Source of the DNA: Chryseobacterium polytrichastri | Lineage (GTDB): Bacteria; Bacteroidota; Bacteroidia; Flavobacteriales; Weeksellaceae | Assembly (NCBI RefSeq): GCF_900142445.1 | Contig: NZ_FRAV01000002.1 | Location: 124,001 to 188,000 of the forward strand | DNA: 64,000 nucleotides | Reading direction: 5' to 3' | The notes under the pieces: model-generated | Database searches by the model: none | What the model was told of the DNA's origin: nothing | Seen by the model: the letters and a program-made list of their open reading frames with translations, nothing else | Shown here: positions 1-64,000 of the stretch, in pieces | How positions within the stretch are numbered: the first letter of the stretch is position 1 | Layout of the letters: each line of letters opens with the position of its first letter | Translations under genes and position numbers: made by a program

Positions 1-178
1 ATTGGAAAAAAGAGGTGGTGTAGCGCGTGAAGAAATGTTTGGAACATTCAATATGGGTGTTGGAATGATCGTTGTGGTTGATCCGGAACATGCAGAAAAA
101 GTATTACACCTTCTGGATGATGCTTACGAAATCGGAGAAATTACAGAAGGAAGTGAAAAAATAGATTTAAAATTTTAG
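1..178 (+). CDS. purM: phosphoribosylformylglycinamidine cyclo-ligase (AIR synthetase), C-terminal fragment
   Basis: Only the last 58 codons are in the window, read in the frame beginning at base 2 and ending at a TAG at 176-178. The peptide contains EEMFGTFNMGVGM followed by a VVVDPEHAEKV stretch, which matches the C-terminal domain of AIR synthetase (the MxxTFNMGxGM signature). The enzyme closes the imidazole ring in step 5 of purine synthesis using ATP. purN, purH and purD follow on the same strand, which supports the call. The N-terminal part lies outside the window, so completeness cannot be judged. Confidence 0.9.
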   Translation, partial: LEKRGGVAREEMFGTFNMGVGMIVVVDPEHAEKVLHLLDDAYEIGEITEGSEKIDLKF

Positions 179-190
179 GAGCTTAATCCC

Positions 191-273
191 GCTTTCCACT
201 GTATCTTTTTTATTACGGCCTCCGCTTCGCTCCGGCCGCAACAAAAAAGGAGGCCGTTGCAATCGGGGCTAGT
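191..273. repeat. dispersed palindromic element, copy 1
   Basis: An 83-bp element lies between purM and purN and occurs again at 48358-48440 with the same length. Its core is a hairpin: CGGCC (216-220) pairs with GGCCG (234-238) around a TCCGCTTCGCTCC loop, flanked by a T-run on the left and AACAAAAAAGG on the right that can extend the stem. In the other copy both stem arms changed together. The element contains a TTG in frame with purN, which artificially lengthens that reading frame. Function is unknown; such elements are common between genes in this group, which I state from general knowledge. Confidence 0.85.
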
Positions 274-290
274 AAATAATATAGAAAGCT

Positions 291-315
291 TTGTCAAGGT
301 TTCGAATCTTGACAA
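291..315. repeat. short perfect inverted repeat before purN
   Basis: TTGTCAAG at 291-298 and CTTGACAA at 308-315 form a perfect 8-bp inverted repeat around a small TTCGAA palindrome. It sits 16 nt before the purN start codon. It could be an operator, a weak hairpin in the mRNA, or part of the preceding dispersed element. No regulator can be named from the sequence. Confidence 0.5.
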
Positions 316-331
316 GGCTCACAAAATAAAC

Positions 332-895
332 ATGAAAAACATAGTTATACTTGTTTCAGGTTCAGGATCCAATCTTCAAAGAATTATTGATACCATTGAT
401 AATGGAGAAATCCAGAATGCAAAAGTATCTTTAGTTGTTGCCGACAGAGAATGTTACGGACTGGAAAGAGCTAAAAATCACAATATAGAAACCGTTCTGA
501 TTCCGAGAGGAAAAAACTTCAGCAGCGAATTGAGTACTATTATTCCTGAAAATACAGACTTAATTGTATTGGCAGGATTTTTATCCATTCTAAAACCTGA
601 GTTTTGTGAAAACTGGAGCGGAAAAATAGTCAATATCCATCCTGCTTTGCTTCCAAAATTCGGAGGAAAAGGAATGTGGGGACATCATGTTCACCATGCG
701 GTTATTGAAGCTAAAGAAAAAGAAAGTGGAGCAACGGTACATTTTGTAACTCCGGGAATTGATGAAGGAGAAGCTATTCTTCAAAAATCATTCGCAGTAA
801 CAGAAGACGATACTCCCGAAACGGTGGCTGAAAAAGTTCATTTAGTTGAATATGAAATTTTCCCAATAGCGATTAATAAAGTATTAGGAAACTAA
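332..895 (+). CDS. purN: phosphoribosylglycinamide formyltransferase
   Basis: This enzyme moves a formyl group from 10-formyl-tetrahydrofolate to GAR, step 3 of purine synthesis in the cytoplasm. The 187-aa protein has the N-terminal phosphate-binding LVSGSGSNLQ motif, the catalytic NIHPALLP segment (Asn and His) and the SGATVHFVTPGIDEG segment holding the catalytic Asp. Length is normal for the family. I chose the ATG at 332 because homologs begin MKNIVILVSGSG; the frame stays open back to a TTG at 257, but that extra part is the dispersed element. It follows purM and precedes purH on the same strand. Confidence 0.93.
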   Translation: MKNIVILVSGSGSNLQRIIDTIDNGEIQNAKVSLVVADRECYGLERAKNHNIETVLIPRGKNFSSELSTIIPENTDLIVLAGFLSILKPEFCENWSGKIVNIHPALLPKFGGKGMWGHHVHHAVIEAKEKESGATVHFVTPGIDEGEAILQKSFAVTEDDTPETVAEKVHLVEYEIFPIAINKVLGN

Positions 896-1251
896 TTAAA
901 CCTTTACTGAGTCAAAAGCCTTTGCGAACTTAAAAATATTCAGTATTAAAAGAAAGCCTAGTGCTATTTGCGTTAAAAAAATATCATACTGTTTGTTATT
1001 CCGGAGGAATCTAAGTATAGTTGAGATGCTTTCAGCATGATAACAGGACGTAAAAAAGCAAAAATATTTAGTATTAAAGCTGTCATGCTGAGCGAAGTCG
1101 AAGCATCTCTTTAATCCAATTAAAAAACACATTTAGATTTAAAATATTTCGAAAAAAAAGCAAAAATCTAAGTAAAATAAAGTAAAATCGGAGGTGAAAG
1201 ACCCGGTTTACAGTTTGAAATAGCTGTGAAAAGTAAAAAATTGAAAGTAAA
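896..1251. repeat. purN-purH spacer made of degenerate dispersed repeats
   Basis: No convincing gene is seen in these 356 bases. The stretch holds two pieces of a dispersed family: a TTATTCCGGAGGAATCT segment with a partly inverted partner ending GATAACA (about 985-1043), and TGTCATGCTGAGCGAAGTCG near 1081-1112. Related pieces occur at 20717-20756 and 21208-21234. A pair of TTTGCG segments (920-975) resembles the second degenerate repeat type seen near 20900 and 21060. No clear promoter box was found for purH. Confidence 0.6.
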
Positions 1252-2769
1252 ATGAGTAAAAAGAGAGTTTTAATCAGTGTTTCTGACAAAGGCGGATTGA
1301 TAGAATTTGCACAGTTTTTGGAAGCCCAGAATTATGAATTGATTTCTACAGGAGGGACATTCAAACATTTGAAAGATGCTGGTTTAAATCCAATTCAGAT
1401 TGATGAAGTTACTAATTTCCCTGAAATGTTGGATGGTAGAGTAAAAACTTTACACCCGAAAGTTCACGGAGGTTTGTTGGCTGTTCGTTCAAATGAAGAA
1501 CACATGCAGACGGTTCAGGAACATGGAATTGATTTGATTGACATGGTAATTGTAAATCTTTATCCTTTCTTTGAAAATGTTAACAAAGACATTTCATTAC
1601 ACGAAAAGGTAGAGTTTATTGATATCGGAGGTCCGTCAATGCTTCGTTCGGCAGCTAAGAATTTTGATTCTGTAACAGTAATTACTGATGTTGAAGATTA
1701 CGCAACAGTAAAAATTGAAATGGAGCAGAATGGTGACACATACATTGAAACGCGTAAAAAATTAGCGGGTAAAGTATTCAATCTTACTTCTGCTTATGAT
1801 GCGGCTATTTCAAGAATGCTTTTAGAAGAAGATTATCCAACTTATCTGAATGCATCTTACAAAAAAGTTGCTGACCTGAGATATGGTGAAAACCCACATC
1901 AGACAGCTGCTTACTATGTTTCTACTTTCGAGAACGGAGCAATGAAAGATTTCGAACAACTGGGAGGTAAAGAATTATCTTTCAATAATCTTCGTGATAT
2001 GGATCTTTGTTGGAAAGTGGTAACAGAATTCAAAGAAGAAATGGCTTGTTGTGCTGTGAAACATTCTACACCTTGTGGAGTGGCAATCGGAACTTCGGCA
2101 TTGGAAACGTATCAAAAAACATTTGAGTGTGATCCTATTTCTATCTTTGGCGGAATTGTTGCTACCAACTACAAAGTTGACGCTGCAACAGCTGAAGAAT
2201 TAAATAAAACTTTCCTTGAAATTGTTATGGCTCCTGATTTTGATGAGGATGCTTTAGAAATTTTAAGAAAAAAGAAGAATTTAAGAATTATAAAAATCGT
2301 TAACCCTGTTTCCGACAAGCAGACTTGGGTGAAGGTTGATGGCGGAATATTGGTTCAGGATAACGATAGTATCTTCTCTGATGATATTAAAGTGGTTACT
2401 GAAACTCAGCCAACAGAAGAGCAGAAGAAAGCTTTGCTTTTCTCTCAGAGAGTTGTGAAATACGTTAAATCAAACGCAATTGTTGTTTCTAACGGAATTC
2501 AGGCTTTTGGAATCGGTGGCGGACAGGTGAACAGAATCTGGGCTACTCAACAGGCTATTGAAAGAGCGAAAGAAAAATTCACAGGAGATCTAGTATTGGC
2601 TTCTGATGCATTTTTCCCTTTCCGTGATGTGGTAGATTTCTGCCATCAGGAAGGTATTACCGCTATTATTCAGCCAGGAGGAAGTGTAAAAGACCAAGAC
2701 AGCATCGAAGCAGCAAATGAGCACGGCATTCCGATGATGTTTACTGGTGTTAGACATTTTTTCCATTAA
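1252..2769 (+). CDS. purH: bifunctional AICAR formyltransferase / IMP cyclohydrolase
   Basis: The protein performs the last two steps of IMP synthesis. The N-terminal IMP cyclohydrolase (MGS-like) half has [14 protein letters not shown] at residues 61-74. The C-terminal transformylase half has K270-H271 in the [10 protein letters not shown] motif and ends in RHFFH, as is usual in this family. At 505 aa it is full length. The ATG at 1252 begins [15 protein letters not shown], the conserved N-terminus. It lies 356 nt after purN and 92 nt before purD, and purD has its own promoter, so the purine genes here are clustered rather than a tight operon. Confidence 0.96.
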
Positions 2770-2786
2770 TTAAAATAGAATTAAAT

Positions 2787-2830
2787 TATAATTTTGGATT
2801 GTTTTTATACCATCCAAAATTATATATTTG
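2787..2830 (+). promoter_or_regulatory. purD promoter overlapping a 13-bp hairpin
   Basis: TATATTTG at 2823-2830 matches the Bacteroidota -7 consensus TAnnTTTG, with TTG at 2799-2801 as a possible -33 box (21-nt spacer). The same bases form a perfect 13-bp inverted repeat, TATAATTTTGGAT (2787-2799) with its complement at 2812-2824. The hairpin may end purH transcription while its right arm supplies the purD -7 box. The ATG follows 31 nt after the box. Confidence 0.6.
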
Positions 2831-2861
2831 TAATATTATAGACTAGTTAATTAAATAAAGT

Positions 2862-4100
2862 ATGAGAATATTAATCATAGGTGAAGGTGGAAGAGAGTCT
2901 GCTTTGGCAGCTAAACTTCAGAATGACTCTAGAGTTACTAAAATGTTTTTTGCAAACGGAAATGCTACTACCGATGTAATAGGGGAAAATGTTCATTTAT
3001 CAGAGATTGAGGAACTTAGAGATTTTGCTATTAAAGAAAGAGTAGATCTTACGATCGTAGGTCCTGAAGCTCCGCTTGTAGCTGGATTAAGGGATGAGTT
3101 TAAGAAGCATGATCTTAAGGTTTTTGGTCCAAATCAAAAAGTAGCAAGTCTTGAAGGAAGTAAGGCTTTCTCTAAAAAATTCATGCAGACCTATGATATC
3201 AAGACAGCAAAAGCTGTGGTATTTGATTCATATAACGACGCTAAAGAATATGTACAAACTCATGAATATCCTTTAGTAATCAAAGCGAGTGGTTTAGCAG
3301 GTGGAAAAGGTGTTGTTATTTGCGACACGTTGGAAGAAGCTGAAGCTACAATCCACGATTTCATGATCAGAAGGATTTATGGAGACGCTGGAATCCGTTT
3401 GGTTATTGAAGAATTCTTACAAGGTTTTGAGGCTTCAATTATTGCATTCTCAAACGGTGAAAAACTATTCCCATGTATTGCTGCAAAAGATTACAAAAAA
3501 GCTGGAAACGGTGATACAGGTCCAAACACAGGAGGTATGGGTTCAGTGGCACCAAGCCCGGAATTTACAGCAGAACATGCTGCAGACTTTGAACAAAATA
3601 TTTTAGAACCTACTGTAAAAGGTCTTAAGGCTGAAGGTTTCAGTTTCAAAGGAATTATCTTCTTCGGATTGATGGTTACTAAGAATGGAACATATCTTCT
3701 TGAGTACAACATGAGATTCGGAGATCCTGAAACTCAGGTATTGATGGCTTTAATGGAAAACAATCTGTTAGACGTTATCAACGACTGTATGGATGGAAAA
3801 GATATCGAACTTACATTTAAAGATGAGAAAGCAGTTTGTCTTGTAATGTGTTCAGGAGGTTATCCTAGAAACATAGAGACAGGTTTTGAAATTGTAGGTG
3901 AAGATAAAGTAAAATATAGCCAACTATTATATGCAGGAGCTGTTAAAAAAGGCGATAAAGTAGTTTCCAATGGTGGTAGAGTGCTAAACATTGTGGCTAC
4001 AGGAGCAACTTACGATGATGCCCGCAAGAAAGTATACGAAGATGCAGGACATGTACACTTCGACTATAGTTTCTACAGAGAAGACATCGGGAAGTTTTAA
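2862..4100 (+). CDS. purD: phosphoribosylamine-glycine ligase (GAR synthetase)
   Basis: The enzyme joins glycine to phosphoribosylamine with ATP, step 2 of purine synthesis. It belongs to the ATP-grasp superfamily. Visible marks are the N-terminal GEGGRESALAAKL motif, GPEAPLVAGL, the ATP-binding VIKASGLAGGKGVVI segment, the GPNTGGMGSVAPSP loop and the metal-binding MRFGDPETQV motif. At 412 aa it is normal length. The ATG at 2862 lies 31 nt after a good -7 box. A terminator follows directly, separating it from guaA. Confidence 0.96.
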   Translation: MRILIIGEGGRESALAAKLQNDSRVTKMFFANGNATTDVIGENVHLSEIEELRDFAIKERVDLTIVGPEAPLVAGLRDEFKKHDLKVFGPNQKVASLEGSKAFSKKFMQTYDIKTAKAVVFDSYNDAKEYVQTHEYPLVIKASGLAGGKGVVICDTLEEAEATIHDFMIRRIYGDAGIRLVIEEFLQGFEASIIAFSNGEKLFPCIAAKDYKKAGNGDTGPNTGGMGSVAPSPEFTAEHAADFEQNILEPTVKGLKAEGFSFKGIIFFGLMVTKNGTYLLEYNMRFGDPETQVLMALMENNLLDVINDCMDGKDIELTFKDEKAVCLVMCSGGYPRNIETGFEIVGEDKVKYSQLLYAGAVKKGDKVVSNGGRVLNIVATGATYDDARKKVYEDAGHVHFDYSFYREDIGKF

Positions 4101-4106
4101 TAAAAA

Positions 4107-4144
4107 TCAAAAAAAAGATTTGGAACATTTCCAAGTCTTTTTTT
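4107..4144 (+). terminator. intrinsic terminator after purD
   Basis: An A-rich left arm ending in TTGGAA pairs with TTCCAA and a following T-run (about 4111-4144), forming a hairpin directly after the purD stop. One G-T type mismatch sits inside the stem. Confidence 0.7.
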
Positions 4145-4199
4145 GTAAAGCGTTTCATCAATAAGGTCTGGCTAAATAAGCAAGATATCAAGACAGTTA

Positions 4200-4252
4200 A
4201 GGTGAGCCCTGAAGGGGCGAAACTATAATAGCTCCGGGTGAAGCCCGGATAA
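4200..4252. repeat. GC-rich REP-like palindromes
   Basis: Two short GC-rich palindromes stand out in AT-rich DNA: GAGCCCTGAAGGGGCG and GCTCCGGGTGAAGCCCGG. Each can form a small hairpin. They lie in the purD-guaA spacer downstream of the terminator and look like dispersed intergenic palindromes. They could also act on guaA mRNA, since they fall 35-85 nt before its start. Confidence 0.45.
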
Positions 4253-4284
4253 AATAATTCAACAATAATTTATCAATTCAAAAA

Positions 4285-5814
4285 ATGAATAACGGTATTA
4301 TCATATTAGATTTCGGATCTCAGTACAACCAGCTTATTGGAAGAAGAATCCGTGAGATGGGAGTATATTCTGAAATTTTACCTTTCAATACACCTTTAGA
4401 AACTATTTTAGAAAAACAACCAAGAGGAATTATCCTTTCAGGTGGTCCAAGTTCTGTGAATGCAGAAAATGCTCATTTAGTTGAAAAAGAATTATACGAG
4501 CAGGGAATTCCTGTATTGGGAATTTGCTACGGAATGCAGTTAACGGCACACCTTTTAGGGGGAAAAGTAAATAAAGGTGAAAAAGGAGAGTACGGAAAAG
4601 CTCATTTAGATATCATTAAAGAAAGCTCTTTATTAAAAGGGGTTACTCAAAACTCTGTAGTTTGGATGAGTCACTTTGATGAAGTTGGAGAATTGCCAAC
4701 AGGTTTTGAGTTAAATGCAAAATCTGGGGTTATTGCTTCTATTTCTAATGAAGACAAAAAAATCTATTGTGTACAGTTCCACCCTGAGGTTTCTCACACG
4801 GAAGAAGGAGGTAAGATGTTGGAGAATTTCGTTTTCTCAATCTGTGATGCAGAGAAAAACTGGAAACTAACCAATTATATCGAAAAAACAGTTGCAGAAA
4901 TTAAAGAAAGAGTAGGAGAGAATAAAGTGATCCTAGGTCTTTCAGGAGGAGTAGATTCTTCTGTAGCAGCCGTTCTAATTCACAAAGCAATCGGTGATCA
5001 GTTGCAGTGTATCTTTGTTGATACAGGTTTATTGAGAAAGAATGAAGACGTAAAAGTAATGGAAAATTACGGTGAGCATTTTAATATGAATATTAAATTG
5101 GTTGACGCTTCAGAAAGATTTCTTACAAAACTAGCCGGAGTAGACGATCCTGAACAAAAAAGAAAGATTATCGGAAACGAATTTATTCATGTTTTTGATG
5201 AAGAGTCTCATAAAATTGAAGGGGCTAAATTCTTGGCACAAGGAACAATTTATCCTGACGTTATCGAAAGTCAGTCAGTAAACGGACCATCAGCAGTAAT
5301 CAAGTCTCACCACAACGTTGGTGGACTTCCGGAAGAAATGGAATTTGAGCTGTTAGAGCCTTTAAGAGAGCTTTTCAAGGACGAAGTAAGAAAGGTTGGG
5401 GAAGAATTAGGGATTCCTCATCATTTGGTGCACAGACACCCTTTCCCTGGTCCAGGTTTAGGAATCAGAATTTTGGGAGCTGTAGATGCTGAAAAAGTGA
5501 AAATCCTTCAGGAAGCTGATGATATTTTCATTGAAGAATTATATAAAAATGATCTTTACGAGAAAGTTTCTCAGGCATTCGTAGTTTTACTTCCTGTAAA
5601 ATCTGTTGGCGTAATGGGTGATGAAAGAACATATGAATATACTGCGGTTGTTCGTTCTGCCAACACCATCGACTTTATGACAGCAACTTGGAGCAGACTT
5701 CCTTACGAGTTTTTAGATACTGTTTCAAGCAGAATTATTAACGAAGTAAGAGGAATCAACAGAGTAGCTTACGATATTTCAAGCAAACCACCTGCAACTA
5801 TTGAGTGGGAATAA
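4285..5814 (+). CDS. guaA: GMP synthase (glutamine-hydrolysing)
   Basis: The enzyme aminates XMP to GMP using glutamine and ATP. The N-terminal class I amidotransferase domain has the nucleophile C81 in GICYGMQL and H166/E168 in QFHPEVS. The ATP-pyrophosphatase domain has the PP-loop LSGGVDSS at residues 219-226. The C-terminal dimerisation domain ends with PPATIEWE, as in full-length enzymes. At 509 aa it is complete. It joins the purine cluster functionally, drawing on the IMP made by PurH. A strong terminator follows. Confidence 0.97.
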   Translation: MNNGIIILDFGSQYNQLIGRRIREMGVYSEILPFNTPLETILEKQPRGIILSGGPSSVNAENAHLVEKELYEQGIPVLGICYGMQLTAHLLGGKVNKGEKGEYGKAHLDIIKESSLLKGVTQNSVVWMSHFDEVGELPTGFELNAKSGVIASISNEDKKIYCVQFHPEVSHTEEGGKMLENFVFSICDAEKNWKLTNYIEKTVAEIKERVGENKVILGLSGGVDSSVAAVLIHKAIGDQLQCIFVDTGLLRKNEDVKVMENYGEHFNMNIKLVDASERFLTKLAGVDDPEQKRKIIGNEFIHVFDEESHKIEGAKFLAQGTIYPDVIESQSVNGPSAVIKSHHNVGGLPEEMEFELLEPLRELFKDEVRKVGEELGIPHHLVHRHPFPGPGLGIRILGAVDAEKVKILQEADDIFIEELYKNDLYEKVSQAFVVLLPVKSVGVMGDERTYEYTAVVRSANTIDFMTATWSRLPYEFLDTVSSRIINEVRGINRVAYDISSKPPATIEWE

Positions 5815-5836
5815 TCTTGATTTAATTTAAAATATA

Positions 5837-5866
5837 AATCCTGTTCTTATGAACAGGATTTTTTTT
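5837..5866 (+). terminator. intrinsic terminator after guaA
   Basis: AATCCTGTTC (5837-5846) and GAACAGGATT (5851-5860) form a perfect 10-bp stem with a TTAT loop, followed by a run of T. Confidence 0.93.
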
Positions 5867-6174
5867 GTTGTTGAACTTATTTGAACTGTTACTTTAATGA
5901 AAAATAAAACAGATACTGAAGGTTTTCATTTACGACCTAGGAAAATGTAACGTTAAGAAAATTTTTTTGGTGAACGTTAAAAAAATTCTACTGTTTGAGT
6001 GCGGGGCAAATATCGTAATGAAAGAAAACAATACATCCGCACGAGTTTTAGAATTTTTAGAGAATCAAAATCATTTTTAGTGAAAGTTTCCAGTCTTGAC
6101 TTTTTGTTTCTTTTTGTGTTAAGACAAAAGAAAAATTAAAGTATTAAAAATAACGATAATAAAAGGTTTAATGT
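5867..6174. repeat. gene-free spacer with interrupted palindromes
   Basis: No gene is seen. Two AACGTTAA copies (5949 and 5973) precede an interrupted palindrome: AAAAATTCTA (5981-5990) mirrors TAGAATTTTT (6049-6058), and inside it GTGCGG (5999-6004) mirrors CCGCAC (6037-6042). A second hairpin, TTTCTTTTTGT with ACAAAAGAAA, lies at 6107-6133 and could end transcription from either side. These look like degraded dispersed elements rather than a conserved gene. Confidence 0.5.
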
Positions 6175-6831
6175 TTAATGGAAAAGCATCGGTTCAAAAG
6201 CATGATAATACCCATTCTCTTTCCAAAGGAATTTTGTGGATATTTCGTCATTATCCAAAAAGTCTCTTAGTGAATATTCATCATCCTGAAAGAAAATTTC
6301 ATCAACACGATCACTTTCATTATAAGTAAATTTAATATTGGGAATTGTTTCATTTTCAAATTCATAATCAAATACAGAAGAATCACCATAAAAGTTTTTA
6401 AATTTATCAGTCTTCATTCCTGTGAGGAGATCTATTGAACATCCGGCTAATTTTCTATAATTAACATCAAATACAGTAATGGCTTTACCCTGCAAATTGC
6501 CATTACGATACAAGATAGAATCCCATTGAGTTTCTCCTTTATCGTTAGTTTCTTTATTGTAATAAAAAATCCAAGGCTTGCCAAATGTTCCAATATCTAT
6601 ATGATTGGTAATTACTTCGGCTAAATCATCTTCCGAAGAAAGATAAACTTCTCCACCTAATTGCTCAACTTCCTTTGTTCTGTAGTTTTTTGAAAACCGC
6701 TCTATTTTTTTAAGTTCGTGGGTTGTACCGTCATAGATCAGACTGTTAAATTCTGAAAACCGATGAAGTTGTTCCTGCATGATTTCGTTGTTATTTTCAT
6801 CGGTATATTTTATATAAGTATCTGCGCCCAT
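6175..6831 (-). CDS. hypothetical protein with antitoxin-like acidic composition
   Basis: A 218-aa protein of no family I recognise. It begins MGADTYIKYTDENNNE and is rich in Asp, Glu, Asn and Tyr, without a signal peptide or membrane segment, so it should be cytoplasmic. The frame is open further upstream, to 6978, but that part overlaps the divergent GNAT-nitrilase gene antisense; the ATG at 6831 leaves a 47-nt divergent intergenic region. The strand switch means it stands alone. Nothing in its neighbours suggests a function, and the acidic composition alone is not evidence of an inhibitor role. Confidence 0.7.
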   Translation of the reverse strand: MGADTYIKYTDENNNEIMQEQLHRFSEFNSLIYDGTTHELKKIERFSKNYRTKEVEQLGGEVYLSSEDDLAEVITNHIDIGTFGKPWIFYYNKETNDKGETQWDSILYRNGNLQGKAITVFDVNYRKLAGCSIDLLTGMKTDKFKNFYGDSSVFDYEFENETIPNIKFTYNESDRVDEIFFQDDEYSLRDFLDNDEISTKFLWKENGYYHAFEPMLFH

Positions 6832-6854
6832 TATATTTTTTAGGTAATTTTCCT

Positions 6855-6862
6855 TAAATTTA
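6855..6862. promoter_or_regulatory. possible shared -7 box between divergent genes
   Basis: TAAATTTA is self-complementary and differs from TAnnTTTG by its last base on both strands. It lies 16 nt before the + strand start (6879) and 23 nt before the - strand start (6831), so it could serve as a -7 box in both directions. No -33 box was identified. Confidence 0.3.
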
Positions 6863-6878
6863 GGTAAAATTACATCAA

Positions 6879-8381
6879 ATGCAAATAGAAACACGACCCC
6901 TGACTGTTCAGGATTACGATGAATTGGTAGTGACAATGAAGCGGGCCTACCCGCAGATGTCTGAATCCATCTGGTCAAAAAAGAGTATAGAAAAACTGAC
7001 TAAAATATTTCCACAAGGTCAAATTTGTATCACCGTAGATGAGAAGTTGGCTGCGGTTGCCCTTTCTATTATCGTTAATTATAATGAATTTGGTGATGAT
7101 CATACCTACGTTGATATCACAGGGAATTATACTTTCAATACCCATCTGTCAACGGGAGATGTATTGTATGGAATAGAAGTCTTTGTAGATCCTGAATATC
7201 GTGAATTACGTTTAGGAAGAAGGTTGTATGATGCCCGAAAAGAACTTTGTGAACTGCTGAATCTGAAATCTATTATTCTTGGTGGTAGAATCCCCAATTA
7301 CCATAAATACAGCCATGAACTTTCAGCAAGAGATTACATCAGAAAAGTAAGAGATAAAGAGATTTATGATCCTGTGTTATCTTTTCAGTTATCCAATAAT
7401 TTTCTACCGATCAGGATATTGAAAAAATATCTTCCGGAGGATGAATCTTCCAGAGAAAACGCCGTATTGTTGCAATGGAATAACGTTTATTACAGCAAGA
7501 AGCCCAATACGATGCAGGACAGTATTATTCGTCTTGGGTTGGTACAGTGGCAGATGAGGCATTTCAAAGATATCAATGCTTTTTATGAACAGGTAGAATT
7601 TTTTGTGAATGTAATGGGAGATTACAAATCGGATTTTGTTCTTTTTCCTGAACTCTTTAACACTCCTTTATTGGCGCCATTCAATAAACTTTCAGAAAGA
7701 GATAGTATGATAGAGTTGGCGAAATTATCAGAGGATATCAAAAATAAAATATCAGAATTAGCCATCAGTTATAATGTAAATATTATCTCTGGAAGTATGC
7801 CGGTTTTTGAAAATAATGATCTGTATAATGTGAGCTATCTTCTCCATAGAGATGGAAGGATTGATGAGTACCGAAAGATTCATATTACCCCAAACGAAAG
7901 AAAGTATTACGGAATGAAAGGAGGGAACGAAATAAAGGTTTTCGATACCGACTGTGGGAAAATTGGACTCGTAATTTGCTACGATGTAGAATTTCCTGAG
8001 CTTCCAAGAATACTAGCCGATCAGGGAATGAAAATCTTATTTGTGCCTTACCTTACCGATACGCAGAATGCTTACATCAGAGTACGTCATTGTGCAGCGG
8101 CAAGAGCCATAGAAAATGAATGTTATGTAGCGATTGCAGGTTGTGTAGGAAATCTTCCCGGAGTAAATAATATGGATATCCAGTTCGGGCAGGCTGCTGT
8201 ATTTACGCCTTCGGACTTTGCGTTTCCATCCAATGCTGTTAAAGGGGAAGCAACTCCTAATACGGAAATGACATTAATTGTAGATGTAGATTTAAATTTA
8301 TTGAAAGACCTTCATTATAACGGTTCTGTTCAGGTTATGAAAGACAGAAGAACAGATCTCTATGAAACCTATCTTAAATAA
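6879..8381 (+). CDS. GNAT acetyltransferase-nitrilase fusion protein
   Basis: Residues 1 to about 170 look like a GNAT N-acetyltransferase, with an acetyl-CoA-loop-like FVDPEYRELRLGRRLYDAR segment. Residues 215-500 are a carbon-nitrogen hydrolase with the complete nitrilase triad: E258 in LFPELF, K333 in EYRKIHITP and C367 in VICYDVEFPE. The architecture is the same as Bacillus YhcX-like bifunctional proteins. Substrates are unknown; amide or N-acyl compounds are plausible because one half can make and the other break such bonds. It is cytoplasmic, without a signal peptide. The gene is monocistronic, divergent from 6175-6831, and followed by its own terminator. Confidence 0.88.
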   Translation: MQIETRPLTVQDYDELVVTMKRAYPQMSESIWSKKSIEKLTKIFPQGQICITVDEKLAAVALSIIVNYNEFGDDHTYVDITGNYTFNTHLSTGDVLYGIEVFVDPEYRELRLGRRLYDARKELCELLNLKSIILGGRIPNYHKYSHELSARDYIRKVRDKEIYDPVLSFQLSNNFLPIRILKKYLPEDESSRENAVLLQWNNVYYSKKPNTMQDSIIRLGLVQWQMRHFKDINAFYEQVEFFVNVMGDYKSDFVLFPELFNTPLLAPFNKLSERDSMIELAKLSEDIKNKISELAISYNVNIISGSMPVFENNDLYNVSYLLHRDGRIDEYRKIHITPNERKYYGMKGGNEIKVFDTDCGKIGLVICYDVEFPELPRILADQGMKILFVPYLTDTQNAYIRVRHCAAARAIENECYVAIAGCVGNLPGVNNMDIQFGQAAVFTPSDFAFPSNAVKGEATPNTEMTLIVDVDLNLLKDLHYNGSVQVMKDRRTDLYETYLK

Positions 8382-8406
8382 ATCATTTTAGTTTATCATA
8401 TCATAG

Positions 8407-8434
8407 TCCTGCTTTTTATAAGTGGGATTTTTTT
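8407..8434 (+). terminator. terminator of the GNAT-nitrilase gene
   Basis: TCCTGCTT and AAGTGGGA pair with two G-T wobbles around a short AT loop, followed by seven T. It lies 26 nt after the stop codon. Confidence 0.65.
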
Positions 8435-8470
8435 GTTTAAAATTTAAATATTTCTCTTACTTATTACTAC

Positions 8471-8503
8471 AAAAAAATAAGCTCCCATTTCTGAGAGCTT
8501 ATT
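8471..8503 (-). terminator. terminator of the large adhesin gene
   Basis: AATAAGCTC (8476-8484) and GAGCTTATT (8495-8503) form a 9-bp stem. On the - strand it is followed by a T-run (the A-run at 8471-8477), placing it just after the stop of the adhesin gene. Confidence 0.8.
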
Positions 8504-8525
8504 GTATGATAAAAATAATGTACTA

Positions 8526-11500
8526 TTATTCTTTGATGAATTTCTTCTGAGCAGTGCCCTTAATATCTTCGATGTCTATTACATAAATTCCGTTGATCAA
8601 TTGACTTACATTGATCTTGTTATTTAAGATAATTCCACTAGATACAATTTGTCCTGCTGCATTATAGATTTTGTATTTAGATCTTGTACTGATGTTTTTT
8701 ACATTCAATACAGTACTTACCGGGTTAGGGAAGATCATGATATCATCTTGGTTAATTGCATTAGGAACTGCTGTCTTAGAAATTCTTACAGTGTAATCTT
8801 CAACTTCACCGTTCGCAAAACCTGTACAGTTTACAGGGATACCATCTCTTTGCATCGCTACTCTCATGACAACATATTTGTAATCAGTTAAGCTAACAAA
8901 GGCATCCGTTGGTACACTGAATGTTCCTTTAATAGGAGTTGTTGTGCTTGGTGCTGAAGCAAGGATTCTTTCATTAATATCGAAAGTACCGTTTCTGTCA
9001 AAGTCAATCCATACAGCAATACCTTCATTGTTATTAGCCCCTAACCAAGATTTTTCAATAGCAATCTCATTACCTGTAGAACCTTGAATTAATTCGATGA
9101 ACTTAGCAGGATTACCCGTATAATCTGTGTATGTAGATGCCAATGAAGGATTATCCATTGTTGGTTTACCGTTTGGTTTCACCGTTACTTTTGAAATAAA
9201 TTCATTTGCTGCACTTACTGAAGCCATTGGGCAATGGGTTACGGTAGGTGTTGTAAATAAATAGGGTACAGTAAATGTTCCTGGAGTACCAGTACATACA
9301 TTCGCAACCATCATTTCATATTTCGTTAATTCTAATAGCCCTGTTAATGTAATTGTATTTGTTGATACAGCTACAGTGGTCCAACCTGGAATACCTACTT
9401 TTCTATATTTCAAGATATAAGTTGCTCCTGGGAATGGATCCCAAACTACAACCGCAGAAGTAGGGTTAAGTTGTGTAATCGTTAATCCCGGAGGAGCTAG
9501 ATTACATGTTCTGTCTGTTGTAAATACTTTAGAGCTAGACCAAGGGTTAAGAACATTACCAGGTCCATCACATTTATTAGCTATCTGTACTTCATATGAA
9601 GTGTATACATCTAAATTTTGAAGTGTATACGTATTTGCAGGAGCTAATGGTAAAGGTATTTCAGCATTAGGCCATCCTGTTGTACCTACTTTTCTCCATC
9701 TTAATGTATATGATGAACTTAACGCAAGCGGATTCCAAGTAATCAATGCAGATGTTGTCGTAATATTACTTATTGTAACGTTTGGAGGAGTAGGATCACA
9801 TTTTGTAGTAAATTGATTATGTGAGAATCCACCAGGTGTACTGTTACAAACCGCTGCTACTTCCACTTCATATAACGTCGCAGCTAATAAGTTGGTTAAG
9901 TTATATGTATTTGTTGGAGTAGTTACTGCGCCTACATTTGCTGTAAGCCAACCTGTGGTAGAACCTACTGGTCTGTATCTGATCTGATAAGTAGCACCAC
10001 CAATATCTTGAGGCCAAGTAATTGTTGTAGTATTGTACGTTATTGAAGTTGGTATTACAGTTACTACTGGTGTCACGTTACTACAGATACGCAATACAAT
10101 GTTATCAATAGCCACAGGAGGTTGGGTACCACCACTACCATCATTTGTCCATTCGAATACAATACGCATTGGTGTAGGACCTGCAAAACTGCTGATATTT
10201 AAAGTGGCATTAGAATATGACTGCCAAGTAGCTTGCTGATTATAGTTAGCTCCTAGTTGAATTCTTCCAGCACCTGCTGTAATTTGAGCGCCGGCAACTG
10301 GCATATACGTTGCCGGAACCAACCAAACTCTTAAATAGTCCCAAGTACTTTCACCAACTGCTTTCCAGTCGAAAGAGAAGCCTGCAGTCGTAGTTCCGGT
10401 AGGAACAGCTATATCTCTATATGCGTGAACAATACTAGAAGCACCAGAAATAGTGTATGCATTCGTTACGCCATTATCATTTGAAATGTAAATAGATTTC
10501 CCAGGGTTTCCTGTAGCAGTACCTTGAACCCATTTGTTTACTTGCCCAACACTTGTAAATCCGAAGTCATTAGCTCCTGTGAAATCCTGAAGATATGGAA
10601 TCGTAGCAGGAATCTGTGTTGTTGTAAAACTAGGACCAGCAACCCAAATACTACGATCTGTAGTACTACAAACAGAACGTACCCACCAGTAATAAGTGGT
10701 ATTTGGTGTTAATGGAGTTAGAACTGCTGTATTCGTAGCAGATGCTCCTGTAGCCGGAGTTCCAGCTGTAGGAGGAGTACTTGATGTACTTAAATAATAT
10801 TGATATCCATTTCCAGGAACCTGAGTTGGAGGAGTCCAACCAATTGTAGCCGTTGTAGCACCTACAGAAGGTACATTCATTGCGGTAGGAACAAAACAAG
10901 TAGGAATAAATAAGTTAATATTATCAATAGCTATAGGAGGTTGAGTACCACCACTGCCATCATTTATCCATTCGAATACAAGACGTACTGTTCCAGATGC
11001 AACAAAGCTGCTTAGAACTAAGTTGGTATTAAGATAATTTTGCCAAGTTGTTTGTTGGTTAAAATTACCACCTACTTGGATTCTTCCGGCTCCAGCAGTA
11101 ATTCCAGTTCCGGCAGCTGGCATATAAGATGTAGGGACTAGCCATACTCTTAAATAATCCCAAGTACTTTCACCAACACCTTTCCAATCGAATGTGAAAG
11201 TAGAAATAGTAGTTCCTGCAGGAACTGTAATATCTCTATATGCATGAACCGTACTTATAGCCCCTGAAATGGTGTATGCATTTGAAACCCCATTATCATT
11301 AGAAATATAAACAGATTTACCTGCATTACCTGTTGCAGAACCATACGCCCATTTATTAGTCTGTCCAGCACTTGTAAATCCTAAATCATTAGTCGTGTTG
11401 AAGTCCTGAAAATAAGGAAGAGGAGCTGGTATTTGTCCTGTTGTGAAACTAGGTCCAGCAACCCAAAGACTATTATCAGTAGGGCTACATACAGAACGTA

Positions 11501-13151
11501 CCCACCAGTAATAAGTAGTATTAGGTGTTAATAGAGTTAAGTTAGCAGTAGTTACACCAGCTGCAGTTGTTCCTGTTGGTAGAGTACCGGCAACAGGTGG
11601 AACATTTGATGTCGTTACGTAATAAGCATATCCATTACCTGGAGCAGGTGTTGGAGCTGTCCAGTTTATGCTAGCTGTTGAAGATCCTACAGTTCCGATT
11701 CCCATTGCGGTAGGCACAAAACAAGTAGGAATATACAAGTTAATGTTATCAATGGCAATAGGAGGCTGATTACCGCCGCTTCCATCATTTCTCCATTCAA
11801 ATACTAAACGCATTGTTCCCACAAAGCTGCTTAGGTTTACATTGGTATTAAGGTAATTTTGCCAAGTTGTTTGTTGGTTGAAATTACCACCTACCTGAAC
11901 TCTTCCGGCTCCGGCAGTAATACCAGTTCCTGCAACAGGCATATAAGATGCAGGTACTAGCCAAACTCTTAAAAGGTCAGTAGCCCCTTCTCCATCACCT
12001 TTCCAATCGAATGTGAAAGTAGAAAGAGTAGTTCCTGCAGGGACTGTAATATCTCTGTAGGCATGAACTATACTAGTAGCACCAGCAATGGTATACGCAT
12101 TTGCAGTTCCATTATTATTAGATATGTAAACAGAATTACCTGTATTACCCGTAGCAGAACCATACGTCCATCTATTAGTTTGTCCAACACTTGTAAATCC
12201 TAAATCATTACTTGTATTGAAATTTTGTGTATATGGAAGTGTTGTAGCTATTTGTCCTGTTGTAAAACTTGTACCGGTAGCCCAAATACTATTATCAGTA
12301 GCACTACATACAGAACGTATCCACCAATAATAAGTGGTATTAGGGGTTAAAGGAGTTAAGTTGATAGTAGTTACACCAGCTGCAGTTGTTCCTGTTGGTA
12401 TAGTACCCGCCGTAGGAGGTACATTTGATGTGCTTAGGTAATAAGCATATCCATTGGCAGGGGCAGGAGTTGGAGCAGTCCAGCTGATAATAGCCGTCGT
12501 AGTAGCTACTGAAGATGGTGCTAATGGTGTTGGTACAAAACAAGTAGGAATAAACAAGTTAATGTTATCAATAGCAACAGGAGGTTGAGTACCGCCACTG
12601 CCATCATTTGTCCATTCGAATACTAAACGCATTTTTCCGGCTGCGGCAAAGGTGCTTATATTCAAGTTGGTATTAAGATAATTTTGCCACCCTCCTTGTT
12701 GGTTATAATTACCACCTACCTGAATTCTTCCGGCTGCGGCAGTAATTGCAGTTCCGGCAGTTGGTGTATAAGTGTCTGGTACTAGCCAAACTCTTAAATA
12801 GTCCCAAGTACTCTCTCCATTCGCTTTCCAATCAAATGCCAAAGTGGCAATGGTAGATCCGGCAGGTATAATTACTTCTTTATAAGCATGAACGATACTA
12901 CTGGCACCCGCAATAGTGTAACCATTAGTAACCCCATTGTCATTTGAGATATAAAGTGAATTAGCTGGATTACCTACTGCAGATCCATAAGCCCATTTGT
13001 TGACTGCAGATCCGTTTATCAACGTAAGATCATTTGCCGTTGAAAAATTTTGAGTGTAGGGAAGCGCTACGGCCTGTCCATAGAGTTTCGATAAGAAACC
13101 TATATTAACCAGACACAGAAGAAGTACTAAAAAAGTAGAAAGTTTCTTCAT
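8526..13151 (-). CDS. large secreted adhesin-like protein with four tandem modules and T9SS tail
   Basis: The 1541-aa protein starts with a signal peptide cleaved near LYGQ-A. Four similar modules follow at about 28-300, 301-574, 575-849 and 850-1022. Each has a jelly-roll, cleaved-adhesin/choice-of-anchor J type domain (marked by FDWK, DYLRVWLVP, VFEW.NDGSGG and AIDNI), and the first three add a fibronectin III domain with NTTYYWW. Three further fibronectin III domains lie at about 1023-1300, then a GEVED domain (1306-1455, ending NGEVEDYTVRI) and a T9SS type A sorting tail from IFPNP (about 1471) to the end. It should be exported by Sec, passed through T9SS and displayed or released. The DNA repeats have a period of about 820 bp, so copy number may vary. 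Ligand unknown. Confidence 0.88.
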   Translation of the reverse strand: MKKLSTFLVLLLCLVNIGFLSKLYGQAVALPYTQNFSTANDLTLINGSAVNKWAYGSAVGNPANSLYISNDNGVTNGYTIAGASSIVHAYKEVIIPAGSTIATLAFDWKANGESTWDYLRVWLVPDTYTPTAGTAITAAAGRIQVGGNYNQQGGWQNYLNTNLNISTFAAAGKMRLVFEWTNDGSGGTQPPVAIDNINLFIPTCFVPTPLAPSSVATTTAIISWTAPTPAPANGYAYYLSTSNVPPTAGTIPTGTTAAGVTTINLTPLTPNTTYYWWIRSVCSATDNSIWATGTSFTTGQIATTLPYTQNFNTSNDLGFTSVGQTNRWTYGSATGNTGNSVYISNNNGTANAYTIAGATSIVHAYRDITVPAGTTLSTFTFDWKGDGEGATDLLRVWLVPASYMPVAGTGITAGAGRVQVGGNFNQQTTWQNYLNTNVNLSSFVGTMRLVFEWRNDGSGGNQPPIAIDNINLYIPTCFVPTAMGIGTVGSSTASINWTAPTPAPGNGYAYYVTTSNVPPVAGTLPTGTTAAGVTTANLTLLTPNTTYYWWVRSVCSPTDNSLWVAGPSFTTGQIPAPLPYFQDFNTTNDLGFTSAGQTNKWAYGSATGNAGKSVYISNDNGVSNAYTISGAISTVHAYRDITVPAGTTISTFTFDWKGVGESTWDYLRVWLVPTSYMPAAGTGITAGAGRIQVGGNFNQQTTWQNYLNTNLVLSSFVASGTVRLVFEWINDGSGGTQPPIAIDNINLFIPTCFVPTAMNVPSVGATTATIGWTPPTQVPGNGYQYYLSTSSTPPTAGTPATGASATNTAVLTPLTPNTTYYWWVRSVCSTTDRSIWVAGPSFTTTQIPATIPYLQDFTGANDFGFTSVGQVNKWVQGTATGNPGKSIYISNDNGVTNAYTISGASSIVHAYRDIAVPTGTTTAGFSFDWKAVGESTWDYLRVWLVPATYMPVAGAQITAGAGRIQLGANYNQQATWQSYSNATLNISSFAGPTPMRIVFEWTNDGSGGTQPPVAIDNIVLRICSNVTPVVTVIPTSITYNTTTITWPQDIGGATYQIRYRPVGSTTGWLTANVGAVTTPTNTYNLTNLLAATLYEVEVAAVCNSTPGGFSHNQFTTKCDPTPPNVTISNITTTSALITWNPLALSSSYTLRWRKVGTTGWPNAEIPLPLAPANTYTLQNLDVYTSYEVQIANKCDGPGNVLNPWSSSKVFTTDRTCNLAPPGLTITQLNPTSAVVVWDPFPGATYILKYRKVGIPGWTTVAVSTNTITLTGLLELTKYEMMVANVCTGTPGTFTVPYLFTTPTVTHCPMASVSAANEFISKVTVKPNGKPTMDNPSLASTYTDYTGNPAKFIELIQGSTGNEIAIEKSWLGANNNEGIAVWIDFDRNGTFDINERILASAPSTTTPIKGTFSVPTDAFVSLTDYKYVVMRVAMQRDGIPVNCTGFANGEVEDYTVRISKTAVPNAINQDDIMIFPNPVSTVLNVKNISTRSKYKIYNAAGQIVSSGIILNNKINVSQLINGIYVIDIEDIKGTAQKKFIKE

Positions 13152-13178
13152 AAATTATTGTTATTAATATTAATTATG

Positions 13179-13186
13179 CAAATCTA
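13179..13186 (-). promoter_or_regulatory. -7 box of the adhesin gene
   Basis: On the - strand TAGATTTG matches TAnnTTTG and lies 27 nt before the adhesin ATG. No TTG was found at the right spacing upstream, so only the -7 half is supported. Confidence 0.45.
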
Positions 13187-13518
13187 AATCGTTTTTTAAT
13201 ATATATAGTATATAATACAATGTTTTTTATAAAAAATGTATAAAAAAGAGGCAGATTTAAGGGGTGAAAATTATTATATACTTACATATTGATGAATAAA
13301 CGAACAGAGTGTTGTTTTATTATTGAATTTTAAAATAAAATACAATAATTCTACTTTTTATATTTCTATTATACATTTTTAAATAACTTTTGATAGGGAC
13401 TTAAATTGATGAAAAGGAATTTTTTCTAAATTAAATTCACTTGAAATATTTTGAGTGTAAAATTCTGTAGAGATTATAAAACATTATTTGGTGGAAATAG
13501 TAAGTATTAGGAATAATT

Positions 13519-13549
13519 TTTGGAGTTACTTTGTAACTCATTATTTTTA
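13519..13549 (+). promoter_or_regulatory. promoter of the AarF-like gene, 4 nt before the ATG
   Basis: TTTG (13519-13522), a 19-nt spacer and TATTTTTA (13542-13549) fit the TTTG-N19-TAnnTTTG pattern except for the last base. The ATG at 13554 is only 4 nt further, so the mRNA probably begins at or next to the start codon. The promoter lies inside the open upstream part of the frame, which argues against the earlier TTG (13488) as the start. Confidence 0.55.
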
Positions 13550-13553
13550 TAAA

Positions 13554-15203
13554 ATGTTTGATAAGCAACAAAGAAAGTTTAAAAGATCAGCAAGATTAAT
13601 TTCCGTATTAAGCAAATATGGTTTTAAGGATATGCTTGCCAGAATGAACGGGAATAATAAACAGGAAGAAGATTCTGCAAATTCAGATGAAATCATATCA
13701 AAAGGCACAGTATATGAAAGGATAAGATTGGTTTTGGAAGAGCTTGGGCCTACTTTTGTGAAGCTTGGTCAGACATTCAGTAACAGGGAAGATCTTCTGC
13801 CACCGGAATTGATACAAGAGCTTCAAAAGCTTCAAGACAAGGTGGATATGGTAGAAATGAATGTAAAGGAAATTCTTGAAAATGAATTTAATATTTCCGT
13901 TAAAGACTATTTTCTTGAAGTTCAGGAAAAACCTTTGGCTACGGCTTCAATTGCACAGGTGTATAAAGCTACATTACTGAACGGTGATGAGGTAATCTTA
14001 AAAATTAAAAAAGCAGACGTACAAACCGTTATTGAAGATGATATTCTTTTGATTAAAGATTTGGAAAAATTAATTTCATCTTATTCTGAAATAGGAGAGA
14101 AGCTTAATATGAAACAGGCAATCTCTACTTTTGAAAGATCGTTACTGGAGGAAGTTTCTCTAATTAATGAAAAGAATAATATTCTACAGTTTTCCAGAAA
14201 CTTTAAAAATAATAAAGAGACTTATGTTCCTAAAGTCTATGAAGAATTTTGTAATAACAATGTTCTTTGTATGGAGTTTATTGACGGAATAAAAGTAACA
14301 GATAAAGCCGGACTTTTAGCCAATAATATAGATCCTGTAAAAATTTCAGAAGTTGGTTTGAGGTTATTTGTATCTCAGATTTTAGATTACGGGTTTTTCC
14401 ATGCTGATCCGCATGCCGGAAATATTTTAGTAAAAAAAGATGGCAAAGTTGTCTTTATTGATTTCGGTGCAGTCGGAAAAATTCAGGCTAATGATAAAGA
14501 AATTCTTGAAAATTTAATTGTAAGCTTCGTTGCGAAAAATGCCCATAAGATTGTAAGATCTCTCAAGAAAATGGCAATAAGCTACGAGATTCCTGATGAA
14601 AGAAGATTTGAAAACGATGTAGATGATATTCTGAATTTTGTACACAGTACTTCTTTAAAAGAGATTGATCCGCAGGCGATTATTAATAAAATGAAAGATG
14701 TTTTGAAAGATAACCGTCTTTACATGCCGGACTATTTTTATCTTTTATTCAAAGGAATTGGCTTGATTGAAGGAGTAGGGCGTACCATCAACCCAGATCT
14801 GGATATTGTTAAAAGTCTAAATCCGTACACCAAAAAAATTCTTACTAAGAAAATCAGTCCAAAGAATATTCTTAAAAACGGAATGGATAAAATGATGAAT
14901 TTCACCGATAATGTAGATGAGATTCCAAAAGAACTTCGTTCTGTTCTTCAAAAATTAGATGAAAATAAATTCACTGTTTCCAGTGAAATCAAGAATATTG
15001 AAAAGACCAATCAAATTATCAAATCAAGTATTGTTAATTTGATTTTAGCCATGATTTTAGGAGCTAATATTATTGCAACAGCCATTGTTTTTGTTTCAGA
15101 ATCCGGACCAAGAATTGGTGAAATATCTTTAGTTGCTTTGCTAGGATTTATTTTTTCGATATTGTTGGTAATTATTATTTTATTGAGAATTACACGTAAA
15201 TAG
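13554..15203 (+). CDS. AarF/UbiB family atypical kinase
   Basis: This 549-aa protein belongs to the ABC1/UbiB/AarF family of atypical kinases or ATPases, best known for isoprenoid-quinone synthesis. Family marks are FVKLGQTFSNREDLLP (the KxGQ motif), PLATASIAQVYKA (the Ala-rich nucleotide loop), the VILKIKK lysine, FHADPHAGNILV and VFIDFGAVG (catalytic and metal-binding). Two hydrophobic helices at the C-terminus (about 490-545) would anchor it in the inner membrane. A supporting role in menaquinone synthesis is inference from the family. I chose ATG 13554 from the promoter position and the MFDKQQRKFKRSARL start. It is monocistronic. Confidence 0.88.
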   Translation: MFDKQQRKFKRSARLISVLSKYGFKDMLARMNGNNKQEEDSANSDEIISKGTVYERIRLVLEELGPTFVKLGQTFSNREDLLPPELIQELQKLQDKVDMVEMNVKEILENEFNISVKDYFLEVQEKPLATASIAQVYKATLLNGDEVILKIKKADVQTVIEDDILLIKDLEKLISSYSEIGEKLNMKQAISTFERSLLEEVSLINEKNNILQFSRNFKNNKETYVPKVYEEFCNNNVLCMEFIDGIKVTDKAGLLANNIDPVKISEVGLRLFVSQILDYGFFHADPHAGNILVKKDGKVVFIDFGAVGKIQANDKEILENLIVSFVAKNAHKIVRSLKKMAISYEIPDERRFENDVDDILNFVHSTSLKEIDPQAIINKMKDVLKDNRLYMPDYFYLLFKGIGLIEGVGRTINPDLDIVKSLNPYTKKILTKKISPKNILKNGMDKMMNFTDNVDEIPKELRSVLQKLDENKFTVSSEIKNIEKTNQIIKSSIVNLILAMILGANIIATAIVFVSESGPRIGEISLVALLGFIFSILLVIIILLRITRK

Positions 15204-15598
15204 TTTTGATAATCTACCCGTCTAAACAAGTAAATCTTAACCACAAAAGGGACAAAAGACAGAAGTTACCTTTTACTATTTTTGTTATTGAGAACACAAA
15301 GATTACAAAAAAAATCAAAGATTTTTAAAAACTGATGTGCTCTTAATTGCGTTCTAATGATTAGCTTAAGATAAACTGATGTATTAATCTTTTGCCTCTT
15401 TTGCGGTTAAATAAAAAATTACAGTGAAACAATGAAAATAGTAATATCATTCGTCCTTACATTTTACAGTTGTTTATTTTGAATTGAAGGTGGCAATTAG
15501 TGGACTTAATTAAATAGGTTAATTTTTAAAAACGTCCTTTCAATTTCTAGCTTTCATTTTCCTGTTTTTATCCTTAATATATAAATAAATTAATTGCC
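15204..15598. other. gene-free spacer between the kinase and helicase genes
   Basis: No gene is seen. The first half carries degenerate repeated text such as AACCACAAAAGGGACAAAAG (15239-15258) and AACACAAAGATTACAAAAA (15293-15311), which I take to be worn dispersed repeats. The second half is AT-rich and leads into the helicase promoter. Confidence 0.4.
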
Positions 15599-15606
15599 TA
15601 TCTTTG
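15599..15606 (+). promoter_or_regulatory. -7 box of the DEAD-box helicase gene, leaderless spacing
   Basis: TATCTTTG fits TAnnTTTG exactly and ends 4 nt before the ATG at 15611. With a start site a few bases downstream of the box, the message would begin at or within the start codon. No good -33 box was seen. Confidence 0.6.
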
Positions 15607-15610
15607 CAAA

Positions 15611-16963
15611 ATGGATAAAATAACTTTTGCAGATTTTGATTTACCGGTTAAAGTTCTAGATGTTTTAGCAGACCTAGAATTGTTTGAACCAACGCCTATT
15701 CAGGAAAAGAGTATAGGACCTATACTTTCCGGAAGAGATGTAATGGGAATTGCACAAACGGGTACCGGAAAAACATTAGCTTATCTGCTGCCTGTTCTTA
15801 AAACTTGGAAGTATAACAAAACTGGCAATCCAACAGTTGTTGTTTTAGTTCCTACAAGAGAATTAGTAGTTCAGGTAACTGAAATTGTTGAAAAATTAAC
15901 GGAAAATCTTACTGCAAGAGTTATCGGAATTTACGGGGGGAAAAATATCAATACGCAGAAGCTTTTATTTAATAACGGCTGTGATATTTTAGTAGGTACT
16001 CCGGGAAGGATTATGGATTTAGCGATTGATAATGCGATTTCACTGAAAGAAGTTCAGAAGTTGATTATCGATGAGTTTGATGAAATGCTTAATTTAGGTT
16101 TCAGACCGCAGTTAACGCATATTTTCGAAATGATGAGGGATAAGAGACAAAATATATTGTTCTCTGCAACTATGACGGATGCTGTAGATGAAATGCTGGC
16201 GCAGTATTTTGCAGGTCCTATTGAGATCTCATTAGCGAAATCTGGAACACCACTTGAAAAAATCAATCAAACGGCTTATAAAGTTGAAAACTTCAATACG
16301 AAGATTAACTTACTTGAACATTTATTGAAATCAGACGCAGATATGTCTAAAGTCTTGATTTTTGCAAATAATAAAAAGCACTCAGATTTATTGTTTACTA
16401 AAATTGATGAACTTTTCCCTGAACAGTTTGATGTAATTCACTCTAATAAATCTCAAAACTACAGATTGAAGGCTATGAAACGCTTTGAGAATGAAGAAAT
16501 CAGAGGTTTAATCACGACAGACGTAATGGCGAGAGGTTTGGATATTTCAAACATTACACATGTAATTAACTTTGAAATTTCAGAAGTTCCGGAACAGTAT
16601 ATTCATAGAATTGGTAGAACGGGTAGAGCAGACAAAGATGGTAAAGCTGTTTCTTTTGTTTCTAAAAAAGAAGAACGTCCAGTATTAGACATCGAATTAT
16701 TGATGGATAAAGAATTAAAATTTGTTGATTTTCCTGAAGGTGTTAAAATTAATCCTAAAAAGATTGCTTCAGAAGAAGATCTTATTGTCATGAAAAATCC
16801 GGCGCAGGCAAAACTGTTTGACGGTGGAGGAGCTTTCCATGAGAAAAAAGATAAAAACAAAAAAGAAAACTGGGGAGGACCATCAAAAAGAAAAGAACCT
16901 AAAAAATTTGGAGCCAACAGAGCGCAACAAAAAGCAATCTCGAAGTCTAAAAGAAAGAAATAA
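15611..16963 (+). CDS. DEAD-box ATP-dependent RNA helicase (RhlE/DeaD-like)
   Basis: The 450-aa protein has all helicase motifs: Q motif FEPTPIQ (25-31), Walker A AQTGTGKT (48-55), PTREL, TPGRIMD, motif II DEFD (154-157) in place of DEAD, SAT, RGLDI and HRIGRTGRAD. The last 45 residues are very basic, as in RNA-binding tails. It should unwind RNA duplexes in the cytoplasm, for example during ribosome assembly or cold growth; that role is inferred from the family. The mRNA is probably leaderless. A bidirectional terminator is shared with the convergent TPR gene. Confidence 0.93.
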   Translation: MDKITFADFDLPVKVLDVLADLELFEPTPIQEKSIGPILSGRDVMGIAQTGTGKTLAYLLPVLKTWKYNKTGNPTVVVLVPTRELVVQVTEIVEKLTENLTARVIGIYGGKNINTQKLLFNNGCDILVGTPGRIMDLAIDNAISLKEVQKLIIDEFDEMLNLGFRPQLTHIFEMMRDKRQNILFSATMTDAVDEMLAQYFAGPIEISLAKSGTPLEKINQTAYKVENFNTKINLLEHLLKSDADMSKVLIFANNKKHSDLLFTKIDELFPEQFDVIHSNKSQNYRLKAMKRFENEEIRGLITTDVMARGLDISNITHVINFEISEVPEQYIHRIGRTGRADKDGKAVSFVSKKEERPVLDIELLMDKELKFVDFPEGVKINPKKIASEEDLIVMKNPAQAKLFDGGGAFHEKKDKNKKENWGGPSKRKEPKKFGANRAQQKAISKSKRKK

Positions 16964-16964
16964 A

Positions 16965-16990
16965 AAAAGCTCCCAATTTTGGGAGCTTTT
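16965..16990. terminator. bidirectional terminator between helicase and TPR genes
   Basis: AAAAGCTCCC (16965-16974) and GGGAGCTTTT (16981-16990) form a perfect stem with A and T runs on either side, so it can work on both strands for the two convergent genes. Confidence 0.93.
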
Positions 16991-16994
16991 ATTT

Positions 16995-17969
16995 TTATTC
17001 AGAACCTATATTATTGTTTTTCAGAATTTCTTTAAATTTTTCAGTTTTACCTTTTTCTTTCATACTTTTATAAATAGAAGCAATCATAGATTCTGCATCA
17101 GATCTATAAGGAGATTTTTGATTATTATAAATTCTATAAGCTTTGCAGAGGTAGTCTAGCCCTTTTTCATCATTTTTTAAACCATTAAAATATACATTCC
17201 CGATTCCGTAATATACTTCTGGATCTCCAGGATATACTTTATCCAAATCCATATAGGAATCAATTGCTTTTTGGAATTCTTTTTTATAAATATATACGAT
17301 TGGGATATTCTGTAAAGCCATTTTTCCTTTTGGATCTAGCTTTAATGATGTTTCATATGCAGAAACTGCTTTATCAAACTCTTCATTTCTTCTATAGTTT
17401 ATTCCTAGAGCATCCCATGCGTAAATGAATTTCGGATCTTTTTTTACTGCTTTTTCATAATTTTCAATAGCTCCTTTCCAATCCTTCTTTTCCGTTAACT
17501 CTCGTCCTGTATGATAAAAATTCATTGCTTCTTTATCATCTGAAAATCCTTCGTCATTAGTTTCAGAAACTACTGCAATATTTTTAACACTGGCACAGTT
17601 CTTCATTAAATATCGTTCAAGTTCATTATAACTCTCTATATATTGTTTAGAATCTTTATTGGTGTCAAAGTTCAAAGCTATTTGCTTTTTGCCATTTACA
17701 ACTGGTGCATTTCTTTCTAAAGTTTCTACACTTCCAAATAAGATACCCATTTGTAAACCTCCTGTTTGTTCATCAATACAATGATGTACATCTTTTAAAA
17801 TATCACTTTTATTTCTATTAAGTAAACTAATTGAATCTGCACATTTACAGGCATTATCAGAAAGTTCTTGAATGAGTTTTTCTTTGTCTAATCCATCTTT
17901 CTTTTTCTGAGCAAAAAATATAGAAAAAAGAAAAATAGGAGTTAAAATGGTTAGTTGTTTTTTTATCAT
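16995..17969 (-). CDS. exported tetratricopeptide-repeat protein
   Basis: A 324-aa protein with a signal peptide ending near FSIFFAQ-KKK. Residues 145-320 contain at least three TPR units, for example AIENYEKAVKKDPKFIYAW and KAVSAYETSLKLDPKGKMAL. The N-terminal 25-140 region has several Cys (CKCADS, HHCID, KNCAS) and resembles small exported flavobacterial domains of unknown role. It should act in the periplasm as a protein-binding scaffold. It begins 11 nt after the SGNH hydrolase gene on the same strand, so the two are likely cotranscribed. Partner unknown. Confidence 0.82.
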   Translation of the reverse strand: MIKKQLTILTPIFLFSIFFAQKKKDGLDKEKLIQELSDNACKCADSISLLNRNKSDILKDVHHCIDEQTGGLQMGILFGSVETLERNAPVVNGKKQIALNFDTNKDSKQYIESYNELERYLMKNCASVKNIAVVSETNDEGFSDDKEAMNFYHTGRELTEKKDWKGAIENYEKAVKKDPKFIYAWDALGINYRRNEEFDKAVSAYETSLKLDPKGKMALQNIPIVYIYKKEFQKAIDSYMDLDKVYPGDPEVYYGIGNVYFNGLKNDEKGLDYLCKAYRIYNNQKSPYRSDAESMIASIYKSMKEKGKTEKFKEILKNNNIGSE

Positions 17970-17980
17970 GGTTGAAAATA

Positions 17981-18637
17981 TTATTTCATATAAGGGTTCA
18001 TCACCTTCGCCCAGATCTGATATCCTTCCGGAGTTATATGAAGCATATCTTCCACAAAAAGATCTTTTCTAACCTTTCCGGAAGCATCTTCCATTGCTTT
18101 GGTAATATCAATGAATTCTGCATTCTTTTCTTTCTTCATGAAAGCGGCAATTTGTTGATTCGTTTCTTTCATCTGAGGCCAAAGATTTTCTCTGCTTGGC
18201 GAGTATTTTATTGAAATATAATCAACCTCAATATTCGGAAACTTGTCACGGATTTTTTTGTAGAACGTTTTGTATCGGCTGACAACTTCTTTTACTTTTA
18301 ATTGAGGATTGTCTGCAAAATCATTGTCGCCGCAATAGATGATGATCTGTTTGGGTTGATAAGGGGCAAGGAGATCTTGAGCATAATAATTAAGATCGGT
18401 TAATCTAGATCCTCCAAAACCTCTGTTAATAATTGTTTTACCGGGGAAATAATCGGCAACATCAGTCCATTTTGTGAAAGATGAACTTCCGACTAAAAGA
18501 ATAGCATTTTTGGGAGGGGTATTTTCCTGATCCAGCTTTTTGAAATTTTGAATGTCTTGCCAGAACATCGGTTTTTTTTCTTGCGAAAAGAAAAAGGCAA
18601 AGGTCAGCAATAGGAATGCTGATAACATCTTCTTCAT
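17981..18637 (-). CDS. exported SGNH/GDSL-family hydrolase
   Basis: This 218-aa protein has a signal peptide (to about FFFSQ) and the four SGNH blocks: LLVGSSSFTKW with the nucleophile Ser at about 52, NRGFGGS (block II Gly), YCGDNDF with N105 (block III) and EDMLHITPEGY with D197 and H200 (block V). It should be a periplasmic esterase, lipase-like or polysaccharide O-acetyl esterase; the substrate cannot be told. The GDS motif reads GSS. It is the first gene of a two-gene unit with the TPR protein downstream. Confidence 0.87.
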   Translation of the reverse strand: MKKMLSAFLLLTFAFFFSQEKKPMFWQDIQNFKKLDQENTPPKNAILLVGSSSFTKWTDVADYFPGKTIINRGFGGSRLTDLNYYAQDLLAPYQPKQIIIYCGDNDFADNPQLKVKEVVSRYKTFYKKIRDKFPNIEVDYISIKYSPSRENLWPQMKETNQQIAAFMKKEKNAEFIDITKAMEDASGKVRKDLFVEDMLHITPEGYQIWAKVMNPYMK

Positions 18638-18678
18638 TTTTAAATAATTTTTAGTTAATTAAATTTCGTTCTCATAAA

Positions 18679-18703
18679 AAACTCCCGAAAGAATCGAGAG
18701 TTT
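18679..18703 (-). terminator. terminator of the small lipoprotein gene
   Basis: On the - strand ACTCTCGA pairs with TTCGGGAGT with wobbles, followed by a T-run; it lies directly after the stop of the lipoprotein gene at 18709. Confidence 0.65.
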
Positions 18704-18708
18704 ATGTT

Positions 18709-19173
18709 TTATCTTTTATAAGTAATGTATGATAAATCCTTTACACCATCTCCGTTATAATCTATGATGCTAGGAACTTCCAGCAGTTTCAATTCTGAAC
18801 TGGAAAGTACGATTACTCTGTAGCTTATTTTAGTATTGTCATCGTAGGTTACTACCATATCTTTGGTGTCTGCATCATAAGTAAATTTACCATCATGTTT
18901 AGCCGTAATTTGGCAATCAGCTCCTACACCTCCGTATTCAGTGTAAGATGTGAAATAATCTGTTCTGAAAAGAGTAGTATTTTTTACTGCACACCCTGAA
19001 GGAGTATCACTATAAAGTACCGTTTTATTGTCTTTTCCAGAAATGATTTCTGATTTACTGTTTTTCCATTCTCCTCTTAGAGTATCCAGGTCATATCCCA
19101 GAACATTATCATCATCTTTACAAGAAGAAAGGGCTAAAGCGGAAAAGGCAAATAAAAGTAGTTGTTTTTTCAT
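18709..19173 (-). CDS. lipocalin-like lipoprotein
   Basis: A 154-aa lipoprotein with a lipobox ALSSC followed by KDDDN, so the mature protein starts at the lipidated Cys. After that, LRGEWKNSKSEI and later TYDADTKDMVVTYDD resemble the lipocalin-like domains common in exported Bacteroidota proteins. The function is unknown. The frame continues by two codons to a GTG at 19179, but that GTG overlaps the -7 box TAAATTTG; I therefore start at the ATG at 19173, giving a predicted leaderless mRNA. Confidence 0.78.
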   Translation of the reverse strand: MKKQLLLFAFSALALSSCKDDDNVLGYDLDTLRGEWKNSKSEIISGKDNKTVLYSDTPSGCAVKNTTLFRTDYFTSYTEYGGVGADCQITAKHDGKFTYDADTKDMVVTYDDNTKISYRVIVLSSSELKLLEVPSIIDYNGDGVKDLSYITYKR

Positions 19174-19178
19174 TTTCA

Positions 19179-19186
19179 CAAATTTA
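19179..19186 (-). promoter_or_regulatory. -7 box of the lipocalin-like gene, leaderless spacing
   Basis: On the - strand TAAATTTG matches TAnnTTTG exactly and ends 5 nt before the ATG. This decides the start codon against the in-frame GTG inside the box. Confidence 0.55.
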
Positions 19187-19283
19187 AGAATATGCTAAAA
19201 TATAAATAAATTTGAAATATTTGTAATGAAATTCAGCTTTTTTAAACGAATGTTTGTAAAAAAGATAATTTGAGGGAAGGGTT

Positions 19284-19397
19284 TAGGGCTTAGGTTTTAG
19301 GAATTAGTTTTTTAAAATGAAATTAATCGTAAAATTTTCATTTAAAATTCTTCTCAATATTAAAAACTAAAACCTAATTCCTATTTATCTAAGCCCT
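19284..19397. repeat. long imperfect inverted repeat
   Basis: The left arm AGGGCTTAGG...AGGAATTAG...TTTTTTA (19284-19313) is mirrored by TAAAAACTAAAACCTAATTCC...TCTAAGCCCT at 19361-19397, with small insertions. It lies between the alcohol dehydrogenase stop and the lipocalin-like promoter. It may end dehydrogenase transcription, or be a dispersed palindromic element. Confidence 0.6.
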
Positions 19398-19402
19398 TGA
19401 TT

Positions 19403-20566
19403 TTAATAACTCATTTCTACAATCTTGTAGGCATCCTGAGGTGTCAGTTTTTTATGTTCACCTAAGCCAACCCATTTTCTTTCTGTAAAGGCTTTTTCTA
19501 CTCTTTCGGCAGTCCCTTTATAGTCTTCTGTATATTCTGAAAGTTTAGTTTTAATATCTAAGCTATGGAAAAATTCTTCCAGTTTTTTAATTCCTAATTC
19601 AGCTTTTTCTTCAAGAGTTCCTTCTGTGATTCCCCAAACTCTTTCTGCATATTGCGCTAACTTTCCTTTTTTGGAATCAAAATTATAACGGTAATGAGAT
19701 GGTGCAATCACGGCTAATGTTCTTGCGTGATCAATTCCGTAATAAGCGGTTAATTCGTGTCCCATAGCATGAACTGCCCAGTCTGTAATCACTCCTTTCT
19801 GAATTAAACCGTTCAATGCCATTGTACAGCACCACATAAAGTTTCCTGCAGCATCATAATCGAAATTTTCTGCTAAAACTTTTGGGGCAGTTTCCTGTAA
19901 ACTGATCAGAATGCTTTCTGCAATTCTTTCCTGTAAATCAGCAGAAGATGGAGCTGTCATGGATTGTTCTAAAACATGAGTGTAAGCATCTGTTAATCCG
20001 TTAACGATTTGTCTTTTGGGAATAGATCTTACCACTTCCGGGTCTAAAACAGAGAATTCAGGGAAAAGTCCGGGGCCTCCTGAAGATAATTTTTCGTTCG
20101 TTTCTCTTCTTGAAATCACATATCCTGAATTCATTTCAGAACCTGTTGCAGGTAAGGTTAAAATAGAACCGAAAGGCATTCCTTCTCCTTCAAAAGTTCT
20201 AACAGGTTTTGTCAAAATTTCCCAAGGCTCTCCTTCATAATTGGCAGCAGCAGAGAGGAATTTTGTTCCGTCAATCACAGAACCACCACCAACAGCCAGA
20301 AGATAGGTGATTTTTTTTTCTTTGATTACTTTTAAAGCCTCTATTAAAACTTCATATTCAGGATTGGCAGGAACTCCACCGAATTCATGTACATCATGAG
20401 CTTTTAAAGCTTCTTTTACTTGGTCGTAAACACCATTACTTTTGATGCTTCCGCCACCGTAGATCATTAATATTTTAGCATCTTGAGGGATTTCTTTTGA
20501 GATTTTAGCGATCTCACCTTTCCCGAAAAGTATTTTTGTTGGATTCTTAAATTCGAAATTAAGCAT
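19403..20566 (-). CDS. iron-containing alcohol dehydrogenase (YqhD/BDH type)
   Basis: The 387-aa protein is a group III Fe-type alcohol dehydrogenase. The nucleotide-binding YGGGSIK and AVGGGSVIDG motifs (36-42, 91-100) are intact, as are the metal ligands D193, H197, H266 and H280, in the pattern known from E. coli YqhD. It likely reduces aldehydes with NADPH or NADH in the cytoplasm, as a detoxifying or redox-balancing enzyme. It stands alone, with a -7 box (TAAATTTG) 22 nt upstream and an inverted repeat downstream. Confidence 0.92.
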   Translation of the reverse strand: MLNFEFKNPTKILFGKGEIAKISKEIPQDAKILMIYGGGSIKSNGVYDQVKEALKAHDVHEFGGVPANPEYEVLIEALKVIKEKKITYLLAVGGGSVIDGTKFLSAAANYEGEPWEILTKPVRTFEGEGMPFGSILTLPATGSEMNSGYVISRRETNEKLSSGGPGLFPEFSVLDPEVVRSIPKRQIVNGLTDAYTHVLEQSMTAPSSADLQERIAESILISLQETAPKVLAENFDYDAAGNFMWCCTMALNGLIQKGVITDWAVHAMGHELTAYYGIDHARTLAVIAPSHYRYNFDSKKGKLAQYAERVWGITEGTLEEKAELGIKKLEEFFHSLDIKTKLSEYTEDYKGTAERVEKAFTERKWVGLGEHKKLTPQDAYKIVEMSY

Positions 20567-20588
20567 TGTTCTTAAATTTTTTGTAAAT

Positions 20589-20596
20589 CAAATTTA
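20589..20596 (-). promoter_or_regulatory. -7 box of the alcohol dehydrogenase gene
   Basis: On the - strand TAAATTTG matches TAnnTTTG, 22 nt before the ATG. A -33 box was not found at the usual spacing. Confidence 0.45.
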
Positions 20597-20599
20597 CGC

Positions 20600-21240
20600 A
20601 ATGCAAAGTAAAAACTGAGTTAAGAAAGGTTTAAAATTCGTATGATTATATTTAATTTAAACTATCGAAATTTGATGTATTTATTAATCAATAACGTGTA
20701 ATCAATAATATGCACGGTCATTCAGAACGAAACGAAGTATAGTGAAGAATCTCAACTTAATATTCTTAATTACTTCATCCAAGCTTAGAATCTGTTTAAA
20801 TTTCTAAATTTGATTTTTTGTATACCCTTCAAATCTTTATCTAAATCATATTTATTAAGGATTTTTTGATTAAAAAAGATAATGTACTGATGACGTGTTT
20901 CTCTAACGCAAAGCTTTAGCTTCATTATGCCTATTTTCAGGGAGCAAAGGATAGAATCAACAAAGTTGATTCGTCGAAGCGTATGGATATGCATACAGCT
21001 TCATCAGTGACGAAGTCGCATCACTTTGCCCACTTAAAATAAAGCAAAATTATTCATCAACTTTGCGTTAATGTTTTTAATCAAAAAATAATTTCAAACA
21101 TGATCTATTGAGTTTTGTTGGTGAAAGTGTTTGGAAGTTAGGTGTATATAAATCTCTGAGTGAAATTTACACAGGCTCTAATGGTTAAAATTAAAACATA
21201 TTAGATTCTTCCTTCGTCAGAATGACAAATGCAGTCTAAA
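20600..21240. repeat. repeat-rich gene-free spacer
   Basis: No convincing gene is seen in this stretch. It carries a dispersed-repeat piece GTCATTCAGAACGAAACGAA (from 20718), a reversed relative near AGATTCTTCCTTCGTCAGAA (21203-21222), and an outward pair CTAACGCAAAG (20902) and CTTTGCGTTAA (21060). A GATTC/GAATC palindrome lies near 20950-20975. The texts match those in the purN-purH spacer, so this is a nest of degraded dispersed palindromes. A 69-codon frame on the - strand runs through these repeats and was not accepted. Confidence 0.55.
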
Positions 21241-21822
21241 TTAGTAAATTCCATTACTTTTCGCTTCTAATTTCCCTGTCTTTTTATTAACCTTCACTAA
21301 AAACGATTCTTTTTGAGTCGCATTTTTCTGTTTTGAAATATACATCGAAATATATTGGTCATCCGTTTTATAAGAACCACCTAATGGATTGGTTGAGTCA
21401 AATGTAAAACCATAAGTTTTGGCAATGAGAAGCGCTTCCGGTAAATTGTCTACAGATCCTATGAAATCTCTTAATTGTTGTTCATTATTAAAATATTCAG
21501 TCTTATTATTTTTACAGGCTAAAATATAAGAGAAACAATCACTTGTTGTACATTGCTGAAAGAAACCTTTTTCCGGAACAGGATCATTGAGTGTCATAAA
21601 ATCGGGCATCTGGCTTTCGTAGATGATTGATTTATCAGGATCAGGATCTTCGATGTTGCGAAGAACGGACCAATATTGATATTTTTTATCAGGCTTGATA
21701 AAAGGGTATAGGAGATCTGTATTATCTAATATTTCGGGGATTTTTTTATAATCCGCAGAAACTGTTTTTTGCGAAAATAATAAACTTGGTAGTAAAAAAG
21801 AAATGATTAAAATAATTTTCAT
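21241..21822 (-). CDS. exported hypothetical protein
   Basis: A 193-aa protein with a clear signal peptide (MKIILIISFLLPSLLFSQ, cleaved before KT). The mature part has a Cys pair in FQQCTTSDCFSYILACK and a C-terminal segment ESFLVKVNKKTGKLEAKSN that looks like the beta-hairpin ends of small exported domains. No family was recognised. It is the last of three exported genes on the - strand (22474, 21886, 21241), each separated by 60-180 nt; they may be one loose unit. Confidence 0.75.
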   Translation of the reverse strand: MKIILIISFLLPSLLFSQKTVSADYKKIPEILDNTDLLYPFIKPDKKYQYWSVLRNIEDPDPDKSIIYESQMPDFMTLNDPVPEKGFFQQCTTSDCFSYILACKNNKTEYFNNEQQLRDFIGSVDNLPEALLIAKTYGFTFDSTNPLGGSYKTDDQYISMYISKQKNATQKESFLVKVNKKTGKLEAKSNGIY

Positions 21823-21885
21823 ACTTATTATTTTATGGAATGAGATGTTACACCTGATAAGGCACTTTTTTAATACGAGCTATTT

Positions 21886-22290
21886 TTATTCCAATATAAT
21901 TTTATAGTATCCTTTTTCATCTTTTACATCAATACCAATTCCTTTAAATGTTAATTTATTAATCTGGTAACCATCACAACCTCCTTTAAATTCAGAGGAT
22001 TGAATTGAAAAATTGAAATTTTTAACATTAGAATTAAAAATATAATTTTTTGTACCATTATAAGCACCCACATTTTCTAAAATGACCTTATTATCTGATG
22101 TTTTTGTAAGTTGTATTCCCGATTGATTTTCTTCACTCACTGAAAAATTACTAAGTGTTCCATTTGTGATTAGATTTTCATCATTAGCATTAACGAATTC
22201 AAAAGCGATCGTTTGAGGAGCATTATAACAATCGTCACCACAGGCTGTAAAAATAAAAGCCATAAAAAGGAATAAAAATATTTTTTTCAT
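21886..22290 (-). CDS. hypothetical lipoprotein
   Basis: A 134-aa lipoprotein with lipobox IFTACGDDC, so lipidation at Cys17. The acidic GDD after the Cys is compatible with outer-membrane or surface sorting in Bacteroidota, which is inference. The rest is predicted beta-rich with GGCDGYQINKLTF and an ending YYKIILE. No family recognised. A TACCTTTA box, one base off the -7 consensus, lies about 20 nt upstream. Confidence 0.75.
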   Translation of the reverse strand: MKKIFLFLFMAFIFTACGDDCYNAPQTIAFEFVNANDENLITNGTLSNFSVSEENQSGIQLTKTSDNKVILENVGAYNGTKNYIFNSNVKNFNFSIQSSEFKGGCDGYQINKLTFKGIGIDVKDEKGYYKIILE

Positions 22291-22473
22291 TGGATGCGGA
22301 TTAATTACTGTTAAAGGTAAAATTAATCATTAATGTGTTGTATTCAAAATTATTATAAACTCGAATTACTATAACGAACCCTAAATATTTTTAAAACCTG
22401 TGAAAGCTGATAATCTGTGATATCCATTTCTGATTTTATGAAAGGGTAATAATGATTTCTAGAGTCTAGTATT

Positions 22474-23457
22474 TTATTTGTGACAAAAAATTAATAAATA
22501 GTTCCTGACTATAAAGTTAGTTTCATCCCCAATATTTCTAAATGATTTACAAGCCTTTTCTTGATCTTTCATAACTAAATATGATATTCCTAGATTAATA
22601 TAAATTTCATTTGTTATATATCGAATTCTTTCATTTGTTAAGACAGAACTATTTAAATTATTTATTTCGGTATAACTATTAGCAGCATTTTGAAAGTCAT
22701 TGATTTCAAAATATTTATTTCCTTCCTGTGAGATTTTGTATAATTTTTTTTCATCCTTATTAATAAAACTATTGAACATTTTAAAGAAATTGAATTGTTG
22801 CTCAACCAGTAAATCTAACCCTGAATCATTTATGAAATATTTTTCAGCTGATAATAATGATTTTGTAAATTCTTTGTCAAAACTTTTTGAAATACTGTTT
22901 ATTACTTTGATATCTGTAATTTTATTATTCTTTGTTAATATAAATTGTGCTTTAAAAATATTATTATTACTTGAATTTTCAGAATAACTGGGAATGTTTT
23001 TCATAAAATAAGCGTCAGTTCCTCCATTATAATTAAATATTGGTTTGATTACTTCATTTGAAATAAAAACTATATTATTCTCAAAATTAATTTCTTTGGG
23101 TTGGAATTCAGGATATTTTTTTAAGAACAAATTTTTAGATAAGAAATAATAATTTTTGTCGTCACCTTCTTCATTTGTTATCAGATAATCTTCTTGAAAT
23201 TTGTAATTGATTTTTCTAAAATCTGTATTAATTGTTTTAGAATCAATAGAAGCTTTAAAAATCTGATTGTTAATTTTAAAATTATTCCCAATAAAAACAT
23301 ACTCCATAAATGATGAAAACATTTTCTGATTAACTTCTAAAGGATTACCATTTTGATATGTGATTTTATCTAATATCCAAGATCCTTGTAGTTTATTAAT
23401 TTGACTAAACGAAAAAAATGATAGTAATAAAAAAGTAATAGATAATTTTTTTTTCAT
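22474..23457 (-). CDS. exported hypothetical protein with lipocalin-like start and TPR-like end
   Basis: A 327-aa protein with a signal peptide (to about FFSFSQ). Residues 22-60 (LQGSWILDKITYQNGNP) resemble lipocalin-like domains. The middle, with GGTDAYFMKNI and FILTKNNKITDIKVI, resembles the TonB C-terminal-type domain used in many exported Bacteroidota proteins. The end (about 245-325) has two TPR-like helices (YFEINDFQNAANSY, GISYLVMKDQEKACKSF). It is Asn- and Lys-rich. The role is unknown; the domains suggest a protein-binding periplasmic factor. Confidence 0.72.
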   Translation of the reverse strand: MKKKLSITFLLLSFFSFSQINKLQGSWILDKITYQNGNPLEVNQKMFSSFMEYVFIGNNFKINNQIFKASIDSKTINTDFRKINYKFQEDYLITNEEGDDKNYYFLSKNLFLKKYPEFQPKEINFENNIVFISNEVIKPIFNYNGGTDAYFMKNIPSYSENSSNNNIFKAQFILTKNNKITDIKVINSISKSFDKEFTKSLLSAEKYFINDSGLDLLVEQQFNFFKMFNSFINKDEKKLYKISQEGNKYFEINDFQNAANSYTEINNLNSSVLTNERIRYITNEIYINLGISYLVMKDQEKACKSFRNIGDETNFIVRNYLLIFCHK

Positions 23458-23558
23458 TTGAGATAGCTTTATTTTTTAATTAGGACCTTAATATTAAATT
23501 GAGCCCAAATTTATAGAATTATTTATATTACTTTTAAATAAATGAAACCAAAATCCAT

Positions 23559-23566
23559 TACATTTG
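23559..23566 (+). promoter_or_regulatory. -7 box of the PEP carboxylase gene, leaderless spacing
   Basis: TACATTTG fits TAnnTTTG exactly and ends 4 nt before the ATG at 23571. No clear -33 box was found. Confidence 0.55.
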
Positions 23567-23570
23567 TTAT

Positions 23571-26105
23571 ATGATACACGACCAACGCGCAGAAAAATTC
23601 AGGCAGATCGTGGAAAATAAATTCCAGATCTACAACTCGTTATTTATGAGTTTGCCTTATGATAAAATGACAAATATCGGGATGTTACTTCCGTTTTTGT
23701 ATGAAGAAAGTAAGAACGGCTACGAAGCGGGAAAGACTCCTGAAGAGATTGTCGAAGACTTCTTTAAAAGCCATACGGATCTACAATCGGAGGAGCAAAA
23801 AACCGAGCTTCTTTTCAAGATTATTCAATATATTGAAAGGCAGGTTGTTTTGTTTGACAGTATCGAAGATGCTGCTTTTCCAAGTTTGCATTCAGAAAGT
23901 GACAGCGGAACGGTAACCAATCTTTTTGAGCGTTCTCTTCAAGATCATAAACTGGAGAAAGTGCGTGAAAAGTTAAAAGACTTTACCGTAAAAGTTGTTT
24001 TCACAGCGCATCCAACACAGTTTTATCCGAGTTCGGTTCAGAGAATTATTCAGGATTTAAGAACGGCAATTACAACAGATTCTGTAACTAATATTGATAC
24101 CTTGCTTCAACAGCTGGGAAAAACACCTTTCGTTAATAAACAGAAACCTACTCCAATTGACGAAGCATTAAGTATTATTTCGTATTTGAGATATGTATAT
24201 TACGACACGATTGGTGAGCTATTTACAAAAATAAGAAAGACTTTTGGAAGTGATCATTTTCACCTTCACCAAGATATTATTCAGCTAGGTTTCTGGCCGG
24301 GTGGTGACAGAGATGGAAATCCTTTTGTGACGGCTGATGTTACTAAAAGAGTATCAGAAGAACTTCGTTCAGCTATTTTAAAATCGTATTACAGTCACTT
24401 AAAATTTATCAGAAGAAGATTAAGTTTCAGAGGCGTTTCAGAAGTTTTACAGCAGTTGAATGACGAGTTATATGGTGCTATTTTCAATAATGAACAGATC
24501 ACGACAGAGGATATTTTGAAAAAAGCCAATGAAGCAGAAAAGATCTTGGTAGAACATCATAATTCTTTGTTTTTGGAGCTTTTACTAAACTTTAGAGATC
24601 GTGTGAAAATCTTCGGAACTCACTTTGCGACGTTGGATATTCGACAAGACAGTAGAATTCACCAACAGGTAATTAATGAAGTGTATGCTAAAGTCTACGG
24701 TGCAGAGGAGGCGAGTAATGAGGCGAAGTTTAAACGATTAATTGAAGTTTCAGATAAGGTAAACGCTGATGATTTTGAAGGAATTGTAAAAGATACTTTA
24801 TTGACGGTTTCTCAAATCACAGGAATTCAACAATCGAACGGATTGAGAGGAATGAACCGTTATATTATCTCTAATTCTGATGCTGTAAAAGATGTGATGA
24901 ATGTGTATGCATTTTTCAAAGTTTGCGGGTACAAAGATGAAGAGATTGATATGGATATTGTTCCCCTTTTCGAAACCATGGAAGGTCTTGCGAATGCTGA
25001 AAATGTGATGAATGAATTGTACCAAAATCCTATCTATAAAAAGCATTTGGCGAAAAGAGGAAATCAACAAACGATTATGTTGGGCTTTTCAGACGGGACA
25101 AAAGACGGTGGTTATTTAAAAGCCAACTGGGAGATTTACAAAGCAAAAGAAACCCTAACGAAACTGTCTGAAGAAAGTGGAATTAAAGTAGTATTCTTCG
25201 ATGGTAGAGGTGGGCCTCCCGCAAGAGGTGGTGGGAAAACACATGATTTCTATGCTTCTCAAGGAAATACAATTGCGAATAATAAGATCGAATTAACCAT
25301 TCAGGGACAGACGATCACAAGTATTTTTGGAAATAAAGAACAGGCAAAATACAACTTTGAACAGTTGCTAACGGCTGGCGTTGAAAATGATGTTTTCAAG
25401 AATTCTAAAAAAGATTTAACAGGAAAAGAGAGAAAGCTGATTATTGAATTGGCAGATATCAGTTATAAAAAATATTCAGATCTAAAGGCACATCCTATGT
25501 TCGTTCCGTATTTGCGGGAAATGAGTACATTGGAATATTACGGTAAGACAAATATCGGAAGCCGCCCATCAAAACGTGGAGGCGACAGCGAATTGAGATT
25601 TGAGGATCTAAGAGCGATACCATTTGTGGGATCATGGTCTCAATTGAAACAAAATGTGCCTGGGTTCTTCGGATTCGGATTTGCTATGGAAGAAATGAAA
25701 AAGCAAGGAAGATTTGAAGAGGTAAGAGATTTATATAAAGGTTCAGACTTCTTTAAAACTTTAGTTTTGAACTCGATGATGAGTATGAACAAATCTTATT
25801 TCCCCTTAACATATTACATTAAAAGCAATCCAAAATTCGGAGCTTTCTGGAATGTTCTTTTTGAAGAATATAATCTTTCAAAAGATATCATGTTGGAATT
25901 AACCGGCTTTAAAATGCTTCAGGAAGAGGATCCTTTATCAAGAAAATCGGTGAAAATTCGTGAAAAAATTGTTCTTCCGTTATTAAGTATTCAGCAATAT
26001 GCTTTAATGAAAATTCAAAAAAGAGAAGGCAATAAAGAAGCGTATGAAAAATTGGTAACGCGTTCGTTGTTCGGGAATATTAATGCGAGTAGGAATTCGG
26101 CGTAA
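23571..26105 (+). CDS. ppc: phosphoenolpyruvate carboxylase
   Basis: The enzyme adds bicarbonate to PEP, giving oxaloacetate to refill the TCA cycle. The 844-aa protein shows the catalytic VFTAHPTQ motif with H147, WPGGDRDGNPFVTADV, the mobile-loop motif GRGGPPARGGG (about 545-555, replacing the GRGGTVGRGGGP of proteobacterial enzymes), GSRPSKRGG and a RAIPFVGSWSQ motif. The C-terminus NASRNSA stands where enterobacterial enzymes end in GMRNTG. It is somewhat shorter than typical enzymes, as in other Bacteroidota. The mRNA is probably leaderless. A lipoprotein gene follows after 9 nt. Confidence 0.94.
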   Translation: MIHDQRAEKFRQIVENKFQIYNSLFMSLPYDKMTNIGMLLPFLYEESKNGYEAGKTPEEIVEDFFKSHTDLQSEEQKTELLFKIIQYIERQVVLFDSIEDAAFPSLHSESDSGTVTNLFERSLQDHKLEKVREKLKDFTVKVVFTAHPTQFYPSSVQRIIQDLRTAITTDSVTNIDTLLQQLGKTPFVNKQKPTPIDEALSIISYLRYVYYDTIGELFTKIRKTFGSDHFHLHQDIIQLGFWPGGDRDGNPFVTADVTKRVSEELRSAILKSYYSHLKFIRRRLSFRGVSEVLQQLNDELYGAIFNNEQITTEDILKKANEAEKILVEHHNSLFLELLLNFRDRVKIFGTHFATLDIRQDSRIHQQVINEVYAKVYGAEEASNEAKFKRLIEVSDKVNADDFEGIVKDTLLTVSQITGIQQSNGLRGMNRYIISNSDAVKDVMNVYAFFKVCGYKDEEIDMDIVPLFETMEGLANAENVMNELYQNPIYKKHLAKRGNQQTIMLGFSDGTKDGGYLKANWEIYKAKETLTKLSEESGIKVVFFDGRGGPPARGGGKTHDFYASQGNTIANNKIELTIQGQTITSIFGNKEQAKYNFEQLLTAGVENDVFKNSKKDLTGKERKLIIELADISYKKYSDLKAHPMFVPYLREMSTLEYYGKTNIGSRPSKRGGDSELRFEDLRAIPFVGSWSQLKQNVPGFFGFGFAMEEMKKQGRFEEVRDLYKGSDFFKTLVLNSMMSMNKSYFPLTYYIKSNPKFGAFWNVLFEEYNLSKDIMLELTGFKMLQEEDPLSRKSVKIREKIVLPLLSIQQYALMKIQKREGNKEAYEKLVTRSLFGNINASRNSA

Positions 26106-26114
26106 TAAGGTGTG

Positions 26115-26870
26115 ATGAAAAAGAGTTTTCTTATAGCAATGTTCACATTTTTAGCATTGTCGAGTTGTAAAAAAGAAGAAAAAGCTAAACCCATTTCTGA
26201 GAAAAATGATGTAATTGCTACAACTAATCCAACTGAAAATGAAGAGGTAGTAAAGGTTGATCGCATAACAAAGAAAAATCCGAAAGATTTTATCCCAAAA
26301 GGCTTTGTGTTTTTTGAGGAAGTTTATGGAGATCTGAATAAAGATGGACTGAAAGACTGTATTTTAATTATCAAAGGAACTGATAAAGATAAATTTGTTG
26401 TAGATGAAAGTCGTGGAAAATTAGATCGTAATCGTAGAGGAATTATTGTTCTTTTTAAAACTAAAAACAATGATTATGAATTAATTACTGAAAATAACAC
26501 TTGCTTCTCTTCTGAAAATGAAGAAGGCGGAGCATATTATGCTCCTGAATTGATGGTGTATGAGGAAAAGGGTAATTTATTTGTTCATTATGCTCATGGC
26601 AGGTATGGATATTGGAAATATACGTTTAGATTAAAAGATTCCGATTTTCAGCTTATTGGTTATGATTCAAGTGATAATACAGGACCACGAGTTAACAACG
26701 AAACCAGTATTAATTATTTAACAATGAAAAGGCAGGATAAAACAAATATGAATAACGATGCAGAAAGCGGAGATGAAGTGTTTGAAGAAAAATGGAGTAC
26801 AATTAAAGTGCAAAAGCCTATCATGCTTTCTGAAATTAAAGATTTTGATGAATTAGACAGTTCTATTTAA
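26115..26870 (+). CDS. hypothetical lipoprotein
   Basis: A 251-aa lipoprotein with lipobox ALSSC followed by KKEEK. The mature protein has a linker rich in Thr, Asn and Glu, then EVYGDLNKDGLKDCILII, which resembles the FG-GAP/EF-hand-like DxNxDGxxD calcium loop found in exported Bacteroidota proteins. The function is unknown. I used the ATG at 26115 rather than the GTG three bases before. It lies 9 nt after ppc and may be cotranscribed by read-through, without an obvious functional link. Confidence 0.78.
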   Translation: MKKSFLIAMFTFLALSSCKKEEKAKPISEKNDVIATTNPTENEEVVKVDRITKKNPKDFIPKGFVFFEEVYGDLNKDGLKDCILIIKGTDKDKFVVDESRGKLDRNRRGIIVLFKTKNNDYELITENNTCFSSENEEGGAYYAPELMVYEEKGNLFVHYAHGRYGYWKYTFRLKDSDFQLIGYDSSDNTGPRVNNETSINYLTMKRQDKTNMNNDAESGDEVFEEKWSTIKVQKPIMLSEIKDFDELDSSI

Positions 26871-26875
26871 AATAT

Positions 26876-26902
26876 AAGCCTCTCCATTCGAGAGGCTTTT
26901 TT
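26876..26902 (+). terminator. intrinsic terminator
   Basis: AAGCCTCTC (26876-26884) and GAGAGGCTT (26890-26898) form a perfect 9-bp stem followed by seven T, directly after the lipoprotein stop. Confidence 0.93.
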
Positions 26903-27070
26903 TGTTATTAATCTCTGTAAACTAAATGTTTAGTAGTAATAATTTCAGGCAGCAAGCTTTTAATTAAATAATATTTCTTTACAAAATAAAAAATAAGATT
27001 CATCCTCACTCTTGGATTATCATAGATTCTAAAGAATGCCTGAATTGGATTTTAAAACATTTTAATCAAT

Positions 27071-27108
27071 AAAAAAGAGCTGCTTAATGAGTTAGGCAGC
27101 TTTTTTTT
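27071..27108. terminator. terminator of the subtilisin-like gene (possibly both strands)
   Basis: AAGAGCTGC and GCAGCTTTTTTTT pair around a 12-nt loop, with an A-run on the left. It lies just after the stop of the - strand protease gene; the T-run on the right could also stop + strand transcription. Confidence 0.75.
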
Positions 27109-27111
27109 AAT

Positions 27112-28725
27112 TTATTCTTTTATGAATTTTTCATAATACATTTTATCTTTCGTCTGAATTTTCAGATAATAGGTTCCTTTTGGGAAATCTTCTACTTTGA
27201 TAGATTTTTGATTGTTGTTTTTAGTAACCCATCTTCCTAAATTATCATAGACTTCCAATGAAAGAACATTGCTTTCTGAAGCTATATTCAAGATGCTTTT
27301 TACAGGATTTGGGAAAATAGCAACTTGTTTTTGTTTTACAATTTCGGAAGTATTTAGTGTTCCATTATAGAAGCTTCCAAAATTTAAAATTCCATATCCC
27401 ATTTGATCGGTGTGGTTGGGAGATAGGGAAGCGGTTTGTTTTAATTTGCTTCTCATTTGATCCCTTCCCATTGTAGGAAAAGCCTGAAGTAAACAGGCAA
27501 CTCCTCCTGCAGCAATTGGCGTTGCAATGGAAGTCCCGGAAACTGTAGTTGTAGAATTATTATTAACAGTAAAAGCTCCACTTCCTCTTGTGCTTCCATC
27601 AGGTTTTACAGCGCCAACAGAATTGGGACCATACGATGAAAACCCGGAAGAAGCTCCGGCAGAATCAACCGATCCAATCGTGAAAACTTTAGTATTATCA
27701 GCAGGCGTTGTGATATAATGCCATGCTTGTTGTCCGGAGTTTCCCACAGAAGCAAGAAGGAAAATTCCTTTGTTAACGGCAATTTCAGAACCTCTTGCGA
27801 TGAAAGAAGTGGTTCCGTTCATATTGGCATAAGTATAATTGTATCTTGAATCATCAAACGTATTGTATCCTAATGAAGTTGTAATAAGATCAACACCTTT
27901 TCTGTCTGCCTCTTCAGCAGCTTCTATCCAATAGATTTCCTCTTCAGGAATTTCAACGGTTGCATTTTCACTTCGGTATAAATAAAAATTGGCATCGGGT
28001 GCAGAGCCTACAAAAGTATTTTCGATAAATCCTCCAATAGCTCCTAAAACTACAGTACCATGAGCATTCAGGGAAGGGTTATAAATATCGGTACTTTTTG
28101 CCGCAAAATCATAACCGCCTTTTATTTGATTATTGGTCCATAACCGTGCATAAGCTGAGCCTGTATCTACAGTCGGAAACCCACTGTCGATCACGGCAAT
28201 CGTAACTCCGGTTCCTGTATAACCTGCAAGGTGAAGTTGCCTTAGATTGATCTGATCAATTTGGTCTGAACCTGAACCATAATCAAAGGTTGTTAATGTT
28301 TTGTTGGTAGAACTAGTTGAATTTATTTCAGGCCATTTATTAACGTTTGGTGTTTTAGGAATGCCAGATGAGTTTCGTGCAAAGCTTTCCACCGAGCCAA
28401 CATAAGGCTGAGACTGAAGTGTGGTAATTTGTGAGGGAGTAGCATTTACAGCAACACCATTTAACCATTTAGAATAATCGGTTACGGTAAATCCCAGATT
28501 TTGAATGTTTTGAATGTATGATTGTTCAATGGGAGCATCCTGGTCATTCAGTGAAATACCTAATGCTGTACGTCTGTTGAGGGACTTTTGTGTTAGTTCT
28601 GATAACGGATTGGCGTAAAATGCGGCCTTATTCGGTTTGTCATTAAAATAAACAAAAACGAGCTGTGTTTGTGCAAAAACGGTGGAGTAACCCGTTAAGA
28701 TACAAAAGAGTAAAAGTTTTTTCAT
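27112..28725 (-). CDS. secreted subtilisin-family serine protease with T9SS tail
   Basis: The 537-aa protein has a signal peptide (MKKLLLFCILTGYSTVFAQ), a propeptide-like region to about 130 and an S8 peptidase domain with the full triad: D180 in IAVIDSGFP, H222 in NAHGTVVLG and S399 in SGTSIATPIAAGG. A T9SS type A sorting tail starts at IFPNP (470-474) and ends with KFIKE. It should be exported by Sec, then T9SS, and act outside the cell on proteins, for nutrition or processing. The gene is divergent from the sugar operon and has its own terminator. Confidence 0.93.
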   Translation of the reverse strand: MKKLLLFCILTGYSTVFAQTQLVFVYFNDKPNKAAFYANPLSELTQKSLNRRTALGISLNDQDAPIEQSYIQNIQNLGFTVTDYSKWLNGVAVNATPSQITTLQSQPYVGSVESFARNSSGIPKTPNVNKWPEINSTSSTNKTLTTFDYGSGSDQIDQINLRQLHLAGYTGTGVTIAVIDSGFPTVDTGSAYARLWTNNQIKGGYDFAAKSTDIYNPSLNAHGTVVLGAIGGFIENTFVGSAPDANFYLYRSENATVEIPEEEIYWIEAAEEADRKGVDLITTSLGYNTFDDSRYNYTYANMNGTTSFIARGSEIAVNKGIFLLASVGNSGQQAWHYITTPADNTKVFTIGSVDSAGASSGFSSYGPNSVGAVKPDGSTRGSGAFTVNNNSTTTVSGTSIATPIAAGGVACLLQAFPTMGRDQMRSKLKQTASLSPNHTDQMGYGILNFGSFYNGTLNTSEIVKQKQVAIFPNPVKSILNIASESNVLSLEVYDNLGRWVTKNNNQKSIKVEDFPKGTYYLKIQTKDKMYYEKFIKE

Positions 28726-28767
28726 GTATTTATTTTGTATAAAGATAAAACAAAATCAATAAAATTT

Positions 28768-28796
28768 TTGACAGGATTTTAAATTCCTTATTTTTA
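28768..28796 (+). promoter_or_regulatory. promoter of the sugar-nucleotide operon
   Basis: TTG (28768-28770), an 18-nt spacer and TATTTTTA (28789-28796) fit the Bacteroidota promoter with one mismatch at the last -7 base. The ATG at 28812 lies 15 nt downstream. Confidence 0.5.
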
Positions 28797-28811
28797 CACA
28801 AATATTTATTT

Positions 28812-29936
28812 ATGAAAAGAATTCAGATGGTTGACTTACAAAGTCAGTATTACAAAATAAAGAATGATGTAGATAATGCAGTTTTAAATGTAATGGATTC
28901 GGCGGCTTTCATCAACGGCCCCGAGGTAAAGTCTTTCCAGAATGAATTGGAGTCTTATTTAGACGTAAATCATGTGATTCCTTGTGCAAACGGAACAGAT
29001 GCTTTACAGATTGCTTTGATGGCTTTAGACCTGAAAGAAGGGGATGAGGTGATCACAGCTGATTTTACTTTTGCAGCTACTGTAGAGGTTATTCATTTGC
29101 TTAAACTTAAATCTGTTTTGGTAGATGTAGATTACGATACCTTCACGATTTCAACAGAGCAAATCAGAAAAGCAATCACTCCAAAAACAAAAGCAATCAT
29201 TCCTGTACATATTTTCGGACAATGTGCGAATATGGAAGAGATTTTAAAAATTGCTGAAGAGCATAATTTATATGTGATTGAAGACAATGCACAGGCAATT
29301 GGTGCAGAATTTACTTTCTCAGACGGAACAGTAAAGCAGGCAGGAACAATGTCTACAGTAGGAACAACTTCGTTCTTCCCTTCAAAAAACCTTGGATGCT
29401 ACGGAGATGGTGGTGCAATTTGTACTAATAATGATGAATTAGCACATCGTTTAAGAGGAATCGTTAACCACGGAATGTACGAAAGATATTACCATGATGA
29501 GGTTGGAGTGAACTCTCGTTTAGACAGTATTCAGGCTGCCATTTTAAGAAAAAAACTTCCTAATTTGGATTCTTACAATGAGTCTAGAAGAAAAGCAGCT
29601 GATTATTATGATGAAGCTTTTGCAGGAAATGAAAATATCTTGACTCCAAAAAGAGCAGAAAATTCTACTCACGTATTTCACCAATATACGTTAAGAATTT
29701 TAAATGGAAAACGTAATGATCTTCAAAAATTCTTAACTGAAAAAGAAATTCCTGCTATGATTTATTATCCTGTGGCGTTGAGAAAACAAAAAGCGTATTT
29801 CCAGGAAAGTAACGATGCAGATTTTGTGAATACAGATAAGTTGTTGGACCAGGTTATTTCGCTTCCAATGCATACAGAATTAGATGAAGAACAGTTGAAG
29901 TATATTACGGATGCTGTGTTGGAGTTTATGGGGTAA
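28812..29936 (+). CDS. DegT/DnrJ/EryC1 family sugar aminotransferase
   Basis: The 374-aa PLP enzyme belongs to the sugar-aminotransferase family that acts on keto-sugar nucleotides. The PLP lysine is K192 in FFPSKNLGCYGDGGA; D158 and Q161 in VIEDNAQAIGA bind the cofactor. It probably makes an amino-sugar for surface polysaccharide, in line with galE two genes on. The exact sugar cannot be told; WbpE-like 3-amino-glucuronate synthesis is one option. The next gene starts right after its stop (TAA then ATG), implying translational coupling. Confidence 0.9.
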   Translation: MKRIQMVDLQSQYYKIKNDVDNAVLNVMDSAAFINGPEVKSFQNELESYLDVNHVIPCANGTDALQIALMALDLKEGDEVITADFTFAATVEVIHLLKLKSVLVDVDYDTFTISTEQIRKAITPKTKAIIPVHIFGQCANMEEILKIAEEHNLYVIEDNAQAIGAEFTFSDGTVKQAGTMSTVGTTSFFPSKNLGCYGDGGAICTNNDELAHRLRGIVNHGMYERYYHDEVGVNSRLDSIQAAILRKKLPNLDSYNESRRKAADYYDEAFAGNENILTPKRAENSTHVFHQYTLRILNGKRNDLQKFLTEKEIPAMIYYPVALRKQKAYFQESNDADFVNTDKLLDQVISLPMHTELDEEQLKYITDAVLEFMG

Positions 29937-30350
29937 ATGAGAAAAAAAATATTTAAATATAGACTTGTATATTATTTAGCTATAATAACGAGTTTAATAT
30001 TTTTTATAATATCAGTATTTTCTATTTTTGGATTATTTAAAGATTTCAATATATTAAGTTTAATATTTATATGTTGTTCTATTACAATAAACTCCTTTGC
30101 ATTTGTTAATTTGGTTGAAAAATATGATAAAGCGGTTTTATTTTTAAACTTAGGTTTGTTTTTGTTTATATTTTCCTCAGGTTATCATGTTCTATTTGGG
30201 TTTTTAAGTAAAGGATTTTATGCAATATTATATTATAATCAGTTTAAATTTTTGATGTTATTTATTATAGTTTTGATAATTGTAAATAAATTTAAAATTA
30301 AAAAAGAGAATTTTGAAAACGAAATAGAAGAAATAGGAAAACACGAATAA
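29937..30350 (+). CDS. small integral membrane protein of unknown function
   Basis: A 137-aa protein with four predicted membrane helices (about 10-33, 37-60, 65-90, 100-120) and charged ends. The coding DNA is even more AT-rich than its neighbours. It begins immediately after the aminotransferase stop and ends 18 nt before galE, so it lies inside the operon. No family was recognised. A role in transport or in assembly of the sugar product is a guess from location only. Confidence 0.7.
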   Translation: MRKKIFKYRLVYYLAIITSLIFFIISVFSIFGLFKDFNILSLIFICCSITINSFAFVNLVEKYDKAVLFLNLGLFLFIFSSGYHVLFGFLSKGFYAILYYNQFKFLMLFIIVLIIVNKFKIKKENFENEIEEIGKHE

Positions 30351-30368
30351 AAATTTATTACAAAAAAA

Positions 30369-31391
30369 ATGGCAATACTCGTAACGGGAGGTCTTGGATA
30401 TATAGGTTCACATACAGTTGTAGAACTTTTAAATAACAATTTTGAAGTTGTTATTGTAGATGATTTATCCAATTCTGAAAAATTTATATTAAAAAATATT
30501 GAGGAAATTACAGGTAAAAAACCTGCTTTTTATCCTTTTGACTTAAAGAGAAAGGAACTTTTAACGCAAGTTTTTGATGCATATTCTATTGAGGGGTGTA
30601 TCAATTTTGCGGCCTATAAAGCGGTTGGAGAAAGCCAGGAAAAGCCTATTGATTATTATGAAAATAATCTGTTTTCTCTAATCAATATCCTTCAGGAATT
30701 TAAAACAAGAGGATTGTCTAATTTTATTTTCAGTTCGTCTTGTACAGTGTATGGACAGGCAGATGAAATGCCAATTGACGAAAATACACCTTTGAAAATG
30801 CCTGAAAGTGTTTATGGGAAGACAAAGCAAATGGGAGAGGAAATTTTAATCGATTTTGCAAAAGCATATAATAGAAAAGTCTCTTTGTTGAGGTATTTCA
30901 ATCCAATTGGAGCGCACCCATCTTCGAAATTAGGAGAACTGCCAATTGGTGTTCCTAATAACTTAGTTCCTTATGTGATGCAAACTGCAGCCGGAATCCG
31001 CGAAAAACTAAGTGTTTGGGGTAATGATTATCCAACGGTAGATGGAACAGCAGTTCGTGACTATATTTATGTTGTAGATTTGGCGAAAGCGCACGTTGCT
31101 GCTTTAAAAAGATTATTAAGTAATCAATCTGAAGAATCTACAATTGACATCTATAACTTGGGAACAGGAACAGGATCATCTGTATTAGAAGTTGTAAAAG
31201 CTTTTGAAACAGCAAATAATGTAGAGGTACCATACAAAATTTGTGATAGGAGAGAAGGTGATATTACGGTTGCTTACGCCAATGCCAATAAAGCAGAAAA
31301 AGAGCTTAATTGGAAGTCGGAAACGAGTTTGGAAGAAGCCTTAAGAACCACTTGGGAGTGGCAAAAATATTTGAACTCAAGAAATAATTAG
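30369..31391 (+). CDS. galE: UDP-glucose 4-epimerase
   Basis: The 340-aa short-chain dehydrogenase/reductase interconverts UDP-glucose and UDP-galactose (or the N-acetyl forms). The NAD-binding GGLGYIG motif is at 7-13, the catalytic Ser at about 124 in FSSSCTVYG, and Y149/K153 in SVYGKTK. YFNPIGAHPS and RDYIYVVDLA are typical GalE segments. Length is complete. It is the third gene in the sugar operon and probably supplies galactose-type precursors for cell-surface glycans. Confidence 0.94.
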   Translation: MAILVTGGLGYIGSHTVVELLNNNFEVVIVDDLSNSEKFILKNIEEITGKKPAFYPFDLKRKELLTQVFDAYSIEGCINFAAYKAVGESQEKPIDYYENNLFSLINILQEFKTRGLSNFIFSSSCTVYGQADEMPIDENTPLKMPESVYGKTKQMGEEILIDFAKAYNRKVSLLRYFNPIGAHPSSKLGELPIGVPNNLVPYVMQTAAGIREKLSVWGNDYPTVDGTAVRDYIYVVDLAKAHVAALKRLLSNQSEESTIDIYNLGTGTGSSVLEVVKAFETANNVEVPYKICDRREGDITVAYANANKAEKELNWKSETSLEEALRTTWEWQKYLNSRNN

Positions 31392-31506
31392 ACTTATAAT
31401 AAATTAAAAAAATAACCTAAAATTAAAATAATACCTTTTGTGAATTTATGGGTTCTTATCCCTTTTTAAAAGAATTTTTAAATCAGCGAAATGTTAAATA
31501 CACATT

Positions 31507-31944
31507 ATGAAAACAGAAAGAATAGGCATTACATTTTCTTCATTTGATTTACTGCATGCCGGTCACATTAAAATGTTAGAAGAAGCAAAAACAGTTTGCG
31601 ACTATTTAATCGTTGGTCTTCAGATTGACCCATCTCATGATCGTCCGACTAAAAATAAACCAACACAAACTATTGTTGAGCGTTATATTCAGTTGAAAGC
31701 AGTAAATGCTGTGGACGAAATTATTCCTTACTACACGGAACAGGATTTAGAAGATATTCTAAAATCTTTTGTGATTGATGTAAGAATCATTGGTGATGAT
31801 TATATAGACAAAGACTTTACAGGTAAAAAATACTGCGAAGACAAAGGCATTGAAATTTTTTATAATAAAAGAGATCATAGGTTTTCCTCCAGTGATTTAA
31901 GAAAAAGAATTTTTGAAGCTGAAATCGCAAAAACTCAAAAATAA
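31507..31944 (+). CDS. cytidylyltransferase-family protein (TagD-like)
   Basis: The 145-aa protein has the nucleotidyltransferase HAGH motif at residues 17-20 and a late FSSSDLRKRI segment in the place of the RTxGISTT motif. Such enzymes activate small alcohols or phosphates with CTP; glycerol-3-phosphate is the TagD substrate, but the altered last motif leaves the substrate open. It follows galE by 115 nt on the same strand and may share the sugar operon. A strong terminator closes the unit. Confidence 0.83.
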   Translation: MKTERIGITFSSFDLLHAGHIKMLEEAKTVCDYLIVGLQIDPSHDRPTKNKPTQTIVERYIQLKAVNAVDEIIPYYTEQDLEDILKSFVIDVRIIGDDYIDKDFTGKKYCEDKGIEIFYNKRDHRFSSSDLRKRIFEAEIAKTQK

Positions 31945-31980
31945 AAAAATCCCGAAAATATAATATTTTCGGGATTTTTT
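31944..31980. terminator. bidirectional terminator
   Basis: AAAAATCCCGAAAATAT and its complement ATATTTTCGGGATTTTT form a long perfect hairpin with A and T runs at its two ends. It serves the convergent cytidylyltransferase and TonB-type barrel genes. Confidence 0.95.
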
Positions 31981-31996
31981 GTAATTATATTTTGTC

Positions 31997-34549
31997 TTAC
32001 ATTGGACCTTGTTCATCTCCACCTGTAGCATTGGCGTTGACGTCTTTTTTCCTTTTTGGTTGTTCTACTTTTTCTCCTTGTTTGAATCTGTAGGTTAAAG
32101 AAACTGAAACTTGTCTTGGTTGCCACTGCATATAAGAATCTCTTACACTATTTGCTGTATATGTTGTAGATCTCATAGCTCTGGTATTGAAAATGTCCTG
32201 AACATTGAAAGCTAAGGTTCCATCTCCTTTCCAGATAGTTTTTGAAGCACCTAAGCTTATAGCATACATATCTTTTCTGTCCTGGTAAGCTGTTTTTTGA
32301 CCTCCTCTGTAAAATCCTTGTACTTGGAAGCTAAATGTTTTATCAACTTTAACCGTAGAAGAAAGTCTTGCTCTTGTTGAGAAACCTTTACCATTAAAGT
32401 CAGCAACAGCCTGAATAGGATTTCCATCTTTATCAAAAGTATCATATAGAGTACTTCCTTTTGTATTGTATCCAAATAAATCTACATTTCCTAGGAATTT
32501 TAACCAACTTGTTGCATCCCAGTTGAAGTTTAAATCTAGACCGAAACGATCATCAGTACCCAAGTTGATAGGTTTTGTGTGAGATTCTATACGTTTTGGA
32601 TTAATAATATCTCCAGCGTCGTCTGTGGCTAAGATATTATATACCAACATTTTTGTATCATCAGTTTGATGTCTGTAGTATAAGGTAGGGTTTAGTGTGA
32701 ATTTCTTTTTAGAGATACTATATCCAAATTCAAAAGAGTCAACATAAGAAGGGTTTAGATCTATATTTCCGTCAAAGATATTTTGATTATCGCTATAATT
32801 AGGGTTAGGAATCATAAAGAATGATCTTGGGCGGTCTATTCTTCTGGTATAGTTTAATAGAAGTTGATTATCTTTTGCAAATTCATAACTTAAGTAGACG
32901 CTAGGAAATAAATTATTATAATTTTTAGTAGTTACAAGTGCATTCTTCTTAGGGTCAAGACTTAGATAATTAATGTCTACATTCGACAATTCATCTCTTA
33001 CCCCCACCTGATAACCTAATTTTCCGATTTTACTTTTGAATTGCAAATAGAAAGCGTTGAAAGTTTCTTTATAAGTTGCATCATAAGTATATGGCTTAAG
33101 GAAGTCTAATGGTTTTGTTGCGGTGCTTTCGCGAACATCATTACTGTAATCATTAGTATTGATATCAATTCTGTAACCTGCTTCTAATTTTGAATTTTCA
33201 CCAATAGGCAATTCATAATCAACCTTACCAATAACAGATTTGTTGATTGTACTTTGATTGATGAAATCTTTCAAATCATTAATGCTATCATCAATATTGG
33301 TATCATTGTATGATCGGCTTCTTTGTAAGCTTAATGATAATGATAAATTTTGCCCTTTGTCATCAAATTTATGATCTAATCCAAAATCACCTTGAAAAGC
33401 CAGATTGTTATTTGTACCGAATGTAGTTCTGTTTGATGTATAAAAAGGGTTTTTTAAAGGAGTGTAGCTATAATCAATCTTACCGAAATTTTCACTGTCA
33501 AATGTTCTTACTGTACCAGATGCATTTACCGATGTTTTTTCATTTATGTCGTATACTATTCCGGCAGAAGCATTATAGTTATTGTTTTTACTTTTAGTTT
33601 CAGAGTTAGTATCTCTTTGTACCAAATCATCATTTAATATAGCATTGTTGAAATAATCATTATTTCTACTGGTGTTTTTTGATTCTCTGTAACCTCCGCC
33701 GCCATTTAGAAACCACGTGAAATTACCTTTTCTCCAGTTAAGATTAGCATTCAGATTGGTTTGAGGAAGGTATCCTAAAGTTCCTATAACACTACCATTA
33801 AAACCTGTTTTCTTACTTTTCTTTAAAATAATGTTCAAAATACCAGCGGTACCAGAAGCTTCAAATTTTGAAGATGGATTGGTAATAACTTCAATTTTCT
33901 CGATCTGATCAGCAGGAATACTTTGTAAAGCATTAGCTCCATCATCAATTCCTAATAAGGCAGATGGTTTACCATTGATTAAAAATTTCACATTGCTACT
34001 TCCTCTCATAGAAACAGTTCCATCAGTATCCACAGAAACGGAAGGAACATTAGTAAGTACATCCTGAAGATTTCCACCTTTACTCACAATATCCTGCGAT
34101 GGATCATATGTTCTTTTATCTAATTCTACTTTATAAGGTTTTGTAGAAGGAGCTGTCAGTACAATACCTTCAATATCTTTAGTCTTGACATTGGTAGAAC
34201 TTTTTTCTGGTTCTATAGATAAGGCGCCGATATTTCCTGCTGAAGTAATTTGTTTATTGATAACAACTTTCTTGTAGTCGATTGCTTCAATTGTAATATC
34301 GTAATTCCCAGGAGTAAGGTCTAGCTTATACTGACCTTTTTCATCAGTAAGGGTAGCGTCACTAAATAATTTATTGGCTTTATTACTGAAAGTCACTGAA
34401 GCATAAGGTACAGGTTGGTTACTTTTATTAACCACCGTTCCTGAAATACCTGCTTTTTCCTGTCCAAAGGCGAGCGCTGCTGCCGAAAGCACAAAAGTAA
34501 GCCCTAAAGTTCTTTTTGTGAAAATGTTGATAATTTCCGTCTGATTCAT
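31997..34549 (-). CDS. outer-membrane beta-barrel protein with carboxypeptidase-like and plug domains
   Basis: The 850-aa protein has a signal peptide ending LAFGQ-E, then a carboxypeptidase-regulatory-like domain (ISGTVVNKSNQPVPYASV, about 34-115), a TonB-receptor plug (LQDVLTNVPSVSVDTDGTVS, about 140-230) and a large barrel of the outer-membrane beta-barrel family. It ends RRKKDVNANATGGDEQGPM, an unusual polar tail after the last strand. It should take up a nutrient or shape the outer membrane; no ligand can be named. No SusD partner is next to it. It is monocistronic. Confidence 0.9.
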   Translation of the reverse strand: MNQTEIINIFTKRTLGLTFVLSAAALAFGQEKAGISGTVVNKSNQPVPYASVTFSNKANKLFSDATLTDEKGQYKLDLTPGNYDITIEAIDYKKVVINKQITSAGNIGALSIEPEKSSTNVKTKDIEGIVLTAPSTKPYKVELDKRTYDPSQDIVSKGGNLQDVLTNVPSVSVDTDGTVSMRGSSNVKFLINGKPSALLGIDDGANALQSIPADQIEKIEVITNPSSKFEASGTAGILNIILKKSKKTGFNGSVIGTLGYLPQTNLNANLNWRKGNFTWFLNGGGGYRESKNTSRNNDYFNNAILNDDLVQRDTNSETKSKNNNYNASAGIVYDINEKTSVNASGTVRTFDSENFGKIDYSYTPLKNPFYTSNRTTFGTNNNLAFQGDFGLDHKFDDKGQNLSLSLSLQRSRSYNDTNIDDSINDLKDFINQSTINKSVIGKVDYELPIGENSKLEAGYRIDINTNDYSNDVRESTATKPLDFLKPYTYDATYKETFNAFYLQFKSKIGKLGYQVGVRDELSNVDINYLSLDPKKNALVTTKNYNNLFPSVYLSYEFAKDNQLLLNYTRRIDRPRSFFMIPNPNYSDNQNIFDGNIDLNPSYVDSFEFGYSISKKKFTLNPTLYYRHQTDDTKMLVYNILATDDAGDIINPKRIESHTKPINLGTDDRFGLDLNFNWDATSWLKFLGNVDLFGYNTKGSTLYDTFDKDGNPIQAVADFNGKGFSTRARLSSTVKVDKTFSFQVQGFYRGGQKTAYQDRKDMYAISLGASKTIWKGDGTLAFNVQDIFNTRAMRSTTYTANSVRDSYMQWQPRQVSVSLTYRFKQGEKVEQPKRKKDVNANATGGDEQGPM

Positions 34550-34716
34550 AAGGTATTGTTTGTGTAAAATCGTGAAAAATCTTTCTTAATATTGTGAAAT
34601 TGTTAATTGGGTAAATTTCAAAATATTAAGGTTAATTTATTATTTATAAAGTATATGTCGCTATTTAAACCTGAATGTTAATTGTTGGATTGTTAAAATA
34701 AAGTTAAATTTATTTA

Positions 34717-35742
34717 TTATTTTATATTTTTAGAATTCAGCCAATCCTGATACGCTTTTGCATTGATAGCATGCTCTTCAGCACTTGCTGTAAATTTATG
34801 ATATCCAAATCTTGAAGGGTCTGCACACATAAAGATAAAGTTGTTATTTTCTGCATTGAGAACAGCATCTACAGAGTTTTTATCTACCACACAAATGGGT
34901 CCCGGAGGAATTCCTTTATTAGCATAGGTATTGTAAGGAGAAGGAGTTGATAAATATTTATAGAAAACCCTTTTGATAGGATTTTTAAAATTAGACTGTA
35001 TATTCATTGCATAAATTACCGTTGGGTCAGATTGTAGTTTCATCCCTTTTCTGTAACGGTTTAAATACAATCCTGCAATTGTTTTCATTTCATCCTTCTT
35101 GCCTCCAGATTCTTTATAAACAATAGAAGCTAATGCATAAATTTGTTCTCTTGTTAAGCCTGATTGTTGCTCTTTAGCTTTTCTTTCACTATTCCAGAAT
35201 TCGTTGTATTGACTTTCAAATTTGGTAAAGAACTCTTTTGGTGTTACCGTCCAGAAAAAGTTGTATGTATCAATAAAGAAATATTTCTTTAGATCTTCTG
35301 CGCTGTTATAGCCTTTTTCTGTTGCGATCTTATTAAAATCATTCACAAATTGTAAAGAATCAAGTTCTGTTTTCTTTGTTACTTTACCAACCATTTGATA
35401 AACATCTCCAAAATCTCCAATTCTAAAAGTATTTTCAGCTTGATTTCCCGCCTTAATCATATTGACTAAGTTGGTGTTCCCTGTTCCATTTTGAATGTGG
35501 TAACGACCTGCTTTTAAAGATTTGTCAAGATCTTTATCTTTAGCCACAGCTTCGAAAGATTCCTTATTTTTAATATACGGCGCAATAGAATCTAATACCT
35601 GTTTAAAACTTGCATTATGGGGTATCAAAAGATATCCTTCTTTTTCTACGTTGTTTCCGTAATATGTAGTATAAAATCTAAAACCAAAAAATCCTGCCAC
35701 CACGATAATGAGCAGAATGATAATGAGAATAGCTTTTTTCAT
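34717..35742 (-). CDS. mltG: endolytic murein transglycosylase
   Basis: The 341-aa MltG-type enzyme cuts nascent glycan strands in peptidoglycan. It has one N-terminal membrane helix (4-20), a LysM-like region (about 35-115) and the catalytic domain with E211 in ASIVYKESGG, followed by AGLYLNRYRKGMKLQSDPTV. It ends near residue 341, as usual. It lies 31 nt after dapF, so cell-wall precursor synthesis and glycan trimming are likely cotranscribed here. Confidence 0.94.
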   Translation of the reverse strand: MKKAILIIILLIIVVAGFFGFRFYTTYYGNNVEKEGYLLIPHNASFKQVLDSIAPYIKNKESFEAVAKDKDLDKSLKAGRYHIQNGTGNTNLVNMIKAGNQAENTFRIGDFGDVYQMVGKVTKKTELDSLQFVNDFNKIATEKGYNSAEDLKKYFFIDTYNFFWTVTPKEFFTKFESQYNEFWNSERKAKEQQSGLTREQIYALASIVYKESGGKKDEMKTIAGLYLNRYRKGMKLQSDPTVIYAMNIQSNFKNPIKRVFYKYLSTPSPYNTYANKGIPPGPICVVDKNSVDAVLNAENNNFIFMCADPSRFGYHKFTASAEEHAINAKAYQDWLNSKNIK

Positions 35743-35773
35743 TATTAAAATTGATTAAAAGTTTTTTGTTTTT

Positions 35774-36541
35774 TTAAATAAGATCTACTTTTCCTCTGAA
35801 AACCTGTTTTGCAGGACCTTCTAGCCATATGTTCTGAAAAGAGTCTCCATTTTTTTCGGCATAAACTTTAAGGTTTCCTCCTAAAGTTTTAACTTTTACA
35901 GAGATTAGATTGTGTTTTTGTAGAAAAGTTAAAGCAGAAGCTGTAACTCCTGTTCCGCAACTGAAAGTTTCATCCTCAACGCCTCGTTCATAGGTTCTTA
36001 CGAATATTTCATTATCCGTAATTTTTTCAACAAAATTTACATTGATCCCTTTTTCTTTGTAATTTTCAGAATTTCTGATGCCATTTCCTTCTGCAAAAAC
36101 ATTGTAATTCACTAGATCTTCAACATATTTTACATAATGAGGTGAACCTGTATTCATCACGGTATCTTCTCCGTCATTGGAAACAGTTTTTACGTCAATC
36201 ATTTTTAGTTTAATAATTCCATTGTGTATTTCTGCTTCATGTTCTCCATCAATGGCAATGAATTTACATTTGTCTTCAAAAATATCAAGAAAAAAAGCAA
36301 AAGCTACCAAGCATCTCCCGCCGTTTCCACACATGGTGCTTTCTCCACCGTCAGAATTGTAGTATACCATTTTAAAATTGAAACCGTCTTCGTTTTCTAA
36401 TAAAATAAGACCATCAGCTCCAATTCCGAAACGTCTGTCACATAGTTTTTCAATAGTTTTTTGATCTTTAGGAAACTGTAGATCACGATTATCAATCATT
36501 ACAAAATCATTTCCTGTTCCTTGATATTTATAAAATTCCAT
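35774..36541 (-). CDS. dapF: diaminopimelate epimerase
   Basis: The 255-aa enzyme makes meso-diaminopimelate from the LL form, for peptidoglycan and lysine. The two catalytic cysteines are C71 in STMCGNGGRC and C195 in ETFSCGTGVTA. I start at the ATG at 36541 (MEFYKYQGTGNDF, the conserved beginning). The frame continues ten codons upstream to 36571, but that part runs into the -7 box. mltG follows 31 nt downstream. Confidence 0.96.
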   Translation of the reverse strand: MEFYKYQGTGNDFVMIDNRDLQFPKDQKTIEKLCDRRFGIGADGLILLENEDGFNFKMVYYNSDGGESTMCGNGGRCLVAFAFFLDIFEDKCKFIAIDGEHEAEIHNGIIKLKMIDVKTVSNDGEDTVMNTGSPHYVKYVEDLVNYNVFAEGNGIRNSENYKEKGINVNFVEKITDNEIFVRTYERGVEDETFSCGTGVTASALTFLQKHNLISVKVKTLGGNLKVYAEKNGDSFQNIWLEGPAKQVFRGKVDLI

Positions 36542-36568
36542 AGCTTTCTTTGTGTAAAAATAAACATG

Positions 36569-36576
36569 CAAAATTA
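36569..36576 (-). promoter_or_regulatory. -7 box of the dapF-mltG unit
   Basis: On the - strand TAATTTTG fits TAnnTTTG, 27 nt before the dapF ATG. It overlaps the upstream extension of the reading frame and so supports the later start. Confidence 0.5.
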
Positions 36577-36591
36577 GTATATTTAAAATGA

Positions 36592-36622
36592 AAAACGAAC
36601 AGTGTTAGCTGTCCGTTTTCTT
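36592..36622 (-). terminator. terminator of the pnuC-lipoprotein unit
   Basis: AAAACGAACAG (36592-36602) and CTGTCCGTTTT (36609-36619) pair with one mismatch. On the - strand this hairpin comes directly after the GFR-repeat lipoprotein gene and ends in a T-run. It lies 16 nt ahead of the dapF -7 box. Confidence 0.75.
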
Positions 36623-36635
36623 ATTTATAATTGTT

Positions 36636-37277
36636 TTATCTAAATCCGCCACTGCTGTTTGATTCTCTAGCAGGAGGGGTGCTTGGCTGAGGACTACTGT
36701 TCTGTGAACCAGAGCTGTTTCTGAATCCGCCTCCATTACTGTCATTTCTGAATCCACTATTGTTATTTTGTGGTGCAGGTGAGGTTTGTTGCTGATTTCT
36801 AAATCCTCCGCTATTGTTAGATGCGGGTGGGGTATTGTTTCTGAAACCTCCGCTATTGTTTTGGTTACTTCCAGAGTTAGAATTTCTGAAGCCTCCACCG
36901 TTATTATTGCTGTTGTAACTTCCGTTATTGTTTCTAAATCCGTTTCCGTTACTTCCTGTAGGATTGCCTCTGAATCCATTATTAGGTCTTTGTGTAGTAG
37001 TTGTATTTCTTCTTTCTACGTACACTTTTCTTCTGTTATTTCCGTAATAATAAGGTACACCACCATCATAATAGTAATTGATATCATTTCTGTAATAATA
37101 TCCGTCATTACCATAATATCCGCCACCGCCATAATAGCCTTGTGGAGCATAATAATTACCATTGTTGTAATATGGGTCTCCGTAGCCATTATTTGCATAT
37201 CCGTCTGAATAAGCAAGACAAGATGTTAAACTTGTTATAACGAAAATACTGAACGTTATTTTTAATAAATTTTTCAT
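36636..37277 (-). CDS. Gly/Asn-rich lipoprotein with GFRN repeats
   Basis: A 213-aa lipoprotein with lipobox SLTSCLAYSDG. The first part (25-80) is rich in Tyr, Gly and Asn (GYYGGGGYYG, YYYRND). After a short basic stretch (NNRRKVYVERR), residues 95-213 hold about nine GGFRN/GFRN units spaced by Ser-, Asn- and Pro-rich linkers, and the protein ends in GGFR. Such low-complexity tails suggest a disordered surface or periplasmic protein that binds by many weak contacts. Its ATG overlaps the pnuC stop (ATGA, 37274-37277), so it is translationally coupled to the transporter. Confidence 0.85.
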   Translation of the reverse strand: MKNLLKITFSIFVITSLTSCLAYSDGYANNGYGDPYYNNGNYYAPQGYYGGGGYYGNDGYYYRNDINYYYDGGVPYYYGNNRRKVYVERRNTTTTQRPNNGFRGNPTGSNGNGFRNNNGSYNSNNNGGGFRNSNSGSNQNNSGGFRNNTPPASNNSGGFRNQQQTSPAPQNNNSGFRNDSNGGGFRNSSGSQNSSPQPSTPPARESNSSGGFR

Positions 37278-37951
37278 GACTTTATGATACTTTTTTCTTT
37301 AAAACTTTTTTTCCAACTGACGTATCCTAAGATCGCCATTATAGTAAATACCAAATATTGAACCGAAGTGATACCTAGACCCTTAAAAATCATCATTGGC
37401 ATGCAAATAAAATCTCCAACGATCCAAAATATCCAGTTTTCAATGCGTTGTTTGGCCATAAACCACATTCCAACTAGGAATATTGAGGTAGTAACTACAT
37501 CCAGCCAATTAGCCCAATCCAAGTGATACAAACCTAAGCTTGTCCCTTTCATTGAGAATTGATTATCGATATAAGGTTTATAATAATATATAATAGTAAC
37601 GAATACTAAACTTATTATAAAAAGAAAACTTGCAAAGATCCATTCTTTTTTTGTAGCCCAACTTACATCAACATGAATATGATCCTTTGAATTCTTCGAC
37701 CATAAGATCCATCCGTAAATACTCATCGCGGTATAATATACATTAATCATACAATCTCCGAATAAACCGAAATTGAAAAGAATATAAACATAAATTAAAG
37801 TAGAAATAATTCCGGTAGGATAGACCCAAATATTTTTTTTAATGGAAAAATAAACACTTAAAATTCCAAAAATTGTTCCGCTTATTTCTAATAGAATTTG
37901 TAAATCTGTATAGCTCTCATACGGTTTTACGAAAAGATCGTATAAATTCAT
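37274..37951 (-). CDS. pnuC: nicotinamide riboside transporter PnuC-like
   Basis: The 225-aa protein has seven or so membrane helices and PnuC signatures: YVYILFNFGLFGDCMINVYY, the WILW segment and a C-terminal WIFWIVGDF motif followed by VQYLVFTIMAI. PnuC moves nicotinamide riboside or related B-vitamins across the inner membrane by facilitated diffusion. I start at the ATG at 37951 because the frame upstream of it runs through the -7 box. A lipoprotein gene overlaps its stop by four bases. Confidence 0.9.
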   Translation of the reverse strand: MNLYDLFVKPYESYTDLQILLEISGTIFGILSVYFSIKKNIWVYPTGIISTLIYVYILFNFGLFGDCMINVYYTAMSIYGWILWSKNSKDHIHVDVSWATKKEWIFASFLFIISLVFVTIIYYYKPYIDNQFSMKGTSLGLYHLDWANWLDVVTTSIFLVGMWFMAKQRIENWIFWIVGDFICMPMMIFKGLGITSVQYLVFTIMAILGYVSWKKSFKEKSIIKS

Positions 37952-37956
37952 GCGTC

Positions 37957-37964
37957 CAAAAATA
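37957..37964 (-). promoter_or_regulatory. -7 box of pnuC, leaderless spacing
   Basis: On the - strand TATTTTTG fits TAnnTTTG and ends 5 nt before the pnuC ATG, predicting a leaderless message and leaving no room for a riboswitch in the leader. Confidence 0.5.
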
Positions 37965-38065
37965 AGCAAAAAATAAGAATTTATGAAAAATGATTTGGAT
38001 TATATGAAAATCAGTTTTTTATGTTTCTAAATTTAATCTTAATGACGAAAGTTTATCAATAAACG

Positions 38066-38093
38066 TTGAGGTTCCTTATTTTTTTTATATTTT
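38066..38093 (+). promoter_or_regulatory. possible promoter of the amino-acid permease gene
   Basis: TTG (38066-38068), a 17-nt spacer and TATATTTT (38086-38093) resemble the Bacteroidota promoter, with T instead of G at the end of the -7 box. The ATG is 25 nt downstream. Confidence 0.35.
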
Positions 38094-38118
38094 CGTAAAT
38101 CTTAATAAATAGTAAAAT

Positions 38119-39636
38119 ATGTCTAAAATTTGGGTTAAAAAGCCACTGAGTGCCTATGAGGCTGATATGCGAAAAAGTGAGCTGAAAAAAGTTCTTGGTA
38201 AATGGAGCTTGACGGCAATAGGAGTTGGGGCTATCATTGGAGGTGGAATATTTGTTCTTACCGGAACCGGAGCTTATTATCATGCGGGCCCGGCACTTGC
38301 TATTTCTTTTATTGTAGCAGGTATTGCTTGTATTTTTGCAGCATTGTGTTACGCAGAGTTTGCTTCTATTATTCCTGTTGAAGGTTCTGCATATGCTTAT
38401 GCGTATGGAACAGTAGGTGAAATTTTTGCATGGGCAATGGGCTGGTGCCTTATTTTAGAGTATGCCATGGCGAGTATGGCTGTTTCGGTCAGCTGGTCCG
38501 GATATTTTACCAAATTTTTAAAAATCTTTGGAATTCATTTACCTTCTTATCTCACATCAGATCCTGCAAGTTATACAGGAGAAGGGTTTTCGATGAACTT
38601 ACCTGCATTTATTCTTGTTTTACTAATTACCGCATTGTTGGTGAAAGGGACTAAGGAAGCAGCAAGTGCCAATAACCTTATTGTTGTTATGAAGACTTGT
38701 GCAGTTGTGTTTGTAATTATAGCAGGAGCTTATATTATTTTTTCTAGCTCAGATCTTTATACTGCTGCTGATGGGGTTAAAAACTGGAAACCCTTTATCC
38801 CAGATCAGACAATGATTAAAAATTCTGAAGGGGAGATGGTCTCCGCATATGGAGTTAAGGGAATTATTTCAGGAGCAGCGGCAATCTTTTTTGCTTATAT
38901 CGGTTTCGATGCTGTTTCTACTCAGGCAGGTGAAGCTATTAATCCTAAAAAAGACGTACCGTTTGCTATTATCACTTCACTATTAGTATGTACAGCTTTA
39001 TATATTTGTGTATCACTTGTGTTAACAGGAATGATTCACTATTCTGATTTTAATCCTGAAGGAAAGTTTCCAGATGCTATTAAAGCTCCGGTAGCGTATG
39101 CTTTTGAGATTGCAGGAAAACATTGGGCGAGTAATATTGTGACGATTGCTGCTACTGTAGGATTGATTTCTGTAGTAATGGTAATGATGATGGGACAGTC
39201 TAGAATTTTTATTGGAATGGCAAAAGATGGATTGATTCCTAAATTCTTTGGTGATCTTCATCCAAAAACAAAAACGCCTTATAAAGGAATTATTTTGTTG
39301 GGAGTTGTAGTTGCTTTTATTGCTGCATTGACGCCTATTTCTACATTGGCAGATATGACGAGCTTTGGAACTCTGTTTGCGTTTACCCTAGTTTGTATTG
39401 CAGTTTGGGTAATGAGAAAAAGAGAACCTAATTTGGCAAGACCTTTCAAGGTTCCGGCTTATAAAATAATTGTTGCGCTAGGAGTTATTATCAATGTATA
39501 CTTAATATTAAACTTAAGTACTCATGCGTTGGAGCTTTCTGGTATTTGGTTATTATTGGGAGGATTGGTGTATGTATTGTACGGAAGATCTAATGGTAAA
39601 CTAAACAATCCTGAAAAATATCAGGACAATGAATAA
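38119..39636 (+). CDS. APC-family amino-acid permease (cationic amino-acid transporter type)
   Basis: The 505-aa protein has about twelve membrane helices and the APC signature GVGAIIGGGIFVLTGTGAY in helix 1, plus GLISVVMVMMMGQSRI later. It resembles CAT-type basic amino-acid or general permeases, so it should import or exchange amino acids at the inner membrane by proton coupling or antiport. It begins MSKIWVKKPLSAYEADMRKS, a usual N-terminus for this group. A terminator follows directly. Confidence 0.9.
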   Translation: MSKIWVKKPLSAYEADMRKSELKKVLGKWSLTAIGVGAIIGGGIFVLTGTGAYYHAGPALAISFIVAGIACIFAALCYAEFASIIPVEGSAYAYAYGTVGEIFAWAMGWCLILEYAMASMAVSVSWSGYFTKFLKIFGIHLPSYLTSDPASYTGEGFSMNLPAFILVLLITALLVKGTKEAASANNLIVVMKTCAVVFVIIAGAYIIFSSSDLYTAADGVKNWKPFIPDQTMIKNSEGEMVSAYGVKGIISGAAAIFFAYIGFDAVSTQAGEAINPKKDVPFAIITSLLVCTALYICVSLVLTGMIHYSDFNPEGKFPDAIKAPVAYAFEIAGKHWASNIVTIAATVGLISVVMVMMMGQSRIFIGMAKDGLIPKFFGDLHPKTKTPYKGIILLGVVVAFIAALTPISTLADMTSFGTLFAFTLVCIAVWVMRKREPNLARPFKVPAYKIIVALGVIINVYLILNLSTHALELSGIWLLLGGLVYVLYGRSNGKLNNPEKYQDNE

Positions 39637-39660
39637 TATGATAAAATAATGATTAATATA

Positions 39661-39685
39661 TAACCCGCTTTTGCGGGTTATTTTT
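39661..39685 (+). terminator. terminator of the permease gene
   Basis: TAACCCGC (39661-39668) and GCGGGTTA (39673-39680) form a perfect 8-bp stem with a TTTT loop, followed by a T-run that also provides the next promoter's -7 box. Confidence 0.93.
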
Positions 39686-39692
39686 ATTTTTG
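39685..39692 (+). promoter_or_regulatory. -7 box inside a terminator T-tract, leaderless spacing
   Basis: TATTTTTG fits TAnnTTTG and lies in the T-tract of the permease terminator. It ends 5 nt before the ATG at 39698, so terminator and promoter are fused and the downstream gene has no leader. Confidence 0.5.
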
Positions 39693-39697
39693 CCTCT

Positions 39698-40708
39698 ATG
39701 AAAAAGCTTTTACTATTTTTATTTTCCTTGTTAGGGATATTCTCATTTTCTCAACAAGTAGAAAGTCTTACAACCATTTTAAATGATAAAATAAGCATTC
39801 GCGCACTAGAACTTTATGATGGAAAAGTCTGGTATAGCGGAACAGATTCAAAGTTTGGTTTTGTTGATTTAAAAAATCCTAAGGATCAAAAACAGATTAA
39901 ACTATCTGAAAAGAAGCTTCAGTTTAGAACATTGGCTCAAAATAAAGAATCTTTTTTTGCCATTAATATTGAAAGTCCGGCTTACTTTTTTAAGATTGAT
40001 AAGAAAGATTTGACCTACAAGATTGTGCATACAGACACGGTAAAAACTGCATTTTATGATGCCCTTCACTTTGTAAATGAAAAACTGGCTTTTACATTCA
40101 GTGATACGGATGATAATAGATTGAAGTTGATGATGTATAAAAATGGGCAATGGCGTTTTTTTGAGAATAAAGTGAAACTCAATCAAGGTGAAGCCGCATT
40201 TGCAGCCAGTAATACTAATATTGCTTCAACTCAAAATTATTTATGGATTGCAACAGGTGGAAAAGCTTCGCGAATTTTAAGATTAAGTTTTAAAGATGAA
40301 AAATTTGAGATATTTAATACACCATTTATCCAAGGAGAATCTTCTCAGGGAATGTATTCAATAGATTTTGCTAATGATAAATTCGGAGTTGCGGTTGGTG
40401 GAGATTATACCAAACAAGATGCTAACGTTAACAATATTGCCACAACAAATGATGGTGGAGAAACATGGCAGATTCAGGCTTCCGGAAAAAATGCAGGTTA
40501 CACGACTTGTGTGAAGATTAAACCAAGCTCTAAAGGAAGAGAACTTATTTCAGTTGGTGATCAACACATCAGCTATTCTTCAGACTTTGGGAAAACTTGG
40601 AAGAAAATTTCCGAGGAGAAAGGGTTTTTTGTCTGCCAATGGGTAGATGCAAATACGGTCGTTTTAGCTGGAAAGGATAAGATTTCTTTGTTAAAATTAA
40701 AATTTTAG
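39698..40708 (+). CDS. exported beta-propeller (BNR/Ycf48-like) protein
   Basis: The 336-aa protein has a signal peptide (MKKLLLFLFSLLGIFSFSQ) and BNR-type repeats, seen as TTNDGGETWQ and SSDFGKTWKK. The fold resembles Ycf48/sialidase-like propellers, often annotated as photosystem-stability-like or oxidoreductase in flavobacteria, although no such function follows here. Location should be periplasmic or outer-membrane associated. The start is the ATG at 39698; the upstream nine codons of the open frame run through the terminator. Confidence 0.85.
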   Translation: MKKLLLFLFSLLGIFSFSQQVESLTTILNDKISIRALELYDGKVWYSGTDSKFGFVDLKNPKDQKQIKLSEKKLQFRTLAQNKESFFAINIESPAYFFKIDKKDLTYKIVHTDTVKTAFYDALHFVNEKLAFTFSDTDDNRLKLMMYKNGQWRFFENKVKLNQGEAAFAASNTNIASTQNYLWIATGGKASRILRLSFKDEKFEIFNTPFIQGESSQGMYSIDFANDKFGVAVGGDYTKQDANVNNIATTNDGGETWQIQASGKNAGYTTCVKIKPSSKGRELISVGDQHISYSSDFGKTWKKISEEKGFFVCQWVDANTVVLAGKDKISLLKLKF

Positions 40709-41050
40709 TTAAGATAAAGTATTGATGAATCAAATCATCGTGACATTATTAATCAATGACCTTCCTATTATCATAAATAAAAAGTAAGATCCGGGAAGGA
40801 ATTAATTATATGAATGTCGACTAATAGGGGATTTACTCTCATATACTTGCGAAAATTTTTCAGGAATGATAAAAATGTTGCAATTATCCACTACAAGAAA
40901 AAATACAATCTAAAAATGACTTATTGTATTGTTTTAGTGTTAGTTATAATTATTTTAAATGAAAGTTTCCAGAAATGGTATTTAGACTCATTATAAATTT
41001 CAAATAGAAACCCTAATATAATTCATGATTTAAAATTCATAAGTTATATT
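40709..41050 (+). other. spacer with a possible very small membrane peptide
   Basis: No firm gene is seen. A frame from an ATG at 40814 ends at 40996; from the inner ATG at 40916 it would make a 26-aa hydrophobic peptide (MTYCIVLVLVIIILNESF...). Its end recalls the SecD N-terminus (LNELLPTWY against LNESFQKWY). I cannot tell whether it is translated. A CCTTCC/GGAAGG pair lies near 40760-40800. Confidence 0.25.
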
Positions 41051-41058
41051 TAATTTTG
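41051..41058 (+). promoter_or_regulatory. -7 box of hemN
   Basis: TAATTTTG fits TAnnTTTG, with TTTA at 41028-41031 as a weak -33 box. The hemN ATG is 48 nt downstream. The open frame reaches back to a TTG inside this box, so the later ATG is preferred. Confidence 0.5.
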
Positions 41059-41106
41059 CAATATGAAATTCCTTTTGGAGTTCCATTTTTAAAATTTACA
41101 TTTTCA

Positions 41107-42465
41107 ATGAATTCTTTAATAGACAAATATAATATTCCGGGACCTCGTTATACATCTTATCCTACCGTTCCTTATTGGGACGAGAGTACTTTTTCACCTG
41201 AAAAATGGAAGGAGAGCGTTATAAGGTCATTTAAGGAAAGTAATGCAGAGGAAGGAATTTCTATTTACATCCATTTGCCTTTCTGTGAAGCATTGTGTAC
41301 ATTTTGTGCGTGTCATAAGCGTATTACAAAACAACATAGCGTTGAAACACCATATTTGGAAAGTGTTTTAAAAGAATGGAAATTGTATCTGGATCTTTTT
41401 AATGAAAAACCGAAATTAAAAGAACTTCATTTAGGTGGAGGAACTCCTACTTTTTTCTCGCCTAAAAATCTAAGAACCTTATTGGAAGGTATTTTTGAAA
41501 GTGTTGAGATTGCAGAACATCCTGAGTTTTCTTTCGAAGGCCATCCAAATAATACAACTAAAGATCATCTTCAAACGTTGTATGATTTAGGGTTTAGAAG
41601 AGTGAGTTTTGGCGTTCAGGATTATGATCCTAAAGTGCAGAAAGCGATCAATAGAATTCAGCCTTTTGAAAATGTAAAAAATGTGACGGAATGGGCTAAA
41701 GAAATTGGCTACAGAGGAATTAGTCACGATTTGGTTTTCGGACTTCCGCACCAAAGTTGGGAAGCAATGGAATACACGATTCGTAAAACAATGGAATTGA
41801 AACCAGACAGGCTTGCTTTCTATTCTTACGCACACGTTCCATGGGTGAAAGGAGTTGGGCAAAGAGGTTTTGATGAAAATGATTTGCCAAGCGGAGAAGA
41901 GAAACGCCGTTTATATGAAGATGGTAAAAAGTTGTTGGAAGATTTAGGATATATTGAGGTGGGAATGGATCATTTTTCTTTGGAACATGATGATTTGTAT
42001 CAATCATTAATTCAGAAAAAGCTTCACAGAAACTTTATGGGATATACTTCGAGCAACACTCAATTAATGGTTGGTCTTGGGATGTCTTCTATTTCCGATT
42101 CTTGGTATGCTTTTGCTCAGAATGTAAAAACAGTGGAAGAGTATCAAAAGATGGTTGAAGAAGGTGAAATTCCTGTAGTAAAAGGCCATATCTTAAATGA
42201 AGAAGATCTGATTGTAAGAAGACATATTTTGAATTTAATGTGTCAGCTTGAAACCACTTTTGATGTTCAGAATTCTTTCCCTGAGCTGGAAAATGCATTC
42301 GAAATGCTGAAAGAAATGGAGAAAGATGAGTTGGTTGAAATTCATGATAATCAAATTAAGATTACCGAAAAAGGAAGAGCCTTTACGAGAAATGTAGCGA
42401 TGGTATTTGATCTTAGAATGATGAGGAATAAACCGGAGACAAGAATTTTCTCAATGACGATATAG
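41107..42465 (+). CDS. hemN: oxygen-independent coproporphyrinogen III oxidase
   Basis: The radical-SAM enzyme decarboxylates coproporphyrinogen III to protoporphyrinogen IX without oxygen, in heme synthesis. The 452-aa protein has the HemN CxxxCxxCxC cluster motif with C60, C64, C67 and C69, the N-terminal YNIPGPRYTSYPTVPYW stretch, and GGGTPTF. Those features and the length separate HemN from the shorter HemW. I start at MNSLIDKYN (41107). A membrane protein gene starts 3 nt after the stop, so the two are likely cotranscribed. Confidence 0.93.
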   Translation: MNSLIDKYNIPGPRYTSYPTVPYWDESTFSPEKWKESVIRSFKESNAEEGISIYIHLPFCEALCTFCACHKRITKQHSVETPYLESVLKEWKLYLDLFNEKPKLKELHLGGGTPTFFSPKNLRTLLEGIFESVEIAEHPEFSFEGHPNNTTKDHLQTLYDLGFRRVSFGVQDYDPKVQKAINRIQPFENVKNVTEWAKEIGYRGISHDLVFGLPHQSWEAMEYTIRKTMELKPDRLAFYSYAHVPWVKGVGQRGFDENDLPSGEEKRRLYEDGKKLLEDLGYIEVGMDHFSLEHDDLYQSLIQKKLHRNFMGYTSSNTQLMVGLGMSSISDSWYAFAQNVKTVEEYQKMVEEGEIPVVKGHILNEEDLIVRRHILNLMCQLETTFDVQNSFPELENAFEMLKEMEKDELVEIHDNQIKITEKGRAFTRNVAMVFDLRMMRNKPETRIFSMTI

Positions 42466-42468
42466 TCT

Positions 42469-43674
42469 ATGAAAGGGAAGGTTCTGCTTGCTTTATTATA
42501 TTTTTATGCACTGATTTTTAGTGTTCTAAAAACTATTCGATTTCCGAATGATTGGTCTGAGGCACATTGGATGCTTGATTATCGATTCGGATTTATTAAG
42601 AGAGGTCTTGCAGGACAAATATTTGGTTTCTTTTTCGAAAAAAATGAATTTAGTATTCTGTTGGTTTCAGCAGTAATACTATTGATTCTTTATAGCTGTG
42701 TATATTTTATTGTCTTAAAGCAGACGAATGATTCTTCGCGGAATATCTATCGGGTAACATTTTATTTGATTTTCTTTCTTTCCCAATATATTGTTTTAAG
42801 TGCCCATATTATTGGGTATTTTGATCATATTATTTTTTTATTTACCATATTGATCATTTATTTAATAAGAAGAAATCTGATTTTTCTTTCATCAATATTG
42901 GTTTGTATAAGTTTGTTAATTCATGAAATAACTTTTTTCTTGACAATTCCTATTTCTCTTTTTGCTATAATTATAGCTGAGATGCCCAATGAAAAATTTT
43001 CTTTTAAAGAAGTTTTAAATTTAAAATTACTAAAGAAAAGTTTTTTGTTTCTGGCTTTTCCTGTTGCGATGATGTTTTTTTTATCATACTATCAGGAAAT
43101 TTATGGAAAGGATAATTATTTAGATTTATTTAATTACCTTCATGGTTTAGCGTTTATTACAACAGATATTGCAGATCTGGTAGCAACTTCATACACTGAA
43201 AAGTTCACATACTATTTAGAAACAGAAAGTAAAGGTTTTTTTATAAAAATGCTTTACCATAAATGTTTCGCTTTTAGCATTCCGATTTTGTTTTTGTTGT
43301 TTATTGTTTATAAAGAATATCAAAGAATAGGGTTGCCTTTATTTTTAATATTTACTATTGCTGTTTTAGCACCATTATTACTACATTTTGTTGCTTGGGA
43401 TGTCTATAGAATTTGGGCTTTTCCTTATATGACGATGTTTTTGGGATATTGGATCTTGAACTTGAAATTTAAAAATAATACAGATCAACCTAAACAATTT
43501 CCTGTTTCATTAATAATAATTTCAACCTTGGTAATGTTTTTTTTGGCAATAAATCAACCCGATTTATTTGATTTTGAGGTCGCAAGATTTACTTTAATTG
43601 AAAGAATATTAATGGTAATGCCAATCCTCGTAGGATTTATATTTTATATAAAAGCCCCAAAAAGAATATTCTGA
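42469..43674 (+). CDS. polytopic membrane protein of unknown function
   Basis: A 401-aa protein with about ten membrane helices. Near the N-terminus it has SEAHWMLDYRFGFIKRGL, with charged residues between helices 1 and 2, and later loops WDVYRIWAFPY. That layout resembles membrane glycosyltransferase-like or polymerase proteins of flavobacteria, but no family motif was recognised. It starts 3 nt after hemN and ends in a convergent terminator. A heme-related role has no support beyond position. Confidence 0.72.
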   Translation: MKGKVLLALLYFYALIFSVLKTIRFPNDWSEAHWMLDYRFGFIKRGLAGQIFGFFFEKNEFSILLVSAVILLILYSCVYFIVLKQTNDSSRNIYRVTFYLIFFLSQYIVLSAHIIGYFDHIIFLFTILIIYLIRRNLIFLSSILVCISLLIHEITFFLTIPISLFAIIIAEMPNEKFSFKEVLNLKLLKKSFLFLAFPVAMMFFLSYYQEIYGKDNYLDLFNYLHGLAFITTDIADLVATSYTEKFTYYLETESKGFFIKMLYHKCFAFSIPILFLLFIVYKEYQRIGLPLFLIFTIAVLAPLLLHFVAWDVYRIWAFPYMTMFLGYWILNLKFKNNTDQPKQFPVSLIIISTLVMFFLAINQPDLFDFEVARFTLIERILMVMPILVGFIFYIKAPKRIF

Positions 43675-43682
43675 GGCTTTTG
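43650..43682. terminator. convergent terminator overlapping a stop codon
   Basis: AAAAGCC (43650-43656) and GGCTTTT (43674-43680) pair around the end of the membrane protein gene, whose TGA lies inside the hairpin. The flanking A and T runs let it serve both convergent genes. Confidence 0.65.
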
Positions 43683-43687
43683 CTTTT

Positions 43688-45064
43688 TTATTTAATAATC
43701 AATTTCTGGCTGTAAGATTTCAATTCTCCTGATTTCAAATTAATATAATAAACTCCTGCAGGAATTCCTGTAATATCAATGCTGTTATCACTTTTGATAT
43801 TTGCATTTTCCAATACCTTTCTTCCTTCAGAGCTTATAATTTCGGCGGAAACATTTTTATCTTTCAATCCATCAATGAAAACCTTTTTAGAAGCAGGATT
43901 CGGATAAATTTTAATTTGCTTAAGGTTATTGTTTTCTTGCGTAGATAAGGTTGCATTTGTTTTAATTTTATAAATTTTTCCATTATTAACAGCGGCTACG
44001 TAAAGTTCTTTTTGGCTGTCTTCTCCAAAAGTTGAAAAATTATTACCTGCAAATGGTGTTGTCCAAGTTATAGCGTTTCCGGAATCTAACATTCCTATTT
44101 GTGGAGTACAATAATCTGTGAAAAAATATTTTCCTTGTAAAGCAGGATAAAGGCTGCCTCGGTAAACGTAGCCTCCGGTTATGGAGCATCTTCCGCCTGA
44201 ATGATCATATACCGCCACAGGAAAAGTCATTGTAGAAGCATTCGCACATCCTGCTGTATTGTAAGCTGTATTTCCTTCATAGCAACGCCATCCGTAATTG
44301 ATTCCTGCTTGGTTAAGTGGCACTTTGTTGATTTCTTCAATTTGACCTTGTCCAACATCTGCAATCATAGCATTTCCTGTGGTGAGGTCAAAAGACCATT
44401 TCCAACCATTTCTAAGTCCGTATGCCCAGATTTCATCAGCACCATCAACCGCTGAGCCTATAAAAGGATTTCCTGTCGGAATATTATAAGGTCCTGTTGA
44501 GTTAACATCAATTCTCAACATTTTTCCTAACAAAGAATTTTTGTTTTGAGCATTGTTGCCTGGGTCTCCGCCACTTCCGCCGTCTCCGGTAATAATCCAT
44601 AAGTTTCCATCAGGTGCAAAATGAATGCTTCCACCATTGTGATTATCGAATGGTTTTGGAATATTCAATACAATCTTTTCAGAATTAGGGTCTGCAACAT
44701 TAGAATCTGAGGTACTCACGGTATATCTTGCTACGATAATATTTCCATTGGAATTGTTATTATAATACACAAAAAAATACCCGTTGGTAGAGTATTGTGG
44801 GTGAAACGCCAATCCTAAAAGTCCTCTTTCTCCACCATAAAGAATTTTAGAACCAATATTTAAAAAATTCGTCGCATTAATAGTCCCATTAGGTTGAATA
44901 ATTTTAATAATTCCATTCTGTTGTACAACAAAAAGCCGACTGTCGTTAGCGTTTGTGATTTCGACCGGAGCCGTAAGTCCGGTGGCAAATTCTTCCAAAA
45001 TAATGCTTTGAGAATTAAGGATTAAGGAAGGAAAAATACCTGCCATAAAAAGTAGTTTTTTCAT
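43688..45064 (-). CDS. secreted PQQ-type sugar dehydrogenase with T9SS tail
   Basis: The 458-aa protein has a signal peptide (to about LILNSQ), then a six-bladed propeller of the glucose/sorbosone dehydrogenase family: RGLLGLAFHPQY, DNHNGGSIHFAPDGNLW, GDGGSGGDPGNNAQ and YGLRNGWKWSFD. A T9SS tail begins at IYPNP (about 385) and ends KLIIK. It should oxidise an aldose outside the cell with PQQ, or act as a related soluble propeller; the electron acceptor is unknown. Gene order gives no pathway. Confidence 0.9.
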   Translation of the reverse strand: MKKLLFMAGIFPSLILNSQSIILEEFATGLTAPVEITNANDSRLFVVQQNGIIKIIQPNGTINATNFLNIGSKILYGGERGLLGLAFHPQYSTNGYFFVYYNNNSNGNIIVARYTVSTSDSNVADPNSEKIVLNIPKPFDNHNGGSIHFAPDGNLWIITGDGGSGGDPGNNAQNKNSLLGKMLRIDVNSTGPYNIPTGNPFIGSAVDGADEIWAYGLRNGWKWSFDLTTGNAMIADVGQGQIEEINKVPLNQAGINYGWRCYEGNTAYNTAGCANASTMTFPVAVYDHSGGRCSITGGYVYRGSLYPALQGKYFFTDYCTPQIGMLDSGNAITWTTPFAGNNFSTFGEDSQKELYVAAVNNGKIYKIKTNATLSTQENNNLKQIKIYPNPASKKVFIDGLKDKNVSAEIISSEGRKVLENANIKSDNSIDITGIPAGVYYINLKSGELKSYSQKLIIK

Positions 45065-45245
45065 AATATTTTGATATTTAGTGTGTTAAATTGAATGAGT
45101 GAAAATACCGTACCAACAAAAATTTAAAATATCATTAAAATACAATAAAAAAATTGATAAATCTTAAATAGAAGTAAGGCAACCGATATATCTGAAAATA
45201 AACGATTTCTGTTCTTAAAAATTCATAAAATATCAAGAAAATCAT

Positions 45246-45253
45246 TATATTTG
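45246..45253 (+). promoter_or_regulatory. -7 box of secDF
   Basis: TATATTTG fits TAnnTTTG exactly and lies 29 nt before the secDF ATG. No good -33 box was found. Confidence 0.55.
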
Positions 45254-45282
45254 CCGACTTAATTTAACGTAGTTATAACAAA

Positions 45283-48192
45283 ATGCAAGGAAAAGGACTT
45301 ATTACAATTGTTGCTATTGTACTAGGGTTAATTTGCTTAAATGAGCTATTACCAACTTGGTACGCCAGCAAAATTGAAAGGCAGGCGACTGCTGTTGCAG
45401 GAGACAATCCGGAAAAGTATCAGAAAGAGATTACAAGGCTTTCTAAAGATACTTTGAACTTAGGATTCACAAAACTTTATTATTCTAAAGCCAAAGACAA
45501 GGAAATGAAACTTGGTCTTGACTTGAAAGGAGGGATTAACGTTCTTTTGGAGATCAACCAAAGAGATTTGGTGAATGATCTTACAAATTATTCTACAAAC
45601 CCTGTTCTTATCGAGGCTTTAAACAAGACTGATGAAGCGCAAAAGAATTCTACAAAATCTTACATCGACAATTTCTTTGATCAGTTTGATGCTGTAAACA
45701 AAGCAAAAGGAACAAATCTTAAACTTGCAGATCCGGAACTTTTCGGAAATACAAATTTATCTGAGATTAAATACAATACTTCTGATGAGCAGGTAAAAAG
45801 CATCATTAAGAGAAGAATTGATCTTTCTGTAGGAACAGCTTTTGAGGTAATCAGAACCAGAATCGATAAAATGGGTGCGGTGCAGCCAAACGTTCAGAGA
45901 GTACCGGGTACAGCAAGAATTTCTGTTGAAATGCCAGGTATGAAAGATATCGATAAGGTGAAGAAAATGCTTCAGACTTCTGCAAAACTTCAGTTCTGGG
46001 AAGTACAACAAGTTCCTGAAATTGCGCCTTACTTCCAAACATTGACTACAATGGTGGCTGTAAAAGGTGATTCTATGGGAGTTGCGAAGAATGTAAACTT
46101 CATGAATCTTTTACACCTAGACAAACTAAGAACTAATGGTGTTGCAAGCGTAAAACTTTCAGATACAGCTGTTGTAAATAAGATTTTAAACAGCAAAGTA
46201 GGTCAGTCTTTACGTCCTTCAAACATTAAATATACTCAGTTCATGTGGGGTTACAAACCTGAATCTACAGATACTGAAAGTTTAGTATTGTACGCAATCA
46301 GAGGTAACATTAACCAAAAAGCTCCTGTAGATGGTGCTGTTGAAACTGCTAACATTAGCTATGATGAGCTAAGTAGAGTAATAGTAGACATGCAGATGGA
46401 TTCTAAAGGTGCTAAAGAATGGAAAACACTAACAGAGAAAAACGTAGGTAAACCAGTTGCTGTAACCTTAGATGGTAGAGTATATACGGCGCCAAACGTT
46501 GTTAACGCAATTCCTAACGGTAGAACTCAAATCTCTGGTAACTTCTCTCAGGAAGAAGCTAAAGAATTGGTTGACGTTTTAGGAGCAGGTAAATTACCTG
46601 CAGGTGCAAAAGTGGTTCAGGCTACTGTTGTAGGACCTTCATTAGGACAAGAGTCTATTGACGCGGGTGTTATTTCATTTGCTATTGCATTCTTAATTAT
46701 TATCGTTTATATCATTTTCTATTACGGTGGTGCAGGAGTATACGCTGTAATTGCAATGATTATTAACTTATTCTATATTTTCGGAATCATGGATTCTGGA
46801 GACTTTACATTAACACTTCCTGGGATCGCGGGTATTGTTCTTACGATGGCCATGGCCGTGGATACGAACGTAATTATCTACGAAAGAACGAAGGAAGAAT
46901 TATTTGCAGGTAAGAGCATTTTAGAAGCTTATAAAGATGGTTTCAAACATGCATTAAGTGCAATTGTTGATGGTCACTTAACAACGTTATTAACGGCGGG
47001 TGTACTATTCTTATTCGGAACAGGTCCTATTAAAGGATTTGCTTTAACGTTAGGAATTGGTATCTTAATGACATTCTTTACTTCAGTATTACTTTCAAGA
47101 GTAATGATCTTCTCTAGATTGAATAAAGGAAAACACCTTTCTGTTTGGACGGCTCCAACGAAAAACCTATTCAGAAATACTTGGATCGATTTTATCGGAA
47201 AAAGAAAATATGCATATATCGTTTCTGCTGTATTAACAGTTGTTTGTATTGCTTCAATCGCAATTCACGGATTTAAATACGGAATCGACTTTACAGGTGG
47301 TAGAAACTATGTTGTAAGATTTGATAAAGCAGTAAATGCTGAAGATATTGAGCATAACTTAATCAAAGTTTTCAAAACTGAAGATGGGAAAAACTCTTCT
47401 GTTGAAGCTAAAACTTTTGGAAACGACAAGCAATTAAAGATCTCTACAGATTACCTTATCGAAGATGAATCTTTAAAAGCTGACCAGACTGTTGAACAAA
47501 AATTATATGAAGGTTTAAAATCAAGCTTACCGGCTAATGTAACATTACATGATTTCAAATCTGCAGATAAAGAACATGCAGGAATTGTTTCTTCTGAAAA
47601 AGTAGGACCTACGGTTGCAGATGATATTAAAACGCATGGTATTCTTGCAGTAGTAGCTGCATTGGGAGGTATTTTCTTATACATCTTATTAAGATTTAGA
47701 AAATGGCAATTCTCATTGGGTGCTGTTGCAGCATTGTTCCATGATGCGGTTATTATCTTAGGAGCGTATTCATTGCTTCACAAGTATATGCCTTTCAACA
47801 TGGAGATCAATCAGGATTTCGTTGCGGCGATTCTTACAGTATTGGGTTATTCAATTAACGATACCGTGATTATCTTCGATAGAATTAGAGAGTATTTAAG
47901 AGAGAAGAAAGCTTTAACATTAGCTGGATTATTTGATGACTCTATTTCTAGTACATTAGGTAGAACATTCAACACTTCATTTACAACGATCCTTGTAATT
48001 TTAGCGATCTTCATCTTCGGAGGAGATAACTTAAGAGGATTTATGTTTGCGATGTTGATCGGTATTGGATTCGGTACGTATTCATCCATATTCATTGCAT
48101 CAGCAATTGCGTATGACTTCCTGAAATCAGGAAAAGAAGATGAAGTACACGGAAAAACTACTTCTACAAAAGAAGTACTTGCTTCAAAATAA
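45283..48192 (+). CDS. secDF: protein translocase subunit SecDF (fusion)
   Basis: The 969-aa inner-membrane protein joins SecD and SecF in one chain and uses the proton gradient to help pull exported proteins through SecYEG. It has about twelve helices. The SecD part has the P1 domain (RIDKMGAVQPNVQRVPGTAR) and the AMAVDTNVIIYER motif; the SecF part has FTGGRNYVVRF and GYSINDTVIIFDRIRE. Its 969 aa fit a full fusion as in other Bacteroidota. The four T9SS cargoes in this window depend on the Sec route, so its presence is consistent with them. Confidence 0.96.
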   Translation: MQGKGLITIVAIVLGLICLNELLPTWYASKIERQATAVAGDNPEKYQKEITRLSKDTLNLGFTKLYYSKAKDKEMKLGLDLKGGINVLLEINQRDLVNDLTNYSTNPVLIEALNKTDEAQKNSTKSYIDNFFDQFDAVNKAKGTNLKLADPELFGNTNLSEIKYNTSDEQVKSIIKRRIDLSVGTAFEVIRTRIDKMGAVQPNVQRVPGTARISVEMPGMKDIDKVKKMLQTSAKLQFWEVQQVPEIAPYFQTLTTMVAVKGDSMGVAKNVNFMNLLHLDKLRTNGVASVKLSDTAVVNKILNSKVGQSLRPSNIKYTQFMWGYKPESTDTESLVLYAIRGNINQKAPVDGAVETANISYDELSRVIVDMQMDSKGAKEWKTLTEKNVGKPVAVTLDGRVYTAPNVVNAIPNGRTQISGNFSQEEAKELVDVLGAGKLPAGAKVVQATVVGPSLGQESIDAGVISFAIAFLIIIVYIIFYYGGAGVYAVIAMIINLFYIFGIMDSGDFTLTLPGIAGIVLTMAMAVDTNVIIYERTKEELFAGKSILEAYKDGFKHALSAIVDGHLTTLLTAGVLFLFGTGPIKGFALTLGIGILMTFFTSVLLSRVMIFSRLNKGKHLSVWTAPTKNLFRNTWIDFIGKRKYAYIVSAVLTVVCIASIAIHGFKYGIDFTGGRNYVVRFDKAVNAEDIEHNLIKVFKTEDGKNSSVEAKTFGNDKQLKISTDYLIEDESLKADQTVEQKLYEGLKSSLPANVTLHDFKSADKEHAGIVSSEKVGPTVADDIKTHGILAVVAALGGIFLYILLRFRKWQFSLGAVAALFHDAVIILGAYSLLHKYMPFNMEINQDFVAAILTVLGYSINDTVIIFDRIREYLREKKALTLAGLFDDSISSTLGRTFNTSFTTILVILAIFIFGGDNLRGFMFAMLIGIGFGTYSSIFIASAIAYDFLKSGKEDEVHGKTTSTKEVLASK

Positions 48193-48212
48193 GTATTACT
48201 ACAATAAATAAG

Positions 48213-48244
48213 AAAAAGCCTTTCAATTTGAAAGGCTTTTTTTG
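48213..48244 (+). terminator. intrinsic terminator after secDF
   Basis: AAAAAGCCTTTCA and TGAAAGGCTTTTT form a long near-perfect stem with seven T at its end. It marks the end of the housekeeping part of the window. Confidence 0.95.
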
Positions 48245-48357
48245 TGGCTTAAAGGTGAATTTGTTGATGGCATTAGGTGTTAAGGTTTTATCATTATTAG
48301 AAACTTTATCAACAATTATTTATCAAGTTTCCAATCTTTTATTTGAAGCTATTTCCA

Positions 48358-48440
48358 GCTTTCCACTGTATCTTTTTTGTTACGGGCTCCGCTTCGCTTC
48401 GCCCGCAACAAAAAAGGATGTCGTTTCAATCGGGGCTAGT
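48358..48440. repeat. dispersed palindromic element, copy 2
   Basis: This 83-bp element matches 191-273 in length and in most bases. The stem here is CGGGC (48383-48387) with GCCCG (48401-48405), while copy 1 has CGGCC with GGCCG: both arms changed together, so pairing is kept. TTTTTTGTT on the left also pairs with AACAAAAAA on the right. The rest of the spacer (48245-48552) holds no gene. The element lies at the left border of the accessory region. Confidence 0.85.
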
Positions 48441-48552
48441 TTTAAGGTTTTTAAATTACTGATTAATAGTTGATTGGTAATTTTTACTCCCGAATTAGTT
48501 CCCGACTCTAAATATTTTAATCATTTTGAACCTATCTGAATCTAAGTGAATG

Positions 48553-49083
48553 CTAAGATCCGAAATAATGACCGTTAGACTCAAAATAATCATACATAAT
48601 GTTTCTTGCGGTAGCTTCCCAATCAATTACCACAAAGTTAGGTAAATTGAACGGTATATCATTTTCATATAATTCCTGTACGAAATCTTCATCGCTTGAA
48701 AACTCGCCGTAATAAAAATTGTTTACATATTCATAAATGCTTTGAAACTCCATTTTTCCCAAACAATCCAAACACGCTTCGTAAACCTCTAAGTCATATT
48801 CCGACTCATTTATTTGCTCCGCAATCTCATAAATTTCAGGAGATAAAAAACTCTCTCCAATCAATCCGAGTTTTTCAAACAGTTCGCAGTTTTCGTAATC
48901 TGGGAACATGAACTCTGCGTCAGGTTCATCTTTGTGGAGCTCTCGCATTACTTCCTGTAGCTCTTCATAGCTTGAATAGTCTGAAAGATTCAGCCATTTG
49001 CCATAAAGGCTTAAATTATTGTACTTGTGATAAGTCCCACAATAAACGGAACAATTGTCGAGACAATTTTGTAAATTTGCCAT
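48553..49083 (-). CDS. ardA: ArdA-family antirestriction protein
   Basis: The 176-aa protein has the ArdA features: VYCGTYHKYNNLSLYGKWLNLSD at 13-35, EFMFPDYE in the first half and strong acidity throughout (many Asp and Glu), which mimics the charge of B-DNA. ArdA proteins block type I restriction enzymes so that incoming mobile DNA survives. It is typical cargo of conjugative plasmids and integrative elements, so it marks this region as accessory. It has no close partner gene; two strong hairpins lie just upstream. Confidence 0.9.
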   Translation of the reverse strand: MANLQNCLDNCSVYCGTYHKYNNLSLYGKWLNLSDYSSYEELQEVMRELHKDEPDAEFMFPDYENCELFEKLGLIGESFLSPEIYEIAEQINESEYDLEVYEACLDCLGKMEFQSIYEYVNNFYYGEFSSDEDFVQELYENDIPFNLPNFVVIDWEATARNIMYDYFESNGHYFGS

Positions 49084-49120
49084 GTTGATAAGTTTTAGAT
49101 ACGTTAAAATTTATTGATTC

Positions 49121-49190
49121 GCCTAGCAGTACACCAATACTTCTAGGCATTTTTGTTTTTTCTGGAACCTTGTACACATAGAAACAAGGT
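49121..49190. promoter_or_regulatory. two hairpins upstream of ardA
   Basis: GCCTAG-C-AGTA (49121-49131) pairs with TACT-T-CTAGGC (49138-49148) around a 6-nt loop, with T-runs on its right. A second stem, ACCTTGT (49167-49173) with ACAAGGT (49184-49190), follows. On the - strand both would sit in the ardA leader or promoter; on the + strand the first has terminator shape. They may control ardA or shield it from read-through. Confidence 0.45.
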
Positions 49191-49750
49191 AGTAAGTCGC
49201 TCATAAAAGCAGTATAAATATACAACAAAAACCTGATAACCACCAGCTTTGCAAGCACTTTTTAACCAAAATATCAACCATTGTTAAAAACTTTTTAACC
49301 ACTCGAAGCGCAAGAAAGTAAAAAACAGTCTGAGAAAAACGAAACCCGAGCATAGGGGGTATAGCAAAGATTTACGTAATAGGTACGCCAAAATTTTAAT
49401 AGTACCCTTTGAAACGATACCTATTTAAAAATTTTGAGATTGGGTACAGGGGGAAGTTTTTACAGTGAAAATTTGATACGGTGGGTAATTGGGTCAATAT
49501 ATATAATATTACCTGACAGTAACCCCACAGCAAAAAAAATAAAAGTACTCACAACACCCATTCAGTGTACCATTATTTGGAAGAGTAACTAAATATTTTG
49601 GGGTAATATATTAACAAAAATAGTCAAATGTAAAAACACTAAATATTTTCAAGAGTAAAAATATAAATTCCCAATAGTATACACTTAAAAAAGGAAAAAG
49701 AAAAACTCATCACTGATATTTTGCCGAGAGATTTCCCTATTTTAACAGCC
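49191..49750. other. gene-free AT-rich stretch
   Basis: No gene supported. It has GC-unlike patches (GGGGGTATAG near 49355, GGTACAGGGGGAAG near 49443) and two near copies of ACTAAATATTTT (49587 and 49639). The part at 49592-49625 (TATTTTGGGGTAATATATT) resembles 51034-51068 beyond the glycosyltransferase gene, so the gene may be framed by related sequences. Confidence 0.4.
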
Positions 49751-49782
49751 AAAAAAACCTCTATCAAGTTTGATAAAGGTTA
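49751..49782 (-). terminator. terminator of the glycosyltransferase gene
   Basis: AACCTCTATCAA (49756-49767) and TTGATAAAGGTT (49770-49781) form a near-perfect stem; on the - strand a T-run follows (the A-run at 49751-49757). Confidence 0.88.
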
Positions 49783-49804
49783 ATATTACAATTTTAATAA
49801 TATT

Positions 49805-50767
49805 TTAGTTTAAATGATTAAAATTTCTGTTAATATTTTTCACATTAGTTATTTTTACTGATGCTTTAAAAGGCTCATCGTATTTAATCTTAATATAATC
49901 AATTATTTTATTATCAATATTATCATCGAACTTTCGAGCAAAAAGATGATTTCCCGTTTGGAGAAAATCTAAATCGATTTTAGTGAAAGTCTTGGGACGT
50001 AATTTGATGTCTCCGTCAGGAATCCAAATAATTGCTCTTTTGTCATCATTTACTAAAGTACCCTTAAATGAAGTATTCATTAAAACAGTTTGAAAGAAAG
50101 ATTCATCAGCAATTAATGTGTTTAAATAATAATCTTCAAATTTTTTGACCTCAACATTACTATTTACAAATTCACAGCAATCCCTTGTTAAAATCATCCA
50201 TTGTCCACCGATATAAGGTGTTACATCTTTCATGAAATCTCTTTTATGAGTTTTATCAGAAATACTGTCTTCCAATTCTTCAAAATAATTCTCAATTCTA
50301 TTCATGGTTTCAGGTCTTATTTTTTCCTGATTGTCAATTTTGATATAACTTTTACCATTATTTTTCGATAAAAACTCTTTGATGATTTTTTGTGATTTTA
50401 ATGGATAATCTTGTCCGCTTAGATTTATAAAATAATCCCATTGTGCATTCATGTCCAAAAGGTATTTCATCCCATCCAGTTCAGCCTGAACCATACTATA
50501 TCCACCCCAAATAACATTTTCACTATTAAGGATATGTACGTTTGGATATTGTTTTAAAAAGCTTTTTACATCCTTACCAATTTCTTGATTTGCCTTTTTG
50601 TCAATATGTATAAGGTAGAAATTTGTAGAATCATAGATAGCTTTAAAAAGTTTTTTGAATTGATTCGGTAAGCGGTGTACTAAAATTAAGTATGCTATAC
50701 TGATTGATTTCATCGGAGTTTCACCAATGCTATGTCCATTGCTTTCGCTTACATAAACATTATTCAT
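49805..50767 (-). CDS. GT14-like (core-2/I-branching type) glycosyltransferase
   Basis: The 320-aa protein matches the core-2/I-branching beta-1,6-N-acetylglucosaminyltransferase family: IAYLILVHRLPNQF near the start, FYLIHIDKKA, VIWGGYSMVQAEL, FINLSGQDYPL and later GGQWMILTRDC and TLIADESFFQTVL. It should add a sugar (xylose or GlcNAc type) to a surface glycan. There is no signal peptide. An ATG 18 codons inside (50713, MKSISIAYLILVH) would give the usual N-terminus and is an alternative start. The gene stands alone in the accessory region. Confidence 0.85.
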   Translation of the reverse strand: MNNVYVSESNGHSIGETPMKSISIAYLILVHRLPNQFKKLFKAIYDSTNFYLIHIDKKANQEIGKDVKSFLKQYPNVHILNSENVIWGGYSMVQAELDGMKYLLDMNAQWDYFINLSGQDYPLKSQKIIKEFLSKNNGKSYIKIDNQEKIRPETMNRIENYFEELEDSISDKTHKRDFMKDVTPYIGGQWMILTRDCCEFVNSNVEVKKFEDYYLNTLIADESFFQTVLMNTSFKGTLVNDDKRAIIWIPDGDIKLRPKTFTKIDLDFLQTGNHLFARKFDDNIDNKIIDYIKIKYDEPFKASVKITNVKNINRNFNHLN

Positions 50768-51184
50768 TTTATTTTATTTAAAAATTACTAATGTTTACAA
50801 CTTATTTCATAAAGTATTAATAGACATTTTTATAAATATACGAAATTTAAACTATTTTTATTGAAAATAATAAAATCTCATTTATAATTCATGAAAAAAA
50901 ATATGAAATATTAGTTTTAGAATAGATAGAAGTAAATTATTAGAGAAATAAATATTTAGTAGTGTATTGATACTATGTTGCAGAAACTTCGCTAACACAT
51001 ATATTCATAGTGGTTTACAAAGATCAGTAGAGTATTTGGGGTTAATAGAGAGATAATATATTGGCAAAATCACATCTTTTCAAATCAATGATTTTTTATT
51101 CCCGTCCAAAATCATAGAGATCTACTACTACATAAAACCCGAAGATATTGATTTTACATGCTCGAAGTCAGAGATTAAAAGTTT
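50768..51184. other. gene-free stretch upstream of the glycosyltransferase gene
   Basis: No gene is seen. The sequence is AT-rich with many stops in all frames. Segment 51034-51068 resembles 49592-49625 on the other side of the glycosyltransferase gene. The glycosyltransferase promoter should be within the first 100 bases but no TAnnTTTG box was found. Confidence 0.4.
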
Positions 51185-51264
51185 TTTTTCCGTCACAGTG
51201 TATACCTATTAAAGTATTATCTTTAATGATAGTGTCACGGAAAAAACTAAGTTCTACTGCTGCA
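51185..51264 (-). pseudogene. fragment of a primase-like gene
   Basis: This 80-bp piece repeats 63767-63861 from inside the primase-like gene at the right edge. Over bases 51190-51240 I count two differences in 51. On the - strand it would read FFRDTIIKDNTLIGIH, against FFRDTIIKENTLIGIH in the intact gene. It has lost about 15 bases and gained one T relative to the intact copy, so the frame is broken. It is a relic of another copy of the same mobile-element gene. Confidence 0.8.
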
Positions 51265-51480
51265 CCCACCACTTATGCAGTTCTTTTTTCACCCGCCGCT
51301 ACTTTATAGAGATTGTGCACTCAGCTCACATCTAGTCAGCCACCCGAATTACGCTCTATCGCACATCTAGTCTATCCGCCAACTACACGGGTAGGGAGGT
51401 GCTATGTACCAGCTAGATGCATACTATATCATTATATGTTAGCAGAATCTCTGTGAAAGCCCTGTATCAAGTAGATAGCA
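51265..51480. other. compositionally odd stretch
   Basis: These 216 bases are clearly richer in G and C than their surroundings. CACATCTAGTC occurs twice (51327-51337 and 51362-51372), and CTAGATG occurs once in the opposite sense near 51413. No gene or RNA family was recognised. Confidence 0.35.
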
Positions 51481-51577
51481 AGTTTCAGAGGTGATAAATT
51501 TATTACAGTAAGATCTTTAAGCTCGAAAGCTTCAAATAAGCTTGATTTAGCCATTTTGTATTCAAAATAACACCTAA

Positions 51578-51800
51578 AATACTAAAACACTAAGAAAGTC
51601 GAAATTTGACGACTTAAAAACACTTGCATCAACGTGGTAAGCTTAAACCAATACATCTACTTATGTTTTATAGTTTAAATAACATGATTTAACCCCTAAT
51701 TACATCATATATATCGCCTTTATGCCAAAATAGAAAGAAAGTCAAAATTTAACACCTTAAAACACGTGTATTGAAGCACTGTATCCTAATCAATATCATG
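51578..51800. repeat. degenerate tandem pair of about 145-bp units
   Basis: The text around 51592-51670 (AAGAAAGTCGAAATTTGACG, CTTAAAAACAC, CCAATACATC, TATGTTTTA) recurs in the same order at 51733-51810 (AGAAAGTCAAAATTTAACAC, CTTAAAACAC, TCAATATCATGTTTTA). The copies are diverged, so this is an old duplication or a set of protein-binding sites ahead of the structured element. Confidence 0.55.
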
Positions 51801-51886
51801 TTTTAAAAAGATCGGGATAAAAACAAGCTTATTTCATCATCATTCAACAATAATAAATTTTTAAATCCAGTATCAGGAAAAATTTA

Positions 51887-51894
51887 TATTTTTG
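51887..51894 (+). promoter_or_regulatory. -7 box upstream of the structured RNA element
   Basis: TATTTTTG fits TAnnTTTG and lies about 39 nt before the first paired base of the long hairpin. A transcript from here would carry the whole structured leader and then the gene at 52150. Confidence 0.5.
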
Positions 51895-51932
51895 TAGTCA
51901 ATACATTTTCGATAACGAAAAAGCGTTAATAA

Positions 51933-52148
51933 TTATTCTGCTGGCAGGAATCTGGTAAATTCAAAAGTAGTGCAGGGTGATAAGTTGAACGCTCACGTCC
52001 ATATTTTACGGGACGTGGGTTTCGCTTATTTACACTACAAGGCTTACCAGAGCCTCTGCCAGTAAATAAGAGTTACGAGCCTGCGTCCTTTTTCTATTAT
52101 ACAACCAAAACAAAACCGCACTTTAGGCTCGAGTGATACAAAGTCACT
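51933..52148 (+). ncRNA. long nested hairpin with an alternative fold; candidate structured leader or small RNA
   Basis: Bases 51933-52069 fold into one long rod. In order outside to inside: TTATT/AATAA (51933-37 with 52065-69), CTGGCAG/CTGCCAG (51941-47 with 52056-62), CTGGTAA/TTACCAG (51952-58 with 52044-50), GTAGTG/CACTAC (51967-72 with 52033-38), GATAAG/CTTATT (51979-84 with 52025-30), GAA/TTC, and CTCACGTCC/GGACGTGGG (51992-52000 with 52011-19) around a 10-nt loop. A competing hairpin pairs CTTATTTAC (52025-33) with GTAAATAAG (52062-70) and encloses GGCT/AGCC. Further downstream CGAGCC (52076-81) pairs with GGCTCG (52126-31) and AGTGA with TCACT right at the ATG. The next gene starts at 52150. 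No named RNA family was recognised. Confidence 0.65.
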
Positions 52149-52149
52149 T

Positions 52150-52524
52150 ATGAAAAAGGTCTTTATTTCTACTATGTTGCTCGTGGCAGTGAGCGCATTT
52201 TCTCAAGAAAAATTTGATTGCAACAATCTTTCTAAAACAGATTACCTGAATAAGTATCAGGAACTCAAAAGCTATGGGCTTGATAAAATCACGCTCAAAG
52301 ACGGTACGGAAGTCTTACCGCTAGTCATATCAAAAGTTTATGACGAAAACAGCCTGAGACAGGTTTGTATCAATTCAGCTTATGCAGACCATAGATACGG
52401 CACAGAAGCACATTACGAAATGTATCGTAAAAACATCTACAGCATATCTCGGGAAACATTCATGAAAAATTCAGATTACTTTGAGATATTCCTAGAAATG
52501 ATTGCACAACTTAAAAACCAATAA
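52150..52524 (+). CDS. small exported hypothetical protein
   Basis: A 124-aa protein with a signal peptide (MKKVFISTMLLVAVSAFSQ, cleaved before EKF). The mature part has Cys residues in KFDCNNL and RQVCINS, which could form a disulfide in the periplasm, and a Tyr- and Met-rich C-terminal half. No family recognised. It is the first gene after the structured leader, and the next gene starts 5 nt after its stop, so they are likely an operon. Confidence 0.78.
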   Translation: MKKVFISTMLLVAVSAFSQEKFDCNNLSKTDYLNKYQELKSYGLDKITLKDGTEVLPLVISKVYDENSLRQVCINSAYADHRYGTEAHYEMYRKNIYSISRETFMKNSDYFEIFLEMIAQLKNQ

Positions 52525-52529
52525 TATTG

Positions 52530-53111
52530 ATGGAAAAGAAAATAATTCAAGTTGACAAAAACATCCCAAAATCAGTGTTGACAGGTTTTGTATTGGCTTT
52601 TTTATCAGTTTTTGCAGTCGAGCATTACAGCACATTCTCATATATTCCAAATTTAAACACGCCAAGTGTTGATAATGAGGGAAAACTTATTATAAGCGGT
52701 GAATACGATACCCGAACAACTCCCTTAGGTGCATTATACCAAACAACGCCTTTCGGAACAAAGATAGATTTACCCACAAACGGCATGATGTGCAGTGAAC
52801 TACTGTATGATTCGGATTTCAAAAAATATTCTAACAAAGGTGTGTTGTATGCAAAATCTGTATTCAATGATTACAAATATCTTTTACTGTTTTGGTTAAT
52901 ATACACGCTAATCGTACTGTTTTTCAAAAGATACCGTCTAAAGATTTTGATTCTGATTCTACCAATCTCAATACTGAGCTGTAATAAGACCCAAAAAGAG
53001 GTAATAGAAGACTGTATGACGCACAAGAGCACGGCAAAAACCGACTCAACCAATAAATACAATAAAGCATTCCAAGAATCTGATACAACAGCTGTAAAGC
53101 ACTTATTTTAA
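52530..53111 (+). CDS. hypothetical protein with two membrane helices
   Basis: A 193-aa protein with membrane helices at about 13-32 and 110-150, and a soluble loop between them (about 35-108) that should face the periplasm. The second hydrophobic stretch ends in SILSCNKTQKE, a lipobox-like run inside the protein that is probably accidental. The C-terminal 45 residues are polar. No family recognised. The ATG at 52530 is preferred over the TTG just before it. It follows the first small gene by 5 nt. Confidence 0.72.
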   Translation: MEKKIIQVDKNIPKSVLTGFVLAFLSVFAVEHYSTFSYIPNLNTPSVDNEGKLIISGEYDTRTTPLGALYQTTPFGTKIDLPTNGMMCSELLYDSDFKKYSNKGVLYAKSVFNDYKYLLLFWLIYTLIVLFFKRYRLKILILILPISILSCNKTQKEVIEDCMTHKSTAKTDSTNKYNKAFQESDTTAVKHLF

Positions 53112-53137
53112 ACAAAAATTTTTAAAAATTTATCAAT

Positions 53138-53449
53138 ATGAAAAAATTATTTTTTACGCTATTATTAGCAACGACACCAGTATTATTTTTTGCGCAGGAA
53201 GAAAAACCAAAAGAAACGGCAAAAGAGTGCGATTTATCTAAAGACTTCAAAGAACCAATCAAGAACAACCGATTAAAAAAGTTCGTAGCAATTGAAAACG
53301 GAGTTGAGGAAAAAGAAGTAATCATTATCCGAGCTCAAAACGGATTCGGAAGTGGAATTTATACAGCCTGTGTAAAAGGTCAGCCAATCAAATACCAAAA
53401 GATGGGTACAGTTTTTATGAGAGAAGGAAATAACCCATTTGGAAAGTAA
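53138..53449 (+). CDS. small exported hypothetical protein
   Basis: A 103-aa protein with a signal peptide (MKKLFFTLLLATTPVLFFAQ). The mature part has an acidic-basic start (EEKPKETAKECDL), then KKFVAIENGVEEKEVIIIRAQNG split over a basic and a beta-rich part, and one Cys near each end (ECDL, TACVKG). No family recognised. It lies 26 nt after the two-helix protein gene and 5 nt before the broken gene at 53455, in the same unit. Confidence 0.75.
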   Translation: MKKLFFTLLLATTPVLFFAQEEKPKETAKECDLSKDFKEPIKNNRLKKFVAIENGVEEKEVIIIRAQNGFGSGIYTACVKGQPIKYQKMGTVFMREGNNPFGK

Positions 53450-53454
53450 TTATT

Positions 53455-53804
53455 ATGAAAAAGATTTTATTAACAATGGTTTTTGTGTGTGTGTTTCTAC
53501 CTATGGTTATTCTCAATATAGAGACCCTCAGCAATTAGATATTTCAGGCTTGGGAAATGCAATGACAACAAAGCAAAACAGATATAACAATAATGTCGCA
53601 AAAGTTCAAAATACTGTAAATAAGATTGCAGACTATTTAAGAAACTTGCAAATATCCGACGAAAGAAAACAAAATTTGTTCAATTCTTTTGATGAAAAAT
53701 GTATGAAACAAATGCCAAGTATCAATTATAGTTCCGATGAACAAGCAGATTCTTTAGTAAAGTTTTTGTATGACTGTATCAATTATCAACTTAAAAATAA
53801 TTAA
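53455..53804 (+). pseudogene. small exported protein gene interrupted by a GT-run frameshift
   Basis: From ATG 53455 the frame encodes a signal peptide start (MKKILLTMVFVCV) and then stops soon after the run (GT)5 at 53485-53494. The +2 frame downstream encodes STYGYSQYRDPQQL and a normal continuation to 53804. Removing one GT unit joins both parts into a 115-aa protein with a signal peptide cleaved after GYSQ. So the gene is off with five GT units and on with four. It may be a true pseudogene, a phase-variable gene, or a sequencing error. The mature part has no recognised family. Confidence 0.7.
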
Positions 53805-53912
53805 GATTAGTATGAAGAGTACATTCTTAACTGGATTATGACTTACAGTACAATGGAGAGATAACAAAAATGGATCTTAGGTTGATTTGGTAAAATTATA
53901 ATGCAGAAACTT

Positions 53913-53951
53913 AAGCCTTGACCTACGACGGGTTGAGGCTTGTGTTTTTTT
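53913..53951 (+). terminator. terminator closing the small-gene unit
   Basis: AAGCCTTGACC (53913-53923) and GGTTGAGGCTT (53931-53941) pair over 11 bases including wobbles, followed by a T-run. It separates the small-gene unit from the toxin operon. Confidence 0.85.
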
Positions 53952-54302
53952 TACTGCAAACACTTATTAACACAAGGGTTAACAAAGAATCTGCTACATA
54001 GTACCTATATATACTAAAATTTATATCAAATATTATCCTACTCTAATCACTTTCAAACCTATCTAATCATTCCAAAAGGGAAAATTAAGGATAGCCACGC
54101 GAATTTAAAAAAAAAAAAATCAATTATAACACGACATGATTTGTCGCTTGGTAGAAATATCTTTGCAATAGATAAAATACTAATACGTGATAAAGTTCAT
54201 GTTAAATCTCATTAATGGGATTTCAGAAACTATTAATAAATGTTAAATTTGCGGAATCATAATAATAAAAACTAACATTAACTTTTAAACACATAAAAAT
54301 AG
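53952..54302 (+). promoter_or_regulatory. spacer with the promoter of the toxin operon
   Basis: No gene is seen. TAAATTTG at 54244-54251 fits the -7 consensus, 51 nt before the first operon gene, with TTTC at 54221-54224 as a weak -33 box. A second -7-like TATCTTTG lies at 54158-54165. A run of 13 A around 54107-54119 is the longest homopolymer in the spacer. Confidence 0.45.
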
Positions 54303-55844
54303 ATGAGAAAACTCTACTTGAGTGCATTTACTATGTGCACAATCCTGACTTTATCAGCGCAGGAAGTGATTTGGCAAAAGGATATTAAATCCAATACACA
54401 GGATTTTCTAAGTCAGGTGATTACAACAATCGATGGACAGTATTTAATTACTGGAAGCTCCATTCAATCTAAGAAACTTTCTACGGATAACAAACAAAAC
54501 AACGGCTATGATCTGCATTTGGTTAAACTTAATCAACAAGGCGAAGAAGTTTGGGAAAAGTTCTTTGTCGGAAGTAATCATGATTTCCTTTCAGCAACTG
54601 TATCAACCCAAGATGGTGGATTTTTAGTAGCATCAACCTCTTATTCATGCAAAAGTCTGGACAAAAAAGACGATTCCAAGGGAGGTTCAGATTTCTGGTT
54701 GATCCGTTTAAATGAATTTGGAGACGAGCTTTGGCAAAAAACTTTAGGTAGCAGTTCAGATGAAGAAGCAAGATCGGTAATTCAAACGACAGATCTGGGA
54801 TTCTTTGTTGCTGGAAATGTACAAAACTCAGCTAAAGGTTATGGATCTAAAGATGTTTTGATTATCAAACTAGATAAAAACGGAAAAGAGCTATCACAAT
54901 CTATTTTAGGTGGAAAAGGATTAGATGAAGTTGAGAAAATGATTCCGACTAAAGACGGAGGTGCTTTGCTTGGGATATACTCCAGAAGTGGTATGGGTGG
55001 TTCAAAGAAAACTGAAAACTTTGGCGAAGGAGATTATTGGATTATAAAACTTAATAAAGAAGGCAAAGTTGAATGGGAAAAGAACTTCGGAGGAAAAGGT
55101 GATGATCATTTGAGAACATTAGTATTGACATCAGAAGGATTCTTAATCGGTGGTGAGTCAAGATCAGAACGATCAGGAAATAAAACAGTTGGAATTGAAG
55201 AGGGTACGGATCTGTGGTTGATTTCATTCAATGACAGAGGAGATGAAATCTGGCAGAAATCTTACAATTTCAAAAACAGAGATGTTTTGATGGGAATGAG
55301 TGTTTTACATAGTTCAGATGATAAAACATCAAAAGGTATTTTGTTAGGTGGATATACGCAGGCTGAAGGTAGAATACAAACTGATGATGAAACATTTTGG
55401 ATGCTGTATTTGGATCAAAATGGGAATGAACAGTGGAGAAAACATGTCAAAGGAGAATCCAGCAAGAAAGAAGAAAGATTATCTGATATCAAACTTAACA
55501 GAGATGGTTCAATCATTTTAGCAGGCACCAGTGCCGAAGAACTTGGAAAAGAAAACTGGAAGATCATTAAGCTTGGAGACAAACAAATTGATCAGTTGAT
55601 TGTAAAACAAGATATCAAGATTTATCCGAACCCTGTTTCAGATTATGCGTATGTGGAAATAGGTTTTGATTTCAAAGAAGCTGATATTTCTTTGTATGAT
55701 ATGAGTGGAAGACAACTTCAAAGTTTGAAAACCAGAAACAATGTAACCAAAATCAATACTCAGAATTTGATTCAGGGAGCTTATTTGATTACGATTAAAA
55801 CGGATACGAATAAAACAGCTAACGCTAAATTGATTAAAAAATAA
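54303..55844 (+). CDS. secreted propeller-like protein with T9SS tail
   Basis: The 513-aa protein has a signal peptide (cleaved near LTLSAQ-E). Residues 20-430 contain repeated units with a hydrophobic-Lys-Leu-Asn...G-E..W.K pattern (LVKLNQQGEEVWEK, LIRLNEFGDELWQKTLG, IIKLNKEGKVEWEKNFGG), about 60-70 aa apart, as in beta-propellers. A T9SS type A tail starts at IYPNP (about 439) and ends AKLIKK. It is the first of four tightly packed genes leading to a polymorphic toxin, with 9 nt to the next. A role in delivery or display of the RHS proteins is inference. Confidence 0.85.
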   Translation: MRKLYLSAFTMCTILTLSAQEVIWQKDIKSNTQDFLSQVITTIDGQYLITGSSIQSKKLSTDNKQNNGYDLHLVKLNQQGEEVWEKFFVGSNHDFLSATVSTQDGGFLVASTSYSCKSLDKKDDSKGGSDFWLIRLNEFGDELWQKTLGSSSDEEARSVIQTTDLGFFVAGNVQNSAKGYGSKDVLIIKLDKNGKELSQSILGGKGLDEVEKMIPTKDGGALLGIYSRSGMGGSKKTENFGEGDYWIIKLNKEGKVEWEKNFGGKGDDHLRTLVLTSEGFLIGGESRSERSGNKTVGIEEGTDLWLISFNDRGDEIWQKSYNFKNRDVLMGMSVLHSSDDKTSKGILLGGYTQAEGRIQTDDETFWMLYLDQNGNEQWRKHVKGESSKKEERLSDIKLNRDGSIILAGTSAEELGKENWKIIKLGDKQIDQLIVKQDIKIYPNPVSDYAYVEIGFDFKEADISLYDMSGRQLQSLKTRNNVTKINTQNLIQGAYLITIKTDTNKTANAKLIKK

Positions 55845-55853
55845 ACACAACTT

Positions 55854-58800
55854 ATGAAGAAGCAACTTAATAAAAATCGTAAAATAACATTATCAATATT
55901 GTGTTTATTTGGAGTATCATTTTATTCAGGTCAAAATATACCTATAATAAAATCTCCACAAACTTATAATATCGAAAAATTTGGAAATATTCCTGTTAGT
56001 ATGAATACAGGAAGCATCTCCTATGATGTCAATCTTTTTAATTATGGAGATATTTACAATGGAAATGGATATAATATTGGATTGAGATATTATGGAACAG
56101 GATTTATTCCCGCAAAAAAATCTAACTATGTAGGGTTAGATTGGTCATTAGATATAGGAGGAGCAATTACTAGAGAAGTAAGAGGGTTACCTGATGATTT
56201 CTTTTCAGATTGGCCAAAAAAACAAGGTTTATATGGATATTTAGAAGGTGTTAAAACATCCAATAAAACAAGTAATGATATATATAACCAAAATTACAAT
56301 CAATTTCCTGATGGAGGTGGTGGGATAGGTATTAAAACAGGAGCATTTGGTTTTGAAATTGAACCTGATAAGTTTAGTTTTAACTTTATGGGAAATAGTG
56401 GATACTTCTTCATTGGAAATGATATGAAACCAATTATTATTTCCGATAATAAAAACCTGAAAATTGATGTTTCAGGACTTTCATCTAAACAGCCCCTTGA
56501 TCCGATACAAATAAATGGTTCTCAATGTTTGACTAAACCTACAACCATTACAATTACGGATGAAAAAGGTATAAAATATTATTTTGGAGGAAATTATGAA
56601 AATTTGGAGATTTCATATAATTTATTACCAAATGCCGAGTCAGAAAATCCTTTTACTATCACCTCATGGAATTTATTCAAAATTGAATATCCTAATTCCA
56701 ATATATTAGAAATTAAGTATCGTACAGTCACACCTAGTATAACTGACAGAAACTTTTGCAGATCTAATCCAGGAAATATTAGGAACTTGCAAGAGCCTTT
56801 CTTACTAATGTTTGACCATAATACTATCTTTAAACAAGAAATTAAAGCTACAAATGGAAATTATAATACAAGCAGTGGAAGTTTATTATATGATGGAACT
56901 ATTTATTGGGGTGGTAGCACTACATCTAGTGATGGTAGCAATACATCATACTCTGCTACTAAAAAAAGCTTTCCAGATTCAATTTTATTAAATGGGAAAA
57001 CAATAGTCTTCTTTGATTTCGAAAGATTTGATCAATATTTAGGATATACAATTCCTTCTTTAAAGTTAAAAAACATTATCTTTTACAGTACATCTGGAAA
57101 TCAAATAGTTAAACAAATAAATTTAGACTATTACAGATACAAAGATTACTTCTTTTTAGATAAGGTTAAGATGTATAAAAAAGATCGAATCTCATCAGAT
57201 TATTTACAAGAATATAGTTTTGATTATTATAATAAAAATACATTACCAGATGAGAATACAGCATTAATTGATTATTGGGGTTATTTTAATAATAAGCCCA
57301 GGATGAATATGATTCCAAATTTCACACTAAATAAAAATACTGGAGACTATGTAATTACAGATAATACACAAGAAGCAGATCCTACATTATCTTCAATAGG
57401 ACTAATGAAAACAATAACCTACCCTACCAAAGGAAAAAGTGAATTCATTTATGAGCCTCATAAATATAGTGAAAAAATAGACAGGAATTCCTCATCACAA
57501 TTTAAAAATATATTAATTCAATCAGAAGGAATTGTAAGTGGAGGACGAATTAATAAAATCATTAATTATTCTAATGACGGAACTCAAATAGGTACTAAAG
57601 ACTATAAATATGTTAGCAATTATTCTCCAAATGGAGCAAGCATTAAATCAAGTGGAATTCTATCTAACTTTTATCGTAATTTAACGTATGTAAGAGTACA
57701 AACTCCTTTTAGTACTTATGAGGAACTGAATGCTTATTCAGATAATTTTATTGAAACTTCTATGAATTCGTTTCCTGTACTATATTCTGAAGTTACAGAA
57801 ATTGAAAACAATAAAGGATATACAAAATATTATTTTACAGATTACAAAATGTATCCTGACAGCCAAGATAATAAAGCAGTTGATAATAATACAAGTAATT
57901 TGGATGTAAATTATTATCCTGCTAATATAACGAATATCAACCTTCCTTACCGTTCAAATAACTATAAAAGAGGAAAATTATATAAACAGGAAATATATGA
58001 TCAGAACTTTAATAAATTAAAATCCTCCAATACCGAATTTATAGATGTTTCGGAAGTTATCTCAAATAATTTTGCTACTTATGTTACAGATAGATTAAGA
58101 ACTAAATATTTCTTTAAATTATTTGGAGGATCATTCTCACCTAGCAAAACCATTTCTGATGATATTTTAAACAATAATTTGTTATCCTCTAAATCAGAAT
58201 ATTTTTATCAGTCTGCCAATGGCATGAATATTTCAAAGATTAAAAGTACAAATACAGATGGGAAAATTACAGAAACCAATTATCAATATGCCCATGAAAA
58301 GGGAAATCAAAAATTGATCAATACGAATATTGTAGATACTCCTTTAGAAATATCTGTACTAGAAAAGCAGAATATAAGTGATGCTGGAAAATTAGTTTCT
58401 AAATCCGAAGTTAAGTATGATAATCCCGCAAATGTATATCCTACTATGGCATTATCCTATGATTTGCAAAACGGGACTCCATCCACCGAAGCTACTTATG
58501 ATCTTTATGATGGGAAAGGTAATTTACAACAATACACCACAAAAGATGGTGTTTCTACAACAATAATCTGGGGTTATAACAATACTCAGCCCATTGCAAA
58601 AATAGAGGGTGCAAAACTATCTGATATTCAGCAATCTTTTATTGACAGTATTGTTAATGCTTCCGATACTGATGCTTTAGCAATTTCAAATAGTGATGAA
58701 GCTTCATTTTTATCTGTTCTCAATACATTTAGAAATAATCTTCTAAATTATCAAATCTCAACGTACACTTATGATCCATCGATCGGTATAAGAAGTATCA

Positions 58801-58922
58801 CTCCACCAACAGGAATCAGAGAGGTTTATATCTATGATAGAGCCAACAGAATAAAAGAGATCAGGCAAGATAATGCAACAGGAAAAATTCTGAAAGAACT
58901 CAAGTACAACTATAAAAACTAA
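55854..58922 (+). CDS. large exported YD-repeat / SpvB-like protein
   Basis: The 1022-aa protein has a signal peptide-like start (ILCLFGVSFYSGQ). The N-terminal part (YNIEKFGNIPVSMNTGSISY, LDWSLDIGGAITREV, about 40-110) resembles the shells of Tc-toxin B and SpvB-type proteins. The C-terminal third has YD-type repeat text (YDLYDGKGNLQQYTTKDGVS, REVYIYDRANRIKEIRQDN). Tc-B- and RHS-type proteins wrap a toxin in a hollow beta-shell. Here the shell seems split between this protein and the next, 6 nt downstream. The exact assembly is inference. Confidence 0.8.
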   Translation: MKKQLNKNRKITLSILCLFGVSFYSGQNIPIIKSPQTYNIEKFGNIPVSMNTGSISYDVNLFNYGDIYNGNGYNIGLRYYGTGFIPAKKSNYVGLDWSLDIGGAITREVRGLPDDFFSDWPKKQGLYGYLEGVKTSNKTSNDIYNQNYNQFPDGGGGIGIKTGAFGFEIEPDKFSFNFMGNSGYFFIGNDMKPIIISDNKNLKIDVSGLSSKQPLDPIQINGSQCLTKPTTITITDEKGIKYYFGGNYENLEISYNLLPNAESENPFTITSWNLFKIEYPNSNILEIKYRTVTPSITDRNFCRSNPGNIRNLQEPFLLMFDHNTIFKQEIKATNGNYNTSSGSLLYDGTIYWGGSTTSSDGSNTSYSATKKSFPDSILLNGKTIVFFDFERFDQYLGYTIPSLKLKNIIFYSTSGNQIVKQINLDYYRYKDYFFLDKVKMYKKDRISSDYLQEYSFDYYNKNTLPDENTALIDYWGYFNNKPRMNMIPNFTLNKNTGDYVITDNTQEADPTLSSIGLMKTITYPTKGKSEFIYEPHKYSEKIDRNSSSQFKNILIQSEGIVSGGRINKIINYSNDGTQIGTKDYKYVSNYSPNGASIKSSGILSNFYRNLTYVRVQTPFSTYEELNAYSDNFIETSMNSFPVLYSEVTEIENNKGYTKYYFTDYKMYPDSQDNKAVDNNTSNLDVNYYPANITNINLPYRSNNYKRGKLYKQEIYDQNFNKLKSSNTEFIDVSEVISNNFATYVTDRLRTKYFFKLFGGSFSPSKTISDDILNNNLLSSKSEYFYQSANGMNISKIKSTNTDGKITETNYQYAHEKGNQKLINTNIVDTPLEISVLEKQNISDAGKLVSKSEVKYDNPANVYPTMALSYDLQNGTPSTEATYDLYDGKGNLQQYTTKDGVSTTIIWGYNNTQPIAKIEGAKLSDIQQSFIDSIVNASDTDALAISNSDEASFLSVLNTFRNNLLNYQISTYTYDPSIGIRSITPPTGIREVYIYDRANRIKEIRQDNATGKILKELKYNYKN

Positions 58923-58928
58923 TACACA

Positions 58929-61900
58929 ATGAAAAAGATACTTATTCTAATTTGGGGGTTACTCTTGGGAAGCACGCTTCATGCACAAAATTTACCTACT
59001 ACAGAAAATTATATTGAAACCAGAACTTATCTTGACTCTGTAACCATAAGCAGTTCAACTGCAAAACAAATCCATACAGTTCAGTATTTTGATGGTTTAG
59101 GACGACCAAAACAGGTTGTTAATGTAAAAGCTTCACCACTGGGAAGAGATGTTGTCAGTCACATTGAATATGACGGATTTGGAAGACAAACTAAAGATTT
59201 TTTACCTATTCCACAGTCACAAACGCTAAATGGAGCAATTGCTCCGACTCCTTTAGCCAATGCAACTTCCGTTTATGGTTTAGAAAAAATCTATGCAGAG
59301 AAAATCTTAGAAAACTCACCATTAGACAGAATTCAGCAACAGATTCAGGTAGGAACTGATTGGGCTTCTAAGCCTGTGAAATTTGAGTATGATACCAATA
59401 ACAATGGAGATTATGTAAGAAAATATGAAACTACCACAACATGGGATCCAGTTGGTAAAATGATGTTGACTTCTGTTCAGCTATTGCAATATTTTCCAAT
59501 TGCTCAGCTATATAAAAATACAATCATTGATGAAGATGGGAACCGAACCATTGAATTTAAAAATGGTAAGGGACAAACTTTATTGGTGAGAAAAGTAATA
59601 AACCCTACTGAAAACGCTGATACGTATTATGTTTATAATGAGTATGATGTCTTGGCTTATGTGATCCCACCATTGGCTTCAGCGCCCACCGTTGAGCCTG
59701 CTACTGTGGAAAACCTTTATTATCAATATCGCTATGATGGCAGAAAGAGACTGGTAGAAAAAAAAGTTCCTGGTAAGGGTTGGGAATATATGCTTTATGA
59801 TAAACAGGATCGTTTAGTAGCCACACAGGACACTGCTTTGAAACAAAAAGGACAGTGGATATATACAAAATATGATCAGTTCGGAAGGGTTGCTATTACG
59901 GGAATCGGTACTGGCTCAGAAAGAATCACTGAGCAAAATATGGTTGATGGTTTAGGATCAAATAATGTCAACAGACTCAGTACTCCTCTTTTTGAAAGAC
60001 AGGGAATGGATGTATATTATGGAAATCAAGATTCAACTTATCCGAATTCAACAAAATGGATAACATTGTTATCATTGAATTATTACGATACCTATCCAAA
60101 TTACAGCTTCAATCCTTCATTTCCAACAAGTATTTTCGGACCCACTTTAACAGATAATCCTACAGCAACTGGTAAAAGTACGAAAGGACTTTCTGTTATG
60201 AGTCTGGTTAAAAACATCGAAGATGATAATTGGACAAAGAATTACTCATATTATGATACCCGAGGAAGAGTTGTCGGAACGTATTCTATCAATCATTTGG
60301 GAGGATTTACAGAGACAAAATCTGAACTTGATTTTGCAGGAGCTCCGAAACAAAATATCACCAGACATAAAAGAGTGAATACGGATACTGAAAAAGTAAT
60401 CATAGAAACCTTTGAATATGATCATCAAAATAGGTTACTTGTCCACAAACATAAAATAGACAACAATACGGAAGAGATCTTAGCTCAGAATAAATACAAT
60501 GAGCTTTCTCAGCTGGAATCTAAAAAAGTCGGAGGAATCAATATTTCAACTCCTCTTCAAACTATTGATTATAAATACAACATACATGGTTGGATGACCA
60601 AGATCAATGATCCTGTTAATCTTAACGGAAAATTGTTCGGTTATGAACTTAAATACCATAATCCAGTCAATACTACTTTTGCTATGGCAAAGTATAACGG
60701 AAATATTGCAGAAGTTGATTGGAAGACTTCAAATGATGATGTACTAAAAAGATATTCTTATAATTATGATAAATTAAACAGACTTAACTTCGGACATTAT
60801 TCTGAGCCTAATAGTACCGTGCCACTGGAAGATCATTTCGGGGAATCTATAGAATATGATTTGAACGGGAATATCACCCGATTATATCGAAATGCTAAAA
60901 ATATAACCAACGGAATGGCAATGCAAATCGATAATCTAACGTATAGCTATGCAGGTAATAGGCTGTTAAATGTAACAGATGCTTCCCAGAATTATTTAGG
61001 ATATGTTGGAGGAGGAAATACTATTGGCTATGACTTGAACGGAAATATGACGAGTCATGTGGATAAGGGAATTACAAGCATTCAATATAATTTCCTGAAC
61101 CTTCCTTCTACCCTTATCAAGAACAATAATAAGAGTCCTTTCGGTGGTGCTATATCTCATCTTTATGGAGCTGATGGAAGAAAGCTTAAAAAAGCATATT
61201 CATATTATAAAAGAGATTGGCAGGGAAATACAAATCTTGCCTTAACTACTACGGAATATTTAGATAGTTTTCAATATGTACTTGAAAGCAATGGATTTGG
61301 ATGTATTGATTGTCCCCCTCCTTCCCCTAATTTACAGTTTGTACCTACTTCGGAAGGTTATTTTGATTTTGTAAAAAATAAGTATATTTACAATTATACA
61401 GATCATTTGGGGAATATCCGTCTGAGCTATTTTAATAATGGAAACAGTATAGAAGTTCTTGAAGAGAATAATTATTATCCGTTTGGGTTGAAGCATGAGG
61501 GAGTAAATGTATTGACAGGAAACACTGCCTATCAATACAAATATAATGGCAAGGAGTATCAACAAGAGATCGGAATGACTGACTTTGGAGCTAGAATGTA
61601 TATGAATGATCTAGGGAGATGGGGTGTAATTGATCCTTTAAGTGAATTACAATTTGCTTATAGTCCATATTCTTATGTTTACGGAAATCCTATTAGATTC
61701 AATGATCCAACAGGTATGATTGGAGAAGATCCTGATCCTAAAAAAATATACGGTCCTAAAGGAGGACATCCAATAGAAGAAGTTGTAATAACAGGTGTTT
61801 CTAAGGCAAAACAAATGGATCGTTCCCTTTCATTTATGGGAATCCAAAGTTTAAATTCTTTCCATGCTTCGGAAGATAGATTTGCAGCAGGAATTAGAGG

Positions 61901-62405
61901 AAGTAAAGCGGCTCTTGCCACTGAAAAATTTGAAAAAAACTTTGCTTTTGCAATAGGAACTTTCGGAATGGGAGGAACTAATTTATTTGCTTCAGCTGCT
62001 TGGGCTACTTTTGACACTTATATGAGTTATCAAGATGAAGAAACTCAGGATGCAGTTGGAACAATACAGTTAATGGCAATTATAGCACAAGTATCACATG
62101 GGAATGCCTCAGGAGTAAATAAGTTGATCAATATTGGCAAGCAAGGGAAACATATAATTGGACATAACAATTATATAATAGGTAAGAGTATTTTAAAAGA
62201 GGATGCTCAATTATTATTAGATGCCTTTCATTCAGGGAATATTAAATCATCGAGAGTGATTAATGAAGCAAAAGTAAGTGTAGATTTTGGTAAAGTTATT
62301 GGAGATTTTGTCCAAGATGGAGTTCCTACTCCAACAAGTGTAGGAACAGTGATTAACAGTAAAACAGGAGTACATATTGTTCCTGCTAACCCTATACAAT
62401 ATTAG
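58929..62405 (+). CDS. RHS-repeat polymorphic toxin with C-terminal Ntox50-like domain
   Basis: The 1158-aa protein has a signal peptide (to LLLGSTLHAQ), a DUF6443-type N-terminal domain (about 20-190, TVQYFDGLGRPKQVV), YD repeats, and the RHS core (about 820-925: YTDHLGNIRLSY, YPFGLKHEG, YNGKEYQQEIGMTDFGARMY, YSPYSYVYGNPIRFNDPTG). After this the sequence changes: residues 1070-1158 have GKHIIGHNNYIIGKSIL, VDFGKVIG and NSKTGVHIVPANP, matching the polymorphic toxin type 50 domain, a predicted nuclease. The toxin should kill rivals by contact or release. The next gene starts 5 nt after its stop and is the expected immunity gene. Confidence 0.85.
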   Translation: MKKILILIWGLLLGSTLHAQNLPTTENYIETRTYLDSVTISSSTAKQIHTVQYFDGLGRPKQVVNVKASPLGRDVVSHIEYDGFGRQTKDFLPIPQSQTLNGAIAPTPLANATSVYGLEKIYAEKILENSPLDRIQQQIQVGTDWASKPVKFEYDTNNNGDYVRKYETTTTWDPVGKMMLTSVQLLQYFPIAQLYKNTIIDEDGNRTIEFKNGKGQTLLVRKVINPTENADTYYVYNEYDVLAYVIPPLASAPTVEPATVENLYYQYRYDGRKRLVEKKVPGKGWEYMLYDKQDRLVATQDTALKQKGQWIYTKYDQFGRVAITGIGTGSERITEQNMVDGLGSNNVNRLSTPLFERQGMDVYYGNQDSTYPNSTKWITLLSLNYYDTYPNYSFNPSFPTSIFGPTLTDNPTATGKSTKGLSVMSLVKNIEDDNWTKNYSYYDTRGRVVGTYSINHLGGFTETKSELDFAGAPKQNITRHKRVNTDTEKVIIETFEYDHQNRLLVHKHKIDNNTEEILAQNKYNELSQLESKKVGGINISTPLQTIDYKYNIHGWMTKINDPVNLNGKLFGYELKYHNPVNTTFAMAKYNGNIAEVDWKTSNDDVLKRYSYNYDKLNRLNFGHYSEPNSTVPLEDHFGESIEYDLNGNITRLYRNAKNITNGMAMQIDNLTYSYAGNRLLNVTDASQNYLGYVGGGNTIGYDLNGNMTSHVDKGITSIQYNFLNLPSTLIKNNNKSPFGGAISHLYGADGRKLKKAYSYYKRDWQGNTNLALTTTEYLDSFQYVLESNGFGCIDCPPPSPNLQFVPTSEGYFDFVKNKYIYNYTDHLGNIRLSYFNNGNSIEVLEENNYYPFGLKHEGVNVLTGNTAYQYKYNGKEYQQEIGMTDFGARMYMNDLGRWGVIDPLSELQFAYSPYSYVYGNPIRFNDPTGMIGEDPDPKKIYGPKGGHPIEEVVITGVSKAKQMDRSLSFMGIQSLNSFHASEDRFAAGIRGSKAALATEKFEKNFAFAIGTFGMGGTNLFASAAWATFDTYMSYQDEETQDAVGTIQLMAIIAQVSHGNASGVNKLINIGKQGKHIIGHNNYIIGKSILKEDAQLLLDAFHSGNIKSSRVINEAKVSVDFGKVIGDFVQDGVPTPTSVGTVINSKTGVHIVPANPIQY

Positions 62406-62410
62406 AATTT

Positions 62411-62722
62411 ATGGAAAATGAAAAATATATAGAATTAAGAAGGGATGTTTTAATTTCAATCCAAAGAGCATTATGGGGAATGATATATCCTTCAATTAGA
62501 GCTATTGCAGTAGGATTTGAAGAAACAAAAAAGCTTACTGTTATTTATTATTTGGATAAAGAACCTGAAGATGAGGATTATGAAAATATAAGTGAAGTTA
62601 CTGGTGAGGTTTGTTCAGATATTGATTTTTCTACAGTAGAAGAACTTTGTATTTATACTAATCAACCTTTTTCTGAATTAGATAATTTAGTTTCGTGGGT
62701 TTATATTAGAAAAGAAGAATAA
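62411..62722 (+). CDS. candidate immunity protein to the Ntox50-like toxin
   Basis: A 103-aa cytoplasmic protein, acidic in its second half (DKEPEDEDYENISE, DIDFSTVEEL). The start RRDVLISIQRALWGMIYPSI is a conserved-looking helix. Immunity proteins are usually small, acidic and directly downstream of the toxin, as here (5-nt gap). No family name can be given. It should bind and block the C-terminal 90 residues of the RHS protein. Basis: gene order and composition, not a match. Confidence 0.7.
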   Translation: MENEKYIELRRDVLISIQRALWGMIYPSIRAIAVGFEETKKLTVIYYLDKEPEDEDYENISEVTGEVCSDIDFSTVEELCIYTNQPFSELDNLVSWVYIRKEE

Positions 62723-62745
62723 GATATTTTGATTTTATTCAAAAA

Positions 62746-63057
62746 ATGATTTTGTCAAGTTTAATTTCTGATTTTATAGATAATCCTAAGGGCTAGTTAA
62801 ATAAAAATTTAGATCATGCAAGAATTATTTATGAAAAATATTGGAGTAAAGAAGATGTATGGTTTTATTTACATTTCCAAGATGGAAAAGCTGTAAGACA
62901 GATTGAAGTAAATTCTAAAGGAAAGGTTTTTCTAACTTTAGAAAATCCACAACAAGACGAATCAACGCTATGCGATCAGTCACTAGAAGATCTGGATTTG
63001 GAACCATCAGATTTTATTACTAAAACAGAATTTGATCAGATCTGGAATAACCGATAA
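62746..63057 (+). pseudogene. second immunity-like gene stopped by one TAG
   Basis: From ATG 62746 the frame reads 16 codons (MILSSLISDFIDNPKG) to a TAG at 62794-62796 and then stays open for 87 more codons to TAA 63055. The downstream part (YEKYWSKEDVWFYLHFQDG, LCDQSLEDLDLEPSDF, FDQIWNNR) looks like a small immunity-type protein and is not random: it is free of stops and polar in a protein-like way. One base change would restore a 103-aa gene. No in-frame ATG exists after the TAG, so no functional protein is likely. Confidence 0.7.
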
Positions 63058-63062
63058 AATTT

Positions 63063-63092
63063 AAAGCCTCACAATATAGTGGGGCTTTATTA
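63063..63092 (+). terminator. terminator closing the toxin-immunity operon
   Basis: AAAGCCTCAC (63063-63072) and GTGGGGCTTT (63079-63088) form a stem with one wobble and an ATATA loop, then T-rich sequence. It stops the toxin operon before the convergent primase-like gene. Confidence 0.85.
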
Positions 63093-63179
63093 TTGAGCGT
63101 CTGGATATCAACCTTGTACCTTTGTGTATAAGGCTAAGCACTCAAAGAATAGCTTAAAAACAGCTCCTGCATCATAATA

Positions 63180-64000
63180 TTAGATATTATCACAATCTGG
63201 AATATCATCAGGATTACCTTTAAAATACTCATACACCATAGTTTTTTTAAGTCCTGTCAGGTTTATTACTTTTTTAGGAGTAATCTTACCATCTGTATGG
63301 CAATCCCAATTACAGAATAATTCTGATATCAGATTTTTCTTTTCCTGAGTTTTTTGTCTTTTTTCTTGGTTCAGAACTTCTAAGCATTTTCTACTTTTTT
63401 CAACAGGAGTCAAAGTCACATCTTGGAAAAAGAATCTTTTTGTTTTATTGACTCGTGGAGCTTGGCGATCATTGAACGCTTTATCAATTATATTCCGAAC
63501 CTCTTTCGTGTCTAATGGAGTCAGAAGATTAAGCATATTAGCTGTATATATAAGTTTAGAGAGCGTTTCTTTGTCTAGATCATGGTTTAGATGTACCAGG
63601 CGTTTAGCGTACAAACTAAGAGTTTTTTCGCGGTTGCCATCTTTTACCCGTTTAGGCATAAAAGCACTGTGGTATTTTATTTTATCCTCACCGCAATCAT
63701 GAATGCCTTGATCGTTATATTCAAAACTAAGATCTTGGGTGGCTTCATCGAGATTGTGGTATCTTATTTTTCCGTCACGGTGTATACCTATTAAAGTATT
63801 TTCTTTAATGATAGTGTCACGGAAAAACTGAGTTCCAGTGCTACTATGTTCTACTGCTACATCTAAACCAGCTAATAAATCAGCAACAGGAAATACTTCT
63901 ACATTATCATTATAGTAAGCATTCTGGTCATACGGCAATATAGTAAGTCGATCAATTGATACCGCCTGTGGATCATAAGGAATCTTCAACACATTAGCTA
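63180..64000 (-). CDS. primase-like replication protein of a mobile element (5' part cut by the window)
   Basis: The frame runs without a stop off the right edge, so the N-terminus is missing; the GTG at 63992 is not likely to be the real start. The visible 270-plus residues include FMPKRVKDGNREKTLSLYAKRL split by a short loop, DKETLSKLIYTANMLN and DTKEVRNIIDKAF, the pattern of the primase C-terminal domain PriCT-1. The last 40 residues form a helix-turn-helix (GKITPKKVINLTGLKKTMVY). It should support replication of a plasmid, phage or integrative element. A fragment of the same gene lies at 51185-51264. Confidence 0.68.
   Translation of the reverse strand, partial: ANVLKIPYDPQAVSIDRLTILPYDQNAYYNDNVEVFPVADLLAGLDVAVEHSSTGTQFFRDTIIKENTLIGIHRDGKIRYHNLDEATQDLSFEYNDQGIHDCGEDKIKYHSAFMPKRVKDGNREKTLSLYAKRLVHLNHDLDKETLSKLIYTANMLNLLTPLDTKEVRNIIDKAFNDRQAPRVNKTKRFFFQDVTLTPVEKSRKCLEVLNQEKRQKTQEKKNLISELFCNWDCHTDGKITPKKVINLTGLKKTMVYEYFKGNPDDIPDCDNI

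Follow-up and report, generated by a model that had tools for sequence, protein, structure and literature searches.

Our data point, with near certainty, to a conserved structured leader RNA ahead of small genes in Chryseobacterium polytrichastri, a member of what appears to be an undescribed, Bacteroidota-wide RNA family. Comparison of the sequences of its copies establishes the RNA's structure, two competing folds, a set placement from -7 box to start codon and, in many cases, packaging in IS1595-family transposons. On the best-supported reading, the RNA is a bistable 5' leader that acts in cis and moves together with mobile cargo genes, and we put the probability that the leader is both cis-acting and bistable at about 0.8.

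The folded element and its relatives

The window, by which we mean the whole 64,000-nt stretch of DNA analysed, contains a long nested hairpin that a first-pass annotation had described as a 137-nt rod ahead of four small genes. Folded as RNA, positions 51933-52148 reach -72.37 kcal/mol (z -5.77; 200 dinucleotide shuffles had a mean of -48.1 and a standard deviation of 4.2, and 0/200 folded as low), and the complementary strand folds less extremely (-67.3 kcal/mol, z -4.12). The hairpin therefore exists and exceeds what chance would produce. Its stems lie where they had been placed, as do the strands CTTATTTAC and GTAAATAAG, proposed to form a competing helix, and the -7 box TATTTTTG, 39 nt upstream, which we take to be an instance of the Bacteroidota -7 consensus TAnnTTTG. 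The rod is present, and the true element is bigger, extending from about 51920 up to the ATG at 52150 (Table 1).

Table 1. Features of the leader RNA, its cargo and its surroundings, in window coordinates
Feature	Position	Strand	Evidence or remark
Empty site TTATTTTA targeted by the RNA-carrying IS1595 transposon of genome G046	50769..50776	.	Flank splits onto L199 3238-3664 and 7433-7531
Left inverted repeat of block	50945..51009	+	Aligns with 54027-53965 (75% over 65 bp, E 1.3e-4)
-7 box TATTTTTG, Bacteroidota-type promoter	51887..51894	+	Position shared by homologs
Whole leader RNA, AAAGCGTT to start codon	51920..52149	+	Conserved over the 25-copy alignment A1; matched by model R2
P1a (GCGTTAATAATTATTCTGC), 5' strand of hairpin 1 in fold B	51923..51941	+	Pairs with 51972-51992 in constrained fold B; inner part 89.8% paired in homologs
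P2a, 5' strand of outer rod stem	51942..51948	+	Helix 1, 97.6% of cells paired
H1 loop strand TCTGGTAA, complement of H2	51951..51958	+	Helix 2, 96.9%
P3a, 5' strand of inner rod stem	51967..51972	+	Helix 3, 96.4%
P1b, 3' strand of hairpin 1, includes P4a	51972..51992	+	Constrained fold B; paired in homologs
S1 (GCTCACGTCC), partner of S2 in the rod	51991..52000	+	98.1% paired in homologs
S2 (GGGACGTGGGT), switching strand, partner S1 or S3	52010..52020	+	Both helices conserved in homologs
P4b CTTATTTAC, partner P4a (rod) or P4c (fold B)	52025..52033	+	Paired in homologs
P3b	52033..52038	+	Rod helix in homologs
H2 segment GGCTTACCAGAGCC; local hairpin GGY..RCC, loop complementary to H1	52041..52054	+	Rod helix; local closing pairs counted
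P2b	52055..52061	+	Rod helix in homologs
P4c GTAAATAAG, alternative partner of P4b	52062..52070	+	Paired in homologs
S3 (GCCTGCGTCC), partner S2 (terminator-like) or S4	52079..52088	+	Both helices in homologs
U-rich tract 3' of S3	52089..52094	+	T fraction in copies scored
S4 (TTTAGGCTC)	52122..52130	+	Helix 6, 94.1%
Hairpin AGTGA..TCACT adjoining start codon	52132..52148	+	Comparable stem in 37/55 leaders
First cargo ORF (124 aa); N-terminus looks signal-like by eye	52150..52524	+	No Pfam match
Second cargo ORF, 193 aa	52530..53111	+	Also second in relatives L009-L012
Third cargo ORF, 103 aa	53138..53449	+	C-terminal motif similar, by eye, to first cargo ORFs elsewhere in the family
Fourth cargo gene	53454..53804	+	Start and body in different frames
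Right inverted repeat of block	53965..54027	-	Related repeats lie on either side of RNA copies in L190, L191 and L211

Homologs were found by blastn in the same genus (148 genomes searched), and 25 copies of ~230 nt were aligned after palindromic matches had been turned to the proper strand (alignment A1). At E 0.01, covariance model R1 matched 133 of 146 same-genus genomes and, across the family, 231 of 296 genomes and 25 of 33 genera. A wider model, R2, matched 76 of 296 genomes in the order and 41 of 296 in the phylum at E 1e-5, and it matches the window copy at 51933-52134 with 148.4 bits. These genome counts are lower bounds because only a few candidates were scored per genome, and the E-values of the searches are rough. 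The window's own genome has three copies. An exact-pattern scan found at least 118 stretches with the RNA, and hosts among the matches listed include Chryseobacterium, Elizabethkingia, Flavobacterium, Mucilaginibacter, Belliella, Bacteroides and Parabacteroides. Exact-pattern copies also occur on four IMG/VR contigs (L404-L407), one of which, L404, has an IS1595-like ORF downstream (by eye). Copies are tandem or paired in L093, L097 and L213, and those in L093 and L097 precede a methyltransferase-like gene (an MmeI_Mtase match in L093). In L185, the rteR small RNA (RF04181, 70-152) falls on the same stretch as an RNA copy, which suggests a CTnDOT-like element.

Rfam 15 gave no match to the window element at gathering, nor up to E 5, and in 17 loci with relatives, scanned up to E 1, the RNA likewise drew no match at gathering. 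The open-access papers searched describe neither this RNA nor any IS1595-borne RNA. Two published sets resemble it by description. The transposase-resistance motif, whose name suggests transposase and resistance genes, is listed as possibly cis-regulatory, with members in several phyla, and as an ambiguous RNA with no Rfam accession (Weinberg et al. 2010, PMC2864571). A second paper reports 64 structured 5' regions and conserved small RNAs in Flavobacterium psychrophilum, some without an Rfam match (PMC9723704).

Competing folds, promoter and start codon

We counted covariation in alignment A4, which holds the 73 copies matching at E 1e-8 or better; it omits 27 weaker matches, taken from their coordinates as the opposite strand of the palindrome, and L095, a near-duplicate of L094. 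In the rod, 96.4% of cells are paired and 37 of 41 pairs show two-sided changes (692 cells), a result that 0/500 shuffles come near, in an alignment that was made to the covariance model and is biased towards its structure. Alignment A1, which was not fitted to a structure, shows compensatory changes in 22 of the 41 predicted pairs. The paired substitutions that the first-pass annotation had named as the check on its hairpin are present.

Helices outside the model were counted across A4 in columns set from one copy, L013. By this count, S2:S3 is paired in 90.0% of cells in homologs versus at most 67.1% for slid versions, P1a:P1b in 89.8% (slid, at most 64.5%) and P4b:P4c in 83.5% (slid, at most 53.2%); S1:S2, which belongs to the model, is paired in 98.1%. 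P4b:P4c, the competing helix claimed earlier, has 98 two-sided cells, a number that no shuffle reaches. The number of S2:S3 pairs with two-sided changes is reached by 141 of 500 shuffles, so there is no excess. Because S2 can pair with S1 or S3 but not both, and P4b with P4a or P4c but not both, the rod and the S2:S3 fold (fold B) are mutually exclusive, as had been proposed, and both covary in homologs.

The two folds differ in energy. With minimum free energies computed up to the U-tract after S3, without pseudoknots or kissing loops, the rod lies below fold B by a median of 10.6 kcal/mol in the 67 of 73 copies scored (the others lack the S3 columns or have fewer than five pairs), and fold B is lower in one of the 67, by 0.1. 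Since the rod is energetically favoured in almost all copies, fold B, if used, would have to be kinetic or somehow stabilised. H1 and H2 are also able to form local hairpins with complementary loops, and these loops could form a kissing pair.

Two stems of the rod vary in an unusual way. Excluding terminal pairs, P2 has 360 Watson-Crick and 0 G-U pairs and P3 has 416 and 2, with 169 and 213 cells, respectively, departing from the commonest pair; in 48 further or partly overlapping copies, the counts are 233 and 4 for P2 and 247 and 4 for P3. G-U pairs fill 121 of 495 inner cells in S1:S2. Genome G109 carries eight RNA copies with eight distinct P2 arms. Selection for stability, self-recognition and pairing at the DNA level may each explain strictly Watson-Crick yet variable arms, and all three fit.

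The -7 box stands at a constant distance from the RNA: across 400 nt upstream of the 73 copies, there are 59 matches 41-50 nt before the model start versus 48 in the other 39 bins together, for a pattern picked after the sequences had been inspected. Downstream of S3, the first 10 nt have a T fraction of 0.69 in the copies scored, compared with 0.33 element-wide, and this U-tract is broken up in many copies that directly lead an ORF. The mutually exclusive terminator and antiterminator helices of a transcription attenuator are both there (S1:S2 and S2:S3 conserved, with a U-rich tract), and the energies favour the antiterminator.

Of 117 distinct copies, 80 have an ORF of at least 50 aa that begins between -35 and +45 nt of the model end; a few of these ORFs may not be genes, being short or overlapping that end. 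The other 37 copies have no ORF directly behind them, and standalone copies lie 126-393 nt from the next ORF. The stem that closes on the ATG at 52150 in the window (AGTGA/TCACT) recurs in homologs: between S4 and the ATG, stems of at least 6 bp are present in 37 of 55 leaders, versus 20% of mononucleotide shuffles, and these stems reach 10 bp and vary in sequence among copies. A leader peptide was considered and rejected; some copies have, by eye, a short ATG-initiated ORF across S1, but this ATG is missing from the window copy.

Transposons and cargo genes

The 324-aa transposase found beside some copies contains a DDE_Tnp_IS1595 domain (PF12762, E 8.3e-38). The IS1595 family carries passenger genes. 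A survey of 146 genomes of the genus, largely the same as those of the R1 search, gave 64 transposase matches in 49 genomes. A strong RNA copy (at least 77 bits) lies within 2.2 kb of 39 of these 64 transposases (21 of 30 fetched loci, 16 by coordinates and two more from a further search); with so few copies in each genome, we estimate that chance alone would account for well under 1%. Ten further transposases have weak RNA matches (22.9-34.6 bits), which look like a divergent subfamily with the same layout (by eye), and the remaining 15 have no RNA at E 0.1, three of them in short elements of ~1.6-1.7 kb (L235, L236, L237). In 22 genomes chosen for carrying the RNA, 18 of 19 full-length transposases lie ~1.5 kb or less from a copy (L206 and L207 counted), a less fair count than that of the genus survey. 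In the divergent subfamily (L252-L258, L261, L262 and also L259), a copy of the H1 segment, for example CTACCACA, directly precedes the ATG (by eye), and most cargo proteins share a signal-like N-terminus (MKFEFSTFK..) followed by differing mature parts.

At nine loci, inverted repeats enclose both transposase and RNA (self-comparison E 7e-6 to 0.13, some weak alone). The clearest insertion is in genome G046, where a 3.77-kb element (L199 3665-7432) holds the transposase, a 322-aa gene, the RNA (5696-5878) and two small genes between the ends GGCAACTATATA../..TATATAGTTACC, with an 8-bp target duplication, TTATTTTA; it is the sole insertion checked for duplication. A second copy, 99.9% identical, lies elsewhere in G046 (L198), and the window has the empty site, with flanks that match L199 at 79% identity (974 bp) and 87% identity (101 bp). 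The duplicated target, the second copy and the empty site indicate that the RNA moves with the transposon. The host elements of many copies thus share with known passenger-carrying IS1595 insertion sequences the DDE_Tnp_IS1595 transposase, terminal inverted repeats, an 8-bp duplication and variable passengers, and differ from them in having a conserved structured RNA ahead of the passengers. The first-pass annotation had offered a folded mobile-element end as one explanation of the hairpin. Its link to mobile DNA is right, but the RNA is internal wherever ends are visible, that is, in the nine loci delimited by inverted repeats and in both G046 copies.

The window copy and its small genes sit in a 3.08-kb block between inverted repeats that are unlike those of IS1595. 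The window has no IS1595 match at a usable E-value, and the block shares neither transposase nor inverted repeats with that family. A phage or plasmid origin was considered and rejected. A blastn search of phage and plasmid collections with a close copy, L013, gave no match, and the window copy itself gave merely short, chance-like matches to plasmids.

The four small genes reported downstream of the window hairpin include one, the fourth, that is not intact, since its MKKIL start and its homologous body are split between frames around a TG repeat near 53485; it may be a pseudogene or possibly phase-variable. Other copies lead different genes. The 80 directly led ORFs fall into 41 groups (BLASTP E 1e-3), and the idea that the RNA always precedes homologs of the gene at 52150 does not hold. 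At most 11 of 50 cargo representatives have a Pfam match at E 1e-3, and many cargo proteins have exported- or lipoprotein-like N-termini (by eye). One RNA class lies upstream of TonB plug receptors, with a small divergent gene that is often XRE-like (by eye), and RibD_C-like genes are recurrent neighbours of some copies. Cargo for defence or anti-defence was considered and rejected, with just two weak PADLOC matches in 50 proteins scanned. Toxin families are absent among the Pfam and NCBIfam matches of 50 downstream proteins.

Proposed mechanism, alternatives and neighbouring features

The suggestion that the hairpin is a novel cis-regulator with exclusive folds is supported at the sequence level by the constant -7 box, the start-codon placement, the two covarying folds and the lack of an Rfam match in the scanned loci. 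For an origin of transfer, another of the earlier proposals, the analysis turned up nothing in favour. How such a leader would work is less certain. We give transcription attenuation about an even chance of being the main mechanism, and infer both the switching and its direction. Hairpin 1 (P1a:P1b) would be the first to form during transcription. Later strands would then zip up the rod (P2, H1:H2, P3, P4a:P4b, S1:S2), probably beginning with H1/H2 loop pairing, which would keep S2 from S3 and allow read-through into the cargo gene. Alternatively, S2, P4b and P4c would stay free, and the terminator-like S2:S3 helix with its U-rich tract would yield a short RNA only. The choice between the two could be biased by a ligand, a protein, the speed of elongation or a second RNA. 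In the read-through RNA, S3 would pair with S4 and a hairpin would adjoin the AUG, likely a second, translational layer. Trp-type attenuators and riboswitch leaders likewise have strands with two partners, a terminator-like helix with a U-rich tract and a 5' leader position; unlike them, this RNA has no leader peptide (by eye), is packaged in transposons and leads 41 cargo families instead of one pathway.

If the cis-acting, bistable leader is real, a pathway-independent RNA switch would govern a large, orphan and mostly exported gene pool on mobile DNA throughout the phylum, in hosts that include gut, soil and fish-associated genera. The orphan cargo would gain a shared regulatory handle. Such a leader would also show how passenger-carrying transposons curb the cost of their cargo. 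With its hundreds of covarying variants, this natural four-strand RNA switch would lend itself to studies of folding and to engineering in Bacteroidota, for which few regulators are known. We entertain, as a speculation that is probably wrong, a portable, self-contained Bacteroidota expression switch for unrelated mobile cargo in which the copy-specific P2 and P3 arms serve as an address for self-folding or recognition of kin, so that a copy does not fold onto the others present in the cell.

Attenuation could also be driven by a ligand, in which case the H1/H2 junction and the S1-S3 core would form the aptamer of a riboswitch class for one metabolite or ion, with the cargo as its regulon. This reading is compatible with attenuation and differs by naming the trigger. 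The core motifs shared across the phylum (GGY..ACCAG..RCC and GCTCACG/CGTGGGC/CCACGC), a layout of aptamer plus switch and the recurrent TonB plug receptor and RibD_C-like neighbours are what such a class would lead one to expect, but the cargo has no metabolic theme and no Rfam riboswitch scores above gathering in the loci scanned, and we consider it unlikely. A riboswitch for a single metabolic pathway, once a candidate for the leading reading, was dropped because the 80 ORFs are spread over so many families, few of them with Pfam matches.

The stems at the start codon allow a different emphasis, in which the leader is mainly a translational switch: as the RNA refolds, the AUG hairpin exposes or hides the start codon, and termination is incidental. 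The frequency, length and variable sequence of these stems agree with this, as does the far greater stability of the rod than of the terminator fold. So does the divergent subfamily, where H2 could pair either with H1 or with the copy of H1 before the ATG (by eye). Against it, S3 and its U-rich tract are terminator-like even in standalone copies with no ATG nearby, and we rate the translational switch as quite improbable.

A standalone or trans-acting small RNA that merely lies upstream of genes (6S-like, an RNA antitoxin or an antisense RNA) appears very unlikely. Some copies are far from any ORF and a few are tandem or paired, as such an RNA might be, but most directly precede one. The 6S-like rod proposed earlier is not supported, given this placement and the absence of any 6S match, with 6S-flavo (RF01685) finding neither the window element nor the 17 scanned loci, and the downstream matches include no toxin family. 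The short tandem RNA repeats before a ToxN-like RNase that mark type III toxin-antitoxin systems are likewise missing, the RNA mostly being a single ~190-nt copy.

Very unlikely too is a DNA-level element, an attC-like site for recombination or transposition that folds as a single strand. In its favour are the strictly Watson-Crick P2 and P3 arms, which folding of both DNA strands would require, the variation of the arms even within one genome and the mobile surroundings; integron attC sites share with this element a long imperfect palindrome beside mobile cassettes and variable Watson-Crick arms. The many G-U pairs in S1:S2, the constant distance from its own promoter, the ATG placement, the internal position in delimited transposons, the lack of cassette arrays among the loci seen and the absence of an attC-like core-site pair (RYYYAAC and GTTRRRY, looked for on both strands up to 30 nt from the model ends; 0/73 copies) all oppose it.

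The window has several other features. The Flavo-1 RNA (RF01705) matches it twice, at 48348-48441 (-) and 181-274 (-). An ArdA-like antirestriction gene lies close to the block (48553-49083, -), and by eye L012 and L406 have a similar ORF not far from the RNA. On the other side, the block is adjoined at 54303-62405 by genes that, by eye, encode a T9SS-sorted protein and two large YD/Rhs-like products, and standalone RNA copies in L096, L106 and L278 precede homologs of this T9SS-sorted protein.
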